NCBI GenBank assembly: GCA_902767785.1
Contig: CACXIR010000006.1
Location: 1-36,059, forward strand
Direction of reading: 5' to 3'
Origin: Fibrobacter succinogenes
GTDB taxonomy: Bacteria; Fibrobacterota; Fibrobacteria; Fibrobacterales; Fibrobacteraceae
Length of the DNA stretch: 36,059 bases
This document shows, in pieces, positions 1 to 36,059 of this stretch. The notes beneath the pieces were generated by a model. The model was given only the letters and a program-made list of their open reading frames with translations. It had not been told where the DNA came from and searched no databases. Each line of letters starts with the position of its first letter. Within the stretch, counting starts at the first letter, position 1. The translations under genes and the position numbers were made by a program.

Positions 1-82
1 TCCCAATTTCGTGAGCAGCGACACCGTCGCCACTCGCGGATGGGGATGTTTTCTTGAAAAAAAAGTCTATTTTGTCATTTTT

Positions 83-106
83 TGACAAAAATGGAATGTA
101 TATTTA
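83..106 (+). promoter_or_regulatory. Promoter-like element upstream of the cyclase-like cassette
   Basis: The stretch contains a TTGACA-like block, A-rich sequence and a TATATT box at 99-104. It matches the element at 4148-4171 at 22 of 24 positions. The TTGACA to TATATT spacing is only 11 nt, so this is not a standard -35/-10 pair. The TATATT box alone is the likely -10. Assignment to the gene starting at 241 is by position only. Confidence 0.45.
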
Positions 107-240
107 ACTGAAGATGTTGTATATGACTGTTTAGGCAATCAGGCAGGGTGCTTGTGTAAACAATTTTGCCATTGAATCTGCGAAAATAAACAGTGAAATA
201 AAACATCTTCTTGGATAAATTAATCTTTGGTGAGGAAACT

Positions 241-732
241 ATGAGTTGTGTTTTAGAAAATTTTTTTTATATAATTTCCGTCTCGTTTCAGATTGCCGGT
301 GCTTTGTTGCTTGTTTTATTTTCCATATCAACCAAACGAGATTCGGTGATACGTCGTTTTGTTGGAAATGGAATTATCACTAAAGATGGTGATAGTAAAA
401 TATTAGATTATAATGAGAACGCTTATAAGGAAGAGTACAGAAGGGCTTTTTTGAATAAGTATTCTTTTGGCTGCATTCTTTTGGGCTACATGCTAAGTAT
501 TTGGGGCGAGATTGAAGATGGTTTTCGGCTTGAAGCCTCCATTTATATTGCTCTCTTGAGCTTAATTATGATTTTAATGTCGATTGGGGTGTCTTCTTTA
601 TGGGTGAATTTTTCCAAAAAGTGTAATAGACGAATTGAAAGTGATGATTTGAAAAGGCTGAAAATTGAACCTAGTATGGAGACAATGTCTCAGCAAGAGG
701 TAAATGATATTATTCAATCACTTGAAAACTAA
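241..732 (+). CDS. Small membrane protein of unknown function (163 aa)
   Basis: I chose the ATG at 241 because a GAGGAA ribosome-binding site sits a few bases upstream; a TTG 30 bases earlier lacks one. The protein has a hydrophobic helix near residues 8-28, a charged cytoplasm-like stretch of about 50 residues, then two further hydrophobic segments near 75-92 and 98-122, and a polar, Glu/Lys-rich C-terminus. No family was recognised. It is the first gene of an AT-rich three-gene run ending in a cyclase-like protein, and the next start lies 28 nt beyond its stop, so cotranscription is likely. By analogy with nucleotide-signalling defence cassettes it could be a membrane effector, but no sequence motif shows this. 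Confidence 0.7.
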   Translation: MSCVLENFFYIISVSFQIAGALLLVLFSISTKRDSVIRRFVGNGIITKDGDSKILDYNENAYKEEYRRAFLNKYSFGCILLGYMLSIWGEIEDGFRLEASIYIALLSLIMILMSIGVSSLWVNFSKKCNRRIESDDLKRLKIEPSMETMSQQEVNDIIQSLEN

Positions 733-760
733 GGATTGGGGTTTTAGGAGTTGTTTGTAT

Positions 761-1291
761 ATGGAGCCGGTATCAATCTTGATTGGGACAACAAAGTTAT
801 TTACAGCATTGGTGTCTCTTTATAAAAGCGGTGTTGCACTCAATAATCGTTTTATTGTAAAGAAAATTGAAAAATTTGGTGAAAAGCCTTTTGATGAAAA
901 TAAAGTCAAAGAATTTGTTGATGGCATAGGTATTTACCGCTGGGAGGAAATTCAAGATTTGGTAATTCACCAATTGACCCAGGCGGAATCTATTACCAAG
1001 GCTGGCTATGAGAGAAACCTTGTGGAGGCGTTACTCGCGAATAGAATCTCTGATGCAGAATTTTGGAGAATGAACTTTGTTTTACAGCACTTATACACAT
1101 TTGATGTCGGCGAACTTATTGGACTATACGATGGCAAGGATTGCCCAACACCGTTAAAAGACACGTTTACTTTTTATGGCCTTCTAGATGTGTCAAGAAT
1201 GCATTTCGAAGATGGTGAAACTCTTTCGTTTGATTCAATTTATACAATAACAGATTTTGGGAAAAAATTTGTTGAGTCAATTAGAGATTGA
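761..1291 (+). CDS. Hypothetical protein (176 aa) in the cyclase-like cassette
   Basis: The ATG at 761 is preceded by TAGGAG about 10 nt upstream; an earlier ATG at 704 overlaps the previous gene and has no such site. The N-terminal 25 residues are mildly hydrophobic, followed by a soluble, mixed-charge region with no recognised domain. The protein is AT-rich in codon use like its two neighbours. It lies between the small membrane protein and the cyclase-like gene, and a 150-nt gap follows it. No function can be assigned from the sequence. Confidence 0.65.
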   Translation: MEPVSILIGTTKLFTALVSLYKSGVALNNRFIVKKIEKFGEKPFDENKVKEFVDGIGIYRWEEIQDLVIHQLTQAESITKAGYERNLVEALLANRISDAEFWRMNFVLQHLYTFDVGELIGLYDGKDCPTPLKDTFTFYGLLDVSRMHFEDGETLSFDSIYTITDFGKKFVESIRD

Positions 1292-1387
1292 GTTTTTGAA
1301 TAAATACATTTGAAAGCGTTTTATTGCCGTATTTGGTTTAAAATGGGTCAGTTGTAGTGTTGATGGGTGCTTTCTTTTGCCTGTTTA

Positions 1388-1396
1388 TGTATATTG
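1388..1396 (+). promoter_or_regulatory. Possible -10 box before the cyclase-like gene
   Basis: A TATATT-type box lies about 50 nt before the ATG at 1442, inside the 150-nt gap after the preceding gene. It suggests the cyclase-like gene may also have its own promoter. No convincing -35 was seen. Confidence 0.3.
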
Positions 1397-1441
1397 GATG
1401 GTGAACAAACGTGTTTGTGTAAACTTCTGAGGACAGGAAAA

Positions 1442-2437
1442 ATGGAATTTAGTGAATATTATGTAGCCTACTTTGATGTTTTGGGCTGTAGGTCCTATTT
1501 TGAAGGCCGGGAAGATGCTACATTGGAATTTCTCCGTAAACTGAAAGGGATGATTGATTGTTCGCGTCGGTCTGCTCAGATAATAAATGCATCAAAGACT
1601 CTGAATTTGCTGCCTGAAATGAAGATTCATTACAAAATTTTTTCAGATAATGTGACTCTATATATTAAGGTAACTAAGTCTCCCTTAGAAATTGTTCGCT
1701 TGCTGACATTTCTTCAAACAATAACAGAGCTTCAAAGAGACGTTCTATTTGATTATGGATTGCTGTTGCGAGGCGGTGTTACCGTAGGGAAATTGTATTC
1801 TGATGAAACATTGATTATAGGGCGAGCCCTGATTAGTGCGGTAGAACTAGAGGAAAAAGGAGTTTATTCTAGAATTCTTATAGACAATTCGGTGGATGCA
1901 GCCATTTCTGCATTAATTAATAATCTTTTTCCGAATGATTATATTACAAAAGATGGCATGGAAGCATGGATTGATTCATTGGTATTCGGTGCCGTTGGAG
2001 ATAAAAGGCCTTTCTTGAATTATTTGTCTATTCCTGAATTAGTAAAAGTGTATCCCATCCTAAAAAATGGAAATATGGATGTGCTTGATCAATTGAAACG
2101 CGAATCTCCAGAGGAGTATGAATCCGCGCAAAGGGCTATATTGTCGAAATCTCAAAGCCAAATTCATAATAACCTCATTAAACATCGGAACATTTTGCAT
2201 GAATGTATTCGACATTATTGCGGCTATGGTGATGTCAATAGGGACGATGCAAATGCAGTTGCTTTAAAAAGTAAGATTGTGCAGAAGTATAAATGGCTTG
2301 TTGTGTTTCATAATTATATGTGTGGTTTGTATAAATTCGAAGATTGTCTTGTTTACGTTAGATACACCTATGATCCGATAACTTTATATGATTATATGGA
2401 AGTTGCGGATTCTACAACAAGACAGGAGAAGAATTGA
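1442..2437 (+). CDS. Class III nucleotidyl-cyclase-like protein (331 aa)
   Basis: The N-terminal 150 residues follow the class III adenylate/guanylate cyclase layout: AYFDVLG with a metal-type Asp at D12, IFSDN with the second Asp at D69, RGGVTVG at 110-116, then an IGRALISAVELE segment and SRILID at 143-148. The usual Asn/Arg pair of adenylate cyclases is not obvious in the segment after residue 127, as expected for divergent members. Residues 150-331 are probably helical and unrecognised. The start at 1442 has a GGACAGGAA site just upstream; the longer frame from GTG 1367 lacks one. Similar proteins occur as stand-alone regulators and as the cyclase of Pycsar anti-phage systems. The neighbouring membrane protein fits the latter but does not prove it. 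Confidence 0.7.
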   Translation: MEFSEYYVAYFDVLGCRSYFEGREDATLEFLRKLKGMIDCSRRSAQIINASKTLNLLPEMKIHYKIFSDNVTLYIKVTKSPLEIVRLLTFLQTITELQRDVLFDYGLLLRGGVTVGKLYSDETLIIGRALISAVELEEKGVYSRILIDNSVDAAISALINNLFPNDYITKDGMEAWIDSLVFGAVGDKRPFLNYLSIPELVKVYPILKNGNMDVLDQLKRESPEEYESAQRAILSKSQSQIHNNLIKHRNILHECIRHYCGYGDVNRDDANAVALKSKIVQKYKWLVVFHNYMCGLYKFEDCLVYVRYTYDPITLYDYMEVADSTTRQEKN

Positions 2438-2444
2438 ATTGCAG

Positions 2445-2613
2445 TTGTTCTCGCGTTAGGGATCGAAGCCCGTAGGGCCGGGAGGGCCGCCGGTGTCCTG
2501 CGCTCGGCCCTCTAGGCGGGGAAGCCGTGGCCCCGGAACAAGTCCGGGGTAAAGTCCGCGCCACGGCTTCGTGCCGCGAGAGCCCGCCCCTGCGCAGCAG
2601 GGAACGCCCGTGA
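2445..2613 (+). repeat. GC-rich intergenic element with nested hairpins
   Basis: This block contrasts sharply with the AT-rich cassette to its left. It contains a long hairpin: GAAGCCGTGG (2521-2530) pairs with CCACGGCTTC (2561-2570), and inside it CCCCGGA (2531-2537) pairs with TCCGGGG (2543-2549). There is no U-tract, so it is not an intrinsic terminator. It resembles dispersed palindromic intergenic repeats, and copies elsewhere in the genome would be expected. No gene was seen in it. Confidence 0.5.
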
Positions 2614-3555
2614 TTAGCGGGCTGTGCGCCTCTTGGCGATTTCTTCTTTGGATAGGCCAGAAATGAGCGAGATTTCGTCGTCGGAGTAGTTGCGGGCAAG
2701 CATTGCGTCGACCATTTCGAGTCGGGTCTCGATTCTTGCCCCGGCTAACCGGCAGTCGATTTCTTCCTGAGCGATCATGTCCTTCTCCAAGGTTTGTAGG
2801 GTTGCGTCGTCCAAATTGTCGATACGGATTCGCTCCAGAGCCTCGTCGGCGATGCTGCTTCCGAAGTTGGGGAGTTCTTCTCCGGTCCCGGCGTGTTTCA
2901 GCAGGTAGAGCCAGACGTCCGTGGGCGACTTGACTTCCTGTGGAGTCTTGTTAAAATTTGGAAGACTTACCATAATATACTTATTTTTCGGGAAAATGTT
3001 TTCCCGGATCCCGTTTCGCAGCGAATTTCTACTGTAAATGGACCATTCGTCTATGTAGTCCTTGCAGAATTCAGGCATGTCGAAATCGCATATCCAGATG
3101 GAGATTGTCTCGGGGAGTTCGTACCGCCTGTATTCCTTCTCGTCTTTGCTCAGGGCCAGGAATTCCTTCGATTCTTCCATCTTTTGCTTGCTCTTGATAA
3201 TCATGAACGCCTTGTAGAGGACTGTTCGGTCTATAAAGAACCCGTGTTCCGCCCTTTGCATCTCAATATCCAGCATTCGCCCGGAGCCGGTTGTTGCGAA
3301 TATGTCCATTATAATCTTCCTGCTTTGCGGGACCCTGAATCGAGTGGCGTAGTTGAAGGCGTATTCGAGGCTCTTGATCTTGTCGTCGCCATGAAGGTCG
3401 AGGAGTCCGTCAAGAAAGTCCTTGAGAGCGTCTTCGCTGTTGAAGAATTCCTGAAAACCGGTGTCGTATTTAGGGTCGATGAACACCTTGCCGACTAGTT
3501 TTTCGGGAATGGGTTGCTTGCGGACGGGGCAAGGTCTTTTGTTGTGCTTGTTCAT
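2614..3555 (-). CDS. Rpn-family PD-(D/E)XK nuclease, transposase-like (313 aa)
   Basis: The protein starts MNKHNKRP, with AAAGGAA a few bases before the ATG and a TATATT -10 at 3589-3594. Near residue 30 it has FIDPKYDTGFQEFF, and near 95-115 it has MLDIEMQ. These are hallmarks of the Rpn/YhgA-like family (PF12784), in which the D/E-x-Q motif is part of a PD-(D/E)XK nuclease core. The C-terminus ends in a putative helix-turn-helix-like segment, SDDEISLISGLSKEEI. Family members promote RecA-independent recombination or act as nucleases and are common in accessory regions. The gene is transcribed towards the GC-rich hairpin element and converges on the cyclase cassette. The reading frame is intact. 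Confidence 0.85.
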   Translation of the reverse strand: MNKHNKRPCPVRKQPIPEKLVGKVFIDPKYDTGFQEFFNSEDALKDFLDGLLDLHGDDKIKSLEYAFNYATRFRVPQSRKIIMDIFATTGSGRMLDIEMQRAEHGFFIDRTVLYKAFMIIKSKQKMEESKEFLALSKDEKEYRRYELPETISIWICDFDMPEFCKDYIDEWSIYSRNSLRNGIRENIFPKNKYIMVSLPNFNKTPQEVKSPTDVWLYLLKHAGTGEELPNFGSSIADEALERIRIDNLDDATLQTLEKDMIAQEEIDCRLAGARIETRLEMVDAMLARNYSDDEISLISGLSKEEIAKRRTAR

Positions 3556-3693
3556 GTTTGTTCCTTTGTTTTTAGATTCGAAGGGCGAAATATATAAAGG
3601 GGAATGCTGAAAAACGAAAGAACGTCGAAAATGGCAAACAGCTGTTGACAAAATGGACAAGATTTTACAAAGTGTCAACAATAGTTGCATGAG

Positions 3694-3714
3694 ATCCCGG
3701 CACAAGGCCGGGAT
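3694..3714. repeat. Short intergenic palindrome
   Basis: ATCCCGGC (3694-3701) and GCCGGGAT (3707-3714) form an 8-bp stem with a 5-nt loop, followed by GAC. This is the pattern of widespread dispersed intergenic repeats. It lies between divergently oriented genes and has no U-tract. Confidence 0.5.
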
Positions 3715-3814
3715 GACATCGTAGTCTGAAGGGTTGTGGGGAATTCGTCTTAGTTGTCGTAATCTGGCTTGCGCTTTTGTTCGGATTAATGTATATTTCG
3801 CTAGAAGGTAAAAC

Positions 3815-4015
3815 ATGGCAACATCGAGCATAAAGAAGAACTTTAACGTGGTCGGGACCAGGCAACTGGAGTCCTTCGTTAAGGCTGTGGACCGCTCCCT
3901 GAAGGCCCCTGTTTCCGTCAGCCGCGTCAAGGCCGATGTTCTAAGCGGAGTTTACAGTTTGAGAAAACTAGCTCTCCTTAGAAAGAAACATGCGCAACGC
4001 CGCACGTATCGCTAA
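3815..4015 (+). CDS. Small basic hypothetical protein (66 aa)
   Basis: The ATG at 3815 has AAGG 6 nt upstream and a TATATT box at 3792-3797, giving a leader of roughly 15 nt. The product is basic (MATSSIKKNF...RRTYR) and soluble, with no recognised domain. Its size, and its place between a transposase-like nuclease and a toxin-antitoxin locus, suggest a mobile accessory gene, perhaps antitoxin-like, but nothing in the sequence establishes this. Confidence 0.5.
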   Translation: MATSSIKKNFNVVGTRQLESFVKAVDRSLKAPVSVSRVKADVLSGVYSLRKLALLRKKHAQRRTYR

Positions 4016-4055
4016 GCTGAGGGCCGAAGGCAAATGGCCTTTCTAGTGCTAGACT

Positions 4056-4103
4056 GCATGTAAATCCGCATGTATTTCCGTATCTAAATCCGCATGTAAA
4101 TTT
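4056..4103. repeat. Four degenerate 12-bp tandem repeats
   Basis: The units are GCATGTAAATCC, GCATGTATTTCC, GTATCTAAATCC and GCATGTAAATTT, placed head to tail. They lie about 60 bp upstream of a TATATT promoter box, in a 200-bp stretch that otherwise holds no gene. They could be protein-binding iterons or slippage remnants. Confidence 0.6.
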
Positions 4104-4147
4104 TCGTGCTTCACGTTTTTTTTCAAAAATTCCATTTTGACACTTTG

Positions 4148-4171
4148 TGACAAAACGGGAATGTATATTTA
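4148..4171 (+). promoter_or_regulatory. Promoter-like element matching the one at 83-106
   Basis: The sequence has TGACAAAA, a GGAATG block and TATATTTA. It is nearly identical to the element upstream of the cyclase-like cassette. It precedes a strong AAGGAG site and a short reading frame at 4224. Confidence 0.45.
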
Positions 4172-4223
4172 TTTGTGTAGTGATTTTGCGTTTTTTTCCG
4201 CTTGTAACGCAAAGGAGTTGATG

Positions 4224-4310
4224 ATGAAAGAAGTTGAGTGCTGTCCTGAATCTATTGGTGGAAACTGGTCGCAAATTGCGTCCGGTTCCTTTTTTTTATG
4301 CAGTTGTTGA
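4224..4310 (+). CDS. Possible 28-aa cysteine-containing peptide
   Basis: A promoter-like element and a strong AAGGAG site (4212-4217) precede two consecutive ATGs. The second, at 4224, has the better spacing. The predicted peptide is MKEVECCPESIG followed by a short polar and Phe-rich stretch ending LCSC, with four cysteines. Its stop codon is embedded in the -35 hexamer of the next promoter. It could be a leader peptide for the toxin-antitoxin operon, an independent small protein or a chance frame. No homologue is recognised. Confidence 0.35.
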   Translation: MKEVECCPESIGGNWSQIASGSFFLCSC

Positions 4311-4335
4311 CAAGTAATAAAAAGTAATATATATT
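4307..4335 (+). promoter_or_regulatory. Consensus promoter for the toxin-antitoxin operon
   Basis: A perfect TTGACA at 4307-4312 and TATATT at 4330-4335 are separated by exactly 17 nt. The expected transcription start falls at about 4341-4342, essentially on the toxin ATG at 4340. The toxin message should therefore be leaderless or start within the first codons. Confidence 0.75.
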
Positions 4336-4339
4336 TATT

Positions 4340-4615
4340 ATGTACAGTGTTTTCATGTCAAGAAGAGTCTCTCGGGCTGTTTCTGCAATGCCAAAAACGC
4401 AGCAAGAAAAACTTGCGTTGCTTGTTGACGATATACGGATGAACGGCCCCGTCAGAACAAATTGGCCAAATTATGGAATATTGGCAGGAACATCAACTCA
4501 TCATTGCCATCTTTCCCACAAATGGGTGGCATGTTGGATTGAAACGGAAAAAGGTATAACGGTGGAGGTTACATATGCAGGCAGTCGTGGAAGCGCCCCC
4601 TATGCAGATCACTGA
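4340..4615 (+). CDS. HigB/RelE-like toxin (91 aa)
   Basis: The protein has the RelE-superfamily layout: an N-terminal beta strand with basic residues (SRRVSRAV), two helices, then WPNYGIL, HHCHL, WVACW and a C-terminal strand ending in AGSRGSAPY. HigB-type toxins of this form are ribosome-dependent mRNA interferases. The start at 4340 keeps the first beta strand. No Shine-Dalgarno site precedes it, consistent with the promoter lying directly upstream. The antitoxin gene overlaps its last 41 nt. The order toxin then antitoxin matches higBA rather than relBE. Confidence 0.8.
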   Translation: MYSVFMSRRVSRAVSAMPKTQQEKLALLVDDIRMNGPVRTNWPNYGILAGTSTHHCHLSHKWVACWIETEKGITVEVTYAGSRGSAPYADH

Positions 4616-4985
4616 TGAACCGGTGTCGTTCAAGGTCTCGGGCAAGAATATCCCGAAACCTGTCATTGCTTTTTTGGATGCACTGTTCCCCGATTCCGTC
4701 CGTATCGACGAGGACGACGATGTCCTTGAGCCGGTGGAAGGGATGGACTGGTACAAGAAGGCCAAAAAAAGGATTGATCCTGCCAAGGCGTTGAAAATAA
4801 TGCGCGTGAATGCTGGTCTTACGCAGGCGCAGTTGGCACAAAAGGTCGGTCTCGCGAAGCAGAACTACAATTCGCTTGAGCGGGGGGCCAGGCCCATTTC
4901 TATGCTCATGTCAAAGAAGTTGGCCGATGCGCTCGGGACATCTTATTTGATGTTTTTCCGTGAAAATAAAAGCCGGAAGCTTTAA
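4575..4985 (+). CDS. HigA-like antitoxin with XRE helix-turn-helix (136 aa)
   Basis: The ATG at 4575 has GGAGG 6 nt upstream, inside the toxin gene. The N-terminal 65 residues are acidic and should bind the toxin. Residues about 72-125 form an XRE/Cro-type helix-turn-helix (LKIMRVNAGLTQAQLAQKVG followed by a recognition helix with NYNSLERG). Antitoxins of this family neutralise HigB and repress their own promoter. The 12-bp repeats and the palindrome-free promoter upstream are possible targets, but no clear operator was identified. Confidence 0.8.
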   Translation: MQAVVEAPPMQITDEPVSFKVSGKNIPKPVIAFLDALFPDSVRIDEDDDVLEPVEGMDWYKKAKKRIDPAKALKIMRVNAGLTQAQLAQKVGLAKQNYNSLERGARPISMLMSKKLADALGTSYLMFFRENKSRKL

Positions 4986-5062
4986 ATGCTTGGCGAAATA
5001 AACGGCAGGGAACGCTCTGCAATGCCGTTTTTAGCGAAATTTCGACGAAAATGCGGGGATAA

Positions 5063-5143
5063 TGTCAAATTCGTGGCAATTTCTAGAAAAAGATTGTCAA
5101 ATTCGTGGCATTTTTATATATTGGGATTGTCGAATTTGTGGCT
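5063..5143 (+). promoter_or_regulatory. Triple 16-bp direct repeat around the DUF4143 ATPase promoter
   Basis: TGTCAAATTCGTGGCA occurs at 5063-5078 and 5095-5110, and TGTCGAATTTGTGGCT at 5128-5143. The repeat starts are 32 and 33 bp apart, close to three helical turns. A TATATT -10 at 5117-5122 sits between copies 2 and 3, so copy 2 covers the -35 area and copy 3 the transcription start. This placement suits a cooperative repressor. Confidence 0.65.
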
Positions 5144-5158
5144 AAATGAGGTCGAAAC

Positions 5159-6478
5159 ATGCTGAAGCGAAAGTTCATAGAGTCCCTAAAACAGTGGAAA
5201 AACACCAAAAAAAGGGAATGTCTGCTCGTAAACGGGGCTCGCCAGGTCGGCAAGACCTTCATTATAGATGTCTTTGGCCGCGAAAACTACCAAAGCTATA
5301 TCTATCTGAATCTGTTCAAGAACCCCGAATACAAGCAGATTTTTGAAGGGGAACTCGAGCCCACCGAGATATACAAGCGCATATCGTTACTCGTCAAGAA
5401 TGTCAAGTTCATCGAGGGCGACACGCTCATCTTTATCGACGAAATCCAGGCCTGCAGCAAGGCGCGGACGGCCCTCAAGTTTCTTGCCATGGACGACAAA
5501 TACGACATTATCGCATCCGGGTCATTGCTTGGGCTGCATTACAACAAACTGAACCAGGAGAATGCGAACGAGATTTCTATCCCTGTTGGTTACGAGCGCG
5601 AAGTCGAAATGCACTCCCTTGACTTCGAGGAATTCCTCTGGGCGACCGGCGTGAGTGAGAGAGCCATCGAAAACCTGAAGGAATATTACGAGCAAAAAAA
5701 GGCCCTGCCCGACAGTGTAAAGGATTTGTACCAGAACAAGCTCCGCGAATACCTGGTGGTGGGCGGCATGCCTGCCGTGGTGAACGCCTTCGTTGAAACA
5801 TCGAACTTCCAGGAAGCGTTCAAGGTGCAGCAGAAAATTTTCAAGGCCTACGAGGACGATATCCAGCATTACGCGACCAACACGGAGAGGCCCAAGATCC
5901 GTGCCTGCTACTACTCGATTCCACGTCAGCTGGCCAAGGAATATTCAAAGTTCCAGTACAAGACTGTCGAGAAAAACGGTAACGCTAAAAAGTACGGCAA
6001 CGCTTTGGATTGGCTGGTCGATGCGGGCTTGATCAAGCGGGTACACAACGTGAGCCTGCCCGAGATGCCGCTCAGGGCTTATGAGCAGCCGGAAAACTTC
6101 AAGGTTTACGTCACCGATGTCGGCCTTGCGACTCATCAGTTCGGTTTCGAGACGCAGTCGGCTCTTTTGCGTAAGGAGTTGAAGGGGCACGCCAAGGGCG
6201 GCATTTACGAGAACCTGATTTTCGACATTCTGCACAAGCGCGGCCTTGCGCTGAATTATTACAAGAACGGCGAGAATACGCAAGAAATAGAATTCGTATT
6301 TGAACGTTCCGGCGAAGTTGTCCCTGTGGAGGTCAAGTCGAGAAACGGACTGACTACATCGATGAACGAATTTATAAAAAGGTACAGTCCGACGCTCGCG
6401 ATAAAGCTTATCGACGGGAATGTGGGCGTGGACGGCAACAAGGTGAGCCTGCCGCAGTTCATGGCGATTTTTTTGTAG
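5159..6478 (+). CDS. AAA-type ATPase with DUF4143 C-terminal domain (439 aa)
   Basis: The protein has Walker A GARQVGKT at residues 26-33, Walker B IFIDE at 91-95, and a sensor-like IIASGSLLG near 116-124. The C-terminal half contains the DUF4143 region, with a late stretch EIEFVFERSGEVVPVEVKS that resembles a degenerate PD-(D/E)XK nuclease core. The start at 5159 has GAGG 8 nt upstream. Such ATPases are abundant, often horizontally moved, and of unknown physiological role. Here the gene follows a toxin-antitoxin pair but has its own promoter with three spaced repeats. The frame is complete and the length is usual for the family. Confidence 0.85.
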   Translation: MLKRKFIESLKQWKNTKKRECLLVNGARQVGKTFIIDVFGRENYQSYIYLNLFKNPEYKQIFEGELEPTEIYKRISLLVKNVKFIEGDTLIFIDEIQACSKARTALKFLAMDDKYDIIASGSLLGLHYNKLNQENANEISIPVGYEREVEMHSLDFEEFLWATGVSERAIENLKEYYEQKKALPDSVKDLYQNKLREYLVVGGMPAVVNAFVETSNFQEAFKVQQKIFKAYEDDIQHYATNTERPKIRACYYSIPRQLAKEYSKFQYKTVEKNGNAKKYGNALDWLVDAGLIKRVHNVSLPEMPLRAYEQPENFKVYVTDVGLATHQFGFETQSALLRKELKGHAKGGIYENLIFDILHKRGLALNYYKNGENTQEIEFVFERSGEVVPVEVKSRNGLTTSMNEFIKRYSPTLAIKLIDGNVGVDGNKVSLPQFMAIFL

Positions 6479-6578
6479 CCGTTATGGGGTGTAGTTGTCA
6501 CTTTGCGGCATGGTGTTTTTGTATTTTTCTGCTTGAAAATAACTGAGTGGGAGGCTTGTTAATTCAAGACACTCTCCA

Positions 6579-6603
6579 CAAAAAAAGCGAGGAACTTCCT
6601 CGC
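6579..6603 (-). terminator. Intrinsic terminator, minus strand
   Basis: GCGAGGA (6587-6593) and TCCTCGC (6597-6603) form a 7-bp stem with a 3-nt loop. On the minus strand it is followed by seven T residues. It terminates the small transcript predicted to start at 6634; no minus-strand protein gene ends here. Confidence 0.75.
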
Positions 6604-6634
6604 CAGAGATGGACCTGGGTCTTTCGACCAGCCC
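6580..6634 (-). ncRNA. Candidate small RNA of about 55 nt
   Basis: On the minus strand a promoter with TAGACA and TATATT separated by 17 nt (6641-6669) places the start at about 6634 on a GGGC. The transcript would form a first hairpin closed by GGUC-GAAA-GACC with a GNRA tetraloop. After a short linker it would end in the GC-rich terminator hairpin and U7. No start codon or plausible reading frame lies inside. It sits in the 388-bp gap between the DUF4143 ATPase and the glycoside hydrolase. It does not resemble a tRNA, 6S or SRP RNA. Confidence 0.55.
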
Positions 6635-6640
6635 AATAGT

Positions 6641-6669
6641 AATATACTTATTTATAAGCCCAATGTCTA
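6641..6669 (-). promoter_or_regulatory. Promoter of the candidate small RNA
   Basis: Read on the minus strand, TAGACA (6669-6664) is 17 nt from TATATT (6646-6641). This is 5 of 6 matches at -35, with the -10 box favoured throughout this window. The predicted start is a G at about 6634. Confidence 0.65.
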
Positions 6670-6754
6670 TAGGATGAACGAATAAAGATGATCATTTTAC
6701 GTCCGGCCCTGCGCAGTATACCCCGAATTTGACCTGTTGTAAACTTTTTGTGCG

Positions 6755-6783
6755 TTGACAACTTGTCCATGGAATTTTTATCC
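6755..6783 (+). promoter_or_regulatory. Weak promoter candidate before the glycoside hydrolase
   Basis: A perfect TTGACA at 6755-6760 is followed 17 nt later by TTATCC, a poor -10. It is the best candidate for the gene starting at 6873 but would leave a leader of about 80 nt. The rest of the gap from 6670 to 6872 shows nothing else that I recognise. Confidence 0.25.
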
Positions 6784-6872
6784 CGGAGTCGCCAAATACC
6801 CCCCGAGCTAGGTATTTTTCTTTGTGATTGGGACAAAAATCGGGCCGTTATGGCCCCAAGGGATGAGTGATA

Positions 6873-8849
6873 GTGAAAAGAGCAGTACTCCATTTTGCCG
6901 GTTGCGGCATTTTGCCTTTTTTCTTGCTTTCGGCCAGCTGTTTTGCCGCAGTAAACTTGAACGTCAGCCTGGGTGATAGCATCAAGCCGGTGACCCATGT
7001 GGCCACGGGTTCGCTCTACGGCCTGACCGAGGATCTTCCGAGCAACATCGAAAAGGACGTGGCTCCTCTCAAGCCCAACGTGTTCCTTGCTCCTGCCCGC
7101 AGCGGTAACGGCCGCCAGCAGCGTATTGGTGGCGCGTTCCTGGTGGCCCCCCGTGTCGAAAGCATTGACGCGAAAATCCAGATTCGCCTGGCCGATGTCT
7201 TGCCCGGCTGGCCTTATCAGTTCCAGAATATGGACCACTGGAAATCCGAGGTCGCCTCTGTCATCAACGACAAGCTCAAATCGAGCAACAAGAACTTTGA
7301 CGGCTACGAAATCTGGAACGAACCTAACGACACCTGGAACAGCAAAAATGGCGATTTTAATTCGGTGCTCTGGAAACAGACCTACGACTTGATTCGACAA
7401 CTGGACCCGGACGCCAAAATCATTGGCCCGTCGTACTCCTTCTATCACGCTTCCAAGATGGAAGAATTCGTGAAGTACTGCGCCCAGAACAAGTGCATGC
7501 CCGACGTGGTCAGCTGGCACCAGTGGGGGAGCGGCGGCTTTGTGGGGGCTGTCGAGACCTACCGCGCCCTCGAAAAGAAGTACAACGTCACGCCCCGCCC
7601 GCTGAGCATCAACGAATATTCCTCTACGGAACATGCCGAAGAGGGTTGCCCGGGCCTGTCGATTCCCTTTATCGCCAAGTTCGAGCGCCACGGTGTCGAA
7701 AGCGCCATGATTTCCTGGTGGTTCGTGCCGCTTCCGGGCCGCCTGGGCAGCCTTCTCACCAAGAACAACGAGCGGGGCGGCGGCTGGTGGCTGTACAAGT
7801 GGTACGGTGACATGAGCGGCTACATGGCGAAGGTGACCCCGCCCAACGACAAGAGCGACGGCGTGGACGGCTTTGCAGCCCTCGACAAGAAGAAGGGCTT
7901 TGCAAGCATCGTGCTGGGCGGCAACACCCTGGGCGATGTGAACGTGAACATTTCGGGTATCCCCGCCGCATTCGGCAACAAGGTGAATGTGGCGGTGGAA
8001 TACGTGGTGTGGGAAGACAAGGACAAGGCGGTTCCTTCTACCACGCCGGTATCCAGCAAGGAATACGACGTGAGCGACGGCAAGATTGTGGTGCCGGTGA
8101 ATATCGCCAACACCAAGTACGGTTACCGCGTGTACGTGACCTCCATTGTCCCCCAGGGTCCTTACAACGGCGTGGCTACGGCAATTCCGGGAAGGCTTGA
8201 GACGGAGAACTACGACGTGGGCGGTCCTGGCAAGGCCTACATGGACAAGGACGACGTGAACAAGGAAATGGAGTATCGTGATGATGCCGTCGATATCGTT
8301 AAAGCGGGTGATGGCTACGCCATCGGCTACACCCAAGAAGGGGAATGGCTGGAATACACCGTGAATGTGGCCGAGGCGGGCGAATACGGCGTGTCTGCCA
8401 GCTACGCCACGTCTTCGGAAAACGCCGGGTTCAACCTGTATGTTGACGGCGAATTGCTTCTGGAAAATGTGATTTTCCCGCAGGGCGCCGACTGGAGCAC
8501 TTATGCCACACACGACGCGGGCAAGGTGAGCCTGCCTGCAGGGGAGCATGTGCTCAGGCTTGAAATTGTGGGCAACTACGTGAATATCGACTGGCTGGAA
8601 TTTGTCTCTTCCCAAAATAGCGGGGATGTGGAGGCCATTCGCGAAGTGGCAAAGGGTGCAAGGGTTCTGCAGGGAATGTTTGGAGCGGTAGACGTGTTCA
8701 GCGTGACAGGACGGTATCTTGGCCAGCTGAATGTGGGTGGCCCCGGTTCTTTGCGGAACTTGTCGGCAATCCTTAGGCAGGCAGGCTATGCACAGGGAAT
8801 GTACGTGGTTCGCGGGGAAGGCTTCTCTTACCGGGTGCGCGTACACTGA
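6873..8849 (+). CDS. Secreted glycoside hydrolase with CBM6 and C-terminal sorting-like domain (658 aa)
   Basis: A signal peptide of about 24 residues (hydrophobic core ending SCFA) is followed by a clan-A-type (beta/alpha)8 catalytic domain. The motif WNEPN places the acid/base at E150, and INEYSS places a likely nucleophile at E248. The overall look is closest to GH39-like enzymes, but the family is not certain. Residues about 440-582 form a CBM6 (GRLETENYD, EGEWLEYTVNV, NIDWLEF), which usually binds xylan or beta-glucan. The last 60 residues (VFSVTGRYLG ... GMYVVRGE) resemble type 9 secretion sorting domains or the Fibrobacter C-terminal conserved domain. GTG at 6873 was chosen because AAGGGA lies 9 nt upstream; GTG 6867 is also possible. 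The likely role is extracellular hemicellulose hydrolysis. Confidence 0.85.
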   Translation: MKRAVLHFAGCGILPFFLLSASCFAAVNLNVSLGDSIKPVTHVATGSLYGLTEDLPSNIEKDVAPLKPNVFLAPARSGNGRQQRIGGAFLVAPRVESIDAKIQIRLADVLPGWPYQFQNMDHWKSEVASVINDKLKSSNKNFDGYEIWNEPNDTWNSKNGDFNSVLWKQTYDLIRQLDPDAKIIGPSYSFYHASKMEEFVKYCAQNKCMPDVVSWHQWGSGGFVGAVETYRALEKKYNVTPRPLSINEYSSTEHAEEGCPGLSIPFIAKFERHGVESAMISWWFVPLPGRLGSLLTKNNERGGGWWLYKWYGDMSGYMAKVTPPNDKSDGVDGFAALDKKKGFASIVLGGNTLGDVNVNISGIPAAFGNKVNVAVEYVVWEDKDKAVPSTTPVSSKEYDVSDGKIVVPVNIANTKYGYRVYVTSIVPQGPYNGVATAIPGRLETENYDVGGPGKAYMDKDDVNKEMEYRDDAVDIVKAGDGYAIGYTQEGEWLEYTVNVAEAGEYGVSASYATSSENAGFNLYVDGELLLENVIFPQGADWSTYATHDAGKVSLPAGEHVLRLEIVGNYVNIDWLEFVSSQNSGDVEAIREVAKGARVLQGMFGAVDVFSVTGRYLGQLNVGGPGSLRNLSAILRQAGYAQGMYVVRGEGFSYRVRVH

Positions 8850-8921
8850 CGGGTGCCGCCTTTAGTCCCGCCTGTTTTGCGGCGGCGTCCCGGCGTAGTG
8901 TCGCGGCGCTGCTTTTTTTTG

Positions 8922-8927
8922 TATATT
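8922..8927 (+). promoter_or_regulatory. -10 box directly upstream of the mscS-like ATG
   Basis: The last base of TATATT is exactly 7 nt before the A of the ATG at 8934. A normal transcription start would therefore fall on the start codon, which implies a leaderless mRNA. Confidence 0.6.
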
Positions 8928-8933
8928 TTGCCC

Positions 8934-9788
8934 ATGGACTTTGGTGCGGATTTTTTTCGGAACGGCATGGTGTCCCTGATGCAGCACTCCCTGGTGCAGC
9001 GGCTTGTGCTTGCACTGGTGGTTCTCGCCCTTGCGAAGCTCTCGCTGTTCCTGCTCAAGCACATTTTGGCAAAGGCGGTCATCCGCGGCATGGACCCTTC
9101 GGCCAAGCCCCTGGTCTATTCCCTGATTTCTTACACCATCTACGTCTTTACCCTTCTGCTGGTGCTGCATGTCGCCGGGGTGAACACCGCGGGCCTGGTG
9201 GCCATGGTGGGCGCGGCGAGCCTTGCCGTTGGCCTTGCCCTCAAGGACACCCTCTCCAACATCGCGGCGGGACTTCTGCTGCTTTTCCAGCGGCCCTTCA
9301 AGGCGGGGGACTACATCGAGTGCGGCCAGGTGAAGGGCCGCATCAAGGGCATAGGCCTTTTCAACACCACCCTGGTGTCTATCGACGGGCTTTACGTGTC
9401 GGCCCCCAACAGCTCCCTGTGGGGCCAGCCAATAGTGAACTTCAGTAGGAACGCCACCCGCCGCCTGCAGGTTGCTGTGGGCATCAGTTACGGCGACTCC
9501 ATGGAACAGGCCCTGGGCATTTTGCGTGATTTGGTGGATAACGAGCCTTTGTTCCTCAAGACCCCGGCGCCGCAGTTCTTTGTGTCGGCGTTGGGGGACA
9601 GCGCGGTGGAGGTCACCTTCCGTGCCTGGGTCAAGAATGCCGACTATTTCGACCTGCTTTGGAAGTACACCGAATTGGTCAAGTGCCGTTTCGACGAGGC
9701 GGGTATCACCATACCCTTCCCCCAGCGCACGGTGCACTTGCAGGGGCCCGCGGGTGCGTCGCAGGCAAGTTCAACTCAAGACGATTAA
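8934..9788 (+). CDS. mscS: MscS-family mechanosensitive channel (284 aa)
   Basis: The length matches the small-conductance channel of E. coli. Two N-terminal membrane helices lie near residues 15-37 and 50-75. The pore-lining third helix, near 85-115, is rich in Gly/Ala (VAMVGAASLAVGLALKDTLSNIAAG), followed by the beta domain start (RPFKAGDYIECG) and a soluble alpha/beta domain. MscS opens under membrane tension to release solutes during osmotic downshock. ATG 8934 was chosen over an upstream in-frame start because the -10 box lies immediately before it and the protein then starts at the usual point. No ribosome-binding site is present. galE follows after 9 nt. Confidence 0.9.
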   Translation: MDFGADFFRNGMVSLMQHSLVQRLVLALVVLALAKLSLFLLKHILAKAVIRGMDPSAKPLVYSLISYTIYVFTLLLVLHVAGVNTAGLVAMVGAASLAVGLALKDTLSNIAAGLLLLFQRPFKAGDYIECGQVKGRIKGIGLFNTTLVSIDGLYVSAPNSSLWGQPIVNFSRNATRRLQVAVGISYGDSMEQALGILRDLVDNEPLFLKTPAPQFFVSALGDSAVEVTFRAWVKNADYFDLLWKYTELVKCRFDEAGITIPFPQRTVHLQGPAGASQASSTQDD

Positions 9789-9797
9789 GGTTACTGT

Positions 9798-10814
9798 ATG
9801 AAGATTGCTGTCATGGGCGGCGCGGGCTACATCGCGAGCCACACGATTATCGAACTTTACAAGGCGGGCCACTCCGTGGTGGCGGTGGACAACCTGGTCA
9901 ATTCCTGCGAGGAATCCCTGCGCCGGGTCTCGAAAATCGTCGGCCAGGAAGTTCCCTTTGTGAAGGCGGACGTCCGCGACGCGGCCGCCATGGACAAGCT
10001 GTTCAAGGCGAACAAGTTTGACGCTTGCATCCATTTTGCGGGCCTCAAGGCGGTGGGGGAGTCGGTGGAAAAGCCCCTGGAGTACTACGAGAACAACATG
10101 AACGCCACCTTCGTGCTGCTCAATGCCATGCGCGAAAACGGCGTGAAGAACATCATCTTCTCTTCTTCCGCCACGGTGTACGGCAACCCCGCCGAGATTC
10201 CCATTACCGAGAACTGCCCCAAGGGGGCCATCACCAACCCCTATGGCCAAACCAAGTCCATGCTGGAGCAGGTGCTGATGGACCTGCAAAAGTCCGACCC
10301 AGAGTGGAACGTGGTGCTGCTGCGCTACTTCAACCCCATCGGGGCGCACCCTAGCGGGCTGATCGGCGAAGACCCCAACGGCATCCCCAACAACCTGATG
10401 CCCTACATTTCCCAGACGGCGGTGGGCATCCGCAAGGAGCTGGGCGTTTTCGGAAACGACTACGACACCCCCGACGGTACGGGTGTGCGTGACTATATCC
10501 ACGTGTGCGACCTGGCGGCGGGCCACGTGAGCGCCCTGAAGGCCATCGAGCGCAAGTGCGGCCTTGCCATCTACAACCTGGGTACCGGCCACGGCTATTC
10601 CGTGCTGGACGTGGTGCATGCCTTTGAGCGGGTGAACGGGGTCAAGGTGCCCTACAGCATCAAGCCCCGCCGTGCCGGCGACATCGCCACCTGCTACTGC
10701 AACCCGGAAAAGGCCCTTAGGGAGCTGGGGTGGAAGGCCCGGTACGGCATAGAAGAAATGTGCCGCGACGCCTGGAATTGGCAAAAAAACAACCCCAAGG
10801 GGTATAGAGGGTAG
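9798..10814 (+). CDS. galE: UDP-glucose 4-epimerase (338 aa)
   Basis: This short-chain dehydrogenase of the extended type has the N-terminal NAD-binding motif GGAGYIAS (residues 7-14, Ala where most have Gly). It also has the serine motif SSSATVYG and the catalytic YGQTK with Tyr149 and Lys153, the same positions as in E. coli GalE. The enzyme interconverts UDP-glucose and UDP-galactose for surface polysaccharides and galactose use. An AAGG site lies about 10 nt before the ATG, next to the preceding stop. The Wzc-like kinase 47 nt downstream supports a role in exopolysaccharide or capsule precursors. Confidence 0.95.
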   Translation: MKIAVMGGAGYIASHTIIELYKAGHSVVAVDNLVNSCEESLRRVSKIVGQEVPFVKADVRDAAAMDKLFKANKFDACIHFAGLKAVGESVEKPLEYYENNMNATFVLLNAMRENGVKNIIFSSSATVYGNPAEIPITENCPKGAITNPYGQTKSMLEQVLMDLQKSDPEWNVVLLRYFNPIGAHPSGLIGEDPNGIPNNLMPYISQTAVGIRKELGVFGNDYDTPDGTGVRDYIHVCDLAAGHVSALKAIERKCGLAIYNLGTGHGYSVLDVVHAFERVNGVKVPYSIKPRRAGDIATCYCNPEKALRELGWKARYGIEEMCRDAWNWQKNNPKGYRG

Positions 10815-10861
10815 TTTTTTATCTATCTTTTTGTCTGTCTTTAAGATACGTGGTTTTTTGA

Positions 10862-12997
10862 ATGTCCGAGAACGAGCAGAAAGCGACCATAAGCCTTGCC
10901 CAGATCCAGGCTCCCCAGACCGGCGACACCATCACCCTGATGGAAGCCCTGGGCATCTTGTGGAAAAAGAAGTTTGTGTTGGTTTTGTTCATGGTGGTGG
11001 GAACCCTGGTGGGAATCCTCCTGGGAAACTGGATCCGCCCCCAGTACACCAGCGACGCCCTCTTGCAGATTGACGTGAAGGGAAACAAGACCAGCAAGGC
11101 CATGGGCGAGATGGGCGCCCTTCTGGACGTGGCAAGCCCTGCCGATGCCGAAATAGAGCTTATCAAGAGCCGCATGGTCCTTTCCAGCGTCGTCGAAGAC
11201 GAACACCTCTGTTTCAGGGCCTCTCCCGTGGGCCGCATGGACCGGCTGCTGCACCGCGAAGGCCGCATGGATTTGGAATACCTCTACATCCCTGAAAAAG
11301 CCCGCGATGGGGTCTGGAAGGCTGTGGTGACGGGCCCCAATTCCTATGTGGTGGCCACTCCGGAGGGTTCCGCCCTTGTCGAAGGCGTTGTCGGGGACAT
11401 GACGAAGGCACCCTACGCTGGTGACACCTTGGCCATACGGGTGAATTTCATGCGGGCCCAGGAAGGAAAGGTGTTCGTGCTTTCCCAGATAAACGCCCTG
11501 TCTGCGGTAAGGGGCCTGGCGAAAGGCCTGAACGTTGCCGAGAAGGGCAAGAAGTCGGGAATCATCGCGGTGTCCTATTCCCACCGTTTCCCGGACCGCG
11601 CCGCCGCCATTTTGAACAGCGTCGCCAATACGTACCTGCGTCAGAACGTGGAAATGCGTAGCGCCGAGGCCGAAAAGACCCTGGAGTTCTTGGAAGAGCA
11701 GCTGCCGGGAGTCAAGGCCAAGCTGGACAGCGCCGAGAAGGTGCTTGCCGACTACCGCTACAGGATTGGCTCTGTGGACATGACCGGCGAGACCCAGGTA
11801 CACCTGCAAAAGGAAGTGGACCTGCAGAAGCAGATTTTGCAGATGGAGCAGGAACGCCAGAGGGTGACCCGTCTGTTCAAGGCGGAACATCCCAACGTGC
11901 TTACGCTGAACAGGCAGATCGACAAACTCCGCAAGGAGCTGCAGAAGTTGAAAGTCAAGGCCGAAAAGATGCCCTTGACCCAGCAAGAGGTGATGCGCCT
12001 CCAGGAAGAAGTCCAGGTGAACAATGCCCTCTATACCACCATGCTGAACAACATCCAGCAGCTTCGGGTGGTCCGGGCCGGCGAAGTGGGCAACGTGCGC
12101 GTGGTGGATTTCGCCCAGGTGGAGACCAAGCCCAGCAAGCCCAAGAAGTTCAACATCCTCGTTTGCTCCGTTGCCGCAAGCTTCATGCTTGGAGTGTTGC
12201 TGGTGTTCTTGATGCGCATGCTCAGGAATGGTGTTCGCAGTTCTCTTGAAATAGAGCGGGAAACAGACACGAGCGTCTATGCCAAGATTCCCGAATTCAA
12301 GGAAGGCAAGATGGCCCTGATCAAGGACAAAAAGTACAAGCCCCTGGTGCTCACGTCGCCCAACAACCCGGCTTGCGAAGCCCTGCGTTCCCTGCAGACG
12401 GCTATCGACTTTTCCGTGACCGACGAGAAGCGGGTCATGATGATTACGGGACTTGTCCCCGGCGTGGGCAAGTCCTTTGTCAGCGTGAACCTGGCCGCCC
12501 TTTACGCCTCTTCTGGCAAGAAGGTGCTGCTGGTGGATGCCGACATGCGTCGTGGCGTTCACCGCGGCAACAAGAAGTATGGTTTGGCCGACGCCCTCTG
12601 CGGCAAGTGCAACCTGCAGGACGCGGTGGCCAAGGCCGACGTGGAGAACATGTTCGTGATGGGTGCGGGCAACAATACCATGGCGCCCAGCGAACTGCTG
12701 AGGAATGAAACCTTCGAACAGCTCTTGCAGATGGCCAAGCAGTATTTTGACGTGGTGATTGTGGATACCCCGCCCATGGACCTGGTCACCGATGCGGAAC
12801 TGATTTGCGGACTTGTGGACTTCAACCTGCTGGTGCTCCATTACGGGAAGCATTCCATGGAGGAAATTTCCAGCGGGGTGGGCCGGCTCAAGCGTTATGG
12901 CGAAAAGCCCTGTGCCTTCGTGATGAACCACTGCGAACGTGAAGGCGGCCGCTACTACGGCCACTATTACGGCAAGTACTACTCCGGCAATAAATAG
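10862..12997 (+). CDS. Wzc-like polysaccharide co-polymerase and tyrosine kinase (711 aa)
   Basis: An N-terminal Wzz domain has a membrane helix near residues 37-57 and a coiled-coil-rich periplasmic region. A second membrane helix lies near 430-455. The cytoplasmic BY-kinase domain has Walker A GLVPGVGKSF near 529-538, Walker A' VLLVDADMR and Walker B VVIVDTPP. The C-terminus is a tyrosine cluster (RYYGHYYGKYYSGNK), the usual autophosphorylation site. Such proteins control chain length and export of capsule or exopolysaccharide. No ribosome-binding site was seen before the ATG. It follows galE closely, consistent with a polysaccharide operon, but no glycosyltransferases lie in the window. 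Confidence 0.9.
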   Translation: MSENEQKATISLAQIQAPQTGDTITLMEALGILWKKKFVLVLFMVVGTLVGILLGNWIRPQYTSDALLQIDVKGNKTSKAMGEMGALLDVASPADAEIELIKSRMVLSSVVEDEHLCFRASPVGRMDRLLHREGRMDLEYLYIPEKARDGVWKAVVTGPNSYVVATPEGSALVEGVVGDMTKAPYAGDTLAIRVNFMRAQEGKVFVLSQINALSAVRGLAKGLNVAEKGKKSGIIAVSYSHRFPDRAAAILNSVANTYLRQNVEMRSAEAEKTLEFLEEQLPGVKAKLDSAEKVLADYRYRIGSVDMTGETQVHLQKEVDLQKQILQMEQERQRVTRLFKAEHPNVLTLNRQIDKLRKELQKLKVKAEKMPLTQQEVMRLQEEVQVNNALYTTMLNNIQQLRVVRAGEVGNVRVVDFAQVETKPSKPKKFNILVCSVAASFMLGVLLVFLMRMLRNGVRSSLEIERETDTSVYAKIPEFKEGKMALIKDKKYKPLVLTSPNNPACEALRSLQTAIDFSVTDEKRVMMITGLVPGVGKSFVSVNLAALYASSGKKVLLVDADMRRGVHRGNKKYGLADALCGKCNLQDAVAKADVENMFVMGAGNNTMAPSELLRNETFEQLLQMAKQYFDVVIVDTPPMDLVTDAELICGLVDFNLLVLHYGKHSMEEISSGVGRLKRYGEKPCAFVMNHCEREGGRYYGHYYGKYYSGNK

Positions 12998-13070
12998 TGC
13001 GGTCCTTAGATTCTCACCTCCATATAGAAAGACCCACACAGCTAGCGATATTGCTTTTCGTGAGCCGGAG

Positions 13071-13144
13071 CCACTGATATTAATCAGTGGTGTAGGCGAG
13101 AGGATTGGCCAACCAGAATGCCTTGGCAAGAATTGGGCCAATCC
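13071..13144 (+). other. Two hairpins in the 3' region of the Wzc-like transcript
   Basis: CCACTGAT (13071-13078) pairs with ATCAGTGG (13083-13090) around ATTA. GGATTGGCC (13102-13110) pairs with GGCCAATCC (13136-13144), with a smaller TGCC/GGCA hairpin inside. Neither has a U-tract. They precede the bidirectional terminator and may stabilise the mRNA end. Confidence 0.45.
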
Positions 13145-13159
13145 GGTCGTGTAAAAACT

Positions 13160-13202
13160 CCAGAAAATAAAAACCCACACAAGGTGGGTTTTTATTTTCT
13201 GG
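13160..13202. terminator. Bidirectional terminator between the Wzc-like gene and tmRNA
   Basis: A perfect 19-bp inverted repeat (13160-13178 with 13184-13202, loop ACAAG) has A-rich and T-rich flanks inside the stem, so it works on both strands. On the minus strand it begins at the last bases of tmRNA, so the mature 3' end must be cut from this stem. Confidence 0.85.
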
Positions 13203-13556
13203 AGGTGAGGGGAGTCGAACCCCTGTCCAAAATCACGTCCATGTCCATTCCTACAAGCTTTCCCTTCGTATTTAAGGTCTCGTCTTGTCCACGCCCAAGA
13301 AGGTCGGCGCAGAGTTTGACCAGCCTAGTGAATCTCGGAACCTACCCCCAGGCATGGAAGATTCCTATCCCATATTGCGTCCGGACGTACATCCCGATGG
13401 GAGCGGGATGAGGCCCGGCGTTGCCGCTAATTAGGCAGCGAGTGCGTAGTTTTCGTCAGCACTTATTTTTTTTCAGACTTTTTTACGAGTGCCCTCGTCT
13501 GAGACCTCGGCTTGCAACTAACACTTCGGTAACCCTGTCGAAACCAGAGCACCCCC
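13200..13556 (-). ncRNA. ssrA: tmRNA
   Basis: On the minus strand the 5' end GGGGGUG pairs with the 3' CACCUCC to form the acceptor stem. The T-arm GGGGUUCGACUCCCC and the conserved 5' CUGGUUUCGACAGG are present. The reading frame at 13431-13460 encodes the tag ADENYALAA followed by UAA. The length of about 357 nt is normal. CCA is not encoded after the discriminator A. tmRNA rescues stalled ribosomes and tags the incomplete protein for proteolysis, with SmpB as partner. The only good minus-strand promoter seen lies 300 bp further upstream, beyond two structured repeats, so a long precursor is likely. Confidence 0.95.
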
Positions 13557-13580
13557 GTATTTTCATTCCCGAGTTTTGAT

Positions 13581-13713
13581 CTGGTTGCGACAGGCCTGTC
13601 GACTAAATGCGAGCAGGCGAGCATTTAGGCCCTTGAGCACACTCTGTGTGCGAAAGGCCCGAAGGGCGAGCATAACGCGAGTAGCGTTATGTGAGGCAAA
13701 CCAGAGCACCCCC
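13581..13713 (-). ncRNA. Structured repeat A carrying a copy of the tmRNA 5' end
   Basis: Its minus-strand start is the 16 nt GGGGGTGCTCTGGTTT, identical to the first 16 nt of tmRNA. A closing stem CTGGTT/AACCAG encloses four hairpins: CATAACGC/GCGTTATG (13671-13691), GCCC/GGGC (13657-13667), GCACAC/GTGTGC (13637-13651) and TAAATGC/GCATTTA (13604-13627). Next to the closing stem is a CGACAGGCCTGTCG palindrome that echoes tmRNA's CGACAGG. The stems are preserved in repeat B by paired changes. It lies in the predicted tmRNA precursor. Confidence 0.65.
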
Positions 13714-13739
13714 GGTGCTTGCACCGGGGGGCTCTGGTT
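13699..13739. other. Long hairpin joining repeats A and B
   Basis: The end of repeat A and the start of repeat B form a 19-bp inverted repeat with a single bulged base and a two-base loop. It contains AACCAGAGC, CCCCC and GGTGC against their complements. It has no U-tract and overlaps the middle 16-nt tmRNA-like copy. Confidence 0.7.
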
Positions 13740-13860
13740 GAGACCTGTCGATTAAACGCGACCTTAAGGAGCGTTTAAGCCTTTGAGAGCGTAAGCTCGA
13801 AAAGCCCGAAGGGTGAGAATAACGCGAGTAGCGTTATTCGAAGCAAACCAGAGCACCCCC
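13732..13860 (-). ncRNA. Structured repeat B carrying a second copy of the tmRNA 5' end
   Basis: It has the same architecture as repeat A: the 16-nt tmRNA-like start at 13845-13860, an 8-bp closing stem CTCTGGTT/AACCAGAG, and hairpins AATAACGC/GCGTTATT (13818-13838), GCCC/GGGT (13804-13814), GAGC/GCTC (13787-13798) and TTAAACGC/GCGTTTAA (13752-13778). The last differs from repeat A (TAAATGC/GCATTTA) by a T-to-C change matched by A-to-G across the stem. That is direct evidence of selection on RNA or DNA pairing. Confidence 0.65.
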
Positions 13861-13873
13861 GATTCGAGAGATA

Positions 13874-13902
13874 AATATACAAAGTTCAAAGAAAATTGTA
13901 AA
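13874..13902 (-). promoter_or_regulatory. Promoter reading into the repeats and tmRNA
   Basis: On the minus strand TTTACA (13902-13897) and TATATT (13879-13874) are separated by exactly 17 nt. The expected start, about 13867, lies just before repeat B, so the transcript would contain B, A and tmRNA. No comparable promoter was found between repeat A and tmRNA. Confidence 0.7.
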
Positions 13903-13909
13903 GTAACCG

Positions 13910-13945
13910 ATCTGGTTGAGACTCGTCGACTAAATGTGAGCAGAA
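13910..13945 (-). repeat. Truncated third copy of the tmRNA-linked repeat
   Basis: TCTGGTTGAGACTCGTCGAC followed by TAAATGTGAGCAG matches the corresponding edge of repeats A and B, then the similarity ends just before mfd. It lies upstream of the minus-strand promoter, so it would not be in the transcript. It suggests the array was once longer. Confidence 0.55.
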
Positions 13946-13980
13946 TCCTGGAGAAAAAATTTTCTACTTTTGCAGACTCC

Positions 13981-16900
13981 ATGGACTCCATCCAAGAATA
14001 TTTGCAGAACCCCGTCCCCCAGACCCTGGACCTTTTCTACCAGGCAGGGGGAGAGTCCATCCATGTGAACGGAGCTACCGTCCCCATGGCCTCCATGATG
14101 GTGGCCCGGCGGTTCTTTAACGCCCCAGGCAACATTCTGGTGGTGTCCAAGGATTTCAAGTCCGCAGAGGCCTGGATGGAAAACCTCCAGAGCCTTTTGG
14201 GCGAAGACTTTGTGCGGTTTTTCCCGTCCATCGGGCTAAAGCCCTACGAGCAGAAGGTCCCTTTCGAGGGCGTTTTGGAAGAGCGTCTCCGCTTTTTCAA
14301 GGATGCGGGCAATGTGCAAAAGCCCCTGGTCACGATATGCCCCCTGGATGCCCTGCTCATGCGGCTTCCTAGGCCCGGAACCCTCCAGAAGAACATCCGC
14401 CAGCTGAAGGTGGGCGACGTCTTGGAACCCGCCACACTTCGCCCGTGGTTTTTGGACAACGGCTTTGTAGAACAGCCCGTGGTCAGCGGCGTGGGGGAGT
14501 TCTCTATTCGCGGCTGCATTGTGGACGTGAACTGCTTCTTGTACCCGCACCCGGTCCGCATCGAATTCTACGGCGACGAAATCGAGTCTATTCGCACCTT
14601 CGACATTTTTACCCAGCGCTCCATTGAACGCATGGACCGCATCGAGCTTTTCCCCATGGGGGAATTCACCCTGCCTTTGCAGGAATCTTCCAAGCTGGGT
14701 GCCGACCTTTCGGGCCTTTGGTGGCGCCGTTCCGACTTCCAGGAACTGGATTCCTCGCTGCTGGATTATTTGCCCGGCTGCTCCCTGGTGTTCGAGGAAC
14801 TGTCCTCCCTTGCGGAGGCGGCCTCGAAACTGTATTTGAACTACGAAGCGATCTTTGAAGATATGGGCGGTGGTGCAAACGCTGCAAGCGCGGGCTGCCG
14901 GCCTCCTGAAAAAAACTGGTGGCGGTTCGGAGAGATTTCCAGGAACTTCCCGGGCAGGGCCAGCATGGACTTGACCCGCGTAGAGGCTGAGTCCGGCAGC
15001 TGGTACAACATTACTGCCAAGCCCCAGGACTTTTCCAGCACGGGAACCGACGCCGTAGCCATGCAGATAGAGGATTTTGCGGCTACGGGCGGTCAGGTGT
15101 ACGTGGTAGCTCCCACTCCCGGTGCCCTTGCACGGTTGCGGCACGTTTTTGAAGGCTTGCCCGTAGAAGATTACTTTGTTGGTAATTTAACAGAAGGTTT
15201 TTGGCTAGAGAGCGACAAGATTGCCTTCTTGACGGAGACCCGCATCTTTAACCGCCATGCGGGCAAGAGCCGCAAGCGGCAGATTGCCGGGTCCGTGGCC
15301 TCTGCCCTGATGGTGGAATCCCTGAACCGCGGGGACTACGTGGCCCACGAGGACCACGGCGTGGGTCGGTACCTGGGTCTTGTCCGCGTGGAGGTGAACG
15401 GCGGCATGGTGGACTGCGCCCTGCTGGAATACAGCGGTGGTGACCGCCTCAAGTTCCCCGTGTCGGACCTGCAAAAAATCGACCGCCTGGAACCCCCCGA
15501 AGGGGAGCCGCCCAAGCTGGACAAGTTGGGGGGCAAAAACTGGGACACTCTCAAAAAGCGGGTCCAGAAAAAGGTGGTGCAGATTGCCCGGGACCTGGTG
15601 GAACTTTATGCTCGCCGGGAACTGGTGGAGGGCTTCGGATTCCCGCCCGACGGCAAGCTCCAGCAGGAATTCGAGGACGCCTTCGAGTACGAGCCTACGC
15701 CGGACCAGGTGAAGGCTACTGAAGATATTAAGCGGGACATGGAAAGCCGCCGCCCCATGGACCGCCTGATTTGCGGGGACGTGGGATTTGGAAAGACCGA
15801 AGTGGCTATGCGGGCCGCCTTCAAGTGCGTCTGTGCCAAAAAACAGGTGGCCATTCTGGTACCCACCACTATACTTGCTGCGCAGCATTACGAGAACTTT
15901 AAGGAACGTTTTGCCGCCTTCCCGGTGAATATCGCCCTGGTGAACCGCTATAAAACCGCCAAAGAGAAGCGGGAAATTTTTAACGGCCTTGCCGAAGGCA
16001 AGGTGGACATTGTGGTAGGTACCCACGCCCTTTTAAGCGAGAAGAACCACTTCAAGGACTTGGGCTTGCTCATTGTGGACGAAGAACAGAAGTTTGGCGT
16101 CAAGCAGAAGGAACGCCTCCGGGAGTTCCGCCTTTCGGTGGATACTCTCAGCATGAGTGCTACCCCCATTCCTCGCTCGTTGCACTTGAGCATGACCGGT
16201 GTTCGGGATATTTCCCTGATTAATACGCCTCCCATAAACCGCCTGCCCGTAGAGACCAAGCTCATGAAGCGGGACGACGTGGTTTTGGCGGAGGCGGTAA
16301 AGGACGAATTGGCCCGCGGAGGCCAAGTGTTTGTGGTCCATGACCGCGTGCAGAGCATAAACCGCCTGGCCGAAGAAGTGGAGGCCTGGGTGCCGGAGGC
16401 CCGTGTGGCGGTGGCCCATGGGCAAATGGAAGATCGCGATTTGGAACGGGTCATGAACGCCTTCTTGAGCAAGGAATTCGACGTTCTGGTAAGCACTAGC
16501 ATTATCGAGTCCGGCCTGGACGTGCCCAACGCCAATACCATCATTATCAACAACGCCCATCACTTTGGCATTAGCCAGCTTTACCAGATGCGGGGACGGG
16601 TGGGGCGTAGCGATGTGCTTGCCAAGGCCTACCTGGTGATCCCTGCAAAGTCGGACATATCTCCGGAATCCATGCGCCGCCTAAAAGCGCTGGAACAGTA
16701 CACTGACTTGGGGAGCGGCTACCAGCTGGCCATGCGGGATTTGGAAATCCGTGGCGCCGGGAACCTTCTGGGCCAGGAACAGCACGGTTTTATTGCCGAG
16801 GTGGGTTTCGAGACTTATATCCGCCTGGTCAAGGAGGCGGTAGAGGAACTGCGGGGCGGCACCGGGGACAAGCCCATACAGCCCCGCGTGGAGCTGGGAA

Positions 16901-17337
16901 TCGACGCCTACCTGCCCGAGGACTACATTCAGGACGGCCTCACCAGGATTTCGCTGTACCAGCGGATTTCCCGCACCGCCTCTGTGGCGGAAGTGCAGGC
17001 CATTTCCCAGGAACTGGAGGACCGCTTTGGCCCGGTGCCTGTGCCTGCCCAGATGCTCATGAAGGTCACCGAAATCGGGTTCCTTGCCGGAGGGCTTCGG
17101 ATCCAGGGACTTCAACAGCGCAAGGGAATCTTGGTGGCCACCTTCACGGAGTTTCCGCCTCCCGATACCCGCGTGCTGGCGGAAATTTCTGCCCGCTGCC
17201 CCTGCCCCATGCGGTACCTGGGGGCAACGCCCTTGCAAGCTGTGTTTGAACTGGGGCAGGGAAGTCCCGAGCAGTTAACGGGGAAGATTCTGGAGATTTT
17301 CCGCGGCTTCGCGGACATCCCGAAGACTTTGCAGTAG
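13981..17337 (+). CDS. mfd: Transcription-repair coupling factor Mfd (1118 aa)
   Basis: The protein has the N-terminal UvrB-homology region, then the RNA-polymerase interaction domain near residues 445-510 (GDYVAHEDHGVGRYLG). The RecA-like translocase has Walker A GDVGFGKTEVAM near 600 and DEEQ near 700, followed by the TRG motif region and a C-terminal TRCF domain from about 970. Mfd removes RNA polymerase stalled at DNA damage and recruits UvrA. The frame is open further upstream to 13813, but that segment is the tmRNA-linked repeat. ATG 13981 begins MDSIQEYLQNP and gives the family's usual length. The nearest GGAG lies 28 nt upstream, too far to act. Its last 63 bp overlap the convergent TatD gene. 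Confidence 0.95.
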   Translation: MDSIQEYLQNPVPQTLDLFYQAGGESIHVNGATVPMASMMVARRFFNAPGNILVVSKDFKSAEAWMENLQSLLGEDFVRFFPSIGLKPYEQKVPFEGVLEERLRFFKDAGNVQKPLVTICPLDALLMRLPRPGTLQKNIRQLKVGDVLEPATLRPWFLDNGFVEQPVVSGVGEFSIRGCIVDVNCFLYPHPVRIEFYGDEIESIRTFDIFTQRSIERMDRIELFPMGEFTLPLQESSKLGADLSGLWWRRSDFQELDSSLLDYLPGCSLVFEELSSLAEAASKLYLNYEAIFEDMGGGANAASAGCRPPEKNWWRFGEISRNFPGRASMDLTRVEAESGSWYNITAKPQDFSSTGTDAVAMQIEDFAATGGQVYVVAPTPGALARLRHVFEGLPVEDYFVGNLTEGFWLESDKIAFLTETRIFNRHAGKSRKRQIAGSVASALMVESLNRGDYVAHEDHGVGRYLGLVRVEVNGGMVDCALLEYSGGDRLKFPVSDLQKIDRLEPPEGEPPKLDKLGGKNWDTLKKRVQKKVVQIARDLVELYARRELVEGFGFPPDGKLQQEFEDAFEYEPTPDQVKATEDIKRDMESRRPMDRLICGDVGFGKTEVAMRAAFKCVCAKKQVAILVPTTILAAQHYENFKERFAAFPVNIALVNRYKTAKEKREIFNGLAEGKVDIVVGTHALLSEKNHFKDLGLLIVDEEQKFGVKQKERLREFRLSVDTLSMSATPIPRSLHLSMTGVRDISLINTPPINRLPVETKLMKRDDVVLAEAVKDELARGGQVFVVHDRVQSINRLAEEVEAWVPEARVAVAHGQMEDRDLERVMNAFLSKEFDVLVSTSIIESGLDVPNANTIIINNAHHFGISQLYQMRGRVGRSDVLAKAYLVIPAKSDISPESMRRLKALEQYTDLGSGYQLAMRDLEIRGAGNLLGQEQHGFIAEVGFETYIRLVKEAVEELRGGTGDKPIQPRVELGIDAYLPEDYIQDGLTRISLYQRISRTASVAEVQAISQELEDRFGPVPVPAQMLMKVTEIGFLAGGLRIQGLQQRKGILVATFTEFPPPDTRVLAEISARCPCPMRYLGATPLQAVFELGQGSPEQLTGKILEIFRGFADIPKTLQ

Positions 17338-18078
17338 CCGGCGCACGGTATTTTCTACGACGTCGCCGGCATCGTCGCCGCCCTCAACGTGCGTAACTTC
17401 GTTTTTAACTTGCAAACCGCCACCGAACTTGGTGCAAAAACTTTCGTCGGCATCCGTCTCGAACAGCAGGCGTTCTGCGGGAATGCACGCAATTGCGGCT
17501 CGGCTGGATTTTTTCTCTAGGCTGCTCTGGTGTACCGAAATCAGCCCGCCCATGTCTAAAATCTGGCGGGCGGTGCCCATGTCTCCGCCAAAGCGGTGGA
17601 ATATGGGCCGCGAAGCCGCGGTTCCCTTCCCGTAGCCCACCTGGCGAAGCAACTTCAAGGCCCGCCCGTAATCGCCTACGCAGTGGATTTGCAGGTCCCG
17701 CTGCAGTTCCAGAGCCAGTTCCGCCTGAAAAACGAACCATTGCTCCTGCAGGCCTCCTTCGCTGTATTCCGGGAACCTGCGGTCCAGTCCCGTTTCGCCC
17801 ACCTGAAAGTTGGAGTCCCGCTCCAGGACCTGGCGCAGTCCGCGCAGTCCCTGTTTATGCGTTTCCGCAGCCCTTTGCACCGCCATGGGGTGGATTCCCA
17901 AAACCAGGTTGCAGCCCTTGGATTTAAGCCCCTCTGAGAGCCACAGTTCCCATAGGGGTTCCCATTCCTCTGGTTCGCACGCTACGGCATTGTAGGCGTA
18001 GCCTGCCTGCCCTAGGGCCTGCGCCAGGCGGCTTGGGTGGGGGAGCCTCCCCAGGTGCATGTGGTTGTCAAAGGCCAT
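17275..18078 (-). CDS. TatD-family metal-dependent hydrolase (267 aa)
   Basis: Metal ligands of the TatD family are in order: NHMH near residues 5-8, VGETGLD near 92-98, IHC near 133, FHRFGG near 165 and ETDAD near 210. Family members are 3'-5' exonucleases or related phosphohydrolases that act on DNA or misincorporated nucleotides. The ATG at 18078 has GAGGAA immediately upstream. The C-terminal 20 residues are encoded antisense to the end of mfd, an uncommon convergent overlap of 63 bp. The family identity is clear; the exact substrate is not. Confidence 0.85.
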   Translation of the reverse strand: MAFDNHMHLGRLPHPSRLAQALGQAGYAYNAVACEPEEWEPLWELWLSEGLKSKGCNLVLGIHPMAVQRAAETHKQGLRGLRQVLERDSNFQVGETGLDRRFPEYSEGGLQEQWFVFQAELALELQRDLQIHCVGDYGRALKLLRQVGYGKGTAASRPIFHRFGGDMGTARQILDMGGLISVHQSSLEKKSSRAAIACIPAERLLFETDADESFCTKFGGGLQVKNEVTHVEGGDDAGDVVENTVRRLLQSLRDVREAAENLQNLPR

Positions 18079-18234
18079 TTTTCCTCTTTTTCTAGCCTAA
18101 AATAACAAGAATTTCCACAAAAACAAAAAAATGCTTGTTTTTTTGGACAAAAAAGCCTAGTTTATGGCTACGGCATCCGCCGGAAACAAGTTTGAACCCA
18201 AAGAGCCGCTGTGCGGCAGCCAAAAGGAGATTAT

Positions 18235-18432
18235 ATGCGCGACCTTATCGAGAAGGTTTTGAAGAAGGGGCTTTCCGTGTCTTTTTCCGAAGAGAACGGT
18301 TTTTCTGTAATTCGTATTTGCAAGGGCGGCGAAGTGGTGGCCAGCTGCAGCCTGGGTTCCGCCGATTTCCGCGCCTCGGTAGAGGATTCCCTCCAGTCCC
18401 TTTTGCTGGACCTGGACCGCAAGGGCATATAG
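18235..18432 (+). CDS. Small conserved-looking protein (65 aa)
   Basis: The ATG at 18235 has a strong AAGGAG 7 nt upstream. The protein has an amphipathic N-terminal helix, a beta-rich middle (SVSFSEENGFSVIRICKGGE) and a C-terminal helix with several Leu and Asp residues. It has no signal peptide and no recognised family. A terminator follows 20 nt after the stop, so it is a monocistronic gene. The upstream 156 bp to the TatD gene is AT-rich and must hold both divergent promoters. Confidence 0.65.
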   Translation: MRDLIEKVLKKGLSVSFSEENGFSVIRICKGGEVVASCSLGSADFRASVEDSLQSLLLDLDRKGI

Positions 18433-18454
18433 TTTAACCGCATTTCATACATAC

Positions 18455-18484
18455 AAAAAGACCCGCTTCCGCGGGCCTTTTTTA
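18455..18484. terminator. Bidirectional terminator
   Basis: CCCGC (18462-18466) and GCGGG (18471-18475) with a TTCC loop are flanked by A5 on the left and T6 on the right. It serves the 65-aa gene on the plus strand and, less strongly, the convergent porin-like gene. Confidence 0.8.
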
Positions 18485-18527
18485 TATGCTATCGACTAGC
18501 AACTAATTGATTCCGTGAGCAACAAGC

Positions 18528-20045
18528 CTAGTTGATCCTTCCAACCAAGTTGCCGGAGAGCATGAAGTCACGAGAGCTGCCGTAGCTGTGGAAGCCAGCG
18601 GACAGGCTGAAGCGGTCGGTAAAGGCCTTCTCCAGGTAGAGAGCGCCCAAAACGTCCTTCACGTTCTTGGTCTTGAATCCCTGGTATTCCGGATGTTCAT
18701 GACGGTCGCCGATATATTCGGCTTCCAGGATGATGCGGTCAACCACCGGGGTGAAGAAGGCAAAACCGCCCGTGATGGGCATGATCATGTCGTCGTCGGG
18801 GTTGATGTTCAGCAGGGCCGCTTCCGCAAAGATGTTCATGTGCTTGCGGATTATCGGCAGGTTGGCCTTCAAGGAGGCGTTGTGCTGGACATCGGCGTCG
18901 GAGTCATACACCACGTCGAACAGGTTGCCGCGGTAGGCCAGCTGCACGTTCAGTTCGCTGAGGCCTTCCAGACCGTGGAAGTTGAAGGCGGCACGGAGGT
19001 CGCCCTTGTTCAGGTGCGGAGCGGTGCTGATAAGGGACAGGTAGAATTCCATGTTGTCGGTGGGCGTGAAGCCGAACTGCAACTGGTTCTCGGAGGGCTG
19101 GGTAGACATGAAGCCGTTCAGGTAGCCGTCGATGTAGCCACCGAAGTAGTCACCGTTCTTGTCGGTGTTGTCCCAACGACCCACCTTGAAGTTCAGGAGG
19201 TCGGTTTCCTGATAGGCCCAAGCCTCGTCCAGCTCAAAGTAGTCGCCCACTTCGTTGTAGTTGTCGTTGCGGATGTCTTCGCGCTTCTGGCGCTTTGTCT
19301 TTGTCTTGCCGTCTTCACCGATCGGATCGACGGTCTTTTCCAGATCGCCAGGGTGCAGGGAGATTCCCAACTTGCCCTTGAAGTCGTCGCCTTCGGCCAA
19401 GATGGCGAAGTTGGCTTCGCCGTTCCAGGTTTCCAGGTTGTCGCCATTTTCGTCGTCTTCGGTGGCCCAGAACACCTTGCCGGCTTCCAATTCAAAGTCA
19501 GCCATCACGTCGAAGGAGAGCTTCTGGGTCTCGAACATGGCGTTGTCGATCATTTTTTTCTTCTTGCGTTTTTTCTTCTTGGCAGGCGCCTTGGCATCTT
19601 TCGCGGGGGCTGCGGCAGACACAAAGCCCGTGGTGTCGTCTTCAGCCTGGGCTACCTTGGCTTCGGCAGGAGCTGCGGCGGAGTCGGCGGCAGGGGCTGC
19701 TTCAGCAACGGCGCTATCGGCCGGTGCGGCTTCAGCGGCGGCTGCGTTGGCGCTATCGGCAGGAGCAGCTTCGGCAGCAGCGGCCTGTTCGGCAGGGGCA
19801 GCTTCGGCGGCAGGTGCAGCAGCTTCGGCAGGAGCGGCTTCGGCAGCAGGCGCAGCGGCCTGTTCGGCAGGTGCGGCAGCTTCGGCAGCAGGTGCTGCAG
19901 TTTCAGCGGCAGGTGCAGCGGCTTCGGCGGCAGGTGCGGCAGCTTCAGCAGCAGCGTTAGCGGGGGCGGTCTGTGCGGGGGCTGCTTCCGGGGCGGCAAA
20001 TACGGCTGCCGCCAGGACGCAGGACGCAAGAATCATTTTTTTCAT
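18528..20045 (-). CDS. Porin-like outer-membrane protein with Ala/Pro/Glu-rich linker (505 aa)
   Basis: A signal peptide (MKKMILASCVLAAAVFA) is followed by about 115 residues built almost only from Ala, Pro and Glu in repeats such as APAEAAAP. A Lys-rich patch (KKKKRKKKK) near 155-165 comes next, then about 340 residues with alternating aromatic and acidic residues and ending in RIN, typical of an outer-membrane beta-barrel. Ala/Pro-rich linkers of this kind span the periplasm or touch peptidoglycan in other porins. AAAGGAG precedes the ATG. The repeat tract (about 19640-19990) is prone to slippage and may vary in length between strains. No family name can be given with confidence; substrate unknown. 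Confidence 0.75.
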   Translation of the reverse strand: MKKMILASCVLAAAVFAAPEAAPAQTAPANAAAEAAAPAAEAAAPAAETAAPAAEAAAPAEQAAAPAAEAAPAEAAAPAAEAAPAEQAAAAEAAPADSANAAAAEAAPADSAVAEAAPAADSAAAPAEAKVAQAEDDTTGFVSAAAPAKDAKAPAKKKKRKKKKMIDNAMFETQKLSFDVMADFELEAGKVFWATEDDENGDNLETWNGEANFAILAEGDDFKGKLGISLHPGDLEKTVDPIGEDGKTKTKRQKREDIRNDNYNEVGDYFELDEAWAYQETDLLNFKVGRWDNTDKNGDYFGGYIDGYLNGFMSTQPSENQLQFGFTPTDNMEFYLSLISTAPHLNKGDLRAAFNFHGLEGLSELNVQLAYRGNLFDVVYDSDADVQHNASLKANLPIIRKHMNIFAEAALLNINPDDDMIMPITGGFAFFTPVVDRIILEAEYIGDRHEHPEYQGFKTKNVKDVLGALYLEKAFTDRFSLSAGFHSYGSSRDFMLSGNLVGRIN

Positions 20046-20160
20046 GAAAATCTCCTTTCATTAGCTATATGGTGAAATTTTAGTAAAAAATTGGGGGGAT
20101 TAAGGCGATAATGGGCCTTTTTTATAAAATTTGTTTGGAATTTTTTTATGTTGTAGGCCT

Positions 20161-21249
20161 ATGAGGTTTTGCTTGAAACGTTTTTTTGTTTTTTCGCTTT
20201 TGTTTTTTGCGTCTTTGGCCTTTTCCCAAGAGACATTGCCTGTATACAAGATGGTCAAGGGTAAAATCAACGAGGAGGCTCCCGTAGGGGAGTTGTCCCG
20301 CTCAGACTGGATCAAGGAACTGCCCATTCCCAAGGTCAAGGTGAAGAAGGTCTCCTGGGTCAAGGAAAAGGTGGTGCTCAAGGACAAGAAGGGCAAGGTG
20401 CTCAAAGACAAGAAGGGCAACCCCAAGACCAAGGTCAAGAAAAAGAAGGTGGTCAACTACGTAATGGAAGACCCCAAGGAACCGCCCAAGTTCGTTCCCA
20501 TCGACTGCAAGATAGGCCAGGTGTACGCAAAGCGTTCGGAACTGGCCCGCTTCCAGCAGGAATCCATGGACCTAAGCGGCGAGTATGCCTCTGCCACGGG
20601 TAGCCTGTTCCTGAAAAAGTCCCCCAACAATCCGGGAAAGTTTACCGTCACCATCCAGAACGGGCCCCTGGGGGACCGCGCCGAGATAGAGGCTAGCGAC
20701 ATTCCTATGGAGGAATCCACCAACGGCGGGCGGCTGTCTTACAAGGAAGAGGGCTGCGCTCTGGACATTAGCATATTGAACCGCAAGGTGAAGGTGATGC
20801 AGCGGGGCTGCGTGGACTACAATTCCGGAAGCTTTACGCTGGCAGGGGAGTACAACACGTACAAGGGCAACACCCGCCGGGTAGAGGTCTTTGCCATGCC
20901 GGAACAGACCTTCAAGTTCAAAAAATACCTGTGGTGCGGCAGCGGGTTCGACTCCTGCGAAAAGGTCAAGGACGACAACGGCACCGTGTATATCACCTGG
21001 AGCAAGGACGGAAAGGGCTTCATAGAGCGCAAGGCTGGCGAGACCGTCAACCTTTACCGCCCCTTCGAACACATGATTCCCCGCAAGCGGGACTTTTACA
21101 AGGGCGAAAAGCCCGTGGTCATCAAGACCAAGCGCCCCGACATGGCGGGGGAGTGGATGATTTGGTACTTCTACCCCAAGGCGGAACGGCTCAAGATGGT
21201 GCGTGCCGGCATGAACGAAGAGACTGCCTACATGGAAATTTACGAGTAG
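20161..21249 (+). CDS. Secreted or periplasmic Lys-rich protein (362 aa)
   Basis: ATG 20161 begins a clear signal peptide (MRFCLKRFFVFSLLFFASLA, cleavage near FSQ). An earlier in-frame TTG at 20131 would spoil it. A TATAAA box lies about 35 nt upstream. After the signal comes a basic segment (residues about 50-110) with repeated Val/Lys units such as VKVKKV and KDKKGKVLKDKKG, then a beta-rich region with paired cysteines (GCALD, GCVDY, CGSGFDSCEK). No known family was recognised. It is divergent from the porin-like gene and followed closely by cimA, which has its own -10 box. Confidence 0.7.
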   Translation: MRFCLKRFFVFSLLFFASLAFSQETLPVYKMVKGKINEEAPVGELSRSDWIKELPIPKVKVKKVSWVKEKVVLKDKKGKVLKDKKGNPKTKVKKKKVVNYVMEDPKEPPKFVPIDCKIGQVYAKRSELARFQQESMDLSGEYASATGSLFLKKSPNNPGKFTVTIQNGPLGDRAEIEASDIPMEESTNGGRLSYKEEGCALDISILNRKVKVMQRGCVDYNSGSFTLAGEYNTYKGNTRRVEVFAMPEQTFKFKKYLWCGSGFDSCEKVKDDNGTVYITWSKDGKGFIERKAGETVNLYRPFEHMIPRKRDFYKGEKPVVIKTKRPDMAGEWMIWYFYPKAERLKMVRAGMNEETAYMEIYE

Positions 21250-21261
21250 GCACACTTTTTC

Positions 21262-21267
21262 TATCTT
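21262..21267 (+). promoter_or_regulatory. -10 box directly upstream of the cimA ATG
   Basis: TATCTT ends 8 nt before the A of the ATG at 21275, with no ribosome-binding site between. A leaderless or near-leaderless cimA mRNA is predicted. Confidence 0.45.
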
Positions 21268-21274
21268 TGCGCCC

Positions 21275-22969
21275 ATGAAAGTCTTTTTGTACGATACCAC
21301 CCTCCGCGATGGAAACCAGGACCGCAAAATAAGCCTCTCGCTTGCCGACAAGCTGCAGATTGCCCGTATCCTGGACCACTTTGGCTTCGACTATATCGAG
21401 GGCGGCTGGCCCAACCCCAGCAACCCCACCGACGAGGAGTTTTTCCAGAAGATCAAGGACGTCAAGCTGAAGCACGCGAAGATTGCGGCTTTTGGTTCTA
21501 CCCGCCGACCCAAGGTGCTGCCCGAGAAGGACCCGCTGCTGCAGGCCCTGGTAAAGTCTGGCGCCCCGGTCAAGACCATTTTTGGCAAGAGCTGGGACTT
21601 GCACGTGACCGACGTTATCCGCACCACCCTGGAAGAGAACCTGGACATGATCGAGTCCTCGGTTGCCTACCTCAAGGAACATTCCGAAGAGGTCATCTAC
21701 GATGCGGAACACTTTTTTGACGGCTACAAGGCCAACCCCGAATACGCCCTGGAGACCCTCCGCGCTGCGGAACTGGGCCATGCGGACTTTATCGTGCTTT
21801 GCGACACCAACGGCGGTACCATGCCCTGGGAACTGGAAAAAATCGTGAAGGACGTGAAGAAGGTGGTTTCGACACCTATCGGCATCCACGTGCATAACGA
21901 TGCAGGCCTTGGGGTTTGCAATAGCCTTTTTGCCGTGAAGAGTGGCGCTACCATGGTGCAGGGCGTGGTGAACGGCTATGGCGAGCGTTGCGGAAACGCG
22001 AACCTGACCACCATTGCCGCCGACTTGCATTTCAAGATGGGAGCCAAGTTCGCTGCCGCCAAAAAGCTGACGCGGCTCCGCCAGATGAGCGCCAGCGTCG
22101 ACCAGATTGTGAACCTGCCTAGCGACGTGCATGCACCCTACGTTGGCGATGCGGCCTTTGCCCACAAGGGCGGCGCCCACATCGACGGCGTGATGAAGGT
22201 TTCTCGCAGTTTCGAGCACATTGACCCCCATACCGTGGGCAACGACCGGGTGTTTGTGACTAGCGACCAGGCTGGCGGTTCCCTGGTTGTGGAAAAGCTC
22301 AAGGCCATCAAGCCGGGTATCGACAAGAAGGACCCGGTGGTGGGAAAACTTTTGACCCTTATCAAGGAACGGGAAAACGCCGGCTGGCACTTTGACAGCG
22401 CCGAGGCAAGCTTCAAGCTGTTGGTTTATCGCCACCTGGGGATGTTCAAGGAACCTTTCAAGGTGCTGAACTACCGCGTAATCGAAGACAAGACCCCTCA
22501 GGGAGTGTCTGTTTCCCAGGCTACGGTCAAGCTTCAGATTGGAGACCAGGTGAGCCACCAGGTGAGCGAAGGCGACGGCCCGGTGAACGCATTGGATGCG
22601 GCGCTGCGCAAGGCCTTGCTGCCATTCTTCCCCAATATGGCCAAGGTCCGCCTGGACGACTTCAAGGTTCGCGTGCTGGGTTCCAACGTGGCCTCTGACG
22701 CTACGGTCCGCGTGTGGACTACCTTCGGCGACGAGAAGGGCTACTGGAACGTTGTGGGCGTTTCTAGCAACATCATCGAGGCCTCTTGGATGGCGTTTGT
22801 AGACGGCCTGACCTACAAGATCCTTGTGGACGAGAAGGTCATCGAGGGCGCCTACAAGCACATCGACGTGAAGCCCGTTGCGGAAAAGCCTGCTGCAAAG
22901 GAAGTTCCCGCCCCTGCCAAAAAGAAGAAACTGACCAAGCGGCAAGTTAAGCGGGCTGCAGGAATATAG
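21275..22969 (+). CDS. cimA: (R)-citramalate synthase (564 aa)
   Basis: The N-terminal TIM barrel has YDTTLRDGNQ with metal and catalytic residues, and HVHNDAGLGV with the metal-binding His pair. It also has NGYGERCGNANL, and a C-terminal LeuA-type dimer/regulatory domain (about residues 400-530). The DGNQ form and the length place it in the CimA branch rather than isopropylmalate synthase or homocitrate synthase. It condenses pyruvate with acetyl-CoA to start threonine-independent isoleucine synthesis. An unusual Lys/Ala-rich tail of about 35 residues (PAPAKKKKLTKRQVKR) extends past the family end. The regulatory domain suggests isoleucine feedback. Confidence 0.9.
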   Translation: MKVFLYDTTLRDGNQDRKISLSLADKLQIARILDHFGFDYIEGGWPNPSNPTDEEFFQKIKDVKLKHAKIAAFGSTRRPKVLPEKDPLLQALVKSGAPVKTIFGKSWDLHVTDVIRTTLEENLDMIESSVAYLKEHSEEVIYDAEHFFDGYKANPEYALETLRAAELGHADFIVLCDTNGGTMPWELEKIVKDVKKVVSTPIGIHVHNDAGLGVCNSLFAVKSGATMVQGVVNGYGERCGNANLTTIAADLHFKMGAKFAAAKKLTRLRQMSASVDQIVNLPSDVHAPYVGDAAFAHKGGAHIDGVMKVSRSFEHIDPHTVGNDRVFVTSDQAGGSLVVEKLKAIKPGIDKKDPVVGKLLTLIKERENAGWHFDSAEASFKLLVYRHLGMFKEPFKVLNYRVIEDKTPQGVSVSQATVKLQIGDQVSHQVSEGDGPVNALDAALRKALLPFFPNMAKVRLDDFKVRVLGSNVASDATVRVWTTFGDEKGYWNVVGVSSNIIEASWMAFVDGLTYKILVDEKVIEGAYKHIDVKPVAEKPAAKEVPAPAKKKKLTKRQVKRAAGI

Positions 22970-22978
22970 TCCGCCCTT

Positions 22979-23045
22979 ACGTCATCCCAAGAGTGCTGAT
23001 TTTTCCTACGTCATCCTGAGTGGCCTCTGGCCACGAAGGATCCAG
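22979..23045. repeat. Intergenic palindromic repeat between cimA and hisD
   Basis: CGTCATCC occurs twice (near 22980 and 23010). The second copy continues into a hairpin, GTGGCC-TCT-GGCCAC (23020-23034), enclosed by ATCCT and AGGAT and ending GGATCCAG. This pattern matches dispersed repeats seen in many bacterial genomes. There is no U-tract. Confidence 0.55.
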
Positions 23046-23060
23046 ACCCGAGGTTAACAT

Positions 23061-24350
23061 ATGCAAATACTGAAAGTTACTCCGAAATCTGCTGAAATTG
23101 AACGCATCTGCGGGCGCGAGGTTGCACCCAGCAAAGAGATTCACGACAAGGTGATGCAAATCCTTGCCGACATCAAAAAGGGCGGCATAGCCAAGGCTAC
23201 CGCCTACGCTCAGAAGTTTGACGGCCTTAAGGGCAAGAACCTTCGGGTGCCTGCCTCCGCTATTGCAAAGTCTGCGGCCAAGTGCCCCAAGGAACTCCAG
23301 AAGGCGCTCCGGCAGGCCATCAAGAACGTCCGCGATTTCCACCAGAACCAGATGGAAGAATCCTGGCTCATGGAGGGCAAGGATGGTGTGGTTCTGGGTC
23401 AGCGTATCCGCCCCATGAGGCGGGTGGGCCTCTACGTTCCGGGCGGCGCGGGCATTTACCCCAGCACCGTCATCATGAACGCGGTGCCGGCCCTTGTGGC
23501 AGGCGTAGAAGACATTGTGGTGGTGACTCCCATCAAGGGAGAAATCAACCGCGCCGTGGCCTTTGTGCTGCAAGAACTGGGCATTGACGAAGTCTACCAC
23601 ATCGGTGGAGCGCAGGCCATCGCCCTGCTGGCTTATGGCGCCAAGGACGCCAAGGGCAAGACCGTGGTGGAACGCGTCGACAAGATTGTAGGCCCGGGCA
23701 ACGTGTTTGCCGCCATCGCCAAAAAGGAAGTCTTTGGCGTCGTGGACATCGACATGGTGGCCGGCCCCTCCGAAGTGCTGGTGATGGCAGATAACACCTG
23801 CGATCCGGATTTTGTGGCTGCCGACCTGCTTTCTCAGGCGGAACATGGGTCTGGCTTCGAGGCCGCTATTTGCATTACAGACAATATGGACACTGCCCAG
23901 ATGATATCCGCCTGCGTGGATGTCCAGGTGGAAAATTCCCCCAAGCGTGAACTCCTGGAAAAGGTACTCAAGAATTTCGGCCGCATCTTGGTGGTCAAGG
24001 ACTGGTTCGATGGCGTGGAAATCGCGAACCGCATCGCTCCGGAACACTTGGAAGTGATGACTGCAGAAGCCGAATCTATGGCCGCCCAAATCGAGAACGC
24101 GGGTGCCGTGTTTATTGGCCCCTGGTCTTCTGAACCGGTGGGCGATTACTTCGCGGGGCCCAACCACGTGCTGCCTACCAACGGCACGGGCCGCTTCTTC
24201 AGCCCGCTGGGCGTGTACGACTTCTTAAAGCGCATGAGCATCATCCGCTACAGCGAAAAAGCCATCAAGAAGAACGCCAAGGCGATAGCCGCCGTGGCGA
24301 CCGAAGAGGGCTTTATCCACCACGCCGCCGCGGTACTCAAGCGTTTGTAA
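23061..24350 (+). CDS. hisD: Histidinol dehydrogenase (429 aa)
   Basis: The length and motifs are those of HisD: GLYVPGGAGIYPS, the GPGN motif near 212, the zinc-site stretch LSQAEHGSG, the catalytic APEHLE with Glu328 and His329, and the late GPNHVLPTNGTGRF. It performs the last two oxidations of histidine synthesis, L-histidinol to L-histidine, using NAD and zinc. GAGG precedes the ATG at a suitable distance. No other his genes are adjacent, so the pathway is scattered in this genome. A terminator follows. Confidence 0.97.
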   Translation: MQILKVTPKSAEIERICGREVAPSKEIHDKVMQILADIKKGGIAKATAYAQKFDGLKGKNLRVPASAIAKSAAKCPKELQKALRQAIKNVRDFHQNQMEESWLMEGKDGVVLGQRIRPMRRVGLYVPGGAGIYPSTVIMNAVPALVAGVEDIVVVTPIKGEINRAVAFVLQELGIDEVYHIGGAQAIALLAYGAKDAKGKTVVERVDKIVGPGNVFAAIAKKEVFGVVDIDMVAGPSEVLVMADNTCDPDFVAADLLSQAEHGSGFEAAICITDNMDTAQMISACVDVQVENSPKRELLEKVLKNFGRILVVKDWFDGVEIANRIAPEHLEVMTAEAESMAAQIENAGAVFIGPWSSEPVGDYFAGPNHVLPTNGTGRFFSPLGVYDFLKRMSIIRYSEKAIKKNAKAIAAVATEEGFIHHAAAVLKRL

Positions 24351-24388
24351 CGTTCTCAAGCGCCTGTAAAAGCTTTCCTGAACCTATG

Positions 24389-24418
24389 AAAAATGCCGCC
24401 TGGTAGGCGGCATTTTTT
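24389..24418. terminator. Bidirectional terminator after hisD
   Basis: ATGCCGCC and GGCGGCAT form an 8-bp stem with loop TGGTA, flanked by A and T runs. It serves hisD and the convergent outer-membrane gene. Confidence 0.9.
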
Positions 24419-24440
24419 GTAAACTCAAAAATGTGCGGAG

Positions 24441-25688
24441 CTAGAAGCCTACGCTCATCTGGACCATGTAGATACGTTCTTCGTCCTGGCCGGTATAGTA
24501 ACCCAGTTCTTCGGCCCAGGTGGCGAATTCGAAGGTGAAGAACTGCAGCATTTCAAGCCCGATACCGGCTGCGGGGTACCCGCCCTTGAAACCGGCCGAA
24601 AGGCGCAGGGCCAGGGCCCTTATGGCGTAATTGTAGCCGGGCCATGCTATCAGGTTTTGCTCCACTTCCATACCGAAGTTGAGGTGGGATAGGGGCTTGT
24701 AGTTGTTGGCACCGTTGGTAATGTCGGTATAGTCCATGGCAAGGTTGAACTTGCGTCCAAAGCCCGTGTTCTTGTTGAAGAATCGAGGACTGTAGTTCAA
24801 GCCCACGGTCCAGTTAGGATCAATCTTGTCGCCTGCCAGTTCCTTGAAATAGATGTCTCTGACAGAGGAACCCACCCGGACCTCGCGGGTCAGCTGGTAG
24901 AGGACGCCCAAGTCGATGCCCATGGACACGGAGTTGAAATCGAAGACGTGGTCCGTTGCATCGTGGTAGCGGTCTGTCAGCGTATCTTGCAGGTTGTTAT
25001 AGTTCATGATGTCGATGGTCATCATTTCAACCTTCTGGCGCTTGGCAGCCTTTACGCCAATACCCGCCGAGAAGTTGTTTGTAAAGCCATAGGATACGCC
25101 ACCCTGCGCCACCGCATCTACGTAGAACGTGTCCACCACCATGTTGGGCAGCACGATTCCGCCGTCCAGGTAGGGGGCTACGTTTCCGTCCACCCAAATG
25201 GCACCTCCGATTCCGTGGAATGCCAGTTCGGCATCCATCTTGATTTTCATGGAGAGGTACTTGTGGTCGTAGTTGTTAATCTTGTGGATCAGCTCCGGGT
25301 GTGCCGACAGGGAGTCCATCAGAACGGACGATGCCTTCAGGCCGTTTTCCGACGCTTCCCTGGCTGCGCCCTGGTAAAGGGCTTGTAGGTCCTTGGCCAC
25401 GTTGTAGGTGTGGAAGTACTCCTCGAATGGGCCTGCGCCACCCAGGTTCAAGCGCATGTCGCCATAGTTCCTGGGGTAGTAGCCCGTTTCGGGGTACTGG
25501 TCGTAATTGCCCAGCTTGTTAATTTGGGTAAGGCCTGCGTAGTTGAAATAGATGGCTTCCTTGTCGTCTACCACGGCCACGTGGGCGTTACCCATGGCCT
25601 CTGCACGGAGGGAACGGTGGGTAGGGGCCTTGATGGCGAGGGCGAATGTAGCGAGGCACAAGGCTATTAGAACGATTCTCTTTCTCAT
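24441..25688 (-). CDS. Outer-membrane beta-barrel protein, unknown function (415 aa)
   Basis: A signal peptide (MRKRIVLIALCLATFALA) is followed by an N-terminal segment RSLRAEAMGNAHVAVVDDKEAIYFNYAGL. That pattern, with an acidic-aromatic NYAGL, is shared by FadL/PorV-like and UPF0164-type barrels. The remainder alternates hydrophobic and polar residues and the protein ends in Phe, the usual outer-membrane signature. Its ATG overlaps the stop of the upstream lipoprotein gene as ATGA, so translation is coupled and the two products probably work together. Transport or assembly roles are possible; none is shown by the sequence. Confidence 0.75.
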   Translation of the reverse strand: MRKRIVLIALCLATFALAIKAPTHRSLRAEAMGNAHVAVVDDKEAIYFNYAGLTQINKLGNYDQYPETGYYPRNYGDMRLNLGGAGPFEEYFHTYNVAKDLQALYQGAAREASENGLKASSVLMDSLSAHPELIHKINNYDHKYLSMKIKMDAELAFHGIGGAIWVDGNVAPYLDGGIVLPNMVVDTFYVDAVAQGGVSYGFTNNFSAGIGVKAAKRQKVEMMTIDIMNYNNLQDTLTDRYHDATDHVFDFNSVSMGIDLGVLYQLTREVRVGSSVRDIYFKELAGDKIDPNWTVGLNYSPRFFNKNTGFGRKFNLAMDYTDITNGANNYKPLSHLNFGMEVEQNLIAWPGYNYAIRALALRLSAGFKGGYPAAGIGLEMLQFFTFEFATWAEELGYYTGQDEERIYMVQMSVGF

Positions 25689-27046
25689 TCTTTGTACCTC
25701 GCAGCTTGGGCTTCAAGATTTTTCCGGTATGCTTCTTCGGTGTAGTTGACCCAGCAGCCGCCAATATATTTCTTTCGGTATTCCAGGTCGTACTTGCCCT
25801 CGTAATCCAGGGAGACCTGTTTCTTTTTGGCCATGTATTCTTCAAAGGGCAATTTCTGGGGGTTGTACACCAAATTCGCTGCGAACTTGAACCGGTGGTC
25901 ACCCGTGTTGTTCCTGTCGCTTACAAGCGAGTGTATAAACTCCCACTCGTCGTCATCGGCGGGCTGCCCATCCATGTCAATGTCCACGGACCTGTACTTT
26001 TCGTTGGGGGCGACAGACTTCACAATCATCAGGTTGGACGTGCCCTTCTTTTGGTCGGCCATGTTCATGGCTATGCTGAATTCGTCGAATACAAAGTTCT
26101 GGTTGTTGTCCCTGGGGTCTTCGTCAACTACTCCGTCGCCATCGTTGTCCTGGCCGTCTACGACTTCCTCGTCCACGCAGCCGTCGCCGTCCTCGTCTAC
26201 GTCCATGCTGTAGCCGGTAAACGAGATAACCGCAGACAGGTTTTTCTCGTTTTCATCGGGGTCGTCTGATACTTCGGTTACAGAAGCGATAGCCTCGCAA
26301 GAGGCGCTGGTGGTGGTGTTTTTGCCTTCGGCCGACAGAAGGGAAGAGAATCCAGGGAAGATTTGCCCGACGACGGAACCCATGGACTCGGGGTTCTTTG
26401 CGCAGGTAAGCGCCACTTCGTGAAGGAATTCAAGGCTCTCTGCGCCCTTGTTGCCGTGAAGTCCGTTCAAGATGTCTCCTATGCTGCACTTGGGCAGACC
26501 CGAGATGGGATCCTTTTCCTTACAGGCGGCAATGTTGGGCATTTCTTTGCGCAAAACCAGCATGAACTGGAACATCTCCAAAACCATGTAGCTGTCGGAG
26601 ATGGTCTTGAAGGTGACCACGCCGTCCAGCCTTCCGGTGGTGTCGTAGGTGATGAATTTCTTCATGAAGTCCACTACGACGTTGATGCTTTGATGGTACT
26701 TTTGCGCCATTTCGTCGCTCATCCCTGCAATGGGGAGTACGGAGGCGTTTCCATCGGTGTTTACGTACTTCAGAATTTCAAAGGCGTTGACTTCCTCTAG
26801 GTTGATCTTGGCCTTGGCCGAACCGTACCAGGCTTCGGAGTGTGAAGAGTCTGCAGCGATAGCCTTGCTAAAGTAGCGCTCTGCCTCGCCGTAGTCGTTG
26901 TTGCGGAACTTAAGGTATCCTTCATAGGTCAATGCGTCGGCGTCACTATTGTCAACATTGATGGCCTCTGTGGGGTTGAACAAGTTGCACCCGACAATGC
27001 CCAAAAACAGGACGCATAGGGAACATAGGACGATTTTTAGTTTCAT
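25685..27046 (-). CDS. Lipoprotein with TPR and calcium-type acidic repeats (453 aa)
   Basis: The lipobox GIVGC places the lipidated Cys at residue 20. Residues about 37-75 form a TPR-like pair (YEGYLKFRNNDYGEAERYFSKAI). A stretch near 280-320 (DVDEDGDGCVDE, DGQDNDGDGVVDEDP) has the D-x-D-x-D-G pattern of thrombospondin type 3 or dockerin-like calcium loops. The rest is unrecognised. The gene is the first of the coupled pair with the outer-membrane protein downstream. No good ribosome-binding site precedes the ATG, and a TATCTT box lies about 35 nt upstream. A calcium-bound scaffold at the outer membrane is an inference. Confidence 0.75.
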   Translation of the reverse strand: MKLKIVLCSLCVLFLGIVGCNLFNPTEAINVDNSDADALTYEGYLKFRNNDYGEAERYFSKAIAADSSHSEAWYGSAKAKINLEEVNAFEILKYVNTDGNASVLPIAGMSDEMAQKYHQSINVVVDFMKKFITYDTTGRLDGVVTFKTISDSYMVLEMFQFMLVLRKEMPNIAACKEKDPISGLPKCSIGDILNGLHGNKGAESLEFLHEVALTCAKNPESMGSVVGQIFPGFSSLLSAEGKNTTTSASCEAIASVTEVSDDPDENEKNLSAVISFTGYSMDVDEDGDGCVDEEVVDGQDNDGDGVVDEDPRDNNQNFVFDEFSIAMNMADQKKGTSNLMIVKSVAPNEKYRSVDIDMDGQPADDDEWEFIHSLVSDRNNTGDHRFKFAANLVYNPQKLPFEEYMAKKKQVSLDYEGKYDLEYRKKYIGGCWVNYTEEAYRKNLEAQAARYKE

Positions 27047-27096
27047 AAGTCGTACTTGGTAGTTTGGTTCTCCATAAAGATAACTTTCTTCTTACA

Positions 27097-27135
27097 AAAA
27101 GACATAAATAAGGGGAAAAAAGACATAAATATGGG
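27097..27135 (+). repeat. Two 20-bp-spaced direct repeats in a divergent promoter region
   Basis: AAAAAGACATAAATA followed by one or two bases and GGG occurs twice, at 27097 and 27117, exactly 20 bp apart (two helical turns). They lie just upstream of the -10 box of the YkgJ-like gene and may bind a regulator. Confidence 0.45.
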
Positions 27136-27142
27136 TTCTTTT

Positions 27143-27148
27143 TATATT
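27143..27148 (+). promoter_or_regulatory. -10 box directly upstream of the YkgJ-like gene
   Basis: TATATT ends 8 nt before the ATG at 27156, again predicting a leaderless message. Confidence 0.5.
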
Positions 27149-27155
27149 TGGAACC

Positions 27156-27908
27156 ATGAGTTTGTGCCAGGACTATTTCCCTACCAAGGCCTATGTGCTT
27201 GCCGAAAAAAGGCTGGGTTCCCTGTTGGGTCGGGAAAGGGATAGGCTTGACGCTTTGGCAAGGGGCTTAGGCCGGGACCATGCCATAGGTCCGGACAACC
27301 TGGCCGAGCAGGCTCCCTTCATTCTGGAATTTGCCCAAGAATACCACAAGGCGTACGACTCGTACCTGGCTGCAGTGCTGCCCCAGCACCCAAGGCCCAT
27401 CCAGTGCGGGCCCTCTTGCGGAAACTGCTGCCACCATTACCCCATGTCGGTGGAGCCTTTCGAGCTGGTTTACTTGTACATGAACCTGCGAAAGCGCGAT
27501 GATTTCCTCTCCATTATGGAGGACTGCCAAATTCGTGCAACGTTGTTCGAAACCCTGCTGAACGGCAGGCTTGCTTCCGAGGCCTCCGAAGACGAGGCCG
27601 AAGACGGAGCACTTCACGACTATTTTGGCCGGTGGAAGCCATGCCCCTTTTCCAATTCCAGCGGAGATTGCGGCATATACGGCCTAAGGCCGGTTTCTTG
27701 CCGCATGTACTTTAGCGAGACTTTGCCCAAGTTCTGCACTCCGGAATTTTTGCAGACCGAAAAGAACGAAAGCTACGTGGTTTACATGCCCGACAACGTG
27801 GAAGAGGCCCTGCTGGGAATATCGGAACATTATGCCGACCTGGAACTCCCCGAAAGCTATTTTGGCGGGCTTTTGTCTTTGAACCTTTACGAGGGAATTC
27901 TAGGATGA
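27156..27908 (+). CDS. YkgJ-family cysteine-cluster protein (250 aa)
   Basis: Cysteine motifs of the YkgJ/PF03692 family are present: QCGPSCGNCC near residues 87-96, then CPFSNSSGDCGIY and the family's RPVSCRMY. These residues are thought to bind zinc or an iron-sulphur cluster. The function of the family is not settled. The start at 27156 has no ribosome-binding site but a -10 box immediately before it. The stop overlaps the next ATG as ATGA (27905-27908), so the protein is probably translated together with the SprT-like protease. Confidence 0.8.
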   Translation: MSLCQDYFPTKAYVLAEKRLGSLLGRERDRLDALARGLGRDHAIGPDNLAEQAPFILEFAQEYHKAYDSYLAAVLPQHPRPIQCGPSCGNCCHHYPMSVEPFELVYLYMNLRKRDDFLSIMEDCQIRATLFETLLNGRLASEASEDEAEDGALHDYFGRWKPCPFSNSSGDCGIYGLRPVSCRMYFSETLPKFCTPEFLQTEKNESYVVYMPDNVEEALLGISEHYADLELPESYFGGLLSLNLYEGILG

Positions 27909-28686
27909 TAGGCGAAGGGCAGTTGGATTTGTTCGGCCAGTTGGATCTTTTTGGGGATTCCCCCAAAGAGCCACAGGTGCCTGCATCCCAGGCGTCGTCT
28001 CCCGACAGTTCCATGAACGGCCTGGTCACTTTCAAGTACAGCCCCCGCATGAAAAAGTGCATCCGTTGCGTGGGCGGGTTCCTTTTTGGCCACCCCGAGG
28101 TGCTGCTGCCGGGCTACATGAAGGCTCCGGAATTTGCACAGGCCAGGGAAATTGCCGCCGAATGGGCGGAACATGCCATACGCCGCAAGACCCAGAAGAA
28201 CAAGATGATGAAAAAGACCAGGTGCTGGCGGACAAGGGCGAAAAGACCCTGGAATCCCGCAGCAAGATTCCGCCCATACGCCCCAAGGGAACCTATCACG
28301 ACTTGAACCAGGTCTTGGCTGCGGTGAACGAGACTTATTTCGACGGTGCCTTGACCTGCCGCATTACCTGGAGCAACAGGGTAGGGGGCCTTAGCTTCCA
28401 TTCCGTGCGCAAGGACCCCATAACGGGGGAAAATTTCCACCTGATTAGCATCAGCAAGGGGTACGACGCCAAGAACTGTCCCCTGTATGCGGTGGCAGGA
28501 GTGGTTTACCACGAATGCCTCCATGTGGTGATACCTGTGGAGGAACACAATGGCCGCCGCGTGGTCCACGGCAGGATATTTAGGCAGCGGGAACGCCGCT
28601 ACATCTATTTTGACGAATGGAACCGCTGGCACAAAGAGGTTCTGCCCAGAAACATCCGCGCCATGCGCCGCGGGAAAGAACTTTGA
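27905..28686 (+). CDS. SprT-like zinc metalloprotease interrupted by an apparent one-base frameshift
   Basis: Frame one encodes MIGEGQLDLFG up to about AEHAIRRKTQKN (28200). After that it turns into improbable Arg/Pro-rich sequence, and a frame shifted by -1 continues as DQVLADKGEK and on to the stop at 28684-28686. The second part contains the zinc motif HECLH (HExxH) and a later VVHGRIF, as in SprT/YgjP-type proteases. One extra A in the A5 run at 28211-28215 would join the two frames perfectly (reading MMKKDQVLA). Either a base was lost in the cell or in sequencing, or ribosomes or polymerase slip at the A-run. Alternatively two overlapping proteins are made, but the second half has no convincing start. 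Confidence 0.7.
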
Positions 28687-28703
28687 AATAATCGAGGAAT
28701 AAA

Positions 28704-29822
28704 ATGACTGATCCAAGAATTACGCAACTTGCAGAGAATCTAATCAACAATGCCATCGGGCTTAAGGCGGGGGAGAACATCCTTATCGAGACCACGGACA
28801 CCCCCGACGAAGTCTCCACGGAGCTGGTGAAGGCGGTAGAGAAGGCGGGCGGAAACGCCTTTGTCCGCAATTCCTGCAGCCGCGTCCGCCGTCAGGTTAT
28901 CAAGTCTGCTTCCGAAGAGCAGATGAAGATTGCCGCGGAACTGTCCTTGGCCGAGATGAAAAAGATGCAGGCCTACATCGCCATTCGCGGGGCCGACAAC
29001 GCCATGGAAAACTGCGACATCAGCGACGAGAAGATGCTTTTGTATCGCACCATGACTCAAGAAACGTTAGATTACCGCGTGAACAAGACCAAATGGTGCG
29101 TGCTCCGCTGGCCCAACCCCTCCATGGCGCAGGGCGCAAAGATGAGTACCGAGGCTTTCGAGGATTTTTACTTCAAGGCCTGCCTTGCGGATTACCCTCG
29201 CATGAATGCTGCCGCCAAGCACCTGATGGATTTGATGAACCGCACGGACAAGGTTCGCCTTGTGGCGAAGGATACGGATTTGACCTTCAGCATCAAGGAC
29301 ATTCCTGCGGTTCCCTGCTGCGGCAACATGAACATTCCCGACGGAGAGGTCTATACGGCGCCCGTGAAGAACAGCATTAACGGAGTTATCCACTACAATA
29401 CGCCCACGCTTTACGAAGGTAAGCAGTTCAGCGGCATACGCCTGGAATTCAAGGACGGCAAGATTGTGGGCGCCGCCTGCGAAACCGGCGACAACAAGAG
29501 CCTGAACGCCATATTCGATACCGACGAGGGCGCCCGCTACGTGGGGGAATTTGCCATTGGAATCAACCCCTATGTGATGGAACCCATGTGCGACATCTTG
29601 TTTGACGAAAAGATTGCGGGAAGCATCCACTTTACGCCGGGCAAGTGCTACGAAGACGCCTACAACGGGAACCATTCCGCTATTCATTGGGACTTGGTGC
29701 TGATTATGCGCCCTGAATATGGCGGCGGCGAAATCTGGTTCGACGACAAGCTCATCCGCAAGGACGGCCTGTTCGTTGTGGACGAACTCAAGTGCCTGAA
29801 CCCAGACCAACTTAGAGTCTAA
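28704..29822 (+). CDS. M29-family aminopeptidase (372 aa)
   Basis: The sequence shows the M29 (AmpS/AmpT) pattern. The N-terminal region has LKAGENILIETTD, and the metal ligands are spread as PDGEVYTAP, VGEFAIGIN, GSIHF and NGNHSAIHWD. Enzymes of this family remove N-terminal residues using two cobalt or zinc ions and form dimers with a large internal cavity. The length is close to family members of about 370-410 residues. GAGG precedes the ATG, 17 nt after the protease stop, so it may be the third gene of that operon. A terminator follows. Confidence 0.85.
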   Translation: MTDPRITQLAENLINNAIGLKAGENILIETTDTPDEVSTELVKAVEKAGGNAFVRNSCSRVRRQVIKSASEEQMKIAAELSLAEMKKMQAYIAIRGADNAMENCDISDEKMLLYRTMTQETLDYRVNKTKWCVLRWPNPSMAQGAKMSTEAFEDFYFKACLADYPRMNAAAKHLMDLMNRTDKVRLVAKDTDLTFSIKDIPAVPCCGNMNIPDGEVYTAPVKNSINGVIHYNTPTLYEGKQFSGIRLEFKDGKIVGAACETGDNKSLNAIFDTDEGARYVGEFAIGINPYVMEPMCDILFDEKIAGSIHFTPGKCYEDAYNGNHSAIHWDLVLIMRPEYGGGEIWFDDKLIRKDGLFVVDELKCLNPDQLRV

Positions 29823-29883
29823 AAAAGTAATTGCGAAGGCGAAGCCTGGAGCAACCCGTTCTTGCAATCTTTTTTAGGAAAAC

Positions 29884-29913
29884 AAAAAGCCGTCCTTTGC
29901 GGGACGGCTTTTT
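29884..29913. terminator. Bidirectional terminator between the aminopeptidase and asd
   Basis: GCCGTCC and GGGACGGC form the stem around TTTGC, flanked by A5 and T5. It serves both convergent genes. Confidence 0.9.
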
Positions 29914-29951
29914 GAATGCTTTGCCATAGCGGGTTCGAGCCGCTATCTCAA

Positions 29952-30974
29952 TTACACCCCCTTGACGAGGATCTCGCCAATCTGCACGGCGTTGAGGGCA
30001 GCACCCTTGCGGATCTGGTCGCCGGTGAGCCACAGCGTGTTGCTGTTCTCGTCGGCCAGGTCCTTACGGATACGGCCTACGAACACGTTGTCCTTGCCGG
30101 CGCTTTCCAGCGGCATGGGGTACACGTAGTTCTGCGGGTCGTCCTTCAGGGTCACGCCCGGAGCGTTCTTGAGGGCGTTGCGGATTTCTTCCACAGAAAC
30201 CGGGCGTTCCGTTTCGAACCACACGGATTCGGAGTGAGAACGGAGAGAGCTCACGCGCACGCAGGTGGCGCTGGTACGAACGTCGGAATGCATGATCTTC
30301 CGAGTTTCGTTGAACATCTTCATCTCTTCCTTGGTGTAGTCGTTTTCCGTCATCTTGTCGATCTGCGGAATCACGTTGTAGGCCAGCTGGAAGGGGAACT
30401 TGTTGATGTGGGTGGTAGAACCGGTTTCAATGATGTCCTTGTACTGCTGCTTCAGTTCTTCCATGGCTACGGCACCGGCGCCGCTGGCACTCTGGTAAGA
30501 GGAAATGTGGATCTTCTTGATGTGGGAAATCTTGTTGATGGGGTTCAGCACCACCACCATCATGATGGTCGTGCAGTTGGGGTTGGCGATAATGCCCTTG
30601 CCGCCCAGTTCCGCCTTGTAGAGCTTGATGTCTTCGGGGTTCACTTCGGGAACAACCAGAGGCACGGCGGGGTCCATGCGGAAGAAGCTGGTGTTGTCCA
30701 CCACCACTGCGCCGTTTTCCACGGCGATGGGGGCGAATTCCTGAGAGATCGCGGCGCCTGCAGAGCTGAGCACCAGGTCGATTCCCTTGAAGGAGTCCTT
30801 GTTCAACACTTCGCACTTCAGGGTTTCGCCCTTGAACTTGAATTCGCGACCGGCGCTGCGTTCGGAGGCGAGGAGCTTCAGGCTTTGCAGCGGGAAGTTG
30901 CGTTCCTCGAGGATGGAAAGGATTTCTTGGCCTACGGCACCAGTGGCGCCCATGATGGCTACGTTGCGAATCAT
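29952..30974 (-). CDS. asd: Aspartate-semialdehyde dehydrogenase (340 aa)
   Basis: The N-terminal NADP-binding motif is MGATGAVGQ. The catalytic cysteine is Cys134 in NPNCTT, and later family segments include YQSASGAG and VRTSATCVRV. It reduces aspartyl phosphate to aspartate semialdehyde, the branch point to lysine, diaminopimelate, threonine and methionine. AAAGG precedes the ATG. The gene is the last of a compact minus-strand set behind ssb and a membrane protein, with 11 nt between coding regions. The pairing with ssb is probably positional rather than functional. Confidence 0.95.
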   Translation of the reverse strand: MIRNVAIMGATGAVGQEILSILEERNFPLQSLKLLASERSAGREFKFKGETLKCEVLNKDSFKGIDLVLSSAGAAISQEFAPIAVENGAVVVDNTSFFRMDPAVPLVVPEVNPEDIKLYKAELGGKGIIANPNCTTIMMVVVLNPINKISHIKKIHISSYQSASGAGAVAMEELKQQYKDIIETGSTTHINKFPFQLAYNVIPQIDKMTENDYTKEEMKMFNETRKIMHSDVRTSATCVRVSSLRSHSESVWFETERPVSVEEIRNALKNAPGVTLKDDPQNYVYPMPLESAGKDNVFVGRIRKDLADENSNTLWLTGDQIRKGAALNAVQIGEILVKGV

Positions 30975-30985
30975 ACGTTTAACCT

Positions 30986-31969
30986 TTATTGTTCTTCTTG
31001 TTGAGGTTGATAATTTATAAGCAGTGCCTGGATGGCGCTTATAAAGCGTTCCAGGGAAACTTTGGATTGCGCCAGCTGGTCCTTGGCCTGCTGCCTTTGC
31101 ACCCTCTGCTCGTCTGCATTCTCTTGCAGGGTGTAGTTGTAGAGGGAGTAGGCGGCTAGCCTCAGGCTTTCTGTGGCTTGGATAAGCTCGGTGTGCGCTT
31201 CGCTGGATTCGTGGGGGTGGAACAGCCCCAGGGCCTTCTTGTTGATGGCCATGGCGTTGTTGCTGATGGCAAGGGCCTGACGGCTCTTTTCCTCACGTTC
31301 CTTCTCGCCGATGTTGGGCGGGAGGGTGCCAAAACCATTGATGGCGTTTTCCACCTCTTGCATCCGCTTGATGACCTTGCGGGATTCGTCCATGTAGCTG
31401 TCCAGCCTGGCCTTTGCACCTTCGGTGAGGGTGGCGGGCCTTGCAGGCCTTTGTCCTTGGACTTCTTCGCCAGCGGCACCGGGGGTTCTAACCTGTGTTC
31501 CGGTGACCCGGCCCTTCTTGGATTTTGCAGGGGTGCCGTCCTGGAACGAGGATATGTAGTCCTGGTACATGGCGTTCTGCGCGGCGATGTCTTCGGCGGA
31601 GTACGAGGAAGTGATAATCAGGGTGGGCCTGTCCCAGTAAGAGATCCCTACGATGCTGGCGAGCATTAGGGCTGCAAAGATTCCGTTGGCTACTTTTTCC
31701 GGCGTTTCCTCGCTCTTGATGACATAGAAGATGGCAAAGAAGAACAGGCTTCCGAATGCCAGCAGCAATCCGCCGTCGGTATTGTAGGCAATAAAGGAGT
31801 TCTTTGTGAAATAGAACAGGCAGTCCAGGATGACTATGATGAACGACAACAAGGCTCCGACCATTTTCTGGCCGCGGGTTGCTGCCGCTGCGGACTGCAA
31901 TATAGTGATGAACGTGACTCCCAGCGGGAGTACGAACATCAATGCAATTTGAGCTACGTCCTGGTTCAT
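30986..31969 (-). CDS. Membrane protein with C-terminal coiled coil (327 aa)
   Basis: Four hydrophobic helices lie in the first 120 residues (about 7-27, 37-55, 67-84, 93-110). A Gly/Pro-rich linker (residues about 150-180) follows, then 150 residues rich in Glu, Gln, Lys and Ala with heptad-like Leu spacing, likely a coiled coil. No known family was recognised. The start codon lies 3 nt after the ssb stop and the end is 11 nt before asd, so it is in an operon with both. Confidence 0.75.
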   Translation of the reverse strand: MNQDVAQIALMFVLPLGVTFITILQSAAAATRGQKMVGALLSFIIVILDCLFYFTKNSFIAYNTDGGLLLAFGSLFFFAIFYVIKSEETPEKVANGIFAALMLASIVGISYWDRPTLIITSSYSAEDIAAQNAMYQDYISSFQDGTPAKSKKGRVTGTQVRTPGAAGEEVQGQRPARPATLTEGAKARLDSYMDESRKVIKRMQEVENAINGFGTLPPNIGEKEREEKSRQALAISNNAMAINKKALGLFHPHESSEAHTELIQATESLRLAAYSLYNYTLQENADEQRVQRQQAKDQLAQSKVSLERFISAIQALLINYQPQQEEQ

Positions 31970-31972
31970 GGG

Positions 31973-32443
31973 CTAGAAGGGGAGGTCGTCGTCGCCTTCG
32001 GGCATGGGTGCGTCGTAAGACGGAGCGCCGCCCTGGGGCTGGTTGAAGTTGTTGGAACCGCCCTGGTAGGAGTTGCCTCCCTGGTAAGAGGGGGAACCGC
32101 CCTGGGTGCGGGGGCCAAGAAGCTGGAAGGTGTCCATGCTCACCTCGGTGGCATAGCGCTTCTGGCCGTTCTGGTCGGTCCAGCTGCGGTTGGTGAGGGA
32201 GCCTTCCACGTAGAGGCTCATGCCCTTGTGCACGCCAAGCTGTTCGATAATGTCGGCAGTCTTGCCCCAGCCCACGATGTTGTGCCAGTCGGTCTGTTCC
32301 TTCTGTTCGCCGTTGTTGTCGCGGTAACGGCGGCTGGTGGCGAGGGAGAAGGAGACGCGCTTGCGTCCACCGGTCTGGCTCATGCGGAATTCGGGGTCTT
32401 TGCCAATATTGCCAATAAGCATCACTTTGTTCAAATAAGCCAT
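31973..32443 (-). CDS. ssb: Single-stranded DNA-binding protein (156 aa)
   Basis: The OB-fold starts MAYLNKVMLIGNIGKDPE and includes TDWHNIVGWGKTADI and YVEGSLTNRSW. A Gly/Asn/Gln-rich linker follows, and the acidic tip DDDLPF that docks SSB partners. The ATG at 32443 has AAAGGA upstream; an upstream extension of 17 residues is not family-like. It coats single-stranded DNA in replication and repair. It heads the ssb, membrane protein, asd set. Confidence 0.95.
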   Translation of the reverse strand: MAYLNKVMLIGNIGKDPEFRMSQTGGRKRVSFSLATSRRYRDNNGEQKEQTDWHNIVGWGKTADIIEQLGVHKGMSLYVEGSLTNRSWTDQNGQKRYATEVSMDTFQLLGPRTQGGSPSYQGGNSYQGGSNNFNQPQGGAPSYDAPMPEGDDDLPF

Positions 32444-32572
32444 GATTTGTCCTTTTGTTTTTTTTGTTACGGAGGCAAAAATAAAAATTTCCACATGTCA
32501 ATTTGTGCCATTTCCCTAGAAAAAAGCACTTTTTGCAAAAAAGTCGGGGCTTTTTTTATATTATTTGGAAGT

Positions 32573-33670
32573 ATGGTAACTCTAGCACTTTCAAATTTTG
32601 AAAAGAAATTCCCCCAGGCCCTTAGGGGCAAGCGCCTTGGCGCGGTCCTTCACCCGGCATCGGTCCTTCCGGACCTGCACTACACCCTCGATTTGCTCAA
32701 AGAATACGACGGCAAGCTCTTCAAGCTGTCGGCCCTTTTTGGCCCTCAGCACGGCATCAAGGGACACACTCAAGACAATATGATCGAATGGGAAGGCTAC
32801 ACCGACCCAGAACTGGGCATTCCCGTCTATAGCCTTTACGGCGAACACCGGGAACCTACTCCCGAAATGCTTTCCCACGTGGACATGATGCTGGTGGACC
32901 TGCAAGACGTTGGAGCCCGCTACTACACGTTTATCTGGACTCTGTTCCTTTGTATGAAAGCCTGCGAAAAGGCCGGCATCCCCGTCATCGTGGTGGACCG
33001 CCCGAATCCCATCAACTGCGTGGACGAAGAAGGCCCGGTGCTGGATTTGAACTACACGAGTTTCGTGGGCCTGCATAGCATTCGCACCCGCCATGCGAAG
33101 ACCATCGGCGAACTAGCGGTACAGTTCAAGGAAGAACGCTTCCCCAAGTGCGAACTCTACGTGCTCGAGATGGAAGGCTACGATAAGAAGATGTGGTACG
33201 ACCAGACGGGACTCCCGTGGATTTTGCCCAGCCCGAATATGCCGACTTTGGATACCGCCATCGTTTACCCCGGCATGTGCCTGTTCGAGGCCACCAACGT
33301 GAGCGAAGGCCGCGGTACTACGCGCCCCTTCGAAATTTTCGGTGCCCCGTTTATCGATGCGGTCAAGCTCTGCAAGTACATGAACGGACTGAATTTGCCT
33401 GGCGTGTACTTCCGCGAGAATTACTTTCAGCCCACGTTCCACAAGGGTGCGGGCCAGATTTGCGGCGGTGCGCAGATTCACGTGCTGGACCGCGACAAGT
33501 TCCGCAGTTTTGACATGGCGGTAAAGCTGTTGCAGTACATCTTCAACGAATACCCCAAGGATTTTGCTTGGAAGCAGCCGCCTTACGAGTACGAATTCAA
33601 GAAATTGCCCATCGACATTCTGCTGGGCAACGGAACGTTCAGAAAGGAATTTATTGAAAGTAGTATTTAA
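32573..33670 (+). CDS. namZ: Exo-beta-N-acetylmuramidase, NamZ/DUF1343 family (365 aa)
   Basis: The family pattern is evident: a Rossmann-like N-terminal domain with LFGPQHGIKGH, YSLYGEHREPTPEML, VDLQDVGARYYTF, VVDRPNPI and the later YPGMCLFEATNVSEGRGTTRPFE. DUF1343 proteins include the GH171 exo-N-acetylmuramidase NamZ, which removes terminal MurNAc from peptidoglycan fragments. No signal peptide is visible, which suits cytoplasmic recycling, though known NamZ proteins are often exported. ATG 32573 has GGAAG just upstream and a TATATT box at 32557-32562, so the leader is short. The frame remains open far upstream through ssb antisense, but that is not coding. Confidence 0.88.
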   Translation: MVTLALSNFEKKFPQALRGKRLGAVLHPASVLPDLHYTLDLLKEYDGKLFKLSALFGPQHGIKGHTQDNMIEWEGYTDPELGIPVYSLYGEHREPTPEMLSHVDMMLVDLQDVGARYYTFIWTLFLCMKACEKAGIPVIVVDRPNPINCVDEEGPVLDLNYTSFVGLHSIRTRHAKTIGELAVQFKEERFPKCELYVLEMEGYDKKMWYDQTGLPWILPSPNMPTLDTAIVYPGMCLFEATNVSEGRGTTRPFEIFGAPFIDAVKLCKYMNGLNLPGVYFRENYFQPTFHKGAGQICGGAQIHVLDRDKFRSFDMAVKLLQYIFNEYPKDFAWKQPPYEYEFKKLPIDILLGNGTFRKEFIESSI

Positions 33671-33683
33671 CCCGGAGAAAATT

Positions 33684-34283
33684 ATGACCGAACAGAAAAA
33701 CGGAAAATTTGAAATGCCCGCCCTCCCGTATGCGGCGGCAGACCTGACCCCGGCCTTAAGTGCCGAAACCATCGAGTTCCACTACGGAAAGCACCTGCAG
33801 ACCTACGTGAACAACCTGAACGCGGCCCTTCCGGGAAGTGCCTTTGAAGGCAAGTCTCTGGAAGACATCGTGAAGAGCGCCGAAGGCGGTGTTTTCAATA
33901 ATGCAGGCCAGATTCTGAACCACGCCATGTATTTTTTGCAGTTTGCCGCCCCGAAAGCCGGTAACGCCCCCTCGGGCAAGATCGCAGAAGCCATCGCTCG
34001 CGATTTCGGCTCCTTCGAAAAATTCCAGGAAGAATTCCAGGCAAAGGGTGCCGGCCTCTTCGGTTCCGGCTGGGTGTGGCTTTCTGCCGATGCTAGCGGC
34101 AAGCTGGTGATTACGCAAGAAGGCAACGCCCAGAACCCGCTCACCAAGGGCCTCAAGCCGCTCCTCACGTTCGACGTGTGGGAACATGCCTACTACATCG
34201 ACTACCGCAACCGCCGTCCGGATTACCTGAAGGCGCTGTGGAGCATCGTCAACTGGGAAGAAGTCAACAAACGCCTTGGCTAG
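33684..34283 (+). CDS. sodB: Iron superoxide dismutase (199 aa)
   Basis: Metal ligands are the first His of FHYGKH, the His of ILNHAMYF, and the Asp and His of DVWEHAYYIDY. The stretch FNNAGQILNH carries the Gln typical of iron enzymes in this position, and the whole sequence is close to SodB. It converts superoxide to oxygen and hydrogen peroxide, useful to an anaerobe on brief oxygen exposure. GGAG lies 7 nt upstream of ATG 33684, 13 nt after the namZ stop, so namZ and sodB are probably cotranscribed. Confidence 0.95.
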   Translation: MTEQKNGKFEMPALPYAAADLTPALSAETIEFHYGKHLQTYVNNLNAALPGSAFEGKSLEDIVKSAEGGVFNNAGQILNHAMYFLQFAAPKAGNAPSGKIAEAIARDFGSFEKFQEEFQAKGAGLFGSGWVWLSADASGKLVITQEGNAQNPLTKGLKPLLTFDVWEHAYYIDYRNRRPDYLKALWSIVNWEEVNKRLG

Positions 34284-34307
34284 CACGGGAACTAAACCAG
34301 CAAAGTA

Positions 34308-34928
34308 ATGTTTGGATTCCATAAGAAAAAGCAGTGGATTGACAGCAAGTCCGTGGAATACCTGATGGGTATCAGCCCGCTTTTTACCATCAGGTATAGT
34401 GTTCTTGTGGGTGGCGACCGGGTCTCCTTTAATTTTCGCAATGAAAAGGGGGAGATGGTCGCCGACTTGTTTTCCAAGAACGTGGTCGAGGTATCCATCC
34501 ACTACCAGGGGCAGGGAATGCTTGAAGTGTTTCCGGTAGGCAAGAAGGGCATTACGGAAAAGGGTAATCTCCATATTCTCAAAGCTGTTTTTGATAAGTT
34601 TATTGACCTGTGCCCTAAAACCCAGGCTAATTTCAGCGTGGCGGAGCTCCACAAAATGCAAAAGGAGCTCCACGACCAGATTGAACGCATCGTGAATGTG
34701 TATGGGTGGGAAAAAACGAAGGAATGCAAGTCCAACGACATTGACATTTACCTGAATTCCATCAAGCCCCAATACCGCAAGCGTCTGATGGATTTTCTCA
34801 TTCGTCTGGACAAGTGCAGTGTCCCGGTGACCATCACGCTGAATATCGATGGCACTACCGACGAGATGATTGGTTCAACTCTGAATGAGTTGGCCCTCTA
34901 CGAAATGGAAGACCAGGAGAAGGGCTAA
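34308..34928 (+). CDS. Hypothetical soluble protein (206 aa)
   Basis: The protein starts MFGFHKKKQW and is a mixed alpha/beta sequence with no membrane segment or signal. A helical middle section (residues about 105-135) is rich in Lys, Glu and His, and the C-terminus is acidic. No family was recognised. There is no clear ribosome-binding site; the gene follows sodB by 24 nt and may depend on its transcript. It converges on the small peptide gene. Confidence 0.6.
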   Translation: MFGFHKKKQWIDSKSVEYLMGISPLFTIRYSVLVGGDRVSFNFRNEKGEMVADLFSKNVVEVSIHYQGQGMLEVFPVGKKGITEKGNLHILKAVFDKFIDLCPKTQANFSVAELHKMQKELHDQIERIVNVYGWEKTKECKSNDIDIYLNSIKPQYRKRLMDFLIRLDKCSVPVTITLNIDGTTDEMIGSTLNELALYEMEDQEKG

Positions 34929-34941
34929 GGTTTTTGGTCTA

Positions 34942-35112
34942 TTAGTCGCAGAACCAATGTGAACCGTGCTCACAGGCCTTGCCGTGGCTTCCGGGGCCGT
35001 TGCCGCCACGGCTGAAAAGTCCATCGTCGTCGTCCGGAGAACCGCTAAACAGCACATTGGGTGCGTCTATTCTGACGGTTTCAACCGTGGGCTTTCCGTA
35101 TTTTTTCTTCAT
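34942..35112 (-). CDS. 56-aa peptide resembling a natural-product precursor
   Basis: The start MKKKYGKPTVETVRID matches the leader style of short Bacteroidota-type precursor peptides (MKK-Y-x-K-P-x-V-E-V). It is followed by an acidic break (SPDDDDG), a Gly-rich stretch with GG, and a tail rich in Gly, His and Cys ending CEHGSHWFCD. The ATG at 35112 was chosen over an upstream in-frame ATG because a promoter (TTGACA, 18 nt, TATTAT) ends 9 nt before it; no ribosome-binding site is present. It lies 35 nt after a membrane-protein gene on the same strand. A maturation enzyme is not visible in the window, so the precursor role is an inference. Confidence 0.6.
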   Translation of the reverse strand: MKKKYGKPTVETVRIDAPNVLFSGSPDDDDGLFSRGGNGPGSHGKACEHGSHWFCD

Positions 35113-35120
35113 CGTCGCCA

Positions 35121-35150
35121 ATAATAGAAAATAGGGGACAGCGTTGTCAA
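35121..35150 (-). promoter_or_regulatory. Promoter of the 56-aa peptide
   Basis: On the minus strand a perfect TTGACA (35150-35145) is 18 nt from TATATT-like TATTAT (35126-35121). The -35 overlaps the stop codon of the upstream membrane gene. The predicted start is 1-2 nt before the ATG. Confidence 0.65.
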
Positions 35151-35563
35151 TAGGTAACCAGTTCCTCGATTTTATTCCTGAACCAGAAAATCGCCTTGAA
35201 AGCAATAACATGATAAATGGCGGTGATGAATACCGGCATGAAGGTGACGCCGGAATTGTTGCCCAAAATAAATAGAATCATTATAACGAAAAGTGTCCCT
35301 GAGCAAGCAATGCTGAGCCCAAGGGGGGTGGAGGCTATCCGCTTTGCTGCACTGGTGCTTAGATTTTTCTTGAAAAGGAATAAATTCAGCAGACTCAAAG
35401 GGATGGCAAACAGTACAGCAAGTCCAGGAAAGATTAATATTAGGCCTCCGTCTCTCATGTCCACGTGATCTAAAAATACAAAATAACTTACTACGGGAAT
35501 GATTGGCATAATCATGCAAAAAATCATCCAACCAAGTATGTGTTTGGCCTTTAGATTGTTCAT
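35147..35563 (-). CDS. Four-helix membrane protein, paralogue 2 (138 aa)
   Basis: Hydrophobic segments lie near residues 10-30, 40-65, 78-100 and 105-128. It shares KHILGWM.FCMIMP, IPLSLLNLFLFKKNLST and the ending FWFRNKIE with the gene upstream, so the two arose by tandem duplication. ATG 35563 has GGAGG 7 nt upstream; the preceding TTG is not the likely start. It overlaps the upstream stop by one base (TGATG), so translation is coupled. Function unknown; a role in immunity to or export of the neighbouring peptide is conceivable. Confidence 0.7.
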   Translation of the reverse strand: MNNLKAKHILGWMIFCMIMPIIPVVSYFVFLDHVDMRDGGLILIFPGLAVLFAIPLSLLNLFLFKKNLSTSAAKRIASTPLGLSIACSGTLFVIMILFILGNNSGVTFMPVFITAIYHVIAFKAIFWFRNKIEELVTY

Positions 35564-35997
35564 CAAATGCCTCCTTTACAAGACTTACTTTCATTTTGTT
35601 CAATTTTATTCCTGAACCAGTAAATTGCATTGATTGCTATAAAAAAATGAATGGCTGTTGCAACAAATAAGAAGATTGCTTCAAATAGACCGCCCAAAAA
35701 AGCAAAAATATTGAGGAAGAAAAGTATTCCTGAGCATGCAATGCCGAAACCGAGTGGGATGGTCGCAAACCTTTTGGCCGCATCGGTGCTTAGATTTTTC
35801 TTGAAAAGGAATAAATTCAGCAGGCTCAATGGGATGGCGAGCAGTCCTGCATATGAAATGAAGAGAAGTATTAGGGCTAGATAACCGGATTTGTGCGAAT
35901 ATTCTGCAAATCCGAGAGTGCCTGCCACGAGAATGAAGGGCATAATCATGCAAAAAAGCATCCAACCAAGTATGTGTTTGGTTTTTAGATTGCTCAT
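35563..35997 (-). CDS. Four-helix membrane protein, paralogue 1 (144 aa)
   Basis: It has the same layout as paralogue 2: four hydrophobic segments and a conserved KNLSTDAAKR loop between helices 2 and 3, with a polar C-terminal tail (EQNESKSCKGGI). The ribosome-binding region AAAGGAGGCATTTGATGA is the same in both, which shows the duplication included the 5' end. The ATG at 35997 was chosen by this site. A promoter with TTGCGA and TATATT lies upstream at the window edge. No recognised family. Confidence 0.7.
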   Translation of the reverse strand: MSNLKTKHILGWMLFCMIMPFILVAGTLGFAEYSHKSGYLALILLFISYAGLLAIPLSLLNLFLFKKNLSTDAAKRFATIPLGFGIACSGILFFLNIFAFLGGLFEAIFLFVATAIHFFIAINAIYWFRNKIEQNESKSCKGGI

Positions 35998-36028
35998 CAA
36001 ATGCCTCCTTTACAAGGACTTCTTTCTG

Positions 36029-36057
36029 AATATACCTTTATTTATGCGGATTCGCAA
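36029..36057 (-). promoter_or_regulatory. Promoter of the paralogous membrane genes
   Basis: On the minus strand TTGCGA (36057-36052) and TATATT (36034-36029) are 17 nt apart, giving a leader of about 25 nt with a GGAGG site before the ATG at 35997. Confidence 0.6.
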
Positions 36058-36059
36058 GC

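Follow-up and report, generated by a model that had tools for sequence, protein, structure and literature searches.

Palindromic cassettes at TTCGA in the ends of tmRNA and tRNA genes of Fibrobacter: candidate DNA-level elements

Introduction

Integron attC arrays consist of small cassettes in tandem beside a fixed site, and their sites are conserved in fold and not in sequence. REP/BIME and IS200/IS605-type hairpin elements are short imperfect palindromes with no coding capacity. Rickettsia palindromic elements (RPE) are stretches of palindromic DNA of about 100–150 bp lying inside RNA genes, including those for tmRNA and M1 RNA (PMC2229807), and the DsiB islands of Dehalococcoides mark their target with tandem direct repeats of the ssrA end (PMC3146451).

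The Fibrobacter cassettes analysed here, of which literature searches found no description in that genus, combine features of RPE-like palindromic repeats and of ssrA/tRNA-targeted elements, yet fail defining features of each. Like RPE, they are palindromic DNA of ~100–150 bp in RNA genes. To judge by their descriptions, RPE are scattered and enter protein genes too, whereas the Fibrobacter cassettes sit at one motif in t(m)RNA ends, with duplicated and inverted gene ends; strong copies were found only at ssrA and the weaker ones examined in tRNA arrays. Tandem direct repeats of the ssrA end are shared with ssrA-targeted islands, but DsiB uses the 3′ end, spans kilobases and has serine recombinases, while the cassettes lie at the 5′ end, span about 150 bp and hold no genes. 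The likeness to integron attC arrays is that of small tandem cassettes adjoining a fixed site, with fold conserved over sequence; however, no integron integrase scored above the TIGR02249 curated cut-off in any of 80 Fibrobacter genomes, and no GTTRRRY core was seen by eye. REP/BIME and IS200/IS605-type elements are likewise short non-coding imperfect palindromes, but the cassettes keep to the ends of t(m)RNA genes and show no obvious link to Y1 transposase.

Results

Anatomy of the ssrA locus

The window, the whole 36,059-nt stretch of Fibrobacter succinogenes DNA that was analysed, carries ssrA on the minus strand (13197–13556; ARAGORN 13200–13556; Rfam RF00023, 173.7 bits; tag ADENYALAA). 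Its divergent neighbour is mfd, the gene of the transcription-repair coupling factor, on the plus strand (13981–17337; Pfam TRCF, CarD_TRCF_RID, DEAD and UvrB_inter; ATG in frame at 13981). Three exact copies of AAACCAGAGCACCCCC, described as 16-nt repeats of the tmRNA 5′ end in an earlier note made from the letters of the window, start at 13541, 13698 and 13845, with spacings of 157 and 147; the first is the tmRNA 5′ end itself, and the identity reaches 17 nt when the following G is counted.

Going upstream from tmRNA on the minus strand, a 21-nt linker (13557–13577) is followed by an inner unit (13713–13578), a 12-nt linker (13714–13725) and an outer unit (13860–13726). Each complete unit consists of GGGGGTGCTCTGGTTT, an insert of 94–96 nt, CGACAGG and an inverted copy of the tmRNA 5′ end. 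The target is thus split, and each unit represents half of it, made up of tmRNA nt 1–16, the ~95-nt hairpin insert, nt 17–23 and the inverted 5′-end copy. The head GGGGGTGCTCTGGTTT is found as the mature tmRNA 5′ end (13541–13556) and as the 5′ arms of the inner (13698–13713) and outer (13845–13860) units. The inner insert has 96 nt and four hairpins (13602–13697), the outer 94 nt, also folded into hairpins (13751–13844). The CGACAG motif noticed earlier at the unit ends is part of CGACAGG, the copy of tmRNA nt 17–23 (13595–13601 and 13744–13750). The inverted arm of the inner unit, CCTGTCGCAACCAGATC (13578–13594), complements a GATCTGG form of the tmRNA 5′ end, while the window tmRNA has GCTCTGG; that of the outer unit is TCTCAACCAGAGCCCCCC (13726–13743). 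The linker between the units, GGTGCAAGCACC, is itself palindromic and extends the arm/head palindrome by 5 bp.

Upstream of the outer unit, and outside both units, a consensus scan placed the likely ssrA promoter, TTTACA-17-TATATT (13902–13874, minus strand, 10/12), which recurs with identical sequence in the sister genome (L023). Beyond it, and near mfd as first noted, lies the 3′ remnant of a third unit (13940–13909, minus strand), comprising the 3′ strand of the last hairpin and TCGACGAGTCTCAACCAGATC; it is kept in L005, L008 and L023. The units fold far better than shuffled sequences (z −8.7). These results confirm the observation made in the earlier note.

Since the window units lie between the likely promoter and the gene, they would be transcribed, and in the predicted folding tmRNA nt 1–23 pair with the arm of the inner unit in the leader. 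Both points suit a structured RNA leader acting in cis to control or assist the 5′ processing of tmRNA; it might, for instance, keep the 5′ end sequestered until the action of RNase P. Against such a leader, the promoter of several other genomes sits between the unit and tmRNA.

Elsewhere in the window, a DUF3800-XI RNA (Rfam RF02975, 60.1 bits) lies at 6589–6635 on the minus strand, flanked by an AAA_14/DUF4143 gene (5159–6478) and a CBM6/GH39-like gene (6867–8849).

Distribution in Fibrobacter and its relatives

Units are present in about two thirds of the 80 Fibrobacter genomes, with 0 to 3 of them upstream of each of ~60 ssrA loci. The 61 loci with a full tmRNA were sorted by pattern into 35 with type I units, like those of the window, 9 with type II, 4 with a palindromic remnant only and 13 with no unit. 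The type II unit is shorter, with the form GGGGGTG..CGGTTCGGTCATG-hairpin-CGCGACACTCACC. A covariance model was built from 38 type I units, which match it by construction; those of its strong matches that were checked lay beside ssrA or within ssrA at the edge of a contig. The repeats and stems of the window are therefore not chance, as homologous units stand at ssrA in most Fibrobacter genomes and the 16-mer of the tmRNA 5′ end occurs nowhere else in the 80 genomes.

In other genera of the family, units were found in three genomes only (G098, G104 and G108), and ~35 further Fibrobacterota ssrA loci gave none, a palindrome in G081 being the exception. This absence from most other genera, together with the 13 unit-less loci among the 61, argues against a leader RNA acting in processing. 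A search for dispersed units in 85k GTDB genomes gave matches on Fibrobacter contigs only; the tmRNA body follows downstream in 13 of these 14 matches and the remaining one stops at a contig edge. Dispersed copies of the ssrA type were thus found neither in the 80 genomes nor in the 85k, and we reject a SINE-like dispersal of tmRNA-derived RNA.

Several loci depart from the usual arrangement. G011 and G030 have, in addition to the normal gene, two or one full-length tmRNA copies (L059:2000–3425 and L066), each interrupted between nt 16 and 17 by a type I insert and equipped with its own terminator. In three MAGs (L067, L068 and L070) the unit is fused into tmRNA and the normal 5′ end is absent; these fusions may be genuine deletions, or else errors of assembly where hairpins are strong. 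In G005 (L049, 944–1500) three near-identical units form a 202-bp tandem with a promoter-like stretch after the first two, a recent amplification of unit and promoter upstream of tmRNA. Such amplification is what would be expected of passive local repeats, that is, one ancient insertion in a duplicated gene end after which copies were duplicated in tandem or deleted, palindromes were repaired through template switching and strains now and then exchanged homologous DNA, with no dedicated mobility.

Homologous inserts at tRNA genes

The weaker covariance-model matches examined (28–43 bits) proved to be homologues of the insert, lodged in duplicated tRNA 3′ ends. Thirteen of the 14 checked lie at most 300 nt from an intact tRNA-Pro or tRNA-Gly gene, a position that each would take by chance with a probability of about 1%, and the fourteenth sits within a tRNA-Pro array. 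The earlier note had proposed this search as a test for a mobile element: its outcome is mixed, since there are copies away from ssrA, all of the examined ones being at tRNA genes, and no dispersed copies of the ssrA type. The insertion point, T^TCGA, is common to the tRNA T-loop copies and the ssrA units, the insert standing between TT and CGA. Its orientation is antisense to tRNA and sense to tmRNA, which again speaks against a leader RNA.

In the window's own genome (L102, contig C30, 11524–11809) a complete second tRNA-Pro(TGG), its T-loop split by a 107-nt hairpin insert, directly adjoins the intact gene. Of the 49 distinct tRNA genes found in G043 and the window's own genome, six have copies of their 3′ end close by, separated by hairpin arrays, and two further ones are plain tandem tRNAs. 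The arrays and the ssrA locus share the plan (A H A′ L)n A-gene, in which A is the gene end, H the hairpin insert, A′ an inverted copy and L the tmRNA leader, with the promoter in some genomes, or the terminator for tRNA.

A tRNA-Pro pseudocopy at L121:1122–1260 has a second hairpin insert, in its anticodon loop, and the tRNA-Gly(CCC) array of G043 adjoins the gene of a MACPF/perforin-domain protein (L190:1786–3162). Across L169 (own tRNA-Arg TCT), L012, L059, L035 and L036, a type II hairpin, CGGCTCGGATATG-stem-GCATCGCTCGCC, stands at a tRNA-Arg 3′-end copy and also in intergenic DNA distant from the ends of genes. Type II may therefore be a dispersed element.

The tRNA-Pro arrays of three genomes adjoin what seem, from ORF sizes and order, to be the same genes, as passive local repeats would predict. 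Such repeats explain less well an exact target point common to unrelated genes (the D-loop analogue of tmRNA and the T-loop of tRNA) and two insert types, I and II, with patchy presence in four genera; together these suggest several independent site-specific entries.

Covariation of the insert stems

Covariation in stems is usually read as selection on RNA. The paired changes noticed between the two window units (TAAATGC/GCATTTA versus TAAACGC/GCGTTTA) are real, and across the 38 type I units double changes are found in 18 of 38 pairs. In the insert stems, 18 of 30 pairs have two or more Watson–Crick types. An RNA selected as a transcript should favour G-U intermediates on the transcribed strand; the insert stems have G-U and A-C at 8:11 beside 1115 Watson–Crick pairs, against 944:46 in the tmRNA stems of the same genomes, taken as control. 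In 37 of the 38 units the fold is even slightly better when the insert is read on its other strand. The evidence thus favours a DNA-level element over a new regulatory RNA, the comparison of sequences giving covariation almost without G-U, an arm that tracks the downstream tmRNA end and cassettes that differ within near-identical flanks.

Stems that covary, and an arm that follows the tmRNA end, would also be expected of a leader RNA. The covariation seen here lacks both G-U intermediates and strand bias, and with the patchy distribution and the opposite orientation at tRNAs we consider a structured RNA acting in tmRNA maturation, the second reading of the earlier note, to be unlikely.

Tracking of the arms and turnover of the tmRNA head

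The units had been thought to fold into closed stems. The stem does join a unit's own two arms in some genomes, but it is to the downstream tmRNA end that the arm stays complementary across species. Among 18 short-linker cases that were informative (discordant), 16 have an inverted arm that matches the downstream tmRNA head and not the 5′ arm of its own unit (sign test p = 0.00014, shared ancestry being ignored; the count left out five units with a one-base arm deletion, one of which, L057, would count against). The palindrome extends on average 3.56 bp into the local leader, compared with 0.42 in shuffled linkers. In the window's sister genome (L023) an A/C difference at head position 8 is common to all three heads and one inverted arm. 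Arm tracking and leader palindromes are probably the marks of local re-copying of the palindrome. Template switching creates and mends hairpins with compensatory changes (PMC8794818), a process on which passive local repeats could equally draw.

The cassettes themselves differ between closely similar loci. G076 and G077 have an upstream flank score of 0.92 and tmRNAs 99.7% identical, with inserts of just 78% identity, and G068 and G014 have a common flank, with a different cassette and a difference at tmRNA nt 10. On a tree inferred from the tmRNA without its first 16 nt, nt 8 changed 15 times and nt 10 11 times, while the columns of the body changed 1.26 times on average (95th percentile 7, maximum 14). 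Positions 8 and 10 are thus among the most homoplastic of tmRNA, and nt 16–25 show zero changes. Turnover of the head goes together with units: genomes that lack them show 3 head changes to 130 in the body, those that have them 31 to 357, and none of 60 size-matched subsamples of the latter was as low as the unit-less ratio.

The simplest account of these sequence differences is that exchange of cassettes replaces the first bases of tmRNA up to a boundary close to TTCGA. Cassette differences and head turnover would also be expected if strains exchanged DNA by ordinary homologous recombination, and nt 8 and 10 could be merely weakly constrained in this group, some body columns being as variable (maximum 14). 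The first reading of the earlier note, that an element inserted itself at the 5′ end of ssrA, rebuilding the gene each time, gains support from a target split at one point, from cassettes that differ on near-identical flanks and from the turnover of the 5′ end.

Search for a mobilising partner and for known families

The surroundings of the arrays yielded neither a recombinase nor an autonomous partner, the genes beside the tRNA arrays being housekeeping or unknown. Y1 transposases occur in 27 of the 80 genomes with no obvious link to the units, and many unit-bearing genomes (e.g., G045 and G076) have none. Neither Y1 transposase, for this want of a link, nor integron integrase, with no genome of the 80 above the cut-off, is supported as the partner. 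The want of an enzyme and of dispersed copies fits passive local repeats; with the common target point and the two insert types weighed against it, we regard this explanation as possible but somewhat doubtful.

Direct repeats of the gene end are present at the target, and tandem repeats of this kind beside ssrA and tRNA genes are a known signature of integrative elements; Dehalococcoides islands leave 20-bp repeats of the ssrA 3′ end (PMC3146451). The cassettes could then be scars of ordinary tyrosine or serine integrase islands that target tRNA genes or ssrA, reduced to their attachment sites. However, no integrase, island or cargo was found within several kb of the loci examined, and none lies between the repeats, which are only about 40–310 nt apart. 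The ssrA target here is the 5′ end, and a conserved folded insert splits its core. An origin as island scars is very improbable.

A search of IMG/VR for the core pattern of the insert gave no match, and we reject a phage origin; three 19-mer matches there are unrelated sequence in which no tRNA or tmRNA was found. An Rfam search of the units of the window and of ten other Fibrobacter loci gave nothing above the gathering threshold. The sole sub-threshold match, to RF01699 (Clostridiales-1 RNA; plus strand, 34.2 bits against a gathering score of 48), is to the window units and was unreported in the ten other loci. Matches to tmRNA_permuted overlap ordinary tmRNA and were set aside.

Discussion

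We think it probable, if only by a modest degree, that the gene-end cassettes are DNA-level palindromic elements sitting at TTCGA in tmRNA and tRNA genes. Each cassette has its insert at T^TCGA within a copy of a gene end, so that the gene fragment outward of this point is present twice and the intact gene still has its whole end. The duplicated fragment is the tmRNA 5′ end, with its promoter in some genomes, or the tRNA 3′ end with its terminator. Insertion at TTCGA may have been a mobile event. Cassettes would be gained, lost and exchanged through recombination at the gene end, with replacement of the first ~16 nt of the gene, and the A′/A palindromes would be re-copied locally, most likely through template switching during replication.

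A bolder form of this proposal, which we put forward tentatively and think unlikely as it stands, is that the cassettes represent a new class of mobile DNA, non-coding and specialised in the ends of t(m)RNA genes. A recombinase, either of the host or not yet discovered, would recognise the hairpin cassettes as folded DNA and recombine them at TTCGA. With each entry the gene would receive a fresh end, and an essential RNA gene would so be rebuilt repeatedly from outside. The donated end would be the tmRNA 5′ end, sometimes with a promoter, or for tRNA the 3′ end with a terminator.

The findings bear on how structured repeats are read. Strong stem covariation can arise at the level of DNA, a caution for the calling of functional RNAs, and counting G-U against A-C, with tmRNA from the same genomes as the reference, offers an easy means of telling DNA from RNA covariation. 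With many genomes at hand, Fibrobacter makes the maintenance of hairpins by template switching directly testable in a bacterial genus. If the proposed account is true, the tRNA T-loops and the tmRNA 5′ end would have one recombination target in common, and the first 16 nt of tmRNA, an essential RNA gene, would be repeatedly replaced via cassette exchange.
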